Assembly (NCBI RefSeq): GCF_036711975.1 | Contig: NC_091973.1 | Location: forward strand, 13,268,001 to 13,332,000 | From: Onthophagus taurus | Lineage: Eukaryota; Arthropoda; Insecta; Coleoptera; Scarabaeidae | Direction: 5' to 3' | Length of the DNA stretch: 64,000 nt | Position numbers and translations under genes: made by a program | Part shown: piece after piece, positions 1-64,000 of the stretch | Layout of the letters: each line of letters opens with the position of its first letter | How positions within the stretch are numbered: position 1 is the stretch's first letter | Notes under the pieces: model-generated | Databases searched by the model: none | What the model was told of the DNA's origin: nothing | Seen by the model: only the letters and a program-made list of their open reading frames with translations

Positions 1-1500
1 GACGGAGACCTCGAGGATGTATATCTTCTTCTCCTTTCTCTTTCCAATCTCTTGTTCGACGAATATGTATATGTCTGGTTTGTTGTTTTGTAGCTTTTTG
101 TCCGTAATAATCTGTTGTCCCGCTCTTAGTGAGATTATTTTTTTTTCCCATTTGTAGTCTGAATTTATTGCTGCCTTACCATATTGCAGTAACCTTACTA
201 CTTCTTCCGGGGCTTTCGTTGCTGATAGGATGGATTTCAGCAACCAGTACGCCGCATGGTCGTGTCGCGGCGTGTAAGTGTGGCCCTTGCATTTTGTGAG
301 GACATGGTAAGCATTGTCTCTCACTCCACACCCAAACCTACATGGATCCTCCCCTCTCAACCTGTATATTTGTTCTTCTGCGGCAGCATTCAGTAGTGAT
401 AATTTGGAGGAGTCCATATAAAATGTCTCCGCTGCTGGAAATGATATTAAGTCTTTCAGTTTTATTACACTTTTTGGGTAACTCGTGGCCTTGCCCCAAT
501 TTTCCAGCCTCCATTCGGTGTCCTGATCTTTTATGCTTTTTATAACCGTTTTGATGTCTGTGATTTCCTCAATTGAGTATTTCTTCCTGATGTATTCGTA
601 GTCTCCTAGAGGGGTTCTACAGCCCCTGCTTTTTAGGGTTTCGAACTGTTTCCTTGCCTCCGCCAGCTCCTCATGCTCGGCCAGATAATAATATCTTCGG
701 GTATACTGGATCGCCGTTTCCACCTCGATCGATCTGAATCCCATACCGCCTAACGATGGTGTCAGGTACATACGCTGGTTCGAAGTTGTACCGCTTTTAA
801 CATTCGCGTTGACAGCAATCTTCCGGATTTCCGTGTCCAGTTTTCTGCATTTCGTCAGGGTTGACAACACAGATTCTTCCGGGTATATATTCCCCATGAC
901 GTATATGGCTGCCGGTACTACCACCGTGTTAAATAGTTTTCTCTTTTGGGATGCGTTTAGGCCTGAGTTCATTATTTGTGCCGCTTTTTCTGTAATTTTT
1001 GTTGTTAGTAATTCGTAATTATTTTGCGAGTCTCTTTCTATCTGGTGGATAAGCAAATATTTGTATGCTTTACGAATTTGTGGTATATGATCTTCATCTA
1101 GTTGCTCTTGAGTTTTCATTCCTGTATTAAGTGTACCACATTTGTTATAATTCAGCTCCAGGCCCAATTCAGCCGCACCATTTTCTACAATTCCTATCGC
1201 GGTGGCGCTTGCCTCTTTTGATGATGTCTGGATCTTAATGTCGTCCATATAAGCGATAGTTTGTATTCTGCCGTGGCATGATTTTATTAATTCCACGTTT
1301 CTATTTAGATGGTGCAGGATTCCTGACGTGGCTAAAACAAAAAGAAGTGGGCTGAGGCAGTCTCCTTGTAGGATCCTGGTGTGCCATTTAGTTATCGCCG
1401 CTGTTATGATATTTTTGAGTTTGGAATCCACCGGTAGGGCTTTAACTAGTCGACGTAGAGCGTGGTGGCTGACGGAGTCGAAGGCCTTTTTAAAATCAAA
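1..1500 (-). CDS. R2/R4-type LINE polyprotein, C-terminal half (reverse transcriptase + REL endonuclease), partial
   Basis: Reading the minus strand from about 1500 to the left edge gives about 500 codons with no stop, so the frame continues outside the window. It starts inside the reverse transcriptase at FDFKKAFDSVSHH, followed by LQGDCLSPLLF and the catalytic box AYMDDIKI. Downstream (about 285-350) is CRFGC-x7-H-x4-C, the zinc motif before the restriction-enzyme-like endonuclease of R2/R4/NeSL-type LINEs. Then come a PRHD box and KPDIYIF...ILEVSV, matching the PD-(D/E)xK nuclease layout. The element is 5' truncated, as is usual for target-primed insertion; its 5' end abuts a Pao fragment. 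The open frame suggests a young copy. The clade (R4/Dong versus R2/NeSL) is inferred from the YMDD box and is not certain. Confidence 0.8.
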
Positions 1501-1870
1501 CCATACCGAATAACGCTTTTATAACCTTTTCTGCAAGTTCGGCTAGCAAAACAGCACCCGAAAGCTCTAGTCGCGGCAATGTAATTGCTTTTAAAGGAGT
1601 GACTCCGCTCTTAGAACACAGTAAACGTACGTAAATTTTGTCATTTAGCAAACAGCGAATATAAAGACACGCTCCAAAAGCCCGATTACTAGCGTCGCAA
1701 AACCCGTGTAATTCTACTCGAGTATAAGTCGAAATAAATGCGCATCGGTCAATGGTTATCTTAGAAATCTCGCGTAAGTTTTTTGAGAAATGTATCCAAT
1801 CTTGTTGTAAACTTAAAGGCAAACTTTCATCCCAGGATAACCTTTCTTTCCATAAGTCTTGAATTAACAT
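1496..1870 (-). pseudogene. BEL/Pao pol fragment (end of RT and RNase H region)
   Basis: About 124 residues typical of Pao-type pol between reverse transcriptase and integrase: MLIQDLWKERLSW, then ELHGFCDASNRAFGACLYIR (RNase H-like) and KAITLPRLELSGA. It has no start of its own; the preceding codon run is closed by a stop at the junction with the STT3B fragment. Its downstream part is cut off where the R2-type LINE begins near 1500. It is a scrap of a larger Pao element and cannot make a working protein. Confidence 0.8.
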
Positions 1871-3006
1871 TTTACCCTAATCTCTTTGGGATGCACCATC
1901 CACAAAAACTTGTTAACATCATCACCAGAATACCCAATAACCCCTCCAAATATCACCAAAACATAAGCAACATCAAGAGATGTCATTATATCGTAAGCGG
2001 CACTTTCATTTGAAGACATCGCCTTTCCAACTAACGCTATATGACTATTATTCCACGTGTTATTATCAACCAGAGTCGTCCGATTAGCCATTCCAGCTAT
2101 TTGATAACCATAATCCCACCAACTCATTATGCGAGCATCATCACCAGTATTTTGAGATAACCAAAAGTAAGCTTCCCTGAAATCATCGAGAATTTGTCTC
2201 GAACCATCGCCACCATAAGATGCCAAAACGACACTTGGACTTGAATAAGCATTACTGGTAACCCAGGTACAATATACAGCAAAGAGCATTAAAAGCAACA
2301 TGATTATAACCAAAATTATGCTGCGTAAATTTGGTCCAATTGCATCTGATTCGCGTTGTTGTTGCTCGTGTTTCATTTTTGGTACACGACCCGCTTTATC
2401 GTAAAGTTTACATCCAGAGCTGCTTTCTTCAACTTCTTGTCCGTCGGTTTCCGAGATAACCTCTTCTTTAAAGAACAAATCCAATAACCCAGAAAATGCA
2501 ATTCCACTTAACACACAAACCACGGGTGTTAAGGTCAACATCAATCTCACCATAACCCCAGCGAAATAAACAGCGCTCAAAGCGTACAAAACAACGAATA
2601 CTATTTCGTCGTTTATGTTTTTAATGCAGTACCAAAGACCGGCTGGGAAAGTAGTTACCAAAATGTGTAAATCAAAAAAAAATGAGAACCATGTTGTCGG
2701 TTGATGTTCCGAAACGGAAGCTATAATGGGAATGTGAATTTTAGCGTAACCCGTATCCCATAAGGAATAGAAACGACCACTCCAAGGAGCAATGTAACCC
2801 GCGTAAGTAAGAATGACAACCGATAAAAACACAACCCCCGCAGCGCTTAGTACACCAAAAATAAAGATGGGTTTAAATTCGGATTTTGAAAGAACGCTTT
2901 GAAGATATTTCAAGACAGCAACTGCTACTGATAAAGCAAAAACACCAGAAGCTGCCATATATTCACTTGTTCGGATTGGTTGGAATCCGACGAATCCGAC
3001 GTCGTT
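1864..3006 (-). pseudogene. STT3B: STT3B-like fragment (oligosaccharyltransferase catalytic subunit)
   Basis: An uninterrupted intronless stretch of about 378 codons matches the middle of STT3B, the catalytic subunit of ER oligosaccharyltransferase that transfers glycans to asparagine. Visible marks are GFVGFQPIRTSEYMAASGVF at the start, VRLMLTLTPVVCVLSGIAF, several membrane helices, the catalytic WWDYGYQIAGMANRTTLVD box and YVLVIFGGVIGYSGDDVNKFLWMV. The family normally reads LDVDYVLV; here it is LDVAYVLV. After FLWMV the frame goes straight to HPKEIR, skipping about six residues normally present, then hits a stop where Pao sequence begins. The N-terminal half and C-terminus are missing. Inference: a truncated retrocopy or an isolated exon carried among transposons; a large exon of a true gene continuing elsewhere is less likely because both sides are transposon or unrelated sequence. 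Confidence 0.8.
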
Positions 3007-3287
3007 TTAGTAATCTCTTCCTGTTCGTTAAATCACATCGTTTCGAAAGAAATATGTTCGTTAATAAATTTCACATCTCCGAAACTGAATCGAAATATTT
3101 TAAATGTTTCGAATGTGGTTGTTTTCTTAACATGGCTCCGATACGGATAATTGATAGGAAATTATTGTGCGGAAGATGTCCGACATTAAGTTCGTCGACA
3201 ACAAATGTAGTTTCTGTGTTCGTACCAAAAGGGTCGAACCTAAAAACAGGTGCTGGTAAGCCAAGTAAAAAAATGAGTTTAAAATAA
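3007..3287 (+). pseudogene. RING-like N-terminal fragment of a sina/SIAH-like E3 ligase
   Basis: The plus-strand open frame (open from 2886) carries a degenerate RING: KYFKCFECGCFLNMAPIRII followed by LLCGRCP, resembling the C-x2-C ... PI ... CGRC layout of insect sina-like proteins. It ends with a lysine-rich stretch and a stop at 3287. The part before about 3007 is antisense to the STT3B fragment and is not native. A sina-like substrate-binding segment in the same orientation lies 8 kb downstream (11425-11883), so the two may be halves of one gene separated by BEL/Pao sequence. The assignment rests on motif likeness only. Confidence 0.45.
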
Positions 3288-4719
3288 ATGAAATTGTATT
3301 AATAAAACAAATTAAACTTATAATGTAGTTAGGTTAATGAGCAAAATTGAAAAGATAATAAAGAAAATAAAAAAAAAAAATTATACATACAGTAAATGCG
3401 GTGCGAAAGGTGCGGTATGAGAGGTGCGTGAATCGAGCGAGCGGGTAATACAGCAAAAGACCTGATATGCGCGAGCAATACATGCGGAATACCACAGAGT
3501 ACACAGAGGCCGGACTCCGGCTAATAAATTGGCACTCCTATCTATCGTTGTTCAACAAATGAAAAATTCGTATGGTACTTTCTCTCTCCATAAACTGAAA
3601 CTGTGTAGATGGCGCAATTGTCGCGTTACAGTAGTATTTAAACAAACCAATAGATGGCACCATTTATTTCAAAATTTTTAACTCGTAGAGTTTATTTGAC
3701 TTATGGTATGCTAGAGTTTTTCATGGGTTTTCCTCTAGCCTTGAAGCAAATGCTTTACCATTGTACAAAAACGCACCCATGAGCATGAAAACGATTAAAT
3801 ATTTAAAAATTTATAGTTGTAAATTTTTGTCTATAAATATACATAGATTTCTTCTTCTGAAGTTTGCAGTTTTATTTAATAATATTTTATTAGTTTTTTT
3901 TAATAACAAGTCCAAAAAAATCACTGTTTTCATCTTAAAACTTGTTCAAGTTTTGAGATGACAATTTTTGCTTTTTTGGAACTTATTATTAAAAAAAAAT
4001 TTAAAGAGTAATGAGATTTTTATTTAAACGAGCATTCAAATTCCCGCTCGTATTTATCGATCGACTACACTACCGCCATCTACACAGTTTGAATTCTCTA
4101 GAGAGAGATAGAATATGAGGTCCAAATGAGAGCGGTAGGAGCGGTATAAGTTAAGCATCTGGTAATCTGTGCGGAATACTTAAAATCACAAAAATTCATA
4201 CAAAAATCTCGATCGATGCGCGATCGATTGCGCGTGAGCGAACAATCACCCGCCGAAAAACAATTGTTTTTAATTTACAAAAACAAACAAAAGAGAAAAA
4301 ATGATACATAATGAATGTTAAATTGTACAAACTAGGGAACAGTGCAATAAAACAAGAAAATAAAGTAACAATGAAAAGTAATTAATTCTTAGCAAAAATG
4401 ATCGCTAAGTCGAATGATCCGTCGATATGTCCATCGGCAACGGACATATCTTCGATACCGGCCGTTGCAGTTGACCTACAGTTGGCTTGTACCAGTTCCC
4501 ATCGTGACAATCTGCTGTGTGGTACATTCTGAAAATCTACATGAGGTATTTCAGTTGTAAGGTATGACTAAGTGTTAAGTTAAATAAATGTTATTAATAT
4601 TAAGTAGGTTAGGAGTAATAAGGCTATTTAATAAGGTTAGTACAACAAACATGACAAGGTTTGTTGTGCTACCAATAACAAAGGTTATTACACAGTGTTC
4701 AGTGGTGATAATAATAAGA
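3288..4719. other. Non-coding AT-rich stretch, possible LTR remnants
   Basis: No convincing coding sequence. It lies downstream (in minus-strand sense) of the BEL-A integrase and may include remains of its LTR, but I cannot define TG...CA ends. Two short hairpins are visible: 3931-3960 (12-bp imperfect arms) and 4431-4457 (9-bp arms GATATGTCC/GGACATATC). GC-richer patches with GCGGTGCGAAAGGTGCGG-like wording occur near 3400-3470 and 4130-4160. Confidence 0.4.
3563..4119. repeat. Possible MITE or foldback with imperfect inverted ends
   Basis: AACTGTGTAGATGGCG near 3598-3614 is matched in reverse complement by CGCCATCTACACAGTT near 4075-4092, and the flanking CTCTCTC stretches also pair loosely. 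The interior is AT-rich and non-coding. Ends and target duplication are not clear, so this could be a chance pairing of two related LTR ends. Confidence 0.35.
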
Positions 4720-5787
4720 AATGACCTTGAGATCATTAGGATCGGCGCTGAGTGGGTGAAGAGGTCGAGAATTTAAAACGGATTCAACTTGCGTGAGAAG
4801 GGTATAAAATTCCTCGAAAGTTAGTACTCTGTATATCACACATACTCTGTATATGTGATTTCACGGACTTAACTACAGCTTCGCTAAGTCCATTGAAATT
4901 AGGCGATGCAGGAGGGTTGAAGAGCCATTCGATCCCAAGTTTACCACCCGCCTCCTGTGCCAATCGATTCATTTCATTAAATGCACCAATAAAATTAGTT
5001 CCTCTGTCTGAAAAAATACGGGTACAGTAACCACGGCGTGCAATAAATCTACGAAAAGCAGCCATAAATGCTTCGGTGCTTAAATCGGAAACCAATTCTA
5101 AGTGAACGGCCTTGGTGGCAGCGCACACGAAGAGACAAACATACGATTTGAACGTCTTGGCACCACGACGTTTACGGGCGATAGTAGCGAATGGACCGGC
5201 GTAATCAATTCGAACTGTGAAAAATGGTTAGCTACTATAGCGGAGAGTGTACGAAAGCCAGGATGTAAATGCTCTTGATGCAGCTTTTCGACAATCAGTT
5301 CGCTCAATCGACACTTCTTTGGCAATAGAATGGGATGTTTAGCCTCGTAAGGTATTTCAGCATGTCGAAGGCGACCACCCACGCGAATTAAATTTTGTTG
5401 ACATATAAAAGGTGATAATTTACGAAATGATTTTGTGATTATTTTACCAGTCTGGATCTGGTCTTTAAGTTGGGAAAACGATTCAGATTGTACTCGACGT
5501 GCGAGAACATAAAGAGCGGCTTGCTTTTCGCGAATTGTAATTGATAAATTGGAATGGTTATTTTCTTTTCGACAACCTGCAACAAATCTTAGAATATAAG
5601 CAATTATATTTTGTATCTTACTTAAAACGGAGAAGCGATTCATTAAGGTATGTAAAAAGTTTTCTTCTATTTGTTCTGCAACGTTTACGATAACCACTCG
5701 TTTTTCTTCTGATATGCTCTCATCCGGACATGTAGGTGGTGATTTCGATGGCCATTGCGAATGATCCTGTCCTGCCCGTTCCACCAT
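4720..5787 (-). pseudogene. BEL-A integrase region
   Basis: Pao-type integrase in three overlapping frame pieces. 5787-5098 holds the linker and zinc-binding region (LILLPKKCRLSELIV-like, then KLHQEHLHPGFRTLSAIV). 5128-4784 holds the catalytic core with ATKAVHLELVSDLSTEAF, FSDRGTNF and PASPNFNGLSEAVVKS. A further shifted piece reaches about 4720 with [14 protein letters not shown] and SADPNDL. The family normally continues with PLTPGHFLIG, which is absent, so the C-terminus is lost. At least two frame breaks make it non-functional. Confidence 0.8.
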
Positions 5788-6643
5788 AATTTACATCGTA
5801 TCATCTCGGAAGGTAAAAGTCCTCTTGAACCAAGATCGGCGGGATTATCTTTTGATTGTACATAACGCCAACGATTTCCAGGTAAAATATCCTGAATATG
5901 ACTGGTACGGTTCGCCACAAAAGTTTTCCATCGGTGAGGAGACGAATCGAGCCAGTTCAGCACCACCATTGAATCAGACCATGCGAAGATCTCAGGTTGA
6001 ACGATACCGGAGATATTTGATAAGATAAATTTCGTCATATTAGCCAACAGGACGGCGCCACAGGGTTCCAGTCGAGGTAACGAAATAGTTTTTAGCGGGG
6101 CTACTCTAGACTTGGCACAAATCAAACTGATATTAATATTGTTATTAGGCAAAATGTATCGAAGGTACGCCACCGCACAGTACCCAACTGAAGATGCATC
6201 AGAAAACAGATGGAGCTCAACGTGCAAATCTTTAGCGGGAAGAATTAGCCTGGGAATCTTCAACTGTGACAACATTGGGATTTGAAACTGATATTGAGTC
6301 CAATAATTTTGAATTTCTTCGGAAGGGAGATCGTCCCAATTCAATTTTTCTAACCATAATCGTTGCATGACACATTTTGCTGCGAGAATACATGGCGTAA
6401 TTAAACCAAGGGGATCAAAGATGCATGCGATATTGGATAATATAGCCCTTTTACTACAGATGTGATCACGAGGTTGATAAGAGAACCCAATATTGTCGTT
6501 ATATTGCTCCCAGTGGAGACCCAGAACCTTAACGACACCATCTTCGCTATTATCTAATGATACCGGTTTTACACGAAGATCGGCACTAACGTTTTTTAAT
6601 AGTTTAGGTTCGTTACTTGCCCACTTAGCTAACTTAAAACCAG
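5685..6643 (-). pseudogene. BEL-A RT C-terminus and RNase H region
   Basis: From the PLE insertion point the minus strand reads KLAKWASNEPKLL, then VLGLHWEQYNDNIGFSY, SKRAILSNIACIFDPLGLIT and MQRLWLEKLNWDD, the standard path between Pao reverse transcriptase and RNase H. ELHLFSDASSVGYCAVAYLR and KTISLPRLEPCGAVLLAN follow. The frame is open over this stretch and then overlaps the integrase frame near 5700, indicating a frameshift. It is the continuation of the reverse transcriptase that ends at 8756. Confidence 0.85.
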
Positions 6644-6681
6644 TTTAACAATTGTAGATTCAATATTCATCGTTCAATATT

Positions 6682-6746
6682 TATAGAACTATTAAAACTC
6701 TAGGTTAACGATGAAGCTATATTTTATTAAAATTTATTTCGGTGCA
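6682..6746 (+). repeat. PLE-1 left inverted terminal repeat
   Basis: This 65-bp segment is an almost perfect reverse complement of 8690-8755, differing by a small indel in the ATTTTATT stretch. Inverted flanking repeats of this sort are known from Penelope-like elements. The start of the open RT frame overlaps its inner end. Confidence 0.85.
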
Positions 6747-7435
6747 TGGGTTCCCCAGTTTCAGGAGTCTTAGCTGACATTTTCGTAAATAATTTTGAAA
6801 CAGAACTGTTCTTAAATAAATACATTTTATTTACCAAAGAAATTGCTTTTTACGCTAGATATGTTGACGATATTTTTATTATTTTTAATGGTACCCATGC
6901 TAAATTATCCGCGTTACACAATATCTTCAATAATATAAATAATCTGCAATTCACTATTGAAAAAGAAAACAATAACACACTTAATTTTTTTGACTTTCAA
7001 ATTATTAGAAACAATACAGATAATATTTTACAATACAATATTTTCCGAAAACCAACCACCTCAGATAGTATTATTTCAAATAACTCTTTTACCTGTTATC
7101 AACATAAAACAGCGAGTTTTAGATTTTTCTTTAATAGATTGTACAATGTACCCCTTAATGAGCGAGATACCATCTCAGAAATTCAAAAAATTATAAAAAT
7201 AGGAATAAACAATAACTTCACTATCGCCGAAATGCAAAACATATATTTCAATGTCCACAATTCACACATTAATAAAATAGTATACCCACACAACAAATAT
7301 ACACAAACATTCTTATCTATACCTTATCAACCTTCTTTGACTAAATCACTTAATCGCAACTTATCTAGATATGGCATTACAGCTTCTTTTAAATCCGAAA
7401 ATTTAAAAAAAAATTTACAACCACCTTTTCAATAA
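6746..7435 (+). CDS. PLE-1 reverse transcriptase, C-terminal part
   Basis: 229 residues opening at MGSPVSGVLADIFV (the PLE equivalent of the PQG box), then the catalytic ARYVDDIFIIF, then DFQIIRNN and FRKPTTSD, all typical of Penelope-like reverse transcriptase. Domains upstream of MGSPVSG are missing. The frame stops at 7435, 12 bases before the endonuclease frame begins in another phase, so one indel separates two parts normally fused in a single protein. Confidence 0.85.
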   Translation: MGSPVSGVLADIFVNNFETELFLNKYILFTKEIAFYARYVDDIFIIFNGTHAKLSALHNIFNNINNLQFTIEKENNNTLNFFDFQIIRNNTDNILQYNIFRKPTTSDSIISNNSFTCYQHKTASFRFFFNRLYNVPLNERDTISEIQKIIKIGINNNFTIAEMQNIYFNVHNSHINKIVYPHNKYTQTFLSIPYQPSLTKSLNRNLSRYGITASFKSENLKKNLQPPFQ

Positions 7436-7446
7436 CAAACATAAAT

Positions 7447-7770
7447 TTGGAGAGAAAGAAATTTAGTGGCATTTATGAAATAAAATGTTCAGAATGTGAC
7501 ATGTTATATATTGGTCAAACGGATCGTAATATACAAACAAGATTCAAAGAACATTTAACGAAGGATAACTCAGCTGTTTACAAACATATTCACAACTTTA
7601 ATCATAAAATAGATATCAATAATTTAAAACTTATCAGAAATGTCCACAAATCTAAGGAGTTAGACCTTTTAGAAGAATATTACATCAACATCAACAATTA
7701 CAATAATCGCCTTATGAATGACATTAATGATTTGAATAACTTTAGATATTTCACTAAATTCATAAAATAA
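7447..7770 (+). CDS. PLE-1 GIY-YIG endonuclease domain
   Basis: 107 residues with SGIYEIKCSECDMLYIGQT, the GIY-YIG motif with the Cys-Cys insert characteristic of PLE nucleases, then TRFKEHL and a late glutamate in LLEEYYI. In intact PLEs this nuclease is the C-terminal domain that cuts the target for reverse transcription. A frameshift separates it from the RT. The first codon is not a real start; the domain was part of the upstream protein. Confidence 0.85.
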   Translation: MERKKFSGIYEIKCSECDMLYIGQTDRNIQTRFKEHLTKDNSAVYKHIHNFNHKIDINNLKLIRNVHKSKELDLLEEYYININNYNNRLMNDINDLNNFRYFTKFIK

Positions 7771-8039
7771 GCTTGTTTTCATATTCAAATTTCCCAGCTT
7801 CTTAAAAAACTCCAACGTCAACGCATGCGTTACCTCCTTTCAGATCATCTTCTCGTTCTTGTTCCAATAGTCCAAATTTATCAACCATCTGAGACAGATG
7901 GACTCCAAATAAATTTTTTCTTTTGATAAGTTTTTTATAATAATTCGACTTTTTTTAACGATGAAACACGTGAGTCATAATAACTTTTTAGAAAAAAAAT
8001 TTATACTAACCTTGAAATTTTCAGAATTTATTATAAATA

Positions 8040-8421
8040 CACCTATCCCCCGATTTACATGGTAGATACGTTCCTGAGAAAAACGTGTAAATCGAAAATT
8101 AAAAATTTTCAAGTCAAAACCGTGTAAATCGAAAAGCTTGCAGAAGATGCATAATTTTGCTATTTAACAGTTGTGATTTTTTTCAATATTTTTAGGTGTA
8201 CACAGAAATAAAAATAAAATGCATTGACAGGTTAAAATATGTAATATATTTTAAGTCAGCACATAAGCTCGGGATTCCCCGTGAGATGTGTACACAGCGC
8301 ACGTGTTCAATCACAGTAGCATTTAGTAAAGTGCGATAAAAACAAAAAAAAAACTTATTTGGAAAACCGTGTAAAAGCGAAAACGTGTAAAACAAGTACC
8401 GTGTAAATCGGGGGATAGGTG
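8040..8421. mobile_element. MITE with pogo/Tigger-like ends, inside PLE-1
   Basis: The ends CACCTATCCCCCGATTTAC and GTAAATCGGGGGATAGGTG are perfect inverted repeats flanked by TA on both sides (8038-8039, 8422-8423), the Tc1/mariner target signature. The interior repeats CGTGTAAATCG-type words several times and has no coding sequence. It lies in the PLE-1 3' region, so it arrived after PLE-1. Confidence 0.8.
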
Positions 8422-8657
8422 TATATTATAACAAGTCCTTCAGGATTTTAAATTTTTGGTTTTTAAGACAAACATTTTAAGGCTTTCGAATTTCAATTTG
8501 AATTTTTTGTTATGGTTTTGTAATATTTGTTAATTCTCCAGTTTTCAATCCGATTGTGGCTTTACAAATTCCAACTCCTTTAATTTGACAGTAACTTAAA
8601 TGTATATTTTCCGTTTAATTAATTAATTAATTATACATAATGTACTTTCAGTCGTGC

Positions 8658-8684
8658 CTGATGAAGGAATAAGTTATTCCGAAA
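8658..8684 (+). ncRNA. Hammerhead ribozyme-like core of PLE-1
   Basis: CTGATGA at 8658-8664, a 7-bp perfect stem II (GGAATAA/TTATTCC) and GAAA at 8681-8684 reproduce the conserved hammerhead core. Hammerhead ribozymes are known in PLE terminal repeats. Stems I and III are not clearly resolved by eye, so activity is unproven. Confidence 0.55.
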
Positions 8685-8689
8685 CTTGT

Positions 8690-8755
8690 TGCACCGAAAT
8701 AAATTTTAATAAAACATAACTTCATCGTTAACCTAGAGTTTTAATAGTTCTATAA
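8690..8755 (-). repeat. PLE-1 right inverted terminal repeat
   Basis: Reverse complement of 6682-6746. It ends exactly at the 13-bp target duplication (8756-8768). Confidence 0.85.
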
Positions 8756-9908
8756 ACTTAAAACCAGCCAACAACATAATGTTTATAATTTGATTTTGTA
8801 AGTCCAACGCGTCACGAACCGAAAAACTTCCCGTTACAACATCATCAACGTACATGTCGTGTAATAATACGCGGGAAGCTTCAGGAAACTGTGCTGCATT
8901 AAGCCGCGCAAGCTCTTGGATAGTACGCAAGGCCAAGTACGGAGCAGAAGAAACTCCGTAGGTAACGGTATTTAATTGGTATTCATTAAGTTCACCACTT
9001 TTATAATCTCTCCATAAGATGCGCTGATAATCGCGATGATGGGGAACTATTAAGATTTGTCGATACATTTGTTGAATGTCACACATGAAGGCAATCGGGT
9101 AACATCGAAACTTGATTATAATTGAACTTATATCGTTTTGATGTTTGGGACCAGGCAACAAAAGATCGTTCAACGAATTTCCGGTAGAAATTTTTGCAGA
9201 TTCATCAAAGACCACACGGACTTTGGCTGAGGAATTAAGGACATAATGATAAGGGATATAATAAGCGTTCTTGTTGTGGTGATCTTCTTTGCTAATCAGA
9301 GACATGTGGTTCTTTAGAAGATAATCGGTCATAAATTCTTTGTACTTCTTGAAAATTTCAGAATTTTTAATCAACCTTTTTTCTAAATATATAAAACGTC
9401 GCAGCGCCTGGGAATATGATTCACCTAATTCTAGGTTAGTATTTTTAAAGGGTAGAGCTACCATAAATCGACCATCAGCGGTACGGCTGTGCGTTGATAT
9501 GAAGTGATTCTCGCTTTGAGTATCTTCTAGAGTAACTGGAGTAGTTTCCTTTATCTGTTCAAGCTCCCAAAACTTCTGAAGGCAGACGTCAGTCGATGGT
9601 TCAATCAAAAATGACAATTGAGATGTTGGAGAAGGTAAATCAGCGGATTTTCCCATTAAAAGCCATCCGAAAATTGATCCCAAAGCTGCCGGTTCATTCA
9701 TGGCACCAGCACGACGATCACCAGTGAGGATATAAGGGACCAGTTCAGCTCCCAATAGCAAATCGATAGGTCCTGGCAATGTTTGGGTTTTATGAATGAC
9801 GAGATCTTGTAAATGTGAATACTTAGAACCATCAACGGCTACAGTGGGATGAGTTGAGCATATGCGTTGACTTATGACAGCTGTGAATCGTAGTATAGGT
9901 TGGTACAC
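8756..9908 (-). CDS. BEL-A aspartic protease end and reverse transcriptase
   Basis: The open minus-strand frame carries the Pao protease-RT linker (LLLGAELVPYILTGDRRAG, GWLLMGKS) and the reverse transcriptase: KVRVVFDESAKISTGNSLND, IAFMCDIQQMYRQI and the catalytic box LLHDMYVDDVVTGS. The host frame ends at AGFK where PLE-1 inserted and resumes at 6643. No stop interrupts this stretch, so the element was fairly intact when PLE-1 landed. Confidence 0.85.
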
Positions 9909-9923
9909 ATCGCATGGTTTAAC

Positions 9924-10550
9924 TTAACATTCAACGGAGCCTTTATTACAAGTAGAAGACATGTTGTTCAAGCCCTCAATGGGTACAGAGTGAAAACTTC
10001 GAACAAATTGGAGTCGTTTTTGAAGGTATTCTGTGATGAAGTTGATCATGCGGCAAGAATCGATCAAAGCTCTTACTCTATGGTATCTTCCAAAACGGTC
10101 TTGGATGTCCAACTCAGCAACAGGTAGAAGAACAGTCATAAATGTATTAGTTACAGAGGCGACAGTATTTTTAGGAATTGAAGAACTGACATCAGGTGCA
10201 GTTGTATCATGTGAAGAGTTGTTAAAATGTAACAGTGTATGATGACGCCTGCGACAGACTCGACATGTTTTATTGGAGTTACATTTACTGGTAGTATGGC
10301 GATAGCCCAAGCAGTTTTTACAAAACTTATGATGGGAAATGAATTCGAATCTTTGCGAATGTGTTTTTTCTAGAAACTTTTCACATTGATATAGATTGTG
10401 ATTAGATTGACATAAGATACAATTTAAATTCGATTTAATTTCAGTAGTAAAGGTTGATTGAATATGTTTCGTAATTAATTTGCTCCCTTTTGCAGAAGAA
10501 GTCACCTTAACGGAATCTAAGGCTTTCGATTGATTCTCTAAAAATTCCAT
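9924..10550 (-). CDS. BEL-A gag zinc knuckles and protease start
   Basis: Cys/His clusters CILCQSNHNLYQCEKF, FCKNCLGYRHTTSKC and CRVCRRRHHTLLHF are the Pao gag nucleocapsid-like fingers. They are followed by the protease active-site region RVRALIDSCRMINFITEYL. The active site reads D-S-C where retropepsins usually have D-S/T-G; the other Pao copy here (19616-19843) also has D-S-C, so it is probably a lineage trait. A frame break separates this piece from the gag body. Confidence 0.8.
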   Translation of the reverse strand: MEFLENQSKALDSVKVTSSAKGSKLITKHIQSTFTTEIKSNLNCILCQSNHNLYQCEKFLEKTHSQRFEFISHHKFCKNCLGYRHTTSKCNSNKTCRVCRRRHHTLLHFNNSSHDTTAPDVSSSIPKNTVASVTNTFMTVLLPVAELDIQDRFGRYHRVRALIDSCRMINFITEYLQKRLQFVRSFHSVPIEGLNNMSSTCNKGSVEC

Positions 10551-10625
10551 TAATTGCTTATAAGTTGGAATTTCAATATTACTGTGTTCTACTTAGAATT
10601 TGGTCTTGATTGAATTATCCAATTT

Positions 10626-11375
10626 TTATAGGAGTATATTAAATAACATAAAATCCCAAGACTCAACCGGGAATCCTAAAGTTTTTAAACCTTCAACGTT
10701 TTCAGAGAACGTATCAATTAACAGCCGATACGCCTTTGATGAACCTTCTTGTTTTATTGTGACACATTGAATTTCGTTGTAATATAATGTAGCTAAATGT
10801 CTCTTATTTTGGTATCTCTTTTTTAAGGTGTCGAAAGCAATGGAGTAGTTTGCATCAGTCATAGGCAACCCTTTGATAAGGTGTAAGGGTTCTTCGGATA
10901 ATGACGTCACAAGGTACTGATATTTCGCAACGTCGGATAAAGTATCGTTATCGTGCACCAAGGATCGGTATAAATCGTAGAAACTCGGCCAAGATTTGTA
11001 ATTTCCAGCAATAATGGGAATGGTGATTTTATTTAACTTCGGTGATACAACGGATTTGACAGGATCTTGCGTGTCAGGATTGGAAGAGGTGATTTTATGT
11101 AAAGTGGCTTTGGTACGAAAGTAAGCAACTTCAGCTTTACGACGTATGGCATCATGAGTATCGAAAGCTTCTTCTTCAATGAGACCAATTATTTGATTAT
11201 GAAGAGTTTTAAATTCTGTGTAAGTGTCGTCAATTTCAGAAGCGCGTGCCATAAAAACCAATTTTAAATCTGCGGATTGGTCAATGGTATAAACAGCACC
11301 CGCCGTTTCAAGGAGGCTGTTTAGAAGACCGTTACGGCATAATGTTAATCTAGTAAGCTTATCAGGTACGGCCAT
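10626..11375 (-). CDS. BEL-A gag, N-terminal body
   Basis: The native start is probably the Met of MAVPDKLTRL near 11375, because residues upstream look like leader or LTR sequence. The protein reads through helical gag sequence with IPIIAGNYKSWPSFYDLYRS, VTSLSEEPLHLIKGLPM and LKKRYQNKRHL, the Pao gag signature. It stops at 10626 (FNILL) and matching sequence continues in another frame. Confidence 0.75.
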   Translation of the reverse strand: MAVPDKLTRLTLCRNGLLNSLLETAGAVYTIDQSADLKLVFMARASEIDDTYTEFKTLHNQIIGLIEEEAFDTHDAIRRKAEVAYFRTKATLHKITSSNPDTQDPVKSVVSPKLNKITIPIIAGNYKSWPSFYDLYRSLVHDNDTLSDVAKYQYLVTSLSEEPLHLIKGLPMTDANYSIAFDTLKKRYQNKRHLATLYYNEIQCVTIKQEGSSKAYRLLIDTFSENVEGLKTLGFPVESWDFMLFNILL

Positions 11376-11424
11376 AATAAATTTAAAGGAAAATAATAAA
11401 TCAAAAAATTTTCGAATAAAAGAT

Positions 11425-11883
11425 TTGTATAACAACCCAAAATCGTCGATTAATTGTTTTCTGGATGGTTGTAACTGGACGGGACCTGTGCACAAGAACA
11501 CCGCGCACGTGGCAGAGAGTCATCCTGCAAAAATAATCAAGCCTTTTGAAAAAATGAGGATTGATATCGATGAACCATCGGTTTATCGAAGATTATTACT
11601 ACACGGTGAAAAAGTTTATGTAGCCACAATTAAAATTTCTTCGGCGAATTTATGGTATTCTGTTTTTGGTTTACATGAGCAAACAGAATATTGTAACTAT
11701 AAATACGATGTTTTTTTGAATCAAGCCGATGTGACTTTTTTTCGTTCTAATCAAACTTTGGATTATCAAGATTGGTGTACATTTATTGAATCTCAACCCA
11801 TAGCGAAACATGTATCACGGGCTGTTTTTTCTAAGGATGAACCTATTTATATACATTTTTCGTGCATTCGCACATCTAATTAA
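11425..11883 (+). pseudogene. Sina/SIAH-like zinc finger and substrate-binding segment
   Basis: About 153 residues start with INCFLDGCNWTGPVHKNTAH and VAESHP, resembling the second SIAH-type zinc finger (C-x4-C-W-x-G ... H ... H). A beta-rich region follows (KVYVATIKIS, WYSVFGLHEQ, DEPIYIHFSCIRTSN) as in the sina substrate-binding domain. It lies between the BEL-A gag start and a second Pao integrase. Together with the RING piece at 3007-3287 it may be one split gene. The frame itself is open to a normal-looking stop. No RING is attached, so ligase function is not expected from this piece. Confidence 0.5.
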
Positions 11884-11892
11884 TAACATATC

Positions 11893-12720
11893 AACCGGAC
11901 AGTCACCACACGAACTATACCATCACGGCCAGGATGAAGTTGTTCTATTCTAGCTAACAGCCATTTACATGTAGGGGTGTTATCCGATAATAATACCATG
12001 GACCCAATCTTCAACTCTGATTCTTTTGTCGAAGACCATTTCAATCTTTTTTGAAGTTCGGGTAAAACTTTTCTTGACCATCTGTTCCAAAACTTTGCTA
12101 TCAGCAACTGTTGGTATTGGTAGCGGTCCAAACGATTCGCCGGAATATTAGCCACCGAAGGTTCTGGCAATGCTGTTAAAGGTTTGCCTATCAGGAAATG
12201 GCCAGGGGTTAAAGGAAGGTAATCGTTAGGATCGCTAGATAACGGAGATAGAGGTCTTGAATTCAAGACTGATTCGATTTGTGTCAAAACAGTGAGTAGA
12301 ACACACTCTTCGTAATTTAAATGGCAATCGCCCAATATTTTATTCAAATGAATTTTGGTCGATTTTATGTTAGACTCCCTCCAGAATACCTTCAAAATGA
12401 GGCGAACTTGGTGATATAAAATTCCAATTAATACCCTCGTTAGCAAAGAAATGAGAAAGTTTATTTTGTACATCTTTCGCTTGTAAAGCTACATAAAGCT
12501 CTTTTATGGTTTTAGCAGCCGAAACAAAATTTGTAGCATTGTCGCTCAACATTTTAGTGGGCTTTCCCCGGGGTCTTGAAATGAATCTTTTAACTGCATT
12601 TATGAACGCTAATGTGGATAAATTGGTTACCACCTCTAGGTGTACTGCTTTTGTTACCATACAGATGAAAAGACATATATAGGCTTTAATTAATTTAGAA
12701 TTTCTGGTGCAAAACAAAGA
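11893..12720 (-). pseudogene. BEL/Pao integrase of a second element (Pao-B)
   Basis: 12717-12370 holds the integrase core: KAYICLFICMVTKAVHLEVV, MLSDNATNFVSA and SPSSPHFEGI. The shifted frame 12473-11893 holds [52 protein letters not shown] and HPGRDGIVRVVTVR, the Pao C-terminal domain. It ends abruptly at VVTVR where the sina-like fragment begins. One frameshift near 12400 breaks it. It may belong with the Pao RT piece at 13009-13176. Confidence 0.8.
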
Positions 12721-13008
12721 AAATTTTTGTCACGAAGGTGAAAGAGTAAGACAATTCGTTTAACCGAATTGTCACGATTTGAAAGTTATTGAATCTCTAT
12801 TTTCTTTGTTAAAAAAAAAAAATTTTTTTGTTTTGCATTCCGTTCGAAAATCAAGTTTCTTTTGTTGGTTTTTTTTTTAAATACTTTGTTATTATTTAGT
12901 ATTTTTGAATAGCTTAGCTATTCCAAGGCGGCCGGTGTGTTAAGGCCTTTATAATTGTTGTTATAATTTTTATTGTTATTCCGTTTAAATGATTTTCCTA
13001 ATTTGAAT
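12721..13008. other. No gene seen; AT-rich joint between Pao pieces
   Basis: Homopolymer-rich DNA (runs of A and T near 12810-12835 and 12870). I see no coding or repeat signal. It joins Pao-B integrase to a Pao RT scrap, so RT and RNase H sequence expected in between has been lost. Confidence 0.4.
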
Positions 13009-13176
13009 TTATATTTTTTCACAATCACCAGTAATCGCAATAGCATGTTTACGGAAATTAATTAATATTGAAAATAAATCATTTTGAACAACGGGACCTA
13101 ACATTTGGCAATCATTTATTGAAAGAGATGTTGTGGTTTTAGCGCTACCATCAAATACTACTCGTAACTTTGTTTT
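13009..13176 (-). pseudogene. Pao reverse transcriptase fragment, left of the I-like LINE
   Basis: LRVVFDGSAKTTTSLSIND, CQMLGPVVQNDLFSILINF and IAITGDCEKI are Pao RT blocks. The upstream part of the same RT (PHHEIVKTNSLTTKL) lies at 19100-19151, beyond the I-like LINE, so one RT was split by that insertion. It stops matching at GDCEKI, before the catalytic YxDD. Confidence 0.8.
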
Positions 13177-13299
13177 TTTTTTTTTTTTTTTTTTTTTTAA
13201 TAGGCCCATCGACATCTAAGGTCATTAAGGCCATCGTAGTGATTAGACGTGGATCTCACTTGTAAGATCACTCTTAAATGTAACTGTGTACATGAACAG

Positions 13300-13625
13300 G
13301 TGAAGTGTAAAAGGACGGACAAACAAGTAAGTAAAAATAAAAACTATAATAAATTAGCAACAAGTGTAAAAGGACGGACAAACAGGTAAGTAAAATAAAA
13401 CTATAATAAATAAGCAACAAGTGTAAAAGGACGGACAAACAGGTAAGTAAAATAAAACTATAATAAATAAGCAACAAGTGTAAATGGACGGACAAACAGG
13501 TAAGTAAATAAACAAACTCTATGATAAATAAATAAATAGTTAAAAATGTAAGTGGACGGACAAACACGAAGGTAAATAAAAAGAACTCTATAGTAAATAA
13601 TTTAAAGGACACAACTAGACATATA
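13300..13625. repeat. Minisatellite in the LINE 3' UTR (about 57-68 bp unit)
   Basis: GTGTAAAAGGACGGACAAAC recurs with its spacer at intervals of 59, 57, 57 and 68 bp (GGACGGAC at 13313, 13372, 13429, 13486, 13554). The unit is clearly related to the repeats between ORF1 and ORF2 at 16920-17230. Confidence 0.85.
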
Positions 13626-13638
13626 GTTAATTAATTAA

Positions 13639-16600
13639 TTAAATTTTACTGCGCAGTCCTGCCTCTTTTATAAATGACAACACCTTTTTTATGTTTTGCG
13701 AGGATATATTGAAGGGGGCCTCGATATTTATGTTTATGCGGTTCCTCAAGTTTGTAAAACGACGACAGTTTAAAATGATGTGTGTGACGGTCAAAAACTC
13801 GTCACAGTCGTCGCATCGAGGTTGCTCCTCTCCCTTTAGAAGGTGAGAGGAGGTCAGGGCCGTGTGTCCCAGACGGAGTCGGTGGTATATAACCTGGTCC
13901 TCCCGGGACAGAGAGATTGGAAATCTCCAGCCCTCCACTTCAGGCTTTACCGCTCGAAAACCCCGGTTGCCCGTATCGTCCCACTCCTGTTGCCACTTCC
14001 ACATTATTCGTTGCTTAATGTGGCTCAAAACAAATTTTAGATCAGGAGCGGGTTGTGTCTCGGGATCGACCGTCGGGACCGTCGGGACGTTCCCGGCGTC
14101 CTCGATCCAGGGCTCCGGGCCTCCCGCCTCTACAGAAGTTACCACGGGCAGGGTCCAATCCATCTCGCGCTGTAATTCGGCTAATCGCACGGCACACGGT
14201 CGGGTGACAGTCGGCCTGCGCTCGTACGGCAGCCCTACCTCAAAGATACACCCGTGAACCGGGTGGTGCGGCCGCGCGCTTATTTTCGAGGCATACGACA
14301 ATAGCGCCTTTTCTCTCCTTTTCCACAGGGACGGCACGCCACACTCGCAGTATAAGCTGCTTGTGGGGGTTGTGGGAAAGGCCCCGATGGCATATCTCAG
14401 TCCCAGGTTGTGGATAGTGTCTAGCTTTTTAAGCAGGGACTGTCTCGCCGACGCGTACGCCACCGCCCCGTAGTCCAGGATCGGCAGCACGAGGGCATGG
14501 TGCAGCCTCAGCAGGACAGACGAATCCGCACCCCACCGAGTATTGGACACCATGCGCACTGTGTTCAGCGCTTTCTTGCCGCGGGCCAAAAGGTCCTCCA
14601 CGTGATGCGTCCACCGTAGTCCTCTGTCGAGGATGACGCCTAAGAACCGCATCGATGGTACGCACTCGATTCGCGAGTCGGACACTCGCAAGCTAGGGTC
14701 CGTATGTTCGCGGCGTAATCTGCAGAAATGTACGGATTTGGTTTTATCTCTGGAGATTTTAAAACCTCTATAACAGGCATTTTCGTTTATTTTGTTGATC
14801 GCCGTTTGTAGCGTACGCTCCATTACCGCCATGTCACTCCCGCTGTAAAAAATGGCCAAGTCATCGACGTATAGGCACCTGCCGACGTCGGCATCCAGAC
14901 CGGATGTGATGGAGTTCATGGCTACCAGGAACAACGTCACGCTCAGGGTGGAGCCTTGCGGTATACCGTTTTCTAAAGTTTTCAGTTCCGACAGACTGTT
15001 GCCTACCCGAACTCTGAAGTTTCGGTTTTCGAGGAAAGACGATACGGCCACGGGGAGTTTTCCCCGAAAACCCCAAGCGTGGAGTTGCTCGAGGATGCCG
15101 TATCGCCAGGTCATATCGTAGGCTTTTTCGATGTCGAAGAAAACGGCAACCAGATGCTCTCTCTTGAAGAAAGCGTCCTGAACGGCGCGCTCCAGGAGGA
15201 CCAAGTTGTCGGTGGTAGAGCGACCCTGCCTGAAACCAAATTGATGGTCGGCGAGGAGTCGCTTACTTTCCAGCACCCACACGAATCTGGAATTCACCAT
15301 TTTTTCGAACAACTTACTAAGACAACAGATAAGACTGATCGGTCTGTAGCTGTTCACCGACGTCGGATCTTTGCCCTGTTTCAAGATTGGTACGATCAAC
15401 GAAGTCTTCCAGGACGGTGGAAAGGTACCGGAAGACCATACGTTATTGTATAGGTCCAGTAACAGTTCCAGCCAGTCCTCGGGAAGGTGTTTGACGAATT
15501 CGTACCGAATCCCATCTTGGCCGGCCGCAGATGGTTTTGCCGTCTTCAGAGACTCACACAGCTCTTTCATCGTGAAGGGTGAGTTATACGATATCTCACC
15601 CTCACTCCAGAAATTTAGAGGGGTTGATTCTCGAGTTCTTTTATTTCGCCGGAAATCGCCATCGTAGTTGGACGAGGAGCTCGTCCGCTCGAAATGTCGG
15701 CCCAGGGCCTCGGCGATGTCCTCTCTGTAGGTCAGAGAGTTGTCATCGTCCAGAATTTCTGATATGGGGCCGTAGTATCCGGCCCCCTTGATGGCTCCGA
15801 TCTTTCTCCACACCTCGACGGGGGAGGTTTTGCCGGTCAGGGAAGAGACGAAGTTTTTCCAACTATTTCGTTTGGCCGCGAGCATAAGACGTCTCGCTTT
15901 GGCCCTCGCTTTTTTGAATTCTATCAGACGCTCAGGCGTGGATAGATTCTTAAAGCGATTGTATGCGGCTTTCTTTGCTTTAACGGCTGTTTCGATTTCG
16001 GGGTTCCACCAGGGAACGGAGCCCGTCCTCACACGTCCGCTACTGCGCGGTATCGATTCCTCTGCGGCGTTTTGAATGGCACGCGTAAAAGCGGCCACGT
16101 CGTGTTCCACGTCACCGTTGAAGGTCGGTTTCCGGAGCCGGAGCGCGAATCGCGTCCAGTCCGCCTTCTCGAGAATCCACTTTCTCGGTGTTTCGTGGTT
16201 TTCGGTTTGACCAGGAATCGATACTATTATGGGGACGTGGTCGCTAAAGGATAGATGCTCCGCCGTGCTCCAGAATAATCTTGGAGCTATCGACGGAGAA
16301 GCGATGGACAAATCGACAGCCGTTAAAGCGCCCGACCTGGCAGCCAGGTGTGTGGGATCGCCGGTATTCAACAGAACAAGTCCCTCGTCCTCCAGGAGTG
16401 TTTCGATACTGCTCCCCTGGGCGTCTCGGCGGTTGCAGCCCCACATGGGACTGTGGGCGTTGAAATCGCCCAGAAGCAAAAAGGGACGGGGAAGCTGAGC
16501 TATAAGGCTACGTAAGTCGTTTAAAGTCCATTCAGGATTTGGCAAGTAAATACAACAAACCGTGACCCGAAATGGACTCCGCAGACGGACCGCAACGACC

Positions 16601-16932
16601 TGTAGGTTGCTGGTGACGGCAACCGGGATCGCCACGTGCGGTCTCTTGACTAGTAGCGCCACCCCCCCTTTCGCCCGTAGGTTACGGGGGCAGTCGACGC
16701 GGAAAGTTTCGTAGCGTTTAAGATTATAGCTCTGTTCCGGTGCTAAGTGAGTCTCTTGAAGACAAACACACAAAGGGTCATACTGGTTCATTAGGGACTT
16801 TAGTTCGCAATAATGTCGAACCAATCCGTTACAGTTCCACTGAATGATGTTGGTTGTGGATTTATCGAATTTTAAAGGATTTAATTTTATTTTGAACCAG
16901 CTGACTGAGACGTATAAACAAATAAATAACAA
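13639..16932 (-). CDS. I-group LINE ORF2: endonuclease and reverse transcriptase
   Basis: 1097 residues, no internal stop. Residues about 28-245 form an APE-type endonuclease (IIQWNCNGL, CLQETH, LLLGDFNAHSPMWG, SFSDHVPI). The RT follows at about 480-740 (NSYRPISLICCLSKLFEK, FGFRQGRSTTDNL, VFFDIEKAYDMTWRYGIL, GIPQGSTLSVTLF, catalytic LYVDDLAIF). The C-terminus has RLRLGHTALTSSHLL and a Cys/His cluster CDDCDEFLTVTHIILNC. I find no RNase H domain, which many I-clade members have. The first residues of this frame are repeat-encoded; the true start may lie nearer TNIIQWN. Clade placement (I/Nimb-like) rests on the QWNCNG and EKAYDxTWRYGIL style. Confidence 0.9.
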   Translation of the reverse strand: MLFICLYVSVSWFKIKLNPLKFDKSTTNIIQWNCNGLVRHYCELKSLMNQYDPLCVCLQETHLAPEQSYNLKRYETFRVDCPRNLRAKGGVALLVKRPHVAIPVAVTSNLQVVAVRLRSPFRVTVCCIYLPNPEWTLNDLRSLIAQLPRPFLLLGDFNAHSPMWGCNRRDAQGSSIETLLEDEGLVLLNTGDPTHLAARSGALTAVDLSIASPSIAPRLFWSTAEHLSFSDHVPIIVSIPGQTENHETPRKWILEKADWTRFALRLRKPTFNGDVEHDVAAFTRAIQNAAEESIPRSSGRVRTGSVPWWNPEIETAVKAKKAAYNRFKNLSTPERLIEFKKARAKARRLMLAAKRNSWKNFVSSLTGKTSPVEVWRKIGAIKGAGYYGPISEILDDDNSLTYREDIAEALGRHFERTSSSSNYDGDFRRNKRTRESTPLNFWSEGEISYNSPFTMKELCESLKTAKPSAAGQDGIRYEFVKHLPEDWLELLLDLYNNVWSSGTFPPSWKTSLIVPILKQGKDPTSVNSYRPISLICCLSKLFEKMVNSRFVWVLESKRLLADHQFGFRQGRSTTDNLVLLERAVQDAFFKREHLVAVFFDIEKAYDMTWRYGILEQLHAWGFRGKLPVAVSSFLENRNFRVRVGNSLSELKTLENGIPQGSTLSVTLFLVAMNSITSGLDADVGRCLYVDDLAIFYSGSDMAVMERTLQTAINKINENACYRGFKISRDKTKSVHFCRLRREHTDPSLRVSDSRIECVPSMRFLGVILDRGLRWTHHVEDLLARGKKALNTVRMVSNTRWGADSSVLLRLHHALVLPILDYGAVAYASARQSLLKKLDTIHNLGLRYAIGAFPTTPTSSLYCECGVPSLWKRREKALLSYASKISARPHHPVHGCIFEVGLPYERRPTVTRPCAVRLAELQREMDWTLPVVTSVEAGGPEPWIEDAGNVPTVPTVDPETQPAPDLKFVLSHIKQRIMWKWQQEWDDTGNRGFRAVKPEVEGWRFPISLSREDQVIYHRLRLGHTALTSSHLLKGEEQPRCDDCDEFLTVTHIILNCRRFTNLRNRININIEAPFNISSQNIKKVLSFIKEAGLRSKI

Positions 16933-17235
16933 ACAAGTGTAAATAAACTATAAGAATAAATAAATAAATAAATAAGTGTATAAATAAAACTATACAAATA
17001 AATAGATAAAATAAAATAAAATGTAAAAAGACGGAAAAAACAGGAAAATAAATAATGCTCTATAATAAATAAATAAAATAAAAGTGTAAACGGACGGACA
17101 AACAGGTATGTAAATAAAAGCTCTATGAAAAATAAATAAAATAAATGTGTAAACGGACGGACAAACATGTAGATAAATAAATGTTCTATAATAAATAAAT
17201 AAAAGACAAAAACAGACATTTATGTAAATAATATC
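16920..17235. repeat. Minisatellite between ORF1 and ORF2
   Basis: About four degenerate units of around 60 bp containing TGTAAACGGACGGACAAACA and TCTATAATAAATAAATAAA (GGACGGAC at 17092 and 17155, weaker units at 16930-17040). The same unit is found in the 3' UTR of this LINE, so both untranslated regions carry one repeat family. Confidence 0.8.
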
Positions 17236-17248
17236 TATATTAAAACAA

Positions 17249-18568
17249 TCAACTTTCCTTTGCAGGAGAAGCTGACGGGGGACCCCCTACGGACGATCGG
17301 CGCGACGGCGTCGGTGACGCTTTCATCGCCATAGATCCGCCTGGGGGTTGTCTAGGCGGTGGCTGTGTGCCGCCACCTGCGGTTGCGTTAGGGGGCGTCG
17401 TAACGTTACGAGGCCTTCCCTTCTGCCATCCCTTCTTCTTTTTGCGATTATTGTCGGTAGAAGTTTCCGACAAATCGTCAGTCGAAGAGCTTAACGCTCC
17501 TTCACGTTTCCTCTTTTCAGACTCCGTATGGGAGAACTGACTTGAGGTTTCCACGTTGTCGGTGAGATCCACCGGCAGGGGAATTTTGAACACCCCTAGA
17601 TTTCCGGAAGTGCTGGTCGAGGGTTGAACCTTCGCCTTTACTTCCGATTTAATTAGCGGCTTGATGGCGGCTACAATCGCGGGTATTAGGTCTTTAATCA
17701 GACTATCATACTTGGGCATAGAAGCGGTTGCAGACGAATACGACACTCCCTGAGTGGGCGTGCGTACCGGCGTTTGTTGGAGTTTTCGTTTTGCCTCAAC
17801 GTACGATAATTTATCCTTCGTCCTTATTTCTTGTATCGCCGCTTCTTTTTTGAAGACGGGGCAGGATCTGGACCGAGCTGAATGCGGTCCACCGCAATTA
17901 ACACAAACGAGGGGATCCTCGCAAGGTCGTCCCTCGTGGATAGCTTTCCCGCATACACAAATTTGTAAGGCCTCACATCGAAGGGATGTGTGACCATATC
18001 GTTGACACTTAAAGCATCTCATTGGAGCCGGTATGTATAGCCTGACATCCAATGAGTAATAAGCGGCCTTGACTTTTTTCGGCAAAATAGGGCTATTAAA
18101 CGTCAGTATATGATTGGGGGTGTCGCTGAGAACACCCTCTCTTTTAGATTTGATTCTCCTCACCTCTATTACTCCTTGTGACCTCAGTTCCATCTGGATT
18201 TCTTCCACGGAGCAATTCAACAAATCAGGACAGTAAACAATGCCTTTCGAGGTATTCAAGGCTCTATGAGGGTTAACCTCCACATCAATATCTCCTATTC
18301 GCACGCTGGCCATGACTCTTTTGGCTTGTGCCGCAGACGCGGTTTCAAGCAACAAACCTTCTCTGGTTTTCTTAATAGATTTAAAATCTCCATACAAACC
18401 GTATAATTGTTTCTGTAGGATAAAGGGACTTAGTTTGTCAAAAGACAAGCCATTCAAAGCCTTGACGACAAGGAACCGGGGAGTGACCTCCTTTTCCGAG
18501 TTCGTCAAGTTGCCCGTTTTTTTAGAGGCGGGCGCCTCTTGAATGGGTTTTCTCGTAGGATTTTCCAT
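17249..18568 (-). CDS. I-group LINE ORF1 (gag-like, zinc knuckles)
   Basis: 439 residues starting MENPTRKPIQEAP. An RRM-like middle region is followed by three Cys/His clusters: CFKCQRYGHTSLRC, CVCGKAIHEGRPC and CVNCGGPHSARSRSC, then FKKEAAIQEIRTKDKLSYVE, the standard wording after the knuckles in I- and jockey-type ORF1. The C-terminus is Ser/Pro/Gly-rich and basic (RKKKKGWQKGRPR). ORF1 proteins bind the LINE RNA and act as chaperones. The frame is intact. It lies 5' of ORF2 with a repeat-rich spacer of about 320 bp. Confidence 0.88.
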   Translation of the reverse strand: MENPTRKPIQEAPASKKTGNLTNSEKEVTPRFLVVKALNGLSFDKLSPFILQKQLYGLYGDFKSIKKTREGLLLETASAAQAKRVMASVRIGDIDVEVNPHRALNTSKGIVYCPDLLNCSVEEIQMELRSQGVIEVRRIKSKREGVLSDTPNHILTFNSPILPKKVKAAYYSLDVRLYIPAPMRCFKCQRYGHTSLRCEALQICVCGKAIHEGRPCEDPLVCVNCGGPHSARSRSCPVFKKEAAIQEIRTKDKLSYVEAKRKLQQTPVRTPTQGVSYSSATASMPKYDSLIKDLIPAIVAAIKPLIKSEVKAKVQPSTSTSGNLGVFKIPLPVDLTDNVETSSQFSHTESEKRKREGALSSSTDDLSETSTDNNRKKKKGWQKGRPRNVTTPPNATAGGGTQPPPRQPPGGSMAMKASPTPSRRSSVGGPPSASPAKES

Positions 18569-19100
18569 TCTATTGGGTTCACCAGCGCTTCGTGTAGAAA
18601 GGAACGGGCTGAGGATGGTTGGGAACGGGTATACCCTCGGTTAAAGAAACCTACCCCAGTTCCCCGGGGCCCAACCCTCATTTTATCGATTCCGGATAAA
18701 CACGGACGAATCGATACTCGTTCGGGGCAATGCGGATTCCGACCTCCGCATCCATTCTACACTACCTGATCAGGGCCCGAAGTGGCTGGCCTCTGACACG
18801 TACCCAGTCCCCCCTCGGCAGAGCAAGCTCACATCAGCCTCCTCCACCCCCGGCCGAGACACCGGAGGCTTCGTCAGCACTCCCAGGGTTTCCAAAATAC
18901 GTGCCAATCACATAAAAACGAAAAGAAGACGAAGAACAAGAGACGTAACAAGCCGGTGCCGTGCCGGTCCTGGCAAAAAAACAGACTATAGAAGTCCGGC
19001 TGGTTGGTCCGCGTCGGGTTAACCCGATACTCGCCGAAGCGAGCGTTCCCCTATCCGCCACCTGGGGACGCGCCCGGTGGGGGTCCAGCTCCCCCGCGGG
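18569..19100 (-). promoter_or_regulatory. 5' leader of the I-group LINE
   Basis: About 530 bp of GC-rich sequence between the target duplication and ORF1, in contrast with the AT-rich host DNA. LINEs of this group carry an internal promoter here. I see no TATA box and cannot point to a start site. Confidence 0.5.
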
Positions 19101-19990
19101 TCGTAACTTTGTTGTTAAGCTATTTGTTTTAACAATCTCGTGATGCGGCATTTGAAATCTTTACAGTCTATTTTTGACATATGGCCTAGAGCTTCATATT
19201 CTTTCATGAATGACGACTACATGTCCCTTATATCGGGTCGTCTCATCAACCTCTTTTCTAACAAAAAGAATCTGTTTATAGCTAAATCGTACCTACATTT
19301 TTTGCAAATTATCGTTTAGTAAATTATTTGCAAAACAACAATGCGTTAAAGAAGCGGATTCCGAATTATAAGGGAAATTCTGCCATTCACCCGAAAGTAC
19401 ATAACCCAGCTTAGTTTTTTGCAATAATAATGACTTGTTTGGTAAACGAATTTGTTCTACACATAACAAATCAAAGAAATGAGAGACTCCTATTAAAATA
19501 TCTATATCTCCGGATATATTAAAATTAGAATCCGCTAATTTTGCATCGGGGGGAATATTTAAACATTCTTTATCAAAGGAAACTGTAGGAATCGCAGTCG
19601 TAATATTTTGTAACACTAAAAAGTTAATTTTGTTTGATAATTCGTACAATGAGAACGAATTGAAACGGTTGTGCGATTTGTAACATTAGTACAATTCGAA
19701 CCTACACCTAAAATTGAGTATTTCACGGAATCGAAACTTAATTTCAGCAACTTAGCAAATTTTTCAGTTATTAAATTATTCATTGAACACGAGTCCAACA
19801 AACAATGTGCGATATGACTGTTACCGTCTGAATCAAAAACCAATACTTGAGCGGTTGAAAGTAATGTAATATTATGTTGTTTATTATTTTTAATACTACA
19901 AGCAAAACTAGGTGAAACATTTGAATTCGAAGTCGAAGGTCTATTTATTACTTCAGGTGTTACATTCAGTTCAACGTTTCTAGGTGTTCG
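19101..19990 (-). pseudogene. Pao gag end, protease and start of RT, right of the LINE
   Basis: Read on the minus strand from 19990: NVELNVTPEVINRPSTS, then the protease HCLLDSCSMNNLITEKFAKL (D-S-C at the active site), ISGDIDILIGVSHFFDLL, KTKLGYVLSGEWQNF, and after a gap SFMKEYEALGHMSKIDCKDF and PHHEIVKTNSLTTKL, where the LINE cuts in. The RT resumes at 13176. At least one frame break near 19620 and a deletion near 19230-19300 disable it. It meets a plus-strand Pao copy at about 20000, head to head. Confidence 0.8.
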
Positions 19991-19994
19991 CGGT

Positions 19995-20609
19995 GTGTAT
20001 CAGGTGTTGTACATTTGGCAATCATTCATGAAAGAATATGAAACTCTAGGCCATATGTCAAAAATAGACTGTAAAGATTTCAAAAATTTCAATTTTTTGC
20101 CGCATCACGAGGTTGTTAAAACAAATAGATTAACAACAAAGTTACGACTAGTATTTGATGGTAGCGCTAAAACCACAACATCTCTTTCAATAAATGATTG
20201 CCAAATGTTAGGTCCCCTTGTTCAAAATGATTTATTTTCAATATTAATTAATTTTCGTAAACACGCTATTGCGATTACTGGTGATTGTGAAAAAATGTAT
20301 CGACAAATTTTAATTAATCCATCACAGCGTAAATATCAATGCATCTTATGGAGAGAAAATCCATCTCATAATGTAAATTGTTTTAAACTAAACACGATTA
20401 CGTACGGGTTGACTAGTTCTAGTTATCTAGCTACGAAGTGTCTACAAACACCTAGTGTTCAAAATAAAGATAAATTTCCTATTGCGGCTAGTAGCGTTTT
20501 AAATGATTTTTATATGGACGGCTGGATTTCAGGCGCTTCCGATTTAGAAAGTGCGTTACAATTAAAAAACATGCAAACAAACAACAAAAAATTGTCTCAT
20601 TTGCTTTAG
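19995..20609 (+). pseudogene. Pao reverse transcriptase, plus-strand copy
   Basis: Open frame with FMKEYETLGHMSKIDCKDF, PHHEVVKTNRLTTKLRLVF, GDCEKMYRQILINPSQRKYQ, TITYGLTSSSYLATKCLQT and NDFYMDGWISGAS. It nearly duplicates, in inverted orientation, the RT pieces at 19101-19230 and 13009-13176, which come from the same family. The catalytic box reads YMDG instead of YMDD, removing one of the two catalytic aspartates. After LKNMQTNNKKL matching is lost. Confidence 0.85.
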
Positions 20610-20720
20610 GAATAAAGCCAAGCTTTTGGAAACCCAAATGGGTGATTTGCCAGCTTTTAGGTTAAAACCATTTATGTGTAACGAATACAGGGGTCGATTA
20701 CGCCGGGCCTATAGAAATTT
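20610..20720. other. Short joint, nothing recognised
   Basis: About 110 bp between the Pao RT copy and a gypsy LTR scrap; no repeat or gene identified. Confidence 0.4.
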
Positions 20721-20779
20721 ACTGATTATATAAACAAATATTCTAAATTAGTTAATACGAAGTAATATTTATCAACTCG
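20721..20779 (-). repeat. LTR scrap of gypsy-A (3' side)
   Basis: Starting ACTGATTATATAAAC, this stretch matches 28298-28356 inside the long 5' LTR region of the same element with few differences. It lies directly after the integrase frame, where a 3' LTR belongs. Confidence 0.65.
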
Positions 20780-21451
20780 AAATTGTTATCGTAATTTTTC
20801 TTTGTTTATCAGAGATTCTTCTATTTTTAATTAGAACTTTATCATTAATATTGAATTCTATGTGTTTTCTGTTTTTCTTGTCTTGTTGTCTTTTTCGATA
20901 CTCGGCTTTCTTTAGTAGTCTTCCTTTTATCAATGTTAACTTATTCTCCATTTGCATCCATCCATCGTCTTTCCATGGTCTTTTCATAGGATTTCCTGTC
21001 ATTAAATTATAAGGACTTTCGTGATGGGAGGTATTAGGTGTATGATTTATAACTTGCTCTATCGTTCGAATTTTAGACATCCATATGTGATGATTTTCGG
21101 ATAAAAGGATTCTAACGTATTTTATTACTTCTTTAATGATTCGTTCACTTGGATTACCTTGTGGGTGGCGAATGCTACTATAGATTGGTTTTATTCCTTT
21201 ATTTTGTAAGTATTCTTTGTATCTTGAATTGTTAAAATATCATTTCCGGAAGTCCGAATTGATTAAAGAAATCAGTAAGGATATTTAAAGTAGTTTCTGT
21301 ATCACTTCTTTTGGTTGGTATTAATTTTGTAAATTTAGTTAATACATCATATATGATAAAAATATTTTTAAAACCTTGACTATTTTTCGGGAGATTGCTT
21401 AGATAGTCTATAGCTATTATTTCTAATTTTTTAGTCGGGATTATATTTTTA
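20772..21451 (-). pseudogene. gypsy-A integrase
   Basis: Core blocks read through two frames: IIPTKKLEIIAIDYLSNLPK, FIIYDVLTKFTKLIPTKRSD, SSIRHPQGNPSERIIKEVIK, EQVINHTPNTSHHESPYNLM and FNINDKVLIKNRR. A frameshift near 21240 divides the core, where the middle catalytic Asp region should lie. The 102-residue downstream piece (21080-20772) is open. The upstream end is cut by the Tc1/mariner inverted repeat. Confidence 0.8.
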
Positions 21452-21629
21452 AAATCACATAAGGTAATATAAAATTTCTGTTGAAACTACCTGTAAACTG
21501 AATTTTATAGATTGTTATTTATGAGCATGATAATATTCCATATTATAATGAAAAACCATTTGATTTTCAGTATATAATTCATTTATTTACAAAGAAAATT
21601 TTATTAATAATAAAACATTTTATTATATA

Positions 21630-22015
21630 TATATTTTTTTTTTTTTTTGCGCAGAGGAGGGGAAAATGCCTTACGCACCCCGGCCTACTGATGGCGCCTA
21701 TAGTTCGTGGGTCGGAAAAATCGTATTTCGGCCGGGAGTGTGGGACTACAATTAATTAGCACCTGCTACCCACTAAAAACTCTTCTCCCGGACCACCCGG
21801 TTTTCTGCGGAAGTCGTTATATCCAGGATTCAATTGCAAGAAAAAAAATATTGATGGTTAATATTAATTTTATTAAGGTTGTCTCAACTTACCGGCTTTG
21901 GAAGGGACTCTTCATCCCGCGGGATGAAGAGTTTTATCTTTTTCGTCTTGAGGACCACAGCCAGATATGCGCTTATTGTTTCTCACTTGGTTTTGTCGGT
22001 CAGCATTGAAAAAAT
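21630..22015 (-). mobile_element. Probable 3' end of a LINE or SINE within the Tc1 element
   Basis: A T-run (21636-21648) followed by GC-rich DNA (GCGCAGAGGAGGGGAAAATG) looks like the poly(A) end of a minus-strand retroposon in otherwise AT-rich sequence. It contains a 26-bp perfect palindrome at 21907-21932. No coding domain is recognised and no target duplication was found. Confidence 0.4.
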
Positions 22016-22101
22016 TAAAAAGATTTCATCAAATATTAAGAACACTTTAATAATAAAAATTATACCTACTTAATAATGAATAAAATTTGTTATGTCAAAA
22101 T

Positions 22102-23626
22102 TTAATAATGGGTGTATAACCCGTTATTATTTTGACATTCTTCTAATCGGGATGTCATTGAGCCGACCAATCGCTGACATAAATCCCCGCCACGAAGACT
22201 ATCCCATTTCCGCATAACGTATTCTTCTAAAATAGCTCGGTCCCGAAATCGTTCGTCAAATTCCCACCCGCGTACCATATAACCCCACACCTCTTCAATG
22301 GGATTTAAATCGGGCGAGCGTGGAGGCCATTTTAATCGTTCTACGTTATTATTGTCTTGAAACCACTCCTCGACTAACCGAGCGGTATGAATGGGGCTGT
22401 TGTCTTGTACAAATGTTAGAACCTCCACCTCATCCTCAGGATATACTGCCCTCACACTTGGAATAAAAATTTCTTCCAAAACCCCAACATAATGCCGAGC
22501 AGTAAATGTTGGGGGCGAAACTTTAACTAACGCTCCAGGCCCGGCATCGCTGATCCAACCCCATACACCTGATAAACAGTTATTGTGGTAATTGTAGTAA
22601 TTCGTCAGATATCATCATCATAGAGTAGTTACAAGGTTCTAGAGCTTACCAAGTGAGACTCGTTCACTGGTTGCCATCGTAACGACATTTTCGGCGTCAT
22701 ATCTCGTCCCACTACGACGCCAAACTCGCTGTTTCGAATTTTGGGATGACAAAAACGTCTTTTCATCCGAAAATATGACACCTCGCCAATCCCGGTTTAT
22801 ATTTTCTTCACAAAATCTCAATCTGTGCTGGGCATTCTGGGGTGACAGCTGAATTTTTTCTGCCGGTATTCTAGCCCGCAAACCTATAAAATTATTAAAA
22901 TTGTTTAGTCATTCTGCTATTTTCTATGTATTACTTTAAAATACCATTCTCGTTTAAACGGTTTCGAATGGTTTGAAGGGAGCAGTCGACTATTAATTCC
23001 TGCCGGATAGCTCTTGATGGGTAAGTTGGGTGCATACGAGCATAATTGACAATTCGCTCATCTTCATCGGCAGTTGTTTTTCTTGGCACTACTCGTGTGC
23101 TCTTTAAACCCCTCTCGCCATTCAAAGCGCCTCGCCTTATCCATTTGTTTACTGTCCATCTCTACCAACAAAGCGAAAAATAGAACCACAAAGAATTTCA
23201 TGTTTTCAAAAATAATTCAAGTAACCCTTTTGATTAATGTATTCCATTATTCTTGGCAAATCAAAATGATTATTATAGAGCTCCTTAAAATACACCCAAG
23301 TTTCATTTAAAATCGGGCAAATTTTACTGCAAATTCACACAGATTTTATTGCCTTCTAAAAACAAAATTGATGGGCAGATCAAAAGCACAAAATTATTTT
23401 ATTAAAAGTTAAACTATTGTGTATTTACATTGTCAAAATAATTGTAATTGGTAGATGATAAAATCGGAATTAAGCTTACAATATAATCATAATATTCAAA
23501 ATTATTCAATCTTACCGACAAATTCACTTGGTTGCAAATTTGATGAATGGGTATTCCGGCCTCGGCCAGAGCACATATTCGCAGTCTTTGCGCAAAACTA
23601 CTTTCCGGTTGACCTAACACCTTCAT
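22102..23626 (-). CDS. Tc1/mariner-like transposase, four-exon model
   Basis: Proposed exons: 23626-23516, 23161-22945, 22883-22650, 22568-22102. Each gap has GT at the donor and AG at the acceptor, and the exons total 1029 nt = 342 residues plus stop, the usual transposase length. Exon 1 gives an N-terminal helix-turn-helix (FAQRLRICALAEAG, IHQICNQVNLS), exon 2 the second (WIRRGALNGERGLKS). The catalytic Asp lies in VIFSDEKTF (exon 3), the second in FVQDNSPIHTA and the Glu in SPDLNPIEEVWGY (exon 4). I count 35 residues between the second Asp and the Glu, one more than in Tc1 (DD34E). No stop occurs in the joined frame. Introns are unusual in this superfamily but the phases agree. Splicing itself is inferred. 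Confidence 0.8.
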
Positions 23627-24326
23627 CGTGAATACTTAACACTAAATTATCACTACCTTAATACTCTAATTTAACACTATCAAAAGCAAAAAAAAACAAG
23701 AAACCGCTACGAAAAATAACAATAAATTAATACTATCTTAATATAAAAATAACGCAGTCGTAAGACTATCAAAATCAAATATAAAGATGTCCAAACGAAA
23801 CTTAAAAGAATAAATACCATCAAAAAATTAAAATTCTAGGTAATTGCGTTATCTCATTTTTTTATGACCATCGCAAACCCTTTGTAAAATCTTATCGCGC
23901 GACATTTAAAGAGACGGGGATGTTTCCCAGAATTGGATGGTAACAGCTGACAAACTCTAAACGAAAATTAAAATAAATATTTTGTTGTATTTTATTATGA
24001 ATGATTTAATTAAGGAATTCCGTAAAATTTTGACAGATAATAATTTTCAATCAAAAGGAAACGTTACAATAATAATTACAATAAACTATTTTTAATACTT
24101 TTGTTTTAAATATTTATTATGATAATAAATAACATAAATAATAATAAATATATATATAATAAAATGTTTTATTATTAATAAAATTTTCTTTGTAAATAAA
24201 TGAATTATATACTCAAAATCAAATGGTTTTTCATTATAATATGGAATATTATCATGCTCATAAATAACAATCTATAAAATTCAGTTTACAGGTAGTTTCA
24301 ACAGAAATTTTATATTACCTTATGTG

Positions 24327-24806
24327 AATAAGGTAATAAATTTTTTAACATTACTAAAGTGTACAAAAAATAAAAAGTTTATTGTTTACCCATTTACGAT
24401 GAAGGTGAGAAATTATTGTAAAATTTTAAGACTTATTACAAAAAAAATATATCAACTCAAGAAAAAAAAATTCGCAAAAGCCTTATGTCAAAAATACGCA
24501 AAAAAATGTGAAGAAACGGTGCGTAAACGCATTAATGGTCGTAAATGGCTTGAAATTATTGAGACTTTCTATAATATTAAACGGTTAAAATGCCATTTTA
24601 AATGAGATTAGAAAAAAAATATTACTAATGGAAATTAAGAGACGATTTTTACATCGAATTTTAACTAAATTCTTTAACTTTACGAAGATATACAGTACAG
24701 AAACGTATTTAAAATTAAGAAACAATTTTTTTCACTTATTAAAGTTCAATTATTTTATTTTACTGAATATATTTGACTATTTTATGAATTTTTAAAATCG
24801 ACTACG
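24327..24806. other. AT-rich stretch, nothing recognised
   Basis: Low-complexity A/T-rich DNA right of the Tc1 element. A short lysine-rich frame (24324-24605) begins inside the inverted repeat and has no recognisable domain. No gypsy pol sequence is seen here, although the RT/RNase H belongs in this interval. Confidence 0.4.
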
Positions 24807-25070
24807 TCATAACATTGGTACAGTTATTTGAATTGTAAAAACGAAATTGTTTATTTTTGTTCGAATCCAAGGCGCGCTCGACTTTAAGCTGGCATCGAGC
24901 GCCCGGCACTTCAGGGTTGAAGAGACGACAAGGCTAGAGCAAAGGTTCGAGAGAAAATGAGTACGCCCCTCCAGTCTTCGATTCTTCGGCCGTACTCGGC
25001 AAAGCGACCGTGCGGGGATTTGTTTTCTGTCCCTTACGCCATGTAGTAAATAAGGTTTGGCCGATAGTAC
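24807..25070 (-). other. GC-rich foreign segment fused in frame to gypsy-A RT
   Basis: The gypsy reading frame runs from MPQTIDVLSA at 25070 into about 85 residues unlike any RT. The DNA is GC-rich (GCGCGCTCGACTTTAAGCTG, GCACGGTCGCTTTGCCGAG in plus or minus sense), unlike its surroundings. It may be an LTR or LINE end; I cannot identify it. The open frame is probably accidental. Confidence 0.4.
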
Positions 25071-26819
25071 ATCAATAGTTTGTGGCATCTCAAACCCAGG
25101 TTTAATCCTTTTATTTAATTCTCTAGCATCCAAACATAATCGTAAACTATTTTCAGACTTTCTTACAATGACTATTGGGTTTATATAACACGAGGTTGAT
25201 CTCTCAATGATCTGTTGTTCTATCATTTTTTCAATTTTATTATTAACTTGATCTCTATAATGGAAAGGTATAGGGTAATTCTTACATTTTAATGGTTCTT
25301 CATTATCAATTAAAATTTTATGTTGGTAATTTCTAGCGAATGTGATCTGATCGTTGAATGTAATAGAGTTTTGTAATAGAATTTCTTTTAATCTTTCTCG
25401 ATACTCACTTTTCAAATCTAACAAATCTATCAGTCTATTTATTTTAATACTTTTATTTTTTTCGGTAATAACTTCTTCTGAGTTATCCCTGTCAAAATTA
25501 TTTTTTATTAAATTATCTCTGTGATAATCATTCATGATATTATCATCAGAATCATAATTATTTTCAATTTTTTTATTTATACAATTAATTAATCCTTCTC
25601 TTTCACTATCTATTCTCTTTTCTTCTACTTTCTGTTGTTCTACCCCTTCAATAGTATTTTCTATTACAAAATTTTCATAGATGATTTCCTTTTCAAAATT
25701 TATTAATTCTTTATCAATTACTAATTTTTTATTCTCAAAATTCAGGATCATTTCATGCTTAACAATGTTATCTATGCCAATTAGACATTCAAAAGACATT
25801 CCTTCATATAAATAAAATTCCATTAAATAACCTTTCCCATTTATATCAACCGTTGTAAATATTTTCTTGTCAATTGTACCCATTTTCTTTTTATTTGCTG
25901 ATAAAATTTCTATTTTCTTAATTTTCTCTATAATGTTATTTAAATTAGTTATCTTAGTTGCTACCGATGTATTTAAAAGTGAAATTTCTGCTGCAGTATC
26001 TAATATAGCTCTAATGGTTAAATTTTGAATCTTAATTTTTATAGTTGGTATAATATTATAAGTTGTTGGTAATTTCTCATTATAAAAATCTAAAAAATTA
26101 TGTGGATTATCATAGAATTTTTTATTATTATTATGATTAATATTGAAGTAGTTTAGTGCTTTTATTATTATTTCTTGTGTTTCATCGAGGTTTTTTTTTT
26201 CCGTCTCCTCATAACTAATATCCTCGGAGGGTCTGTGAATTTCAGCTATAGTTGTCAATCGGGGTGAAAATGTATTGGATTTTCTATTCCAATCTCTTTC
26301 TTCATTAGTGGTGGTGATCATATTTAAGTATTTCTCGTATTCTCTTCTAGGTGGCGTAAATTTTAATGGGTTAGAATTATTATTTATCCATCTCTGAGGA
26401 TATGAATTTGGGCCATTATTATTATTATGATTATATGGATTATGGAATCTTTCATTTCCGAATTTATTATTTCCTGACCGGTAATCTCGATTTTGGAAAT
26501 GGTTGCGTTGGTTCGTATTGTTGCTATAATTTTTATTGAAGTTATCATGTTTGGGATAGTGATTATTATCCTGACCATTTTTAGGATGATTGTAAATATT
26601 ATGTGTAACGTTATTGTAGTTTTTAGGTTTAGAATAGTTGTAGTCTCTGTAATATTGGTAGTTTTTATTGTTGTTATTATTATTATTAGGATTTAGTTTG
26701 GTTAAATTATTATAGGTGTCTAACCTTCGTAAGATTTCAATAAGTTCATTCATGTTTCTAACAGTTTGACACAATACAGAGTTGTTATCGGTTGTTCTGA
26801 AATGACTTAATAAGTACAT
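25071..26819 (-). CDS. gypsy-A nucleocapsid-like region, protease and RT start
   Basis: The first part is asparagine-rich (long NNNN and HNNN runs), followed by a retropepsin with RAILDTAAEISLLN (D-T-A active site), FECLIGIDNIV and KKLVIDKELI. The RT begins with KNYPIPFHYRDQVNNKIEKM, SCYINPIVIVRKSENSLRL and LDARELNKRIKPGFEMPQTI. The sequence then breaks before the catalytic YxDD box. The protein therefore has protease but only RT motifs 1-2. It overlaps no gag stop; a frameshift between 26946 and 26819 links it to gag. Confidence 0.85.
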
Positions 26820-26945
26820 TGCGATAGTATTTTCATCAAGTCCATCGATGTATTTGCATTTATTATAAAGTTTACAGGCATAATTTTCTCTACTACCACT
26901 ATTATCTTTATACGTTCCCGCTAATAATTCGACTCTTAGTTGGTC

Positions 26946-27977
26946 TTATTGGCTTCGATTCCAAAATTGATTGATAAATTCTCGACTAAAATCTTGAAAA
27001 GTCGAACATTTCTCACTTACCATTTCGAACCATTCTAATGCTCTGTCATTGAGTGTAAGTCTTACTAGATTCATAACGGTTTTCTCATCTTGTAAATCTT
27101 GGGTAAGTTTCTGTATGTTTTGCAAGTAGGTCATGGGATGGATTTTATAATGATAACCGTTAAATTTTGGCCACATCTCAGGCTTTAAATATGGGATGGT
27201 GGATGGTGAATCTACGTTAATAACGTTATTTCTGGTTGTTTTAATTTCATTTACTAATTTTTTTACGTTTTCATAATCGTCATATTCTTTAATTTTTAAA
27301 TGTTCTATATTTTCGGAATTTTGTTTATTTAACTCACAGTTACTAATGATTTCTTGATTCATTCTAGTTTGTTGTTCACTTACTTGTTTAAAATTATAGT
27401 TAGTTTGTTGTTTTACCTCTTGTATGTTGTGCATATTGTCTTTTATCTGTTCCGAATATCCATGTGTTTGTTGTTCTATAGTTGTAATTATTTGGGAATT
27501 ATTTTCTTGACGTATGGTCTCAAGATTTTTGTTAACTTGTTGGGTTATTTTCCCATCTAATATTTCTGATATATCATCTAATTTTTTGTTGAGTTGTTTT
27601 TCCATTTCTTCCCGATGTTGTTTTAGTATTAGTTCATTTTCTTTTTTATAAATGTTGAAGCTTTCGATCATTAAGTTTCTATTTTCTTCATTCAATTTTC
27701 TGATATCTTCATTTCTTTTAATTTGGTTTTGTTCATCTCTCATTCTGATTTCTTCATTCATTTTTTTCATGATATCTTCATTCATTTTTTGTATTCTTTC
27801 ATCTCTTGTAATCATGAATTCCATCATTTCCTTCATCGTTACTTGTCTTCCTTCAACCGTTTCTTTTTTATCACCACTGCTTGTAGTAGCTGTCGTGGTT
27901 GGTTGTATATTTAGGTCTGTGTTCTCTTCTTTTCTACTTTTAGAGACAGATCTTGATCTCGTCGTTCTTTCTGCCAT
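26946..27977 (-). CDS. gypsy-A gag
   Basis: 343 residues starting MAERTTRSRSVSKSRKEE. Residues about 45-240 are strongly charged and helical (coiled-coil: repeated MNEDIMKKMNEEIRMRDEQN-like sequence). The C-terminal part carries the gag capsid signature PKFNGYHYKIHPMTYLQN and LTLNDRALEWFEMVSEKC, then FSREFINQFWNRSQ. It starts about 50 bp inside the primer-binding site, the expected position. The frame is open. Confidence 0.85.
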   Translation of the reverse strand: MAERTTRSRSVSKSRKEENTDLNIQPTTTATTSSGDKKETVEGRQVTMKEMMEFMITRDERIQKMNEDIMKKMNEEIRMRDEQNQIKRNEDIRKLNEENRNLMIESFNIYKKENELILKQHREEMEKQLNKKLDDISEILDGKITQQVNKNLETIRQENNSQIITTIEQQTHGYSEQIKDNMHNIQEVKQQTNYNFKQVSEQQTRMNQEIISNCELNKQNSENIEHLKIKEYDDYENVKKLVNEIKTTRNNVINVDSPSTIPYLKPEMWPKFNGYHYKIHPMTYLQNIQKLTQDLQDEKTVMNLVRLTLNDRALEWFEMVSEKCSTFQDFSREFINQFWNRSQ

Positions 27978-28024
27978 TTTTTTTTAAATTGCCTTTTTTT
28001 TTGATAGTTTTTTTTTAAACCTGC

Positions 28025-28046
28025 CCCACGTATTGGGCGCCAAATT
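28025..28046 (-). promoter_or_regulatory. Primer-binding site and LTR edge of gypsy-A
   Basis: Minus strand reads ...CATTACA at the LTR end, then ATT and TGGCGCCCAATACGTGGGG. The TGGCGCC-type tRNA-complementary start a few bases after the LTR is the normal retrotransposon arrangement, upstream of gag. Confidence 0.7.
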
Positions 28047-29079
28047 GTAATGTTTTTCCAAATGGACCGCAAATAGTCCCTCTTCTTTTGAAAAGAATTA
28101 TTTTAATGAAAACAACATTACTGAATTTTATAATAATTTGTTTTTTTATTAAATTGAAAAAAAATTTAAATATTTAAACAGAATTGTCGAATTATCTCAG
28201 GGTTAAAGGCAGGTTCTGGTAATACTGTCAAGACAAACATGTGCACAACTTAAGGTGCAATCAAATTGATATGTTGTCGACAAAATAAACAAAATATACT
28301 GATTATATAAACAAATATTCTAAATTAGTTGATTCGAAGTAATATTTATCAACTCGGATATGTTATGGTCTTAAACAACTCGTCAAATATTAAATTAATT
28401 AGGAAATTGTAATCGTAATCTCAAAATTTATATTGAACTTATCAAGAACTTCTCGTATTGAAGGTAAGAAGAGTCTTTTTCTTTAAAAAATGTAACAACA
28501 AAAACAATAAATTATAAAAAAAAATAACTTAGCCAATTTGTTTCTATGGGAACCTTGGAGGTCAAACTCAGAATAATATTTTCTTCGTGACAGGAACAGT
28601 TGGATTCAGGATTGAGAACCAATTTTTCTCTTCTCTACTGATGATGGTTTCTACCAGAAACGGAACCAATTGCTTTACTTGATCAGGAGCGAATTTAATC
28701 GTTTCTTCGAAATTATTGAATAAGAACGGATATTTTTCTTTAATAGGAACAGGATGAATTGTTTTTTCAGAGTTGAACAGGAACGGATATATTTTTTTAA
28801 ACTCGTTAACACGTTGATTTAATTAATTTTCAGCAGAGCAAAAAAAAAATATGTGCGTTTCTTTAGACAACAGGAAGCACACCCTTTTCATCCAAATTTC
28901 AATATCACTTCAAGTGATAGTTTAGGATTAGAACATTAAAGAACAATAAAATGTACCGAAATTCACTAGCTATAGTATCTAACATTATTTTATAATTGTT
29001 AAAAAAAAAAAACTCTTCTACGATCAATACGATAATCAAACAAGACTAAACTACTGGTAAACGGTTATTATTACAATAT
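28046..29079 (-). repeat. LTR and flanking AT-rich region of gypsy-A
   Basis: The LTR opens at 28046 (TGTAATG in plus sense). It includes 28298-28356, which matches the 3' LTR scrap at 20721-20779. Its outer end was not found; a second gypsy element begins by about 29080. No coding sequence is seen in this stretch. Confidence 0.5.
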
Positions 29080-29590
29080 ATATGTCATTATTAGCCTATC
29101 GAAACACACCCATTTACGGAATGTATGCGAAAGACAAATTTATTAAACCCAAAATTGATCAACAAAAAAGAATTTAAATAAAATTTTTTAAATCAGCAAA
29201 ACAAAACTAAAAGTTATTATGATTAAAAAGATGTAAAGTTGCGTAATCATTTTAAGACAGGTAGTTTGATAAGATATCAATTTAAACCCAAAGATATCTG
29301 TCAACCTGGCATAATAACTAAGACAATTGGGCCACGTTCTATAAAATAAAAAAGGAAGATGGACGATGTATTATTCGCAATATGATTTATTTGAAACCCG
29401 ATAAAAGCTCAAAAACCATAGGTTACCAATTTAATAATTTACGAACTAATAAATTTGTATACGATAATACATGTGAAAATACTATTAATGATACGTTAAA
29501 AGCCGTAGTTATAGATAATCAAAAAACTTCAAGTTTTGGCAGAACTATTCGACGCCGAATAGATATACTGCGGAATAGTTTCTAGTTTTT
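29080..29590 (+). pseudogene. Second gypsy element (gypsy-B), integrase C-terminal part
   Basis: Plus strand reads MSLLAYRNTPIYGMYAKD at 29082, the typical end of the gypsy integrase core, then after stops LIRYQFKPKDICQPGIITKT, IGPRSIK and DGRCIIRNMIYLKPDKS, the C-terminal chromatin-end domain (xPGxI...GPRSY style). Several in-frame stops show decay. Its orientation is opposite to gypsy-A. Confidence 0.65.
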
Positions 29591-31039
29591 ATTTTATTAT
29601 CATTTAATAAAGTTTTCTTTTAAAATTAGTTTAAATAGTTAGTTTCAAGATAGTTAGTAATTACTAACTATGTAAACTAATTAGTTTACAGTACGAAAAG
29701 TAAAATAAAGAAAGGTAGATGTCATATTTAAATGTAAGTTTAAGTTTGTTGTATAAAACAGGTTTTGAAAATAATAAAAGTTCAGTTCATCTCCAGACGT
29801 GGTTTGATTCACATGACAGCGTTTGATGTTAAAGATGATATTCACAATAACTGGGAGCTCACTGAAGCTGGAAGCGACTCCAGGTTTTCTTACGCTCGCG
29901 TAATATTGCGTATCAAATTCTCTCTGCTAATGCATTGCGCATCTCTATTTCAGATTTTTAACAGCAGAGGTGCCATCTTTGTGTAGAATTAATTATAGAG
30001 AAGAATTAATATTAAGACTTGGTTTAGTTTTAATTGTTATTCAGCGCTAGATGATTGTACATTTTTGTTTAACTAAAAGTAGAACTAACTCTATGTAACA
30101 TGGGTTTCGTTGGTGAATTTATCGATATTTGTGAGATCTATTAACGTTAGGGGTGGGGATGCGGATATCATTAATCCGTACCGCGTTTCCTCTTCCTCTT
30201 TCGTTATCGATCCATGGTGTAGTACACTGGTGTAATTTTTAGTAAAGCTTAACCGCATGGTTGTACAAGATTTTTATTGAAGAATCTCATTAATTGGTTT
30301 TGGAGATCTTCTTGTCGTAGAACAAATCGACAAGAAGATCTAAACTAATCTGGTCAATTGTTATTGGCGTGATTTGTTCCGGCGTTCCTGGTTCCGTTTT
30401 AATCAACACGGCTACACGTTTAGTAACTTAAGGTAAAAATATTCTACTAAATATTATTTTCAGGGTTCGATCTTTTAGTTGTTTTGTGCATTTTTATTGA
30501 TTTGTAAATTTGAGGACCCTGATAAATTTTCCATTCGAGTTCGAGACGCCATTTTGGACGCCCTCTAAAACAACATAGTTACATCCGTCTCAAGGCAATG
30601 TTTGTATATAAGGGGTTGTCTAGGTTTATACGCAACCATACCACAGAATAACCAGAAGTGACACTGGCGGTATCTCACCAAATCTGACGTCTTATTATTG
30701 CGAGGAAGCAAGGTATGGTTGCTATTGGTGGTAAATTAAGTTGTCTCTCTCATTCATTGTGCGTTTATCGCGCCTACGGATCCTCGCGATATGATGGCGG
30801 ATTTTAAATCGAGGTCATAAAATGAGATGCTGCCAACATCAAAAGAATCGACGTCAGTGTCACATATGGTTATTTTGTGACCATACTGCGCATTACGTAA
30901 TTGGCGGAAAATAATACCGGGAAATAATTCAAATTTTTAAAATAACGAATGCTGCTTTATGTTTAAAAAAATTTTTTTTTTATACTTTTCCTTAAGATGA
31001 GATGGAATGAAGAGTATAAAAATGTACACATTTGTTTGA
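29591..31039. other. Unidentified stretch, mostly non-coding
   Basis: No domain is recognised. A 73-residue frame at 29765-29986 has no known match. One strong hairpin stands at 30304-30341, and GCAACCATACC near 30632 is matched by GGTATGGTTGC near 30713. It could include LTR sequence of gypsy-B and a single-copy host segment. Confidence 0.35.
30304..30341. repeat. Perfect 14-bp stem hairpin
   Basis: AGATCTTCTTGTCG and CGACAAGAAGATCT flank a 10-base loop. No U-tract or gene boundary is associated. The function is unknown; it may be part of an element end. Confidence 0.7.
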
Positions 31040-31266
31040 AACAAAAAATTGTTATTGAGATATGAGATGGTGCAAAAATGCACCACTGGTAAGATAAGTG
31101 AACAACAGCACACAAAAATTTTGATTATCATTTATTAACTAAGTAATAAATTAGTCGTAAATAAATAATAATACTAATACAATTAAACTAAGATTAGAAC
31201 TAAAACTAGAACTAACACTAGAAACTTTCGGGTTTTGCCGTGCGTCTTTTAATAAAAGGTTTGACG

Positions 31267-31296
31267 TTTCGGATGCCATGTTGCAACCTTCTTCAG
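31267..31296 (-). ncRNA. Hammerhead-like core in PLE-2 tail (degenerate)
   Basis: Minus strand: CTGAAGA, a 6-bp stem II with one mismatch (GGTTGC/GCATCC), then GAAA. The mirrored copy is at 32506-32535 (+). It fits CUGANGA-stem-GAAA, but a stem III ending in U-H is not found (GACG is followed by CA), so it is probably inactive. Confidence 0.4.
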
Positions 31297-31385
31297 AAAC
31301 TGGTTCGAAGTGACGAGATCAAAAAATCGGTAACTATATATAAGTCGGAAAAACTAATTAATAATTAGTTAACGCTAATTACAAA

Positions 31386-32231
31386 CTAATTAATAACTAC
31401 TTGCGTCGCGTCCGGTGTGAGGCGGGAAGAGGTCTTCGTGTTCACCACCATCTTCCATGTTCTGCTAAGCTCCCAGCCATCCTCTCTGTTGACGTTATTT
31501 TTATGTCGGTGAATCTCTATGGCTTCTCTTGTCAGTCTTTGGTAGTATCTGTTGTCCCTAGCCAGCACCTTTGTTTGTTCGAAGTCTATTCGGTGCCCCT
31601 CTGCATGGCAATGTTCCGCAACCGCCGACTGCTGGATCTTCTTCAGCCTTACATCCCTCTCATGCTCCTTGATGCGGCACTCGACGTTGCGTCCAGTTTG
31701 ACCAACATAAACCTTCCCACAACTACAAAATAGTCGATAGACTCCCGCTCCTTTTAATGGAGTTAGTTTGTCCTTGGCTATCGGGAGTGTGTTCCGAATT
31801 TTGCTGACCGTGCCGTACCGCACTACGATGTCGTTCTTCTTGAGGTGCCTAACAATTCGTTCCGTTACACCTGAAACATAGGGAAGACAGATAAATCCAA
31901 GTGGTTTTGTACTTACCGTGTCCTCTTTCTGCTTTCGCTGCTTGATGGCCTGGTTGATGTCCCTCGAAGTGTATCCATTCTTCTGCAGCACGCCTCGTAG
32001 AAAGTGTTGCTCCTTCGTCAAGTTCTCTCCTTCACATAGTCTCGCTGCTCGCTGAAATAATGTACGGATCACGGACCTCTTCTGTTGGGGATGATGATGT
32101 GAACATGCCTGTAAATAGCTGTTGGTATGGGTCTTCTTTCGGTATACACCAAGTTCTATATCTCCATTTGTCGTCCTGGTGACCAACACATCTAGGAAAG
32201 GTAGTTTACCGAATAGACTTCGAACAAACAA
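31386..32231 (-). CDS. PLE-2 RT C-terminus and GIY-YIG endonuclease
   Basis: 281 residues, open. It starts in the late RT (KLPFLDVLVTRTTNGDIELG, VYRKKTHTNSYLQACSHHHP), passes the linker (GFICLPYVSGVTERIVRHLK, RNTLPIAKDKLTPLKGAG) and ends with the nuclease: GVYRLFCSCGKVYVGQTGRN, CRIKEHERD, AVAEHCHAEGHRIDF and REAIEIHRH. The YxDD part of the RT is missing. The last 60 residues are repeated in mirror image at 32234-32416. The Cys-Cys insert within GIY-YIG is the PLE hallmark. Confidence 0.9.
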   Translation of the reverse strand: MFVRSLFGKLPFLDVLVTRTTNGDIELGVYRKKTHTNSYLQACSHHHPQQKRSVIRTLFQRAARLCEGENLTKEQHFLRGVLQKNGYTSRDINQAIKQRKQKEDTVSTKPLGFICLPYVSGVTERIVRHLKKNDIVVRYGTVSKIRNTLPIAKDKLTPLKGAGVYRLFCSCGKVYVGQTGRNVECRIKEHERDVRLKKIQQSAVAEHCHAEGHRIDFEQTKVLARDNRYYQRLTREAIEIHRHKNNVNREDGWELSRTWKMVVNTKTSSRLTPDATQVVIN

Positions 32232-32751
32232 AGGTGCTGGCTAGGGACAACAGATACTACCAAAGACTGACAAGAGAAGCCATAGAGATTCACCGACATA
32301 AAAATAACTTCAACAAAGAGGATGGCTGGGAGCTTAGCAGAACATGGAAGATGGTGGTGAACACGAAGACCTCTTCCCGCCTCACACCGGACGCGACGCA
32401 ATTAGTTATTAATTAGTTTGTAATTAGCGTTAACTGATTATTAATTAGTTTTTCCGACTTATATATAGTTACCGATTTTTTGATCTCGTCACTTCGAACC
32501 AGTTTCTGAAGAAGGTTGCAACATGGCATCCGAAACGTCAAACCTTTTATTAAAAGACGCACGGCAAAACCCGAAAGTTTCTAGTGTTAGTTCTAGTTTT
32601 AGTTCTAATCTTAGTTTAATTCACACCGGCCGTGAAAGCCTTCGTACTTATAATACTAATACAACATTATACTAACAAATACCTACTTTAGTATAAAGTT
32701 TAATATAAAAAATATTTAAACTAAAATTGGTGCAAAAACGCACCAATGGGA

Positions 32752-33260
32752 TTAACAGTATAACGATTTATTGTGATAGACCGTAAAACACTCTACATGT
32801 AAATGAACATTACACTTACTACACATATATATAGTATGTTTATGGCATATTTTACATCTTCTACGAGCTTTAGAGGCGTGATTCTTTATTAAATGGCCAT
32901 TGGAAGATTCAAATTCTCTGTTTGACCTCGTGTTTCGTTCAGTATTAGGTGTTGCGTTTTCACATTTCATTAGTCGAACTGCAATATGTGATTTAAAATC
33001 CAATTGTACCATTTTAGTATTATTGACAGTATGTATTGTATAATTTCCACGCGTTTATTATGACACTATCCAATGAATTAATAAATAGTGGCCACCACCA
33101 CTTCTTTCCTAATACTCTTGTTCTATAGTTGGCTTTCCGTTATCGTCTAAATCTACACCACCCATGAATTTATTATATTCTGATATCGCATAAGGTTGAT
33201 TAACTAGGTGTTTCCTTTTGTTTCTTTCTGTTGTACCTCTTAATTGATTGTATTGGCTCC
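32752..33260 (-). pseudogene. piggyBac transposase C-terminal part
   Basis: Degenerate reading from 33400 down includes AYDT..., VTVITNHLNVEPIQ-like wording, then QPYAISEYNKFMGGVDLDDN. An open 86-residue frame ends with the Cys-rich domain RRRCKICHKHTIYMCSKC and LHVECFTVYHN. This RING/PHD-like domain binds transposon ends in piggyBac. Several stops and frameshifts break the part before 33012. Confidence 0.75.
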
Positions 33261-33480
33261 ACATTCAAATGGTTAGTAATTACAGTGACAATGGAGTTAT
33301 CATTCAATCGTACTAAAGAAATTTTTGAACAGGTATCATAAGCTGTATCAAAAAAACCTCTTTCGTTCTTTGAAGTACATTTTATGTTTTTTAACGGACA
33401 ATTTCTGACTTTTTTTCCATTTTATATCAAATCTATTTTCTTTTTCCTTCATAAGACGGCGTTGTTTCACCGCGAGGAAT

Positions 33481-33825
33481 TCATCGTCTGAGGAATTGTA
33501 TTCGTCTGCATTGGGTACTTGTACTTCGTAAGTACCGGCGATGTCTGTCCTGAGGACAATTCGTAGACGTTAAATTTTCGTCGTCTATACACTCCTCATC
33601 TGTTAGGTAGTCAACCGGAGGAGGAATATAAACAGCATCCACGACGGCTAAAGTCAATATCGAATAAAAATAAATTTTAAACCACAACAAAATAATATAA
33701 GAATTACCTCCCTTTCTCTCTATTTCCAGTTCATTAACAATTTCTTCTAGAGAAGCATCTAATTCCCTTTTTGTGAGAAACCGAGACATTTTGCACAAAA
33801 ACACACTCTTAACGCAGTATTCCAT
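33481..33825 (-). pseudogene. piggyBac transposase N-terminal part
   Basis: The frame begins near MSRFLTKRELDASLEEIVNE and continues to VDAVYIPPPVDYLTDEECID, the acidic N-terminal region usual in piggyBac transposases. A stretch with AATATAAGAATTAC and hydrophobic coding between the two parts (about 33650-33710) could be an intron with GT...AG-like ends, but I could not settle it. The catalytic DDD core that should follow is absent. Confidence 0.6.
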
Positions 33826-34379
33826 AAATGACTAAATTCGTTCGGAACTTCACCTAACAGACGCGTCTAAACTGGTTTCAAATAATACGAAAGATGATGC
33901 AATCCTTATATCTCTTCATACATCGTCCCAATGGTGCGTTTTTGCACCATTAATGTTTCAAGTCGTATTTTCAGAATCCATATTTTTATTTCGCGTTTCA
34001 AGATATATATGAGGAAAGTATACACTAAAAACTTGCAAATGAAAAAATTTTGACGAATTTTATGCACTAAAAATAGTTTTATTTTCATTGTATATTTTGA
34101 ACAGAAATGTTCAATAGAAAAGAATTGATGTAAATATGGTTTAAATAGCAAGAATTATGAAATATTTTAATATGTATAGCCTAACAACCTTATACTGTTA
34201 TCGTACAAACAGCTAACACCTTTAAATTTGGAAATGTATGGCTGTAAAATAATTTTAAAAACGCTAGTGCGTTTTTACACCAGTGGGACTAAATGGGTTA
34301 ATATATTTAGTGTGGTATATAATTAACTGCGATAGGAAAACGGAAAATAATTCAACTTAATTTTTGATATAAATTCACT

Positions 34380-36842
34380 TATCACAAAATAATTGAGGAA
34401 AACTAAAGTAGTAATTGATTTATGTTATACCAGAGAAGACACTTCAGCTCTCACTAAACATGGCCTTGAGAATGACCTTAAAATCAAAGTATTGCAGTAT
34501 AGGAACCTATGTATATGTTACCGGCAATCTGTATAATTCGGTATTATATACAATACCTAGGCAATTTATAGAATACCTAAAACGTTTAGGTAATATATGA
34601 AATATTATTAATTTTATACTTTGCCTAGGTATTCTATAAAATACCGAAAGTAAGAATAAATAAATATATTTTTTTACTTACTCAATTCTGAGAGGCCAGT
34701 AGGTAGAGCTACGTCTTGTTTTTACAAAATTATTTTGTTTCCTAAGTTTTTAATACATATTACTTGATTACTTATAAGCAAATGACATTATGTTAGTTAA
34801 CCCAGAAAAATTTTAAGTGTAATGTAATTTAATTGTGATTTTACTGTAGTTACAGAAAGGTACTAGACTTCTTTTTTCTGTACAATAACTTATAGATTAT
34901 AAAAAGTTTATTATGAGTAAAAATTGATAAATACAGACCAAAATCTATTTATTTTACACATTGCCGGTCGACCAACAGGTACTCTATGTAATCCCTAAGA
35001 ATTGTATACATTACCTAGGTAAAGTATCTAAGGGACAATAATCTTCATAATATTTCATACATTGCCTAGTAATCCCAGGTATTTTATACATTACCTAGGC
35101 ATTGTATAGAGTACCCGAATTATACAGATTGACGGTAACATATATAAAACTTGTGTCCAAGGTAGATGAATGAATGTAAGGTATACTTACGCGCAGAAAG
35201 TGATGATGCGCGGAAGCCAATTAATGGCGCGATTTTTAAAAGGTTAATGAGAAGCGAGTAACCCAATATACATTACTGGATTTAATTACGTTACTCAAAA
35301 ATAAATTAAAATCATTCAAAGAGCACATAACACGCGTTTGTCAATCATCTCCACACACAAAATAAAATCTTTCTTTTAACACTCATATCTTAAATAACTA
35401 TTCTATAAGTAGAAAGGTAAAATAAAACCAGCTTATTATCTTAAAAATTTCGGCATATATTAAGGTTAGCAGTCCCTCTTAAAAATCGATGTTTTTTTTT
35501 ATCGGTAGGAAATGACTCAAAAGATGCGTTAATGAGTGCGCAAAAATCCAGTACTTACCGAAAAATCACTTTAAAGTTGCGATTTGACGTTTCTTTTTGG
35601 AAGTTAAAAGCAATGTTAAATATGCATTTTCGTATTAGATAGCAACAAACTTGTATCCGTAATTTTCTATCTACTTTCTTAGCTGATATCTTTCTTATTA
35701 TTACGCTTAATTCTTTCTCTATCTAAAACCGGTCTTTGTCTGTCGATAAGTAATACTAAGATCAATCTGTACTTAAAGTACAAAGCGGTGGCTCTGTACT
35801 TAGATTAAATAGCTTAAAATTACCAAACTTCAAGCCTTTGTGCAATTGTTATCAAACCGAATTTTAAAAAACTATTATAACATTCAGAAAGAGCGCTCTT
35901 TAAATTATCTTAATCCGGGTTTTCGTTGGTAAATATCTATCGGCGTAATGCTTAAATCGCCCTTAATATACATCCCTACACGCAAACACGCTTAATTACT
36001 ATTCCTTTAACCAACTTTCTTATTTGATAGGGAGAAAACTATAAAAGTATAGATCTATCCTATCTACAATTTTTTGCTCTTTCTAATGGTGTATAACACG
36101 CGGCGATCGCTGCTTGGTTATAGGGGTTTTTCCTGGTGATATAAGAAAGTCATTGATCCCAACAATGTTTAAAAGTAGCTAAAACGTGTGAATTTGGTAA
36201 TTTTTTAACAAAAACGTCCAAAAATAGTTTTCCTCATATCAAATAAGAAAGTTGTTTAGAGGTAGAGCAATTAAACGTTTCTGTATATAGAGATGTATAT
36301 TAAAGGTGATTTAACCATGATGCTAATAGATATTGACCAACAAAAACCCGGATTAAGATATTTGAAGGAGCGTTCTTTCTGATTGTGAACACAGTTTTTT
36401 AAAGTTTGGTAATATTAAGCTTAATATCAACATATCGGCAAACGAGGACCGACGATTTCATAGAGAAAGAATCAAGCTTTCAAATGGTGCATTTAGTTTT
36501 CCGCTATCTCTAATAATAAGAAAGGTATCAGCTAATAAAATAGATAGGAAATTACGGGTAAAAGTTTGTTGTTGGAAGGTTTGTTGCTATCGTCACATGG
36601 GTTATTAATTTATTTTTATTTTGTAACCATGTATAAACATGTCTTTTTTAATAACTATTTTAATTTAAGTAAACTACTATTAAATAAGCTACTATACTTA
36701 TTTATCATTTATATTTACAACATAAAGATATTTCAGTCGTTTGACAGATCAATTGATACACAATCTATTAACACAAAGTGTATTAACACACATTTGGTAG
36801 AAACAATTCTATCTAACGACAGGTAATTATCGTTATGCATTG
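34380..36842. repeat. Duplicated block, copy 1 (partner 51778-53802)
   Basis: Both copies start with CACAAAATAATTGAGG and end with GACAGGTAATT, in the same orientation, with few mismatches. Copy 1 has the 624-bp MITE at 34517-35140. Copy 2 has about 65 bp of extra GC-rich sequence (51875-51940). Most of the block is the foldback described separately. No coding sequence is recognised. Confidence 0.85.
34517..35140. mobile_element. 624-bp MITE with 45-bp inverted ends; empty site present in copy 2
   Basis: GTTACCGGCAATCTGTATAA at the left is mirrored by TTATACAGATTGACGGTAAC at the right, with matching for about 45 bp. The interior repeats CCTAGG-centred words and has no coding capacity. At 51960-51975 the duplicate block reads straight through CCTATGTATATAAAAC, so the insertion is dated after the duplication and the target duplication is TATAT (5 bp). 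Confidence 0.88.
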
Positions 36843-37135
36843 ATAGCCTAAGAAATAAGGTTTTCATCCGAAAATATGTTGTAATCTCAAGAAGTTTAGT
36901 GAAAATAATTTTTTATTTAGTGCGTGGGTATAAATTAAACAATTTCAAGTTAGGATTTAATACGAAAATGCATATTTAACAGTGCTTTTAACTTCCAAAA
37001 AGAAACGTCAAATCGCAACTTTAAAGTGATTTTTCGGTAAGTACTGCACTTTTGCGCACTTTTTTTTATCATTAACACATCTTTTGAGTCAGTTACTACC
37101 AATTAAAAAAAAAATCATCGATTTTTAAGGGGACA
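35465..37135. repeat. Giant foldback (inverted arms about 0.6-0.9 kb)
   Basis: The left arm (about 35465-36035) and right arm (about 36235-37135) are reverse complements with indels: AGCAGTCCCTCTTAAAAATC pairs with the stretch near 37130, TTGACGTTTCTTTTTGGAAG with 36990, CCGGGTTTTCGTTGGT with 36345, and CTTTCTTATTTGATA with 36240. Copy 2 (52290-53800) lacks the outer right arm. No ORF is recognised. It may be a foldback transposon or a piece of tandem satellite. Confidence 0.8.
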
Positions 37136-37214
37136 GCTATTCTTTAATTATTCCAAAATTTCTTAATTTTATTTTTTCTTTGTACGTTATTAATACTAAA
37201 TTTTTTGCTTTAAA

Positions 37215-37770
37215 TCATGAAGTCTTATACATACAGGACATGATTCTTACTATTTGTGTGATCACTTCTTCAGGTAGACTCGATGATTGTGTAACCATGT
37301 CCGCCACTCTTTTAAAAATAAATAGTTCCGTTGACAACGATTTTTTATGATACTTATTAAATGCATGCCAGATTTCTTTTACCAATATGTACAATTCTTC
37401 TTTTGGGTATAACAAGTGTCCTTTTAATAATGTATGTGTCCATGAAAATTCCTTCTTGTTAATATTCATTTCCTGCTCTAGGTACAATTGATATTTGCTT
37501 TCGTATTTGAAGGCTACAACTCGTCTTCTACCTCAAAATCTTCATTTTCTACCTAAAATTCGTCAAAATTCTCTAACAGTTGAAGGTAATCGTCTTGATT
37601 CTGTAATTCTGTAACGAATGAAGTAATACTGGCCACAATATCTTCCTCTGGTTTGCCAACTTGGGTTTGATTCTGTTTTACAACATTCAAATTGCCCATG
37701 AAGTCAGTCACAAACATCCTTGTGGAGTCCGGTTCACAACAGCGAGTAGAACGCACACGTAGTGTTGTGT
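37215..37770 (-). pseudogene. Unidentified coding-like remnant
   Basis: Two minus-strand frames (37756-37553, 68 codons; 37487-37215, 91 codons) are joined by acidic wording (LLENFDEF, VENEDFEVEDEL across a stop). The second has EEVITQIVRIMSCMYKTS and helical sequence. I do not recognise the family. It lies just beyond the foldback, so it may be decayed transposon coding. Confidence 0.3.
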
Positions 37771-38210
37771 CCCAGCTTAATCGAGTACTTTAGGTGGTTT
37801 ATCTTTGGTTGAGAATTATTATTTTTCGCTTATTGGCATAAAGGTTAGTACCGATTCTTTCGGTCTACTTTTTTCAAAGGGTTCAGTTTTGGTTTCTCTA
37901 CTAATTGAATTTTTACGAATTGGTTGGTTACATTAATTCTCCTGGTTTATGATGGTTGACCTTGAGTGCTAGTCGGAGCAGCGGGGATGGCCGAAGAGGC
38001 CGGGTCCAAGGTCTATAGAACATAAGGTTACCTAATTCTCTATACCTCTGTAGTATCGATTATTACCCCGCAGATTGATGTCACTGGTTCGATACAGTCA
38101 GAGTAAAAGATAGCCTATACGTGCCTATACAGTGGTACAGTCTATATAAAATATTTAAACCTCGCTTCGTGTTGTGTTGTTCATAAAACCAGCTACTTCA
38201 CTGACCCACC
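37771..38210. other. Upstream leader of the next LINE, no gene
   Basis: Non-coding DNA with CCGAAGAGGCCGGGTCCAAG near 37990. It may be the 5' leader of the LINE whose ORF1 begins near 38211. No target duplication was found. Confidence 0.35.
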
Positions 38211-39179
38211 TTGCCTCTCAGAGGAGGAGAATCGGCATTGGGTAAACTTATGTTCTATAGACCTTCGCCCGGGTCTACTGCAGAGTTGGGCCAGTTGGTT
38301 GACCTCACAGCAGAGAAGCATGTTGATGTCGCGACGATTATTTCCGTGGACGGAGGTATGCGAACGAATTATTCTACTGTTGTCAAATCGTTAAGCACAA
38401 ATACCGAAAGTAATTCGTCATTTGCTTCGGTACTAACAAAAGGCGTAAAAAACAATTTCCCTGATAGAGAACAAGCAATAATTTTTGATGCAATTGAGGG
38501 TAATCAAAAAAATTATTTTATAATAGGGGTCGGTCAGTTAATCAGTCCGCGTAATGTTTTGTTGGCATCGCGGGTATCAAACAATATAATATGCATCTGA
38601 CGCGTCTGCTGGTGGAAACCTTCGTAAAAGAACAACAGGGAATTATGTTAAATAAGCAATTTATAAAGGCCAGACGTTTATCTCCTGCCAAACGAATAAT
38701 TATCTCAAACGTATCCCCCTGCACACCTCACGAGGTGATAGATCGTGAATTAAAACAAATGGGATTAAAAGTCGTCTGTCCAATTAATTTTATTGGTGCG
38801 GGAGTTAACAACTCGGAATATAAACACGTCCTTAGTTTTAAACGTCAGGTTTATATTATTTTGGAGGAGTCGGATCCTTGGCCTGACTGCTCTTATTGAA
38901 TATAAACAAAATCATTTTAGAGTCTTTTTATTAACTGATGAATTAAGATGTATTGCTTGCAAAAGTTTAGGGCACGTGGCTAGGAAGTGTCCTGTCAACA
39001 ATGGAAACATATCTTCGGCAACTACTATAATTGCCGATATTCAGGTCCACGCTGGTGACAATACTGCTAAACATCTGGACAAGACACCAACCAGCACAGA
39101 ATCAGAGGAGAGTACAATCCTCCCTATTAAAACTAAAATACGACAGGTAGAACCATTGAGACACTCAAAGAATAAGTAA
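38211..39179 (+). pseudogene. I/LOA-group LINE ORF1, broken into three frames
   Basis: 38211-38600 gives ELGQLVDLTAEKHV and AIIFDAIEGNQKNYFIIGVG. 38591-38899 gives AKRIIISNVSPCTPHEVIDR, INFIGAGVNNSEYKHVLSF and KRQVYIILEES. 38793-39179 ends with a zinc knuckle CIACKSLGHVARKC. The blocks appear in the right order for a LINE gag, with two frameshifts. The acidic tail (TSTESEESTILP) follows. The copy is not functional. Confidence 0.7.
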
Positions 39180-39804
39180 GCGAATCAACCCCCAGAGGAC
39201 AAGCAGTCGATTATAATGACTGAAAGTCCAAAACATTTGCCAGAATGAAATTTCCTCTACTTCTGGATCTGAATCATTAATCAGTGACAGTAATCTAGAC
39301 GTCGGTCCTCACAGCGCAGATACAAAAGTTGTGGATGACAGAAAATTCAAAAAAACAAGACGGACGTAAGCAGGGATGATTCACATCTGTATACAGAGTT
39401 ACAACGAATTTTTAATGATGATATTTAAGTTATTAATTATGAAAAGTTTTATAAGATTCTAAAGGAGGTCAAAGGCAAACAGGAAGCACATCTGGTTGTC
39501 TTATCATACACTAACGATTTGGACTCCTTTTTGGAGGTATTGATGAATGCTATTAGACCAGCGGAAAGACCATTAAGTCGATAGCTGTAATAAAGATTTA
39601 TTTCTCTCTGCTATTAGAATAGTTAAAAGCAATACATTAAAGGGAAGAATGAAACGGTTGGCAAAAAAAAATAAAGCCTTTTCACAAGGTGATGTGTATC
39701 TTAGCACTTCCCAGGAAGAATATTCAACAGACACATCTGCCGGGATTCTTTTATAAAAACTTTTACTTACTTTATTTAATTAAAAACAAAATAAAGAAAA
39801 AGGA
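39180..39804 (+). pseudogene. Decayed ORF1 end and spacer
   Basis: Frame fragments such as ILKEVKGKQEAHLVVLSYTN and FLEVLMNAIRPAERPLSR look like the C-terminal part of the LINE ORF1, followed by stops and an AT-rich spacer to the endonuclease ORF. Confidence 0.4.
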
Positions 39805-41018
39805 ATGATCGGTGGTAAGAATTCAAAACTCAAGATTCTACAATGGAATTGTCAATCTGCTCTTGCAAAAAGAGAAAGTATCGACTTCTTATTATCGGAA
39901 TGTTCTACTGACATTGCAATGTTTTCAGAAATTTGGTATAGAGATGGCAGTAGTGTTACGAATAGACATTTTGACATCATACGGAAAGACAGAAACGTTA
40001 CCCCGGTTACGGCGGGGTTGCAATATTTGTTAAAAAAGGTCTCCAATATAAAATATTATCATTTAGTACGCAAATAAAACGAACTAGACGTTTGCGGAAT
40101 TACATTGATGCAGTCGAATATATCAATTGTGTCAATTTATCGAACTAGTGACTGCCGGATATCCTTAGAAGATTATCTACGAGTAGTGTCTGAGGTGCCG
40201 TTTCCTTGCATTGTTGGTGGGGATTTCAATGCTCATCAACAATGCTTTGGTTCACACATAAATGATAACGCGGGCAATGTTTTGGTAAAAGCTATCGATG
40301 AGGTGGGCCTTGTTTACTTGGATTATGGATCACCAACACGTTTAACCCATCCTGGTCAAGGACTATCTGCAGTCGATTTAACTTTGGTATCATCCCCGAT
40401 CGCTCCTAGAATCACATGGGAAGTCTTAAACGACTCCTATACATCCAACCATTTTCCACCATTTTCATAATGATGACGCTCTTACTCAACTACGATAAGA
40501 ATTCAGTACAGCCATCAAGAAAATGGAAAATTGACACAAATAAATTTTCGGATTACTCAAAACATATTAAGCAAACGCTAAGAGACTCCTCTTTTCCGAA
40601 TGATGTGGAACAAAAATATGATTTTGTCATTGAATGTATACATTCTGCCTCGGACAAAGTGCTTTCGAAGAGAAAGCCATTCAAAATCAAAAATTGTAGG
40701 CCTCCTATTCCTTGGTGGGATAAAGACTGCCAAAGAGTAGTTGATCAGAGAAGAGTTCTTCTAAATGAATACAAGGCAAACCGAACGTTGGAGGGTTATT
40801 TGAAGTATAAAGAAAGCATGACGTACTCTAAAAAACTCTTAAAACAAAAGAAGAGGTGCGGTTGGCAACGATACTGTGAAAATCTCAATCAGAATACTTC
40901 TGCAGCAGAAATCTGGAAGTCCATAAAAGCTTTTAAGAGGACGTTTGTGGGACGAAATACTCCACCTCCGAAATTTGTAGGCAAGGTATTTCATGATTTA
41001 ACACCTCAGCCTAGATGA
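39805..41018 (+). pseudogene. I/LOA-group LINE ORF2, endonuclease part only
   Basis: The APE-type endonuclease begins LKILQWNCQSALAKRESIDF, with MFSEIWYR (E), then after a frameshift SIYRTSDCRIS, PCIVGGDFNAHQQCFG and AVDLTLVSSPIAPRITW. The linker follows with RPPIPWWDKDCQRVVDQRR and NTSAAEIWKSIKAFKR. It ends at about 41018, before any RT motif, and abuts PLE sequence. At least two frameshifts occur. Confidence 0.8.
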
Positions 41019-41830
41019 AAACAAGATTTTACGTAAGATTAAGCAAAAAATTAAAACTAATTCACTCATTGTTACCAATAACCTCTGTATATTGAGAAAA
41101 CTTTAAGATTTTTTAACAAAAACAAATTTATAGAAATCAAAGGGAATTCTAATTCAACTTTTCATACTAAAGTTAAAAAAATAACAAAGGTACAAGATTT
41201 TCTTAAAGAAAATAATATCAACATTTTCAATTTCCTACCAATGAATCCAAAAATTCCTTTAGTTTATTCCTCATTGAAATAACTATCCAATTAGACCTAT
41301 AATCTCGTCAATCGGTTCTAGTACATATAACTTATCAAAATTTTTAATTCAATTTTTTAAACAAGTAATTAATTTTAAAGCAGATTACACTATCAATAAT
41401 TTACAAAATTTATCATTGCCTAAAAATTATACTTTATTATCATTTGATATTACTAATCTTTCCACCATCCCCATTGAAGAAACTTTACAGATAGCTAAAA
41501 CTATACTTACAGACAAAATTAATTCAAGCGAGATCGAACATGTTTATAAACTATTAAAGATTTGCACTGAACAAAATTTTTGCCAGTAGATCCATGGGAT
41601 TTCCCTTGAGCGGTCTCTCTTTAGTAACACCGTTAATAATAATATTATTTTATGGTGCAGATATGTCGATGACGTATTAGTAGTTTGGAATGACAACAGT
41701 TTGAATTTAATTTAAGATTTTCATTCTTACGTCAATACTTTACTACACAAAAATATAAAATTCAACATAGAAGTTGAGAACAATAGTAAACTAAATTTTT
41801 TAGACAACTGAAAACATGAAATGATGTAAA
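41019..41830 (+). pseudogene. Penelope-like RT fragment PLE-3
   Basis: Broken reading includes NYPIRPIISSIGSSTYNLSK, LLSFDITNLSTIPIEETLQI, a MGFPLSGLS box at 41592, and CRYVDDVLVVWND at 41660, which is the PLE catalytic YVDD. Many stops and deletions are present. No GIY-YIG part follows. Confidence 0.65.
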
Positions 41831-42427
41831 AAAGTGTTTTTTCAATTAGGAATTATAATATTCAATCTATTTCTACCCAACAAGGGTTATTGATTTAGTA
41901 AAAGACTAAATTATCCTCGTCTTTATCGAGTCCATTGCTTTTTAATAATAGCTCCAACCGTTTAACATAAGTCTCAACATGATTTACACCATAGTGCTCA
42001 ATGGACCTCACAAAGCCTGTCATTCTTTTCTATTTTTGACCTTGAAGATTTCTTTCTTTTGTTTTTCTTTATCTTCGTCGCCAAATTTCATGTATATCCC
42101 AATAAAACACTAGTTTCTTATCTATTACCTAATTACGTCTATTAACAAGTGTCTTTGTTCTTTTTACCAACTGCTTTTTAGGACGATCTCTCTCTAATGC
42201 AGATTCCTGGCCCTTTCTAGTTCCCTACACGTTAAGTATTATTGTAACAAAATTAATATTATATTGTATTAGTGGTGTGTATAACAAGTAAGCAATAATA
42301 TTTCTTTGTACAGGATGACTTCGATGATGAAGCTAAAGATGACGTCAATGAAGAAACTAGTTTTAAAAATTCTTTTTATACTACACTGCAGCCATTTCTA
42401 CTAACCGATATTGAAAATTAATTATTA
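41831..42427 (-). pseudogene. gypsy-type gag N-terminal scrap and spacer
   Basis: At about 42030-41880 the minus strand reads MTGFVRSIEHYGVNHVETYV, KRLELLLKSNGLDKDEDNLV and then SITLVG in another frame. This is the usual opening of Ty3/gypsy gag (Y-x2-RLE ... N-x-(I/L) ... LxxVG). No other gene is seen up to the inverted duplication at 42428. Confidence 0.4.
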
Positions 42428-43059
42428 TTTATGGACTTTTGTATCAACTTTGAGTACCTCGTGTAGACGTATGAAGCATTGCACAACATTGTAATATCAA
42501 AATGTTCCCTTTAGAATTGTACGAAGAATGTAGCTACATCTAGATTATCCGTCAATATATACACCTTGCACTTCTCCTGTCTCTCCGGATTTTGGACAGG
42601 AAATTAAAATATGCGAAGATTGGGAGTATTTATTAAACTGTTCTTATACTCAAAATAAGCACATATTCTCAGCATGCTGCTTAAAAAATCACACATTATC
42701 TGTATATATATTCAGGCTTTTCTAAATTTATATACTATTGCAACTTACTTGAGGATATAAAAGCTAATAAACACTTAAGAAGACAATAAGAATACAATAA
42801 TAGACATAACTATAAGAAACTATTCACAACTAATACAGTTAAAACGACTAAACTGAATATCGGGAGAAACAACAAGAATTAATTAAGTTAAAATGGAAGA
42901 AGCAGTCGAATGATCATAAAGAGTGTTCGAAGAAACACCATAAGGCAAGGGAAAAATGTATCGATAATAAAATTAAAATTAACGATCAGAAAAAGATTGT
43001 TGATGACAAAATCGGTGATAGATTATGCCCACCTCCCCCTATTTTAGATAAATTCGATC

Positions 43060-44640
43060 ACCATGACGAACAGCGAATAATAAACAATGATTTATTAGAA
43101 CCACCGATGCTTTGTGGCATAACCGATGAAAAAAATTATGAGAATTTCCAAGATATTAATAAAAATAATAATAAGCGTTGTTTTACCCCAGATTTAAATG
43201 ATTCTAGTCCGGAAAACTTTTCGTCAAAAAAAAAAAGAAAAGGTGGGAGGCCCAACAGTTCGTTACTATCATGGAGTTTGTCTACAACATAAACGTTGGT
43301 TTCTAATGAGGCTAAGAAGGGTTATACGAGTGGATACCTTTTAGTGGCTAAACAAAGGTTACTTGAAAACAGTACGTTTTCGGATACCCCGCTGAGATTA
43401 ATCGAAAAATCCAATGAACAGAAGAAGGAGAAGAATCAAAAAATAGTGGAGAAATGTAAAATAAGGTCGAAATTGAAAACTGAACCTATGATTAAGTGTT
43501 ATGGCAAGATGATGACGATGATGAAATTCAGGATAAGTTTAAGGAAGATAAATTTAAGGAAAATAAACTTATTGAAAATAAATTTAATGAAAATAAACTT
43601 AATGAAAATAAGTTTAATGAAGATAAGGTTAAAGACAAACTGAAACAAGAAAAATTAAAATTGGGTCAAGATAAACTAAGTCAAAAAAATGTTGGTGCAA
43701 ATCTTCAAAAAAATTTTAAAAATGAAATGAAAGAGATTGATTATCGTTGTCTATCAAAACCGGATGATTTGGATAAAAAGAGAGTTTTAACAGCAATGGG
43801 AGGGTTATTTTACGCAGGAGAATTAAAAGCGGTTGAATCGCCCGACGTTTACTCCATAACTTTGAACGGAGACTTTCTTTATTTTAGATTTTAGAAGTTT
43901 ATTCAAGAAACGAAAAAGAATTAACGGTCGGAACAAGAGTAGTTGATTATAGGAGTCAAAAATATCGTTGCCTTTATCCCGGAAATGTGGCAGAACCCGA
44001 TTCATCTACCTCAACATTTCTTTCTGTCTATTTCGACGACGGCGATAACGGAAAAATTCCATTGAAAGACATCCGATTAATCCATTCGGATTATCCCTTC
44101 ATGAAATATGACCCAAATTCTTTATCGAGCTTAAGCAAGAGTAAAAGAAGAACGTTAACAATAAAAGATTCGAGCGGAAAAAATTCGACTCCACCAACAC
44201 CGAATCAAAAATTCAGGATCATTTCGAAATCCAGGAGAAGCACCAACCGGATTCCTCGACGTTTACTAATATTAATGATGACAAGGATAAAAAGGAAATG
44301 GAAAACCAAGAGATTGAAAAGAAGGAGCGAAAACATCGGTGTATCGAGGAAAATTGTCAACACAAAAATAGGAAGCATAAGAAACATAAGAAACATCTTC
44401 ATAAAGACGAGAAAAGCGATGAGAAAAATGTTGAAGTACTCAAAATTACTAATGAAGAAATCGATTTCGATTCGAAGAAAAGTTTCGAAAAAATTGATTC
44501 GAAAGAAATTAATGAAGAAAAAGATATTAATGATGAAAATGATTTTAATGTAGAATTGTGGTTGCAAATCCCGAAGATGAAATTACCATGGAGAACATCG
44601 AGGATACTTTGGATGAAAGCAGCAGGTATTTCGAAATAGA
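43060..44640 (+). pseudogene. winged eye/BAHCC1/TNRC18-like fragment, left arm
   Basis: Successive frames give NFSSKKKRKGGRP, NEAKKGYTSGYLLVAKQRLL, a Lys/Asn/Glu repeat ([20 protein letters not shown]), [20 protein letters not shown], and VGTRVVDYRSQKYRCLYPGN with FDDGDNGKIPLKDIRLIHSD and YPFMKYDPNSLSSLSKSKRR. The last part is the Tudor-like domain of the BAHCC1/TNRC18/winged eye chromatin proteins. A one-base frameshift sits at CYGK/DDDDDE (43505) and others near 43290, 43893 and 44230. The tail is Lys/His-rich. With the BAH exons downstream in the same orientation it represents the C-terminal end of that gene. Confidence 0.7.
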
Positions 44641-44680
44641 CTAGCTTAAACAATTAAAAATAAAAATAAATTAATTAATT

Positions 44681-44992
44681 ATAAATACGAAGGCTTTCAC
44701 GGCGGGTGTTAATTAAACTAAAACTAGAACTAACACTATCACCAGAACTAACACTAGACCTAGAACTGGAAACTTTCGGGTTAAGCCGTGCGTTTTTTGA
44801 AAAAATGTTTGACGTTTCGGATGCCATGTTGCAACCTTCTTCAGAAACAAGTTCGAAGTGTCACTTTGAATTTGTTTACTGAAAACATTTTTTCGAAAAA
44901 CGCACGGCTTAACCCGAAAGTTTCTAGTTCTAGGTTTAGTATTAGTTCTAGTGATAGTGCTAGTGTTAGTTCTAGTTTTAGTTTAAATTAAT
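44681..44992. mobile_element. Miniature palindromic Penelope tail
   Basis: Two mirrored copies of the PLE-2 end: CGGGTTAAGCCGTGCG... on the left and CGCACGGCTTAACCCG on the right, with arms of about 110 bp. It carries the CTGAAGA/GAAA motif (44814-44844, minus). It appears to sit in an intron just before the BAH exon. Confidence 0.75.
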
Positions 44993-44996
44993 TAAT

Positions 44997-45340
44997 TAAC
45001 TATTTTTTCGTCGATTTCAGCTTTTCTTTTCGACCGCAAGTTCAGATAGAGCCTATATTGGAATCATCGAAGAACTTTGGGAGATTTTAGGCAATGTGAA
45101 TTGCCATGTTCAATGGCATTATCACCCAGAAGAAGCAACCGAATACGATATTAAGTTCCAAACTCCCGTAAGAATGAATTTATTTTAATTATTTAATGTA
45201 ATTAGTTTAATTAAATTCATTTTAGGGTGTATTATTTGAATCGAATCACCAAGATGAGAACGATGTCCAAACGATTTAAAGGAAATGTGACGTTTTGCAA
45301 TTAGAACAGTATTTTTAAAGTATTTTTAATGAGGATTAAA
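44997..45340 (+). pseudogene. BAH-domain exons of the winged eye/BAHCC1-like gene
   Basis: Exon A (after TTTCAG near 45019) reads AYIGIIEELWEILGNVNCHV and QWHYHPEEATEYDIKFQTP, up to a GTAAGAATG donor at 45169. A 56-bp intron ending in TTTTAG follows at 45224. Exon B reads GVLFESNHQDENDVQTI, then a stop, then RKCDVLQLEQY. These are the PYIGRIE, W-x-Y-PEE and GxLFxSxHxDENDVQTI blocks of BAH domains in BAHCC1/TNRC18. Retained introns show a genomic, not mRNA-derived, copy. The in-frame TAA marks a pseudogene. Confidence 0.8.
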
Positions 45341-45844
45341 AAGATGGAAAAATAAAATTTGACGTTGACAACCGAAGTTACTCAAAACTTTATTGTTTAA
45401 ACTAAATATGGAGTATTTGCACTCCTTTTAATGCAAATTTTGTGAGGATGTCATATTTATTAAGTATAATAGTTCATACCATTAAGTAATTAAAAAGTTA
45501 TTTTAAAATTAAACGAAATGGTTAGAATTCCGATTATAAACGTCAACTTTAATTTACAATTTTTAAAAAAAATTTCATTAAAAATCTTTTAAAATGAATG
45601 CAAACACGATTATTTTATCTTAGAAAAACAACAAAGATCAAAAGAAAAAAATTAGTAACATGAAGAATTTTTGAGATAACCCCATCGTGTTTGGAGTCAT
45701 TCTAGAAGACTTTTCGTGAAGATTACGATGCAAAAATGTTAAATAAATAAACTCACGGCATATCTTAAAATAGGCATGATGTGGGGCCGATATCTTTGCT
45801 TGCCGTCCAAAGTTATGGGTAAACGTCGGGCGGTTCAATCGCTT

Positions 45845-47330
45845 TCAATTCCCAACGATCGTCAATCTCGTAAAATCATATTCATTATTAATTACAGCAT
45901 TAATATCTTTTTCTTCATTAATTTCTTTCGAATCGAAATCGATTTGGTCAATATTAATTTTGACTATTTCAATATCTTTTTCATCGCTTTTCTCGTTTTT
46001 ATGATGATGTTCCCTGTGTTTCTTATGCTTCCTATTTTTGTGTTGACAATTTTCCTCGGTACACCGATGTTTTCGCTCCTTCTTTTCAATCTGTTGGTTT
46101 TCCATTTTCTTCTTATCCTTGTCATCATTAATATTATTAAACGTCCAGGAATCCGTTTGGTAACTCTCCTGGATTTCGTAATGATCCTGAATTTTTGATT
46201 CAGTGTTGGTGGTGGTTCTTTCCGCTCGAATCTTCCGTTGTTAACGTTCTTCTTTTACGCTTGCTTAAGCTCGATAAAGAATTTGGATCATATTCCATAA
46301 AGGGATAATCCGAAGGAAGTAATCGGATGTCTTTCAATGGAATTTTTCCGTTATCGTCGTCGTCGAAATAGGTGAATCGGGTTCTGCCACACTTCCGGGA
46401 TAAAGGCAACGATATTTTTGACTCCTATAAGCAGCTACTCTTGTTCCGACCGTTAATTCTTCTTCGTTTCTTGGATAAACTTCCAAAATCTAAAATAAAA
46501 AAAGTCCCCGTCCAAAGTTATGGAGTAAACGTCGGGCGGTTCAATCGCTTTTAATTCTCCCGCGTAAACCAACCCTCCCATTGCTGTTAAAACGCTCTTT
46601 TTATCCAAATCATCCGGTTTTAATAGACAACGATAGTCAATCTCTTTCATTTCATTTTTAAAATTTTTTTTGAAGATTTTCACCAACATTTTCTTGACTT
46701 AGTTTATCTTGACCCAATTTTAATTTTTCTTGTTTCAGTTTGTCTTTAACCTTATCTTCATTAAACTTATTTTCATTAAGTTTATTTTCATTAAATTTAT
46801 TTTCAATAAGTTTATTTTCCTTAAATTTATCTTCCTTAAACTTATCCTGAATTTCATCATCGTCATCATCTTGCCATAACACTTAATCATAGGTTCAGTT
46901 TTCAATTTCGACCTTATTTTACATTTCTCCACTATTTTTTGATTCTTCTCCTTCTTGTGTTCATTGGATTCCTCGATTAATCTCACCAGGGTATCCGAAA
47001 AGGTACTGTTTTCAAGTAACCTTTGTTTAGCCGCTAAAAGGTATCCACTCGCATAACCCTTCTTAGCTTCATTAGCAACCAACGTTTATGTTGTCTATAA
47101 ACTCCATGATAGTAATGAACTTTTGGGCCTCCCACCTTTTCTTTTTTTTTTTGACGAAGAGTTTTCCGGACTAGAATCATTTAAATCTGGGGTAAAACAA
47201 TGCTTATTATTATTTTTATTAATATCTTGGAAATTCTCAAAATTTTTTTCATCGGTTACGGCACAAAGCATCGGTGGTTCTAATAAATCATTGTTAATTA
47301 TTCGCTGTTCGTCATGGTGATCGAATTTAT
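45845..47330 (-). pseudogene. winged eye/BAHCC1-like fragment, right arm
   Basis: Mirror image of the left arm: [60 protein letters not shown] and then YFDDDDNGKIPLKDIRLLPS. It shares the CYGK/DDDDDE frameshift with the left arm, so that lesion came before the inverted duplication. Part of the Tudor N-terminal half is deleted near 46370. It ends near 45845 without BAH exons. Confidence 0.7.
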
Positions 47331-48039
47331 CTAAAATAAGGGGAGGTGGGTATAATCTATCACCGATTTCGTCATCAACAATCTTTTTCTGATCGTTAAT
47401 TTTAACTTTATCATCGATACATTTCTCCCTTGACTTATGGTGTTTCTTCGAACACTCTTTATGATCATTCGATTGCTTCTTCCATTTTAACTTAACTAAT
47501 TCTTGTTGTTTCTCCCGATATTCAGTTTAGTCGTTTTTAAGTGTTTTAGTTGTGAATAGTTTCTTATGGTTATGTCTGTTATTGTATTCTTATTGTCTTT
47601 TTAAGTGTTTATTAGCTGTTATATCCTCAAGTAAGTTTCGATAGTATATAAATTTAGAAAAGCCTGAATATATTTAGTACTTATTAATGTGTGATTTTTT
47701 AAGCAGCATGTTGAGAATATGTGCTTATTTTGAGTATAAGAACAGTCTAATAAATACCCCCAATCTTCTCATATTTGAATTTCCTGTCCATAATCCGAAG
47801 CGACTGGAGAAGTGACAGGTGTGTATACATTGACGGATAATCTAGATGTAGCTACATTCTTCGTTCGATTCTAAAGGGAACATTTTGATATTAAAATGTT
47901 GTGCCATGCTTCAATGTTGATACAATAGTCCATAAATATGGACTTCTATAAATGACTGCGATTTAGTATAAAAATTACTATTTTGTGTTCATTCTTACTC
48001 GTAGTGTTCTATCAGACAAAAAACTGTTTATTAGTAATA

Positions 48040-49430
48040 TTAGGGATGGTGAACCGTTCATTCCTGCCAGTTTAAATAGAAGACCTTTATGCCACACTGA
48101 GTCAAATGCCTTCTTGGTATCTAAACGTAATGCCGAATTTTCTTCTGCCGGTTTTGCTTAAATAAGTTTGACGTTAGAATCTTAAAGGGTGAGTAGTGGA
48201 CATTTTTGATTTGAATCCAAACTGATATGGTGGAATGAACGAATTGACCACAGACAGTAATCTGTTCTTTATAACAATTTCAAAGGTTTTTTCGATCACG
48301 GATAATAGAGTAACTGGTCTGTAATCCCTCGGAGAGAGTAAGTCGTCTTTTTTAGGAATACAAATTATTGTTTCCCATTTTTCATTCTTTAGGAAAATAT
48401 CTGTTCTTGATACAATAATTAAAGATTTTTATTATGTATATATGTACCTCATCATCCAATCTTCTTAAAATATTCCTTGTAATGTTATCCGATCAGAGCG
48501 ATGAGTTTTTACCATTGTGTAAAGCTATACAGGTTGTCCCGTATCTTCCGCATCAGAGCATTGTACGGTTGTAGGATACATTATTCTGAAGCGCTCATTC
48601 TAATAAAATGTTTTCGAATTTTTTTGTTTATAATAACCGCACGGGAACAGTTTAAAGTTATCCGCTATTGTCCAATAGCGGACGACTTTGAGTCACCGAA
48701 AAAGTTTATTTCTCTTTCCGTGTCGAATCTATTGGTGAGTACAGGTGAGAAACAAGTTATCATCGGCAAAGTGGACCTGCCGAGGGTGGCACCGATTACC
48801 TGAGTCTGATTTGCGATCTGCTGATTGGACGAAAAACAGTTCGTTTAAACAGTTCCTGTGTGGTTGTTATAAACATTTCGAAAAAATTTTATTGGAAAGA
48901 TCGCTTCAGAATAATGTATCCTACAACCGTATAATGCTCTGATGCGGAAGATACGGGACAGCCTGTATATGTATGTTGTTGAAATTCATTTTACCATTGA
49001 TCTACTTCCTGGAATTTGTTTTTCGAAATCATCATTTTCCAAAAATTCGTAGCTTTCTTCCAGATATATGAGTTGCCGCTAAATCAATCTCTGAAGTACA
49101 CGTGGTACCTGTGTGTTGGTCAATAAGCGCGTGTGAAGTTATATTCTTTTTGTGATTGGTTAATTTTTTAATTTAATGAAATATTTTTTCCCTTTGGAAT
49201 GATTTATTTTATCACATGCTTCAATATATTTTGACGATTTAAATTCCCAAATTAATTTATGAATTGTTTTATTAAAATCATTGAATTTCGTTTGAATTCG
49301 GCGTTCTCAGTTATCCTAATCTCACGATACATTCTTCTTTTCTCTTTTATTAGTCTTATAATGAATGGTGGCGGTGGAAACGTTCCTTTTGGGTCGACCA
49401 CGTTTTCGTTGTGACCGGAAAGACATTTCC
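48040..49430 (-). pseudogene. LINE fragment (jockey/CR1-like), split by a MITE
   Basis: 49430-48990 reads MSFRSQRKRGRPKRNVSTAT and later WEFKSSKYIEACDKINHSKG and KKYFIKLKN, the linker between endonuclease and RT. After the MITE, 48420-48040 reads EKWETIICIPKKDDLLSPRD, YRPVTLLSVIEKTFEIVI and PPYQFGFKSKMSTTH, the first RT blocks. Several stops are present. The basic RKRGRPK motif at the start resembles an AT-hook, perhaps by chance. Confidence 0.6.
48530..48965. mobile_element. MITE with about 140-bp inverted repeats and TA duplication
   Basis: The ends CAGGTTGTCCCGTATCTTCC and its mirror at 48965 are flanked by TA (48528-48529, 48966-48967). The arms pair over about 140 bp with mismatches. 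The ends resemble mariner ends (CAGG.TGTCCC). It interrupts a LINE fragment. A scrap of the interior also occurs at 62141-62200. Confidence 0.8.
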
Positions 49431-50029
49431 CCTAAAGGGAATTTTTATTTATATTTAAATTTTTAACTTAATTTTTATTAAACTTAAAATATATAATATA
49501 ATAGCTATAGTATATAATAATATAAATATGTGTTTAATCTCAATTAAAGATGAAATTTTTCTTTCAATTAATAAACTTCCTTTTTAAGCATTCCTTTTAT
49601 TTTTCTTCTTTTATTTTCGTAAGTAAATTAGCAAACGTTGCTGACCGAAGTCATCGCACGCACCGAAAATTGCGTAATGCACACCGCGCGCAATGTACGG
49701 TTCGCGACCTAAATTAATTGCTTTGAATTTGTATATAAATCCAAATATTGTATTAATAGAACAGTATATTCGAACAATTCTTATGTTCCACAATTTGTAT
49801 GCACATCACCAATAAATTTAAAGTATTATTGATATCTTAGTAATGCTCGTCTCCTTCCTGGATTAAATCAAATTTCTGAAGAATCTAAAGAACAGGTTCT
49901 TTTATAAAAAACAAAACGTTTTTTTTCTGTTTACTACAGTATCGTTGTAGTCGCGCGTTTTGATAATAAAAAGACCAAGCCATAGAAATTAAATGATAAT
50001 CAACAGAAGATCTTAACTTAAGGTTTTAA
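49431..50029. other. AT-rich stretch, nothing recognised
   Basis: Low-complexity AT sequence with one 60-codon minus frame (49793-49611) of no known kind. Confidence 0.4.
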
Positions 50030-50690
50030 CAAATTAGCAGGAAATTTTATAATCAACAACTTCGATCTATCATCTTTGAGATCATGAACAACACTGTTTT
50101 TAATCGGTATATATTTATAATTGTTTTCACGACCCAGCTGTTTAGCTTTCTTAAACAGATCTGCATTAAAAACCGTGTTCATTAATAAATAAATTATCTG
50201 TCAGATTTTGTATCTTTATGCCAGTGGGCACAAGTGAAAAATCGATCACGTGTAATACGAGATGTGAATTTAATGATTACATTCTTCACAGGAGCACACA
50301 AGGAATCGGAGTGATTTCGCATGGGCAATCTATGCACAGCGTCAATATCTGCTTTGACCAGTGACAATAGCATTCCCAATCTCCGAAACAATTGAGCTTA
50401 GATCTTGCTTAATCTTTTCAGGTATGCCAAACAAGATCAAGTTAGTAAGTCTGAAATACTGGTATAGCCTTGTAGGCATTCACTGTAAGTATTATTTATG
50501 GAAGATTATCATAATTGCACCTCCTCTAGTTTTTGTAATTTGGAAGCGCCAGTTTCTGTATTGAATGGCTTGATCTGTCTTCAGTTCGGTTTCTGTAAGT
50601 AGGGCTACATAACTGTCATTTTGTTGTAGACAATTAGGATTAGATGTTTTTGTTGTTGAAGCTGTTGATATTAGCATATATTACTTGAAG
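50030..50690 (-). pseudogene. LINE scraps: endonuclease start and ORF1 (FP25K/RRM-like) end
   Basis: 50677-50492 reads VALLTETELKTDQAIQYRNW, the beginning of an APE-type endonuclease. 50391-50030 reads KADIDAVHRLPMRNHSDSL, VKNVIIKFTSRITRDRFFTC, then in another frame LIIKFPANLLKP, matching the ORF1 protein of jockey/CR1 LINEs. On the minus strand the endonuclease piece comes before ORF1, the reverse of the normal order, so rearrangement or two separate elements are involved. Confidence 0.55.
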
Positions 50691-50878
50691 ATGATTTTAT
50701 GAGATGTTATTGTATTCATTCTCCTGTTCGGCGGTCGATGAATCTGATGGTTGCTATATGTAGCCAGGCTCAGTAGGTAAGATCTCTGTTATTTGCATCA
50801 TCGTTTGGTTGCCGTTGATCGGGGCCATTGCGGGAGGGAAGTTTGTATCCAGACGAAGAAGCATCAGTTAGTGTACGC
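50691..50878. other. Short spacer, nothing recognised
   Basis: No coding or repeat signal seen before the long inverted repeat begins. Confidence 0.4.
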
Positions 50879-51788
50879 ACAGTTACTGGAAATGTTTAGG
50901 AAGATATCGACGTTAAAGTTTTCGGTGAAGCGCGCTCTGAGTTTCCCAATCAGTTCTTATCTATTTGAGTTGATAGGTTTATTACGTACAGGCTGTCCCA
51001 AAATCCGCATAGGTTATCTCCGAAACTAAAAGAGATAGAAAAAAAGTTGCTTACATGTCATGATCTCGTTTTTCGAGAAACTGCTAATGCCGAAAACTCC
51101 GAACAGCTATCGTCTTTTGTTTTCGCCTTATCGGCAAGAACTGAAAATTTTCGAAGCGAAAAACTCGAAGAAACTTTTAAAGAAACTCACTTCGAACCAG
51201 TTTCTGAAGAAGGTTGCAACATGGCATGCGAAACGTCAAACCTTTTCTTAAAAGACGCACGGCAAAACCCGTAAGTTTCTAGTGTTAGTTCTAATTTTAA
51301 TTCAATTCACACCGGCACTGTCTGAAAGCCTTCGAACTTATATATCAAAAATTGTTTCGAACAAAAGATGTTTAAAGTTGATATCTGTTTTTGTTAAGAC
51401 TATGTACTGGTATGATATTGATGGTGTTAATCGGGCATTAATTAATTGTCGATTCTAATAAAAATTATTAGGAGGAAAAGTTGTTTAGAATTCAATTTTC
51501 ATGAATGAATACAAGTTTTCACTTATGAAATCGTCGCTAATTATCCTTACGAATGCGCCTTCATCTGCATTAATAAAAATGACTGTTAGGTTCTAATTTT
51601 TTGAAGATAGAAATGAATACTAAAAGAATAAATATAAGTAAAAGAGGTTTTTCTTTTAAACATACTATCATTAAAATCTAATTAGGTTCGAATTAACCCG
51701 ATTAAGTAATTTTTAATAGCCTCGTTAAGACCTTAATTACTATTCCGCACATATAATAACCTCCAATTCTGTATAAATTCACAAAATA
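50879..51788 (+). repeat. Long inverted repeat, left arm (partner 63131-64000)
   Basis: CACAGTTACTGGAAATGTTT at 50879 is the mirror of the last bases of the window, and TCTGTATA at 51788 mirrors 63131. The arms are collinear apart from small indels. The arm includes a mariner-like end (CAGGCTGTCCCAAAATCCG at 50991), a Penelope tail (about 51185-51345) and AT-rich sequence. The partner runs off the right edge. Confidence 0.85.
51185..51345 (+). mobile_element. Penelope tail remnant (PLE-2 family)
   Basis: CTTCGAACCAGTTTCTGAAG through the CTGAAGA (51204) and GAAA (51230) motif to CACCGGCACTG and GAAAGCCTTCGAACTT is the same 3' tail as in PLE-2. No coding part is attached. Confidence 0.75.
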
Positions 51789-53802
51789 ATTGAGGGAAAC
51801 TAAAGTAGTAATTGATTTATGTTATACCAGAGAAGACACTTCAGCTCTCACTAGACATGACCTTGAGGTTGCGCGCGCAGCCGCCTCCTCTTTCGTCACG
51901 AAACACTCCCGCTCTTACGTCTCACCAACAAAACTAAAATCAAAGTATTGCAGTATAGGAACCTATGTATATAAAACTTGTGTCCAAGGTAGATGAATGT
52001 AAGGTATACTTACGCGCAGAAAGTGATGATGCGCGGAAGCCAATTACTGGCGCGATTTTTAAAAGGTTAATGAGAAGCGAGTAACCCAATATACATTATT
52101 GGATTTAATTACGTTACTCAAAAATAAATTAAAATCATTCAATGAGCACATAACACGCGTTTGTCAATCATCTCCACACACAAAATAAAATCTTACTTTT
52201 AACACTTATATCTTAAATAACTATTCTATAGGTAGAAAGGTAAAATAAAACCAGCTTATTATCTTAAAAATTTCGGCATATATTAAGATTAGCAGTCCCT
52301 CTTAAAAATCGATGTTTTTTTTTAATCGGTAGGAAATGACTCAAAAGATGCGTTAATGAGTGTTCAAAAATGCAGTACTTACCGAAAAATCACTTTAAAG
52401 TTGCGATTTGACGTTTCTTTTTGGAAGTTAAAAGCAATGTTAAATATGCATTTTCATATTAGATAGCAACAAACTTGTATCCGTAATTTTCTATCTACTT
52501 TCTTAGCTGATATCTTTCTTATTATTAGAGATAGCGAAAAACTAAATGCGCCATTTAAACGCTTAATTCTTTCTCTATCTAAAACCGGTCTTTGTCTGTC
52601 GATAAGTAATACTAAGATCAATCTGTACTTAAAGTACAAAGCGGTGGCTCTGTACTTAGATTAAATAGCTTACCAAACTTACCAAATTACCAAACTTCAA
52701 GCCTTTGTGCAATTGTTATCAAACAGAATTTTAAAAAACTATTATCACATTCAGAAAGAGCGCTCTTTAAATTATCTTAATCCGGGTTTTCGTTGGTAAA
52801 TATCTATCGGCGTCATGCTTAAATCGCCCTTAATATACATCCCTACACGCAAACACGCTTAATTACTATTCCTTTAACCAACTTTCTTATTTGATAGGGA
52901 GAAAAATATAGAAGTATAGATCTATCCTATCTACAATTTTTTGCTCTTTCTAATGGTGTATAACACGCGGCGATCGCTGCTTGGTTATAGGGGTTTTTCC
53001 TGGTGATATAAGAAAGTTATTGATCTCAACAATGTTTAAAAGTAGCTAAAACGTGTGAATTTGGTAATTTTTTAACAAAAACGTCTTTGTGCAAGTCTAT
53101 AACTTCAAGATATACTTCTATAGTTTTCCTCATATCAAATAAGAAAGTTGTTTAGAGGTAGAGCAATTAAACGTTTCTGTATATAGATATGTATATTAAA
53201 GGTGATTTAACCATGATGCTAATAGATATTGACCGACAAAAACCCGGATTAAGATATTTGAAGGAGCGTTCTTTCTGATTGTGAACACAGTTTTTTAAAA
53301 TTCGGTTTGATAACAAGTGCACAAGGGCTTGAAGTTTGGTAATATTAAGCTATTTTACGTACAGAACGGTGTTCTTCATCTTTTATTGATCTTCATATCA
53401 ACATATCGGCAAACGAGGACCGACGATTTCATAGAGAAAGAATCAAGCTTTCAAATGGTGCATTTAGTTTTCCGCTATCTCTAATAATAAGAAAGGTTAA
53501 TAAAATAGATAGGAAATTACGGGTAAAAGTTTGTTGTTGGAAGGTTTGTTGCTATCGTCACACGGGTTATTTATTTATTTTTATTTTGTAACCATGTATA
53601 CACATGTCTTTTTTAATAACTATTTCAATTTAAGTAAATTACTATTAAATAAGCTACTATACTTATCACTTATATTTACAACATAAAGATATTTCAGCCG
53701 TTTGACAGATCAATTGATACACAATCTATTAACACAAAGTCTATTAACACACATTTGGTAGGAACAATTCTATCTAACGACAGGTAATTGTCATTATGCA
53801 TT
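51778..53802. repeat. Duplicated block, copy 2, with empty MITE site
   Basis: Direct copy of 34380-36842 without the 624-bp MITE. It contains the left foldback arm (about 52290-52880) and the inner right arm (about 53100-53800). The outer right arm found at 36842-37135 is absent. It keeps TTATCAAACAG/AAGGGCTTGAAGTTTGGTAA bits lost in copy 1. Confidence 0.85.
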
Positions 53803-54640
53803 CCCAGTATAATGCGATACCTCTGATAGGCAATTTTTTGATGACAAAACATTGTGGCCGCAGGCAGGGGCATCATAATCCGTGTTCCAGTCTCGATCGA
53901 ATAATGGCCTTGTAAAGTGTGCTCAGCATGAGTGGGTCCCACCCCATTTTGTTGAAGCAATAGATCTTATGAGCTTAATGTCGTCTATACATGTCTTTGT
54001 TGTTTCGTTAATATGTAGCTTCCAGTTAAATTTTGCGTCAATGTGAAATCCCAGGTACTTAAAATTTTCTATCCAAATTGGTGTTCATCAAATATATATT
54101 TGTTCTCAAACCACCAGTCCAATCTGTCCGCTAGGATGCGTTCAAAACTCTTTCTGATGCATGATAACAGGGCGATTGGCCGGTAGCTGGATGCTTCCTT
54201 TGGATTTTTTCCAGGTTTCGGAATAGGGACAACGAGAATCTCACTTCACTCGGCGGGCATCATCTTATTATCGCTCTATATTTTGTTGTAAATACTGGAG
54301 GTCAATTTTATATTCCGTTGGAAGATTTTTTATCACGGTAGTGGAAATTTGATCACTTCCTGTAGCTGAGTCTTTCTTGTTATCTATGGCTCTTTCTATC
54401 TCTATAATTGTTATTGAGCCTAGACACCCATTATTTACCCCTTCGTTTGGTATGGCTCTTTCAAAATTAAGTTCATCTGCGGATGGGACATACGCCGGGC
54501 ATAATATGTTTAAGAATTCTTCATTCCATCCATTTTCCGTTAGTGGTCCCGAGCACGAGTCAAACACTGCTCTCTTATACATCCTGATGTTTCTCCAGAT
54601 GTTACCCATGGTCATGTCGCGATTCCATCCATTCGACATC
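53690..54640 (-). pseudogene. I/LOA-like LINE reverse transcriptase scraps
   Basis: 54639-54268 reads MGNIWRNIRMYKRAVFDSC and ITIIEIERAIDNKKDSATGS, DQISTTVIKNLP, the region leading into RT. Degenerate sequence then has KNPKEASSYRP-like words near 54200, and at 54080-53830 ENFKYLGFHIDAKFNWKLHI, IKLIRSIASTKWGG-like and HAEHTLQGHYSI, from the late RT. The catalytic RT core between is deleted. Confidence 0.6.
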
Positions 54641-55220
54641 CAAAATCCTTTAAAACTAAAAATTCGTGATTTATATCGTAATCAAATGCAGGGTTTAAAG
54701 AAAGATTAACTGACCCAGTCGATTTTGTAGAGCCAGCTATTCCGTTAATAACTACTTGTTTATTTGTATTAATGTGTTCATTTGACAGTAAAACTTTTGA
54801 AAAAAATATGCTTACCGATGCCCCCGTGTCTATAAGAAAAAATAAATCATTTGCTTTATATCGCATACGCGCATAGTTCATACCATTCATTGAGTCGATT
54901 TAAAATTACATCGTCATATTTCGTTTTATTCACGAAAAAATCTTTCATCGGATCGTGAATTATTTTCTTCCGATGTCATGTTGTCCGCATAATAAGAACT
55001 TTGATTTTGTTGCATTTGTCCACGGTTGGATTGAGAAGACGAATAATAATTGTTTCGATAATTAAAATTACCTGAGTGTGTAAAATTTTGATTTTGAAAT
55101 GGTTTATAATTTTGAAAATTTTAAAAACCTCTGTTTCCCTGTTGGCATTGCCAGCAAAACCTCTCCTACCTTTCTTACCATCATGTAATGATGGTTCTTG
55201 CGTTAAATTCACTAGTTAAC
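54640..55220 (-). pseudogene. Third gypsy element (gypsy-C): gag end and protease
   Basis: 55212-54976 in one frame or its neighbour gives RRGFCWQCQQGNRGF (partial zinc knuckle) and a Gln/Asn-rich stretch. 54890-54640 is an open protease: ANDLFFLIDTGASVSIFFSK, VINGIAGSTKSTGSVNL and HEFLVLKDF, with a D-T-G active site. It is cut at 54640 by the LINE scrap. Confidence 0.7.
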
Positions 55221-55495
55221 TTATCCCATATCACTTTTATTTGTGATTGTATCTGTGTGCTTGTTCTCTATCTTTTGATACTTGCTAGTAAGCAAGCATC
55301 AAAAGTGGTATAAAGTTGGTATAGTAATACCAACCACTTACCAACCACACAAATTTGGTGTTCAAGATTTCCATACCGTCTCAATTGTAATCGCTTCAAC
55401 GGACGGATCGTTTGAATTATACATTTTGACCATATTATATGATAATCGATCATAATATATTTTTAAATCGTCAACACAAATATAAATTCACTTTA
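55221..55495. other. Spacer, nothing recognised
   Basis: Non-coding; a short AAGTTGGTATAGTAATACCAAC palindrome-like region near 55310-55335 is the only structure noticed. Confidence 0.4.
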
Positions 55496-55868
55496 ACTAT
55501 AGCCATCGAGATATACCATATTTACTGGAGTGCGTGCTTTGAACTGGAACATAACGGCAAAAAGCTTCAGTTCCGTACATAATTTACCGTACATTTATTA
55601 TATATATATATTTTTTCCTAAACTATAATAACAACTTAAACATGTATTATTTGGTATTTTTCATCATTATTGAATAACATTATTTGAATTACTTAGTAAA
55701 TATTGAATAAATTCATGCTGAATTATATCCATTAGTTAGTATATACTATTTGCATTTCTTGCCGTTATGGGGTGGGCGAACATGCTGGCGAATCGGACCG
55801 TTTTCTCGACCAAGCGAATATCGTGAGCACGCACTCCAGTAAAGTATATGTATCTCGATGACTATAGC
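55496..55868. mobile_element. About 370-bp MITE
   Basis: CTATAGCCATCGAGATATAC and TTTACTGGAGTGCGTGCT at the left are mirrored by AGCACGCACTCCAGTAAA and GTATCTCGATGACTATAG at the right (about 43-bp inverted ends with a few mismatches). The interior has no coding sequence. Confidence 0.8.
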
Positions 55869-56106
55869 TTTGTTTATTTACTGTCAACTGTCATTGACAC
55901 TTGACGAAACGATGTTGGTAGACGGCAAACACGCTTTCCGGAGAATCAGGATCGCCAACAACACTTAATTCTTCGATCACTTGACCAGGGTTCCAAGCGG
56001 TGTGGTGCAACAGGTCACCCGCTGACAAACCGTCCACGGTGATCGACTAATCAGCTGACTAACTGTTCACAACCGGCCCTCATTAAATTGAAACGCGGCC
56101 TTCAAT
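55869..56106. other. Short non-coding spacer
   Basis: Somewhat GC-richer than its surroundings; no gene or repeat recognised. Confidence 0.35.
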
Positions 56107-56760
56107 GTATTAATGAGAGCGAGTCTGTAAAGAAAATTGGAATTCGCGAAGATTTCTTTTTAAAAAATAAAATGAAACTTCCTTAAATAATTTCCCAAGG
56201 GTGTGTGCGAACTTGGAAAATCAGTTCATAGATGACGCTAATATACTAAAAAAAAAATAAACAGTTACAAATTGAAATGAAAAGTTTTATTTATTTGTAT
56301 AGTATTTTATTATAGAATCGTTTTCACTTCACAAGTAATGTTTTAAAGTTTAAAATTTATTCAAAAAGGAATTCGTCAACAGATTTTTAAATAAATCTAA
56401 AATTAAGAACTTATATTCTAAAGTTTCGAGTTGATGTAACATTACTTATCCTCTTAAACCTACTTTCACACCTATTACTAATGTTACCAATTAAATCCAA
56501 AGGTAAAAAGTCTTTTTTAGAGACTTCAAATTTTGCCGAACAATTATTTGAAGGTCTTCTGGAGAAACATATTGATTAACATAGTATCACGAGAACTGTC
56601 ACTTACAAAAGAACTGACTAAACTGAACTTTATACAGAATTATGAATGAATTATGGAGGTTATTATATGTGCGGAGTAGTAATTAAGGTCGTAATGAGGT
56701 CATTAAAAATCACTTAATCAGGTTAATTCAATTCAGGTTTATTTAATATATAAATAATAA
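56107..56760. repeat. Repeat unit with shortened F-box-like remnant (partner 62447-63235)
   Basis: Shares AATGTATTAATGAG, GGAATTCGTCAACAG and the F-box gene's 3' half (minus) with 62447-63235 in direct orientation. Here an internal deletion of about 250 bp joins the Met region to the last third, leaving an ATG plus 8 codons before a stop. The end (56640-56760) also matches the 63140-63235 part of the long inverted repeat. Confidence 0.8.
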
Positions 56761-57059
56761 CAAAAACAAAACAAAATAATTAAATGCCATTAATCAACAC
56801 ACACAGCGACGAAATTAATAAAATAATAAAGAATTTAAAACACTGAGCAGAACTAGCATAAAATTGGGCCGAAATTCAAAAAAGATACAATTCAATAAGT
56901 GAAGATGTTATTTCCTTCAATAGAGGAGAATTTCTCTTAAAAATACAGGATGGAAAACCTCATGTAAAAATCTTACTACTTCATTAAAAAATAGAAACAT
57001 TATATCTGAACATAAAGAAAATCAATCACGAAATTTTTCAGTCAAATATGAAAATTCAG
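56761..57059. other. AT-rich spacer, nothing recognised
   Basis: No coding or repeat signal beyond low-complexity A/T. Confidence 0.35.
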
Positions 57060-57640
57060 AATTATACTCGGCAATAATTTGCAATGTGGAAAGGAAGGTA
57101 AGGAAAGGATGTTAAGGAAGGACTTTATTTCATGTCCAAACATTATAAAATAATCGTACCTCCACCAGCACCATTACCGTGGGCCAAACACAAAACTGCG
57201 AAGAAACAACAATCTGCTGTAAATGCAAGGAAAAACATAGTACAGACAAATGCACCACAACTTTACTTACTCAAACTAACTCTATGTATATTCTGCGGGA
57301 TGGTGAACACGGCCCGCATTAACTCCTTTGTGATTTATTCCACTAATACTGTAAAAATAGGAGCAAAACCCCTTTCACGTTACAGGTATATGGTAGATTT
57401 AAGTCGTCGCCTTGCTGAGCCATGGATGAGAAATCAACTACTACATTGCGTCGAAACATTCGTCAAGATATTGCTCTTATTCTCAATGTTCAAAAAGATG
57501 TGGCACCTGTAATTCCTCAAGAGAAAAAGAGAAAAACGTGCTATTTTTGCCCTTGTCAAAAACGACGGATGACAACGACGTACTGTGGACAGTGTAGACA
57601 TTCAATCTGTGGTGAGCACCGAGAAAATATATGCTAAGAA
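57060..57640 (+). pseudogene. piggyBac transposase C-terminal fragment (second family)
   Basis: Frame 1 (57132-57512) has GMVNTARINSFVIYSTNTVK and RYRYMVDLSRRLAEPWMR. Frame 2 (57422-57637) has LRRNIRQDIALILNVQ and the Cys-rich tail KTCYFCPCQKRRMTTTYC with CRHSICGEHRENIC. This is the usual end of piggyBac transposases. One frameshift lies near 57425. The Cys pattern differs from the piggyBac at 32752, so it is another family. Confidence 0.75.
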
Positions 57641-57839
57641 TGTAGTAGCAACTAACTAATTTATATTATTTTTTACTGATATTTTGTTATCGTATTTTAT
57701 TATAAAGTTCGCAAAAAACATGTTGCATTTATATTTTTAAAGATAGAGATAGGTTTTTAAATAAATATTTTTGTTAAAATGTGAGTCTTTCTTAGCGTCG
57801 TAAATTGTACGATAGTCCTGTATTCTATGGTTAAAAAAA
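57641..57839. other. AT-rich spacer
   Basis: Non-coding; probably piggyBac 3' sequence. Confidence 0.35.
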
Positions 57840-58765
57840 ATGTTTTTTGAAAAATTCTCGTCTCCCAGGATTACTTAACAAATTGCTTTTTAATGCTACA
57901 ACTAACAATTTAAATGAAGGCCTTCAGCCACAAACCAATGAACGTATAACGTACAGGAGGTTGATTTACATTCCTGAATTGACTGATAAATTAATAATAA
58001 TAGTAAATAAAAATAAAAATAGTAGAGTATTACCCTTTCAAAGTTTATAAAGTTTTTTTTAAATTGAAACATAAAATTTCCTTTGAAAATCAATCTAATG
58101 CCATCTATTGTGTACCTTGTGGTTCATGTAATCAATGTTAGGTTGGTCAAACTGGCCAATGATTAAAAAACATTTAAATCAACACAAAGGTGATGTTAGA
58201 AATTCAAAGAGAGGTTGTCTTTAGCTCACCATAGCTTGGATACTGGTCACTTATTCAATTTGGAGGAGACCAAGATTTTGGATAGGGAAACAATTATGAG
58301 AAACGCTTATTTCTTGAAATGTTCCACATTGTGAATAAAAATTATAATTCAGTCAATTTGAGGACTGATGTCAACTCCCTGAGCAATGTTTATTCGTTAA
58401 TTTTTGAAATTTATAACAAAAATAGTTCTGATTCCGTCCCTCAACCCTCTGATTAAATTCACTTAATTCCGTTTGGTTTTTGGTGCTTTTGAGGTAAATT
58501 TTTAAATTTACATTTTAGTGTTTTTCACGTTTTCACGCTTCACGTGGAACACGTGTTTCATTTAAAACTTGTTTTTTCGGTTATTCGTTGACCGATGTTC
58601 GACCTTTGTGGTTCTCACATGGACTTAAGATGTGCGTCGTGGTTGATTTCTGATATTTTTCGCTGTTTCAAGTATAATTTGTGAGTTTTTGTAATGTTTA
58701 AATTCATTTGTTTAAATTCAAGTCCTGAAGAAGCTTTAATACAAAAGCGAAATATTGGCATATGA
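57840..58765 (+). pseudogene. Penelope-like element PLE-4, decayed, with hammerhead-like tail
   Basis: 57847-58050 reads YRRLIYIPELTDKLIIIVNK, the linker before the nuclease. 58100-58230 reads AIYCVPCGSCNQC, then VGQTGQ and HLNQHKGDVRNSKRGC with stops, a GIY-YIG domain. Non-coding 3' sequence follows, ending in the CTGAAGA...GAAA motif at 58725. Frameshifts and stops show it is dead. Confidence 0.7.
58725..58752 (+). ncRNA. Hammerhead ribozyme-like core of PLE-4
   Basis: CTGAAGA (58725-58731), stem II with GCTTT/AAAGC around a short loop, and GAAA (58749-58752) fit CUGANGA-stem II-GAAA. Stems I and III are not clearly seen. Confidence 0.45.
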
Positions 58766-59242
58766 AAATATAATTGTGGTTTCAATAGTCCTCAATCCTA
58801 TCCTGGAAATAAATTTATTATTCGAGGAAATTTATAAGGCTTTCCGATAAGTATTGAAGCTGCAACCAAACACACACATACTCGTCTAATGCGCATAGCG
58901 CGCGCCGTTTGGGAAGCGGGGAAAAAGCGACGTTTTCCAGGCTCGTACTCGCATTATCGAAATCATAATAAAGAGAGTAAGAATTTATTCCATTTATTTT
59001 ATTTTTAGTCATTTTCGAAAGTTATTTCCGGTTACTTACGTTATTTTAAGAATCTAAATACGTCATTCTTCATCATTTTTCGAAAGGTAAGAAAAAAATA
59101 TACACTTGAGTTATCTTACCATTTCCAAGAAATTTCACTTTCTGTTTAGTTTTATTCCAACTCTTCCCTTTGGAAGCATTCTATTTTGGTTTTCTCATTT
59201 AATTTTTTTCCTCTTTTGAAACTTTTCCATTTAGTTTCAACC
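58766..59242. other. Non-coding stretch before the Pao gag
   Basis: It includes a small GC patch (GCGCATAGCGCGCGCC near 58895). It may be the leader or LTR of the Pao element that follows; no edges were found. Confidence 0.35.
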
Positions 59243-59480
59243 ATGGCTGACAAACTTGCTAAATTAACTTTAAAACGTACTATTTTTATTATTTAAATTT
59301 CTGAAACCCTCACATTCGGACGTGCCTTAACTACCAATCGTGTTAATCCTATGCAGGATCAAGTTTTTACTGAAAGAGCAAGCGATCTTTCCAATATCTA
59401 CGATAATTTTAAAAGGGCACACAATTCAATTATTGATCTCTGTAATGAAGCCGATTTCAACGCTCAAGATGCCATTCATT
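59243..59480 (+). pseudogene. Pao gag N-terminal fragment (Pao-D)
   Basis: Reads MADKLAKLTLKRT, a stop, then TFGRALTTNRVNPMQDQVFT and ERASDLSNIYDNFKRAH with SIIDLCNEADFNAQDAIH, the opening of a Pao gag. It is cut at 59480 by the CR1-like LINE. Matching Pao integrase in the same orientation resumes at 61250. Confidence 0.65.
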
Positions 59481-60297
59481 GGACATTAAGTACGATTTTG
59501 TATGTTTGAGTGAGCATTGGTTGACGGAATGTGAAGTATATAATGGGTTAACTCTTGGCACTTGGTCACTAGTTTCCGGTTTTTCGCGCTCTATAATGAT
59601 TCGTGGAGAAGTTGCAGATTTTGCGAAAAGAGACCTTGCAGAGCTGAACTGTGAGCTATCTGCTGCCTACTGTGAGATTTTTGATACGGTTATTGTTTGC
59701 TTGTACAGATCACCAAACGGGAATTTAGAAATTTTTCGTGATACTTTGGATCGGGCATTATATCTTTTATATAACCGTAAAAGGGTTATTATTGCCGGTG
59801 ATTTTAACTTAAAATTTTGTACGTCCGTTTCAAGGGTGACCAATGTTGTGGAGCTGTTTGCATCATATGGTTTTGTGCAGACAATTTTTGATGATACTAG
59901 GCTGACTAATTGCTTGGATAATATATTTGTTAATTTTTCAACGGATGAATACTCGGCTGGTGTTGTCGCTAATAATTTGTCTGATCACCTAGCTCAGCGC
60001 ATTGGAATGCCAGTCCCCAAACGTTGTAATACTGGGTATGTCTCTAGAATGATTAGGCCAATAACGTTGCTTGGTGGTTTGACTTTCTTTAACATTATGC
60101 ATGGGAAATGTTGGGATGTATTGAGAAATCCACAGCTAAATGCTAATGATAAAGTTGACGAAAACTTAGTTGCTTTTAATTCTGCCTTTCCTGAAAAACA
60201 AGTAAGGGGCAGAGGTCAGGACACTGATGTTTGGTTTGGTTGCGGTATGACTTTATATGTGCACTTTACAATCAATTTAAAACGAACCATTTGCTGA
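59479..60297 (+). pseudogene. CR1-like endonuclease part
   Basis: DFVCLSEHWLTECEVYNG (E box), CLYRSPNGNLEIFRDTLD, KRVIIAGDFNLKF and NCLDNIFVNFSTDEY, then NNLSDHLAQRI (SDH). The N-terminal block with the first Asn is missing. The frame is open for 272 codons and passes by a frameshift into the linker frame at 60231. Confidence 0.75.
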
Positions 60298-61258
60298 ATC
60301 TACGTAATAAAATTAGATATGAATATAGAAATGCCATAACAACCGCTAAAATTACAGCTACTAGTGATTATATTTGCAACTCAAATAATAAAATTCAGGC
60401 AATGTGGAAGATAGTAAATTCTAAGCGCAGAAAAACCAAAAAAACCGATAATGAGAAATTAAATGCTGATGCTCTAAATGCTTATTTTGTAGATATTGCT
60501 GAGAATATTGTCAAAAAGTTGTCGCATACGTCAGATATTGCAGTCAATTTATGCAATGTCAGTGTTGCTTTACATCTGAATTTCTCTCTATCCTCTGTAA
60601 CACCAAATGAAATACGTAAAATCTTAACATCTTTGAAATCTAGCAAAGCACGTGACATGTATGGCATTTCTACCAACTTCATTAAAAATAATATTAGCTT
60701 GTTTGTTTTCCCGCTTGTCAGACTGGTGCCCAATTAGTATTCTTCCAATTTTTTCCAAGGTCTATGAACGTGCTATCTATGATAGAATAATGAATTTTGT
60801 CGAGCATAACAACTTACTACATGTAAATCAATTTGGTTTTAGAAGGGGTCAGCTTTGTTAACCTATGCCTAGATAGTTTCGCAAGGAATGAATATTGTGC
60901 CGCATTTTTTTTAGATTTGACACGAGCTTTTGATACAGTTTCACATCAAATACTACTTGATAAGTTAATTAATTTTTACGATTTTGATGAACAAAGTGTT
61001 GAACTAATTAAATCTTATTTGACAGACAGGTCACAGCAGGTCAGGGGTGAGGAAGCTGTGTCTGGTAAGCGCAATATAAAAATGGGAATTCCTCAAGGCT
61101 CCATGTTGGGGCCATTGTTATTTTTTTTATTTTTCAATGACTTCCCTACCTATCTGGGTGAAGACGTGCATTGCTTATTATATGCCGATGATGCAACCCT
61201 TGTTTTAAAAGGGGATAATTATGGCGAGGTTTTGGATAGGGCTGAAAATGATGAATGA
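60231..61258 (+). pseudogene. CR1-like reverse transcriptase part
   Basis: 60231-60737: KIQAMWKIVNSKRRKTKK and PNEIRKILTSLKSSKARDMY. A deletion follows near 60720, then WCPISILPIFSKVYERAIYD and LLHVNQFGFRRGQLC. Next is FFLDLTRAFDTVSHQILLDK, KMGIPQGSMLGPLLF and the catalytic LLYADDATLVLKG. Two or more frameshifts disable it. The style places it near the CR1/Daphne group. Confidence 0.75.
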
Positions 61259-62061
61259 ATTAATATTGAAAAATTTACGCCGTAAATACTCACATCTGGG
61301 TCAAAGAACTCTCCAATTATTGGTCCAACAACAATATTGGATTTTATCATCCCGGAGCATCATTTGCCGAATTATATCCAGATGTATCCGATGTTTTCGG
61401 TGTAAACTTAAATCATATGCATCGTTTATGGCCGATATTCGTCTTTGTCGACTATCAGAGGTCAAGCCATTTACAACAACCGCTGTGGATTTTTCCGGCC
61501 CCATATGCACCACGTTCAATCGTGGTAGAGGTTCGCGGTTTGTAAAATCTTATATTTGTATTTTAGTTTGTACCACCACGAAGGCGATTCATCTAGAGCT
61601 AGTTTCAGATCGCGTCGAGGACGATGCTCTACACTTCTTTCGGATCAAGGGACCAACAACAAATTGAAAGAATTCGCCCAGTCTTCAGAGGAAAAATTAG
61701 AATTAACCTAGGTATTTCATCCTCCAGGAGCTCCACATTTTAATGGCCTCATTTGCTAAGAGTAATTGGTGATCAGCGGATGGTTCCTATTAATCGTTTG
61801 AACAGATGACAACTTATAAAACGAGCCGTACAGGACTTTTGGAATAGATGGAAACAAGAGCGAAATGGAATGTCCGGAGATCGGTGATATGGTCTTGGTG
61901 AAAAATGAGCAACTTCCTCCATTCCATTGGAATCTCGGACGAATTGTAAAATTACACCCCGGATCTGACGGCATTGTTAGAATCGTAACAATTAAGACGA
62001 AAACAGGATATTTGACAAGGCCAACGGTCAAAATTTGCCCGCTGCCAACCAAAGAAAATTA
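61250..62061 (+). pseudogene. Pao-D integrase
   Basis: Starts in the zinc-binding domain (HLGQRTLQLLVQQQYWILSS, CIRCFRCKL). The core follows: RLSEVKPFTTTAVDFSGPI, FVKSYICILVCTTTKAIHLE, and after frameshifts VFHPPGAPHFNGL. 61865-62061 holds the C-terminal domain: EIGDMVLVKNEQLPPFHWNL, GRIVKLHPGSDGIVRIVTIK and TRPTVKICPLP. Stops lie near 61710-61860. Confidence 0.8.
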
Positions 62062-62446
62062 AACTCCTAAAACTAAAATCTTCCGGACCAGAGATTTTTT
62101 TCCGGGCCATTATACGATTTTCCTAATCAAATTTTTATAAATGAAATGTTTATAATAACCGCACGGGAACTGTTTAAAGTCGTCCAATAGGAGATACTTA
62201 TTAAATAACAACGTTAATACTAATGTTTGCAACAAAATGAGAGAAAATAAAGTAATAATATTTTAAACTATAACAGCATTCCCGCGTCGTCACAGCGCTG
62301 CTACAAGATACTCAACTACGTGCCCAAATGAGCCTCAGTAAAAATTTAACGATGAAAATAACAGATGACGAAATGAATCAATGAATGGATTAAATATTGA
62401 TTGAGTTAATGATGGAATTAATGTGAATATTACTTAAAGAACTTCA
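62062..62446. other. Non-coding spacer with a MITE scrap
   Basis: 62141-62200 (GTTTATAATAACCGCACGGG...) matches the interior of the MITE at 48530-48965. The remainder shows nothing recognised. Confidence 0.5.
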
Positions 62447-63235
62447 ATGTATTAATGAGCCAATTCAATTTGAATGAGCCTGTAAAGACAATTGGAATTC
62501 GCGAAGAAGATTTCAAATTGAAATGAAAAGTTTTATTTATTTTCATAGTATTTTATTTTAGAATCGTTTCCACTTCACAAGTAACATCTTAAAGTTTAAA
62601 ATTTATTCAAGAAGGAATTCGTCAACAGATTTTTAAATAAATCTAAAATTAAGAACTTATATTCTAAAGTTTCGAGTTGATGTAACATTACTTATCCTCT
62701 TAAACCTACTTTCACACCTATTACTAATCTTACCGATTAAATCCAAAGATAAAAAGTCTTTTTTAGACACTTCAAATGTCGTCGAACAATTATTGACAGG
62801 TCCATTTCTTATTAATTTAACTACACTACTTGGATTTAGGTAATAATTAACTCTTCGCTTTTCCTCGGAAGTTTGAGCAGCCCTCAATCGTCTTCGAAGA
62901 GTTGTGTGTTCTTGACAAATGTCCATCACCTTGGCATATGTTACAGCTGCAATCAAAAGAGATTTCGGATCCAAAAAACCTAGAATCATTATTATTAATT
63001 CCACCGGAAACTCTAAAAAGAAAGGTATAACTTGGTTCGTGTAGATCTTCTTCTGGATAGTCTGGAAAAACATATTGATTAAGGTAGTATCACAAGAACT
63101 GCCACTGACAAAAGAACTGGGTAAACTGAACGTTATACAGAATTGGAGGTTATTTATATGTGCGCAATAGTAATTAAGGTCTTAATGAGGCTATTAAAAA
63201 CTACTTAATCAGGTCAATTCGAACCTAATTAGATT
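62447..63235. repeat. Repeat unit carrying an F-box-like gene
   Basis: Direct partner of 56107-56760. It overlaps the start of the long inverted repeat at 63131, so F-box unit and inverted repeat are adjoining modules of one larger repeated block. Confidence 0.8.
62657..63073 (-). CDS. Small F-box-like protein
   Basis: 138 residues, open, starting MFFQTIQKKIYTNQ. Residues about 18-62 look like an F-box: FFLEFPVELIIMILGFLDPK, SLLIAAVTYAKVMDICQEHT and TLRRRLR. F-boxes bind SKP1 in SCF ubiquitin ligases. The rest (NPSSVVKLIRNGPVNNC, SKKDFLSLDLIGKI) has no known domain and no WD or LRR repeats, so a substrate domain is missing or novel. It is part of a repeat; a copy at 56456-56575 has lost the F-box. 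It may be a gene fragment carried by a transposon. Expression is unknown. Confidence 0.6.
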   Translation of the reverse strand: MFFQTIQKKIYTNQVIPFFLEFPVELIIMILGFLDPKSLLIAAVTYAKVMDICQEHTTLRRRLRAAQTSEEKRRVNYYLNPSSVVKLIRNGPVNNCSTTFEVSKKDFLSLDLIGKISNRCESRFKRISNVTSTRNFRI

Positions 63236-64000
63236 TTAATGATAGTATGTTTAAAAGAAAAACCTCTTTTACTTATATTTATTCTTTTAGTATTCATTTC
63301 TATTTTCAAAAAATTAGAACCTAACTGAGCGACGATTTCATGAGTGAAAACTTGTATGAAAATGAAAATTGAATTTTAAACAACTTCTCTTCCTAATAAT
63401 TTTTATTAGAATCGACAATTAATTAATGCCCGACTAATACCATCAATATCATACCAGTACATAGTCTTAACTAAAACAGATATCAATTTATTTTATTAGA
63501 GATTATTTATTTAAAATTGAACTTTAAACATCTTTTGTTCGAATCAATTTTTGATATATAAGTACGAAGGCTTTCAAGGCCGGTGTGAATTGAACTAAAA
63601 TTAGAACTAACACTAGAAACTTACGGATTTTGCCGTGCGTCTTTTAAGAAAAGGTTTGACATTTCGGATGCCATGTTGCAACCTTTTTCAGAAACTGGTT
63701 CGAAGTGAGTTTCTTCGAAAGTTTCTTCGAGTTTTTGCCGATAGGGCGAAAACAAAAGACGATAGCTGTTCGGAGTTTTCGGCATTAGCAGTTTCTCGAA
63801 AAACGAGATCATGACATGTAAGCAACTTTTTTTCTATTTCTTTTAGTTTCGGAGATAGCCTATGCGGACAACGATTTTGAGACAGCCTGTACGTAACAAA
63901 CCTACCAACTCAAATAGACAAGAACTGATTGGGAAACTCAGAGCGCGCTTCACCGAAAACTTTAACGTCGATATCTTCCTAAACATTTCCAGTAACTGTG
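63131..64000 (-). repeat. Long inverted repeat, right arm, running off the window
   Basis: Reverse complement of 50879-51788. It includes a Penelope tail (about 63555-63720) and the mariner-like end near 63875-63890. The CTGAAGA of the Penelope motif is mutated to CTGAAAA here. A stretch near 63480-63520 is missing from the left arm. Confidence 0.85.
63555..63720 (-). mobile_element. Penelope tail remnant in the right arm
   Basis: Mirror of the tail at 51185-51345: GGCTTTCAAGGCCGGTGTGA through CGGATGCCATGTTGCAACC to CTGGTTCGAAGTGAG. No coding part. Confidence 0.75.

Follow-up and report, generated by a model that had tools for sequence, protein, structure and literature searches.

The window, a 64,000-nucleotide stretch of the Onthophagus taurus genome (NC_091973.1, here contig C8, positions 13,268,001 to 13,332,000), contains a large inverted repeat at positions 42428-47942, consisting of two arms of ~2.1 kb (A and B) that lie ~1.2 kb apart (Table 1). 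The arms are 94.0% identical over 2,023 aligned columns and share collinear inverted blocks of 882, 309, 308, 156, 142, 143 and 93 nt with 89-96% complementarity (span 42472-47913). The repeat is far beyond chance and is real. As expected of a hairpin-RNA (hpRNA) locus, it is a long inverted repeat able to form extended double-stranded RNA (dsRNA). The original prediction had described an inverted duplication of a fragment of a winged-eye/BAHCC1-like chromatin gene, with the Tudor-like region in the arms and BAH exons with their intron in the loop, and these elements were all recovered (the second BAH exon in part). The Tudor region (43888-44553) scored 75.3 bits against Pfam family PF21744 (BAHCC1-like_Tudor; cut-off 28), and its best match in the PDB was 8ye8 (BAHCC1, E 7e-12). 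A 60-amino-acid BAH peptide joined from the loop scored 26.8 bits against PF01426 (BAH), which is below the cut-off of 30.8.

Table 1. Features of the inverted repeat and its surroundings (window coordinates; parent coordinates refer to the related gene on contig C5).
Feature	Position	Strand	Remarks
Stretch common to other array copies, palindrome central	41911..48670	.	Single alignment of exactly these bounds in 11 of 22 loci; in the others the alignment was split or differently bounded, the compared sequence reaching only a few hundred bases beyond
Arm A, outer part	42428..42855	+	Not from the parent stretch examined
Arm A, copy of lysine-rich exon upstream of Tudor exon (parent 5028-6240), frame broken	42856..43872	+	Blocks 85% and 78% identical to parent
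Arm A, BAHCC1/winged-eye Tudor exon (parent 7247-8078)	43883..44645	+	81% identity to parent; PF21744 3.6e-21
Loop, short inverted repeat, MITE-like	44715..44978	.	96-nt arms, 91% complementary
Loop, BAH exon 1, intron and part of BAH exon 2	45022..45310	+	86.6% identity to parent 8292-8580
Loop, inverted remnant of exon end and intron (parent 6188-7093), without counterpart in either arm	45349..45851	-	Two blocks, 73% and 77%
Arm B, inverted counterpart of arm A	45898..47942	-	Inverted blocks and A/B alignment
F-box-like open frame, 138 aa, co-amplified with the palindromes	62657..63073	-	

A genome search returned a single match outside C8, a C5 gene with long intact frames, which shares the Tudor-BAH order of the window copy and, together with the PF21744 score, supports the proposed gene identity. 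Identity of the arms to this parent is 85-87%, with the truncated L020_B at 88.6%. No match to the outer ~430 bp of each arm was found in 15 kb of the parent locus (C5:4969001-4984000), and the 40 genome matches to the outer part of arm A that were scored, out of 102 candidates, were all on C8. We rejected a processed (retrotransposed) pseudogene because introns are partly kept, one before the BAH exons and one between them. The missing intron went together with about 50 bp of exon and was not excised exactly. The window copy does not have the intact reading frame of a working gene, given its frame changes and the loss of a splice donor.

At least 34 palindromes and three single arms were identified, all on C8 and in two clusters (23 and 11 palindromes); the genome search found no copy outside C8 other than the C5 gene. 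Some distances between palindromes are found repeatedly (27.96 kb in four cases, 36.5-36.8 kb in eight), so that, as in a tandem amplicon, units are repeated at recurring distances along one chromosome. Between 13.54 and 14.26 Mb, in part of the first cluster, 19 palindromes alternate with 18 copies of the F-box-like frame, one frame being absent; the left edge and cluster 2 show an irregular alternation. In the 20 kb between two palindromes, three of the six frames scanned (17 listed) matched retroelement domains. Long inverted ends around a loop, present in many copies, would also fit a foldback-type mobile element that had captured a piece of a gene. This is very improbable, because no dispersed copy with target-site duplications was found; the confinement of all copies found to two clusters of one contig, the repetition of spacings as in tandem duplication and the extension of shared sequence past the arm ends also argue against it.

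The F-box-like frame was compared among ten C8 copies (the window's, that of the spacer and eight chosen among stop-free copies), where it is 97.5% alike versus 92.5% upstream and 94.1% downstream, with copy L050 driving much of this result. Its dN/dS to C3 paralogs is 0.20-0.30. Among the C8 copies, changes are spread over the three codon positions without preference (17/14/17), and pairwise dN/dS values, based on few changes, scatter between 0.26 and more than 2. Overall, signs of selection on the frame appear mixed. A hairpin directed against this frame was rejected, as the outer piece of the arms has no match to it, and no inverted copy of the frame was found in the window or the 20-kb spacer. 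Positions 51375-51776 hold an inverted copy of the region upstream of the frame, and positions 56265-56729 a fragment of the frame region on the same strand.

The history of the arms was reconstructed from a tree of 46 arms, with 11 palindromes left out (two from cluster 1 and nine from cluster 2). The A/B labels required two changes on this tree compared with a mean of 15.6 when shuffled, L019_B being the exception. The A group was starred (100/97), whereas the B group versus the parent was not (88/48). As A and B arms fall into separate groups but for one row, the palindrome was probably formed once and multiplied afterwards. Arms of the same palindrome are not closest to each other, again except for L019_B, and long exact runs between arms occur in some copies only; the palindromes do not appear to be of the type kept identical by gene conversion. 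In the sources consulted, ampliconic palindromes of sex chromosomes are likewise inverted duplicates within an amplified array, and their arms show some local copying, but those on C8 differ in having arms of ~2 kb that are mostly not homogenised (A and B remain separate) and carry a pseudogene. RpS3A and ephrin are genes on Drosophila chromosome 4. In a sex-chromosome check of C8 based on these two marker genes only, two RpS3A family matches were on C16 and three ephrin family matches were on C7, C8 and C11. Drosophila chromosome 4 is described as the ancient insect X (PMC10715201).

The order of damage and mirroring can be read from lesions in 16 listed arms from eight palindromes. A ~1-kb deletion that takes an exon end and the splice donor is present in all 16 arms, and a 4-bp deletion at parent position 7552 in 14; the other two arms, arm B of the window and L019_A, have lost 8 bp overlapping this site and 278 bp spanning it, respectively. 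These ancestral lesions support the claim of the original prediction that the fragment was broken before it was mirrored, but the evidence then offered, a frameshift shared by both arms, does not carry it: of the eight palindromes, only those of the window and L019 carry the 1-base frameshift near 43500 (at parent 5675), each in its two arms, and the remaining six lack it in either arm. It sits inside a 263-bp exact run between the window arms (43422-43684), and L019 has an exact run of 362 bp, neither length being reached in 500 shuffles. Copying between arms is therefore the likelier reason for its sharing. However, part of the 263-bp run is a slowly changing stretch, and arms belonging to different palindromes can likewise match exactly over 120-147 bp.

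Over the Tudor exon, frames stay open for as many as 264 aa, which would allow the arms to code still for a shortened Tudor protein. We consider this extremely unlikely, given the common 4-base frameshift, the lost splice donor and the uniformity of within-family changes across codon positions (127/109/125 at 598 sites each). Fixed changes between the family and the parent numbered 44/33/97. A coding duplicate was rejected on the basis of codon positions and shared lesions.

The arms had also been proposed to act, once transcribed, as a hairpin regulator of the parent gene. Read-through transcripts or transcripts of their own would form ~2-kb dsRNA, and Dicer-2 would produce siRNAs against the C5 parent, the array's own transcripts, or both. 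The arms share 512 to 949 exact 21-mers in the eight palindromes counted, and thus any transcript across both arms would be diceable. Copies number at least 34, and D. simulans is known to have clustered hairpins that derive from a duplicated gene (hp-tHMG cluster; PMC10317233). The two Tudor exons lie 2.0-2.3 kb apart in 33 of the 34 palindromes (680 bp in L019); the hairpin form has therefore rarely been lost, and function would predict likewise. A TATA-like TATAAAAG was noticed by eye around 42756 in the outer arm; of 10 arms inspected, 7 retain it and three (WIN_B, L017_A and L017_B) have it changed. The identity of the arms to the parental gene, proposed as a check, is 85-87%. Of 4,126 parent exon 21-mers, 120 occur in at least one of the 46 arms (26-77 per arm in 14 arms), and all 12 arms tested had fewer exact 21-mers in common with the parent than the mean of their shuffled versions. 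Mean identity among copies is 94.9% and 95.6% for the gene parts of the arms, 95.5-96.2% for loop pieces and 95.3% for the right flank, i.e., the arms show no extra conservation over loop or flank. The sequence thus gives no sign in favour of a hairpin tuned to the parent. This missing constraint does not decide against a dsRNA role, since such a role depends on pairing and not on letters, and we regard hairpin-RNA loci as a possible but rather unlikely explanation. A self-amplified conflict locus outside Drosophila is improbable. In it, an F-box-like gene would be paired with a chromatin-gene hairpin whose siRNAs would act in the germ line, either reducing the dose of the chromatin factor or silencing the array, and copy number would serve as the weapon.

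Known hairpin systems offer partial parallels. For the hp-tHMG cluster and hp-ODox1 of D. simulans, small RNAs, Dcr-2 dependence and transcripts have been shown (PMC10317233). These are likewise inverted repeats from a piece of a gene on another chromosome; hp-tHMG derives from an HMG-box gene and has 13 clustered hairpins within ~27 kb with paralogs adjoining (PMC10317233), compared with units of mostly 20-60 kb in the C8 array. The C8 palindromes are only 85-87% identical to their parent. In the Nmy/Tmy hairpins and the Dox family, inverted-repeat loci are similarly related to a family of genes located on a different chromosome, but those hairpins match the amplified protein genes (PMC10292708), whereas the C8 palindromes match a chromatin gene and not the adjoining F-box-like frame. 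Among the open-licence papers listed, titles and the starts of abstracts named nothing like the C8 array.

On present evidence, the window palindrome looks more like a passenger of the array than a tuned RNA regulator of its parent, and we assign a probability of roughly 0.6 to a passenger pseudogene palindrome inside a tandem amplicon. An internal part of the BAHCC1/winged-eye gene would have been copied at the DNA level from C5 onto C8, where it would have acquired the ~1-kb internal deletion and the 4-base frameshift before a single mirroring made it a palindrome. The ready-made palindrome would then have multiplied, presumably by unequal crossing-over, within amplicon units containing transposon pieces and, in part of the array, one F-box-like open frame per unit. 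It now appears to drift as neutral DNA would and, in some copies, to undergo local copying from arm to arm. The single relative outside C8, the shared lesions, the A/B split, the copy number, the partial alternation and the uniform codon-position changes were observed directly; from them we infer the order of events and the absence of function. The long exact runs between arms keep stretches perfectly paired, which counts against the passenger reading.

If transcribed, the array would amount to a large cluster of loci supplying gene-derived dsRNA from a chromatin regulator, with copies of an amplified F-box-like frame between them, and would closely resemble the fly hairpin clusters tied to sex-chromosome conflict. 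If the palindromes are not transcribed, they would be a clear case of a mirrored pseudogene that was made once and that a tandem array carried to high copy number, and would caution against taking an inverted gene fragment alone for a regulator.

A repeat search of the window identified an inverted repeat at 42428-47942, with collinear inverted blocks running inward from 42472 and 47913. The left and right arms (A and B) share 94.0% identity across 2023 aligned columns. The Tudor exon of the arm matches a BAHCC1-like Tudor domain in Pfam (75.3 bits) and its top PDB match is BAHCC1 (8ye8). The loop contains BAH exon 1, its intron and part of BAH exon 2, together with an inverted remnant, at 45349-45851, of an intron missing from the arms and the preceding exon end. 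The original prediction of an inverted duplication of a BAHCC1/winged-eye gene fragment, with BAH exons and intron in the loop, is therefore correct in both anatomy and gene name. In each arm, the outer ~430 bp had no match in 15 kb of the parent locus on contig C5 and matched only C8, the contig containing the window (40 scored of 102 candidates).

The searched genome comprises 290.8 Mb in 33 contigs, and the window corresponds to C8:13268001-13332000. The Tudor peptide gave 74 matches (75 of 75 candidates scored), 73 of them on C8 and the other on C5; the BAH peptide gave 34, of which 33 are on C8 and one is at the same C5 gene. Merging split Tudor matches leaves at least 71 copies on C8, of which 68 pair as a plus-strand copy followed by a minus-strand copy, giving at least 34 palindromes (three copies are unpaired); these counts are lower bounds. 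The palindromes form two clusters, 23 at 13.31-14.26 Mb and 11 at 18.01-18.33 Mb. Within a pair, the Tudor exon starts are separated by 2.0-2.3 kb in 33 of 34 palindromes and by 680 bp in one. Neighbouring palindromes lie 20.7-60.1 kb from each other, except at the left, where two intervals measure 67 and 95 kb.

In the C5 parent, the Tudor exon and its upstream neighbour each fall in a long open frame (327 and 946 aa), and BAH exons follow. All 16 arms listed lack a stretch from about 6242 to 7240 of the parent locus, comprising the end of one exon, its splice donor and intron, and the introns that follow are partly kept. The family thus derives from a DNA-level copy with a deletion, and a processed copy was rejected. 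As the loop holds an inverted remnant of the intron missing from the arms, palindrome formation probably also involved a second copy that was less deleted. A 4-base deletion at parent position 7552 is present in 14 of the 16 arms, and larger deletions span this site in the remaining two. The predicted death of the gene piece before mirroring is upheld by these two lesions, but not by the frameshift originally offered as proof. That 1-base deletion (parent 5675, near 43500) occurs in both arms of the window palindrome and of palindrome L019, whereas the remaining six palindromes listed lack it in both arms; it sits inside a 263-bp run that is identical between the window's arms.

The parent was aligned with the A and B arms of 23 palindromes out of 34, namely 21 of the 23 in cluster 1 (the window's among them) and 2 of the 11 in cluster 2; some rows are partial, with arm B of L020 filling 39% of columns. 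In the resulting tree the A arms form one group (starred, support 100/97) that includes arm B of L019, and the remaining 22 B arms make up a second group, less well supported against the parent (88/48). This separation suggests that the palindrome most likely originated once and that its arms have since evolved mostly apart; conceivably, A branched off from within B. The longest exact A-B runs measure 263 bp for the window (43422-43684) and 362 bp for L019; in neither case did any of 500 shuffles produce a run as long. Runs of 123-166 bp in L022, L035, L039 and L040 were reached by 5, 5, 18 and 11 of 500 shuffles, respectively, and L017, L018, L021 and L036 showed little or no excess. Control pairs between different palindromes also showed an excess in six of nine cases (five with runs of 120-147 bp, and one, arm A of L017 with arm B of the window, with 380 bp), indicating uneven change along the arm and exchange between palindromes as well. 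Because of these controls, and because 43535-43594, within the window's run, is among the slowest-changing stretches of the arm, we accept only three runs as conversion, those of 263, 362 and 380 bp.

The array unit also carries an F-box-like open frame. Palindromes and F-box-like frames alternate almost perfectly in 13.54-14.26 Mb (19 and 18, with one frame missing), and less regularly at the left edge and in cluster 2. C8 carries 31 matches that span at least 124 of the 138 aa. Of these, 29 have no stop, one has a single stop, and one, an old copy lying outside the clusters at 16.24 Mb, has seven. The two clusters hold 30 near-full copies, and the remaining C8 matches are fragments or decayed. 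The family is amplified on C8 in both palindrome clusters, with smaller groups of paralogs on C3, C1 and C7. The window copy scores 19.0 bits against the F-box profile, below the cut-off of 20.5; six of six family members scanned match it, one reaching E 2.3e-5, and a profile of the family finds the F-box of FBXW7 in PDB (E 0.0012). Upstream of the window frame, TATAAATA at about 63158 and TCAGTT ~30 bases on, both read by eye, resemble an insect core promoter. At array locus L050 (C8:18240900-18241700) the frame is 96-97% identical to other C8 copies and the flanks only about 78-85%, a pattern that may reflect conversion or selection confined to the frame. An inverted copy (84% identical) of the region upstream of the frame, lacking the frame itself, lies at 51375-51776.

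For 20 kb between two palindromes, 17 frames of at least 90 aa were listed. Among the six scanned, three have matches to retroelement domains (a reverse transcriptase; DUF4780 together with an endonuclease; and, barely, a zinc knuckle), one has a weak zinc finger match and two have none. At array locus L042, an inverted repeat (L042:1437-2630; 563-nt arms, 88% complementary, 68-nt loop) lies near that unit's F-box-like frame and is absent at the window's matching place, and an open frame of 667 aa (L042:7563-9566) has no Pfam match. Within the window, the STT3 exon sits left of the array, and the second inverted repeat overlaps an open frame (31386-32240) that by eye looks like a GIY-YIG/Penelope-like element.

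Further features of the window (positions within the window)
Feature	Position	Strand	Details
STT3 oligosaccharyltransferase gene, long exon	1864-3006	-	PF02516, 129.9 bits
Second strong inverted repeat	31181-31594 and 32208-32621		414-nt arms, 99% complementary
MITE-like element	48526-48969		inverted ends of 99 nt, 92% complementary, separated by 246 nt
F-box-like open frame	62657-63073	-	window copy

Across 13 arms of the family, with 598 sites per codon position, positions 1, 2 and 3 carry 127, 109 and 125 changes, the pattern expected when protein selection is absent. Differences fixed between family and parent number 44, 33 and 97, as expected from a constrained parent. Mean identity among five lineages is 94.9% (A) and 95.6% (B) for the gene part of the arms, 95.2% and 95.7% for the outer arm pieces, 95.5-96.2% for loop pieces and 95.3% for the right flank; L039 contributes nothing to this last value or to that for the outer arm B piece. 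In the left flank, three of five copies carry other sequence, which precludes the comparison. The arms thus change no more slowly than loop or flank.

A regulator of the parent gene would be expected to retain exact matches to it. The arms have 85-87% identity to the parent in aligned columns (88.6% for the truncated arm B of L020) and show no excess of exact 21-mers: 120 of 4126 parent exon 21-mers are present in any of 46 arms, and the per-arm count was below the shuffled mean in all 12 arms tested. The shuffles ignore the third-position clustering of differences, which alone lowers the count, so this indicates no excess rather than avoidance. A transcript spanning the two arms would fold back into long double-stranded RNA independently of its letters, and clusters of hairpin loci of this general kind occur in flies, according to PMC10317233 and PMC10292708. 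For these two reasons we retain the predicted hairpin-RNA locus as an unlikely reading, and regulation of the C5 parent in particular as a still less likely one. We favour, with a probability of roughly 0.6, the reading that the palindrome does nothing specific and is a dead mirrored gene piece amplified by its tandem array: the piece would have died, been mirrored once, and then been carried to high copy by the array.
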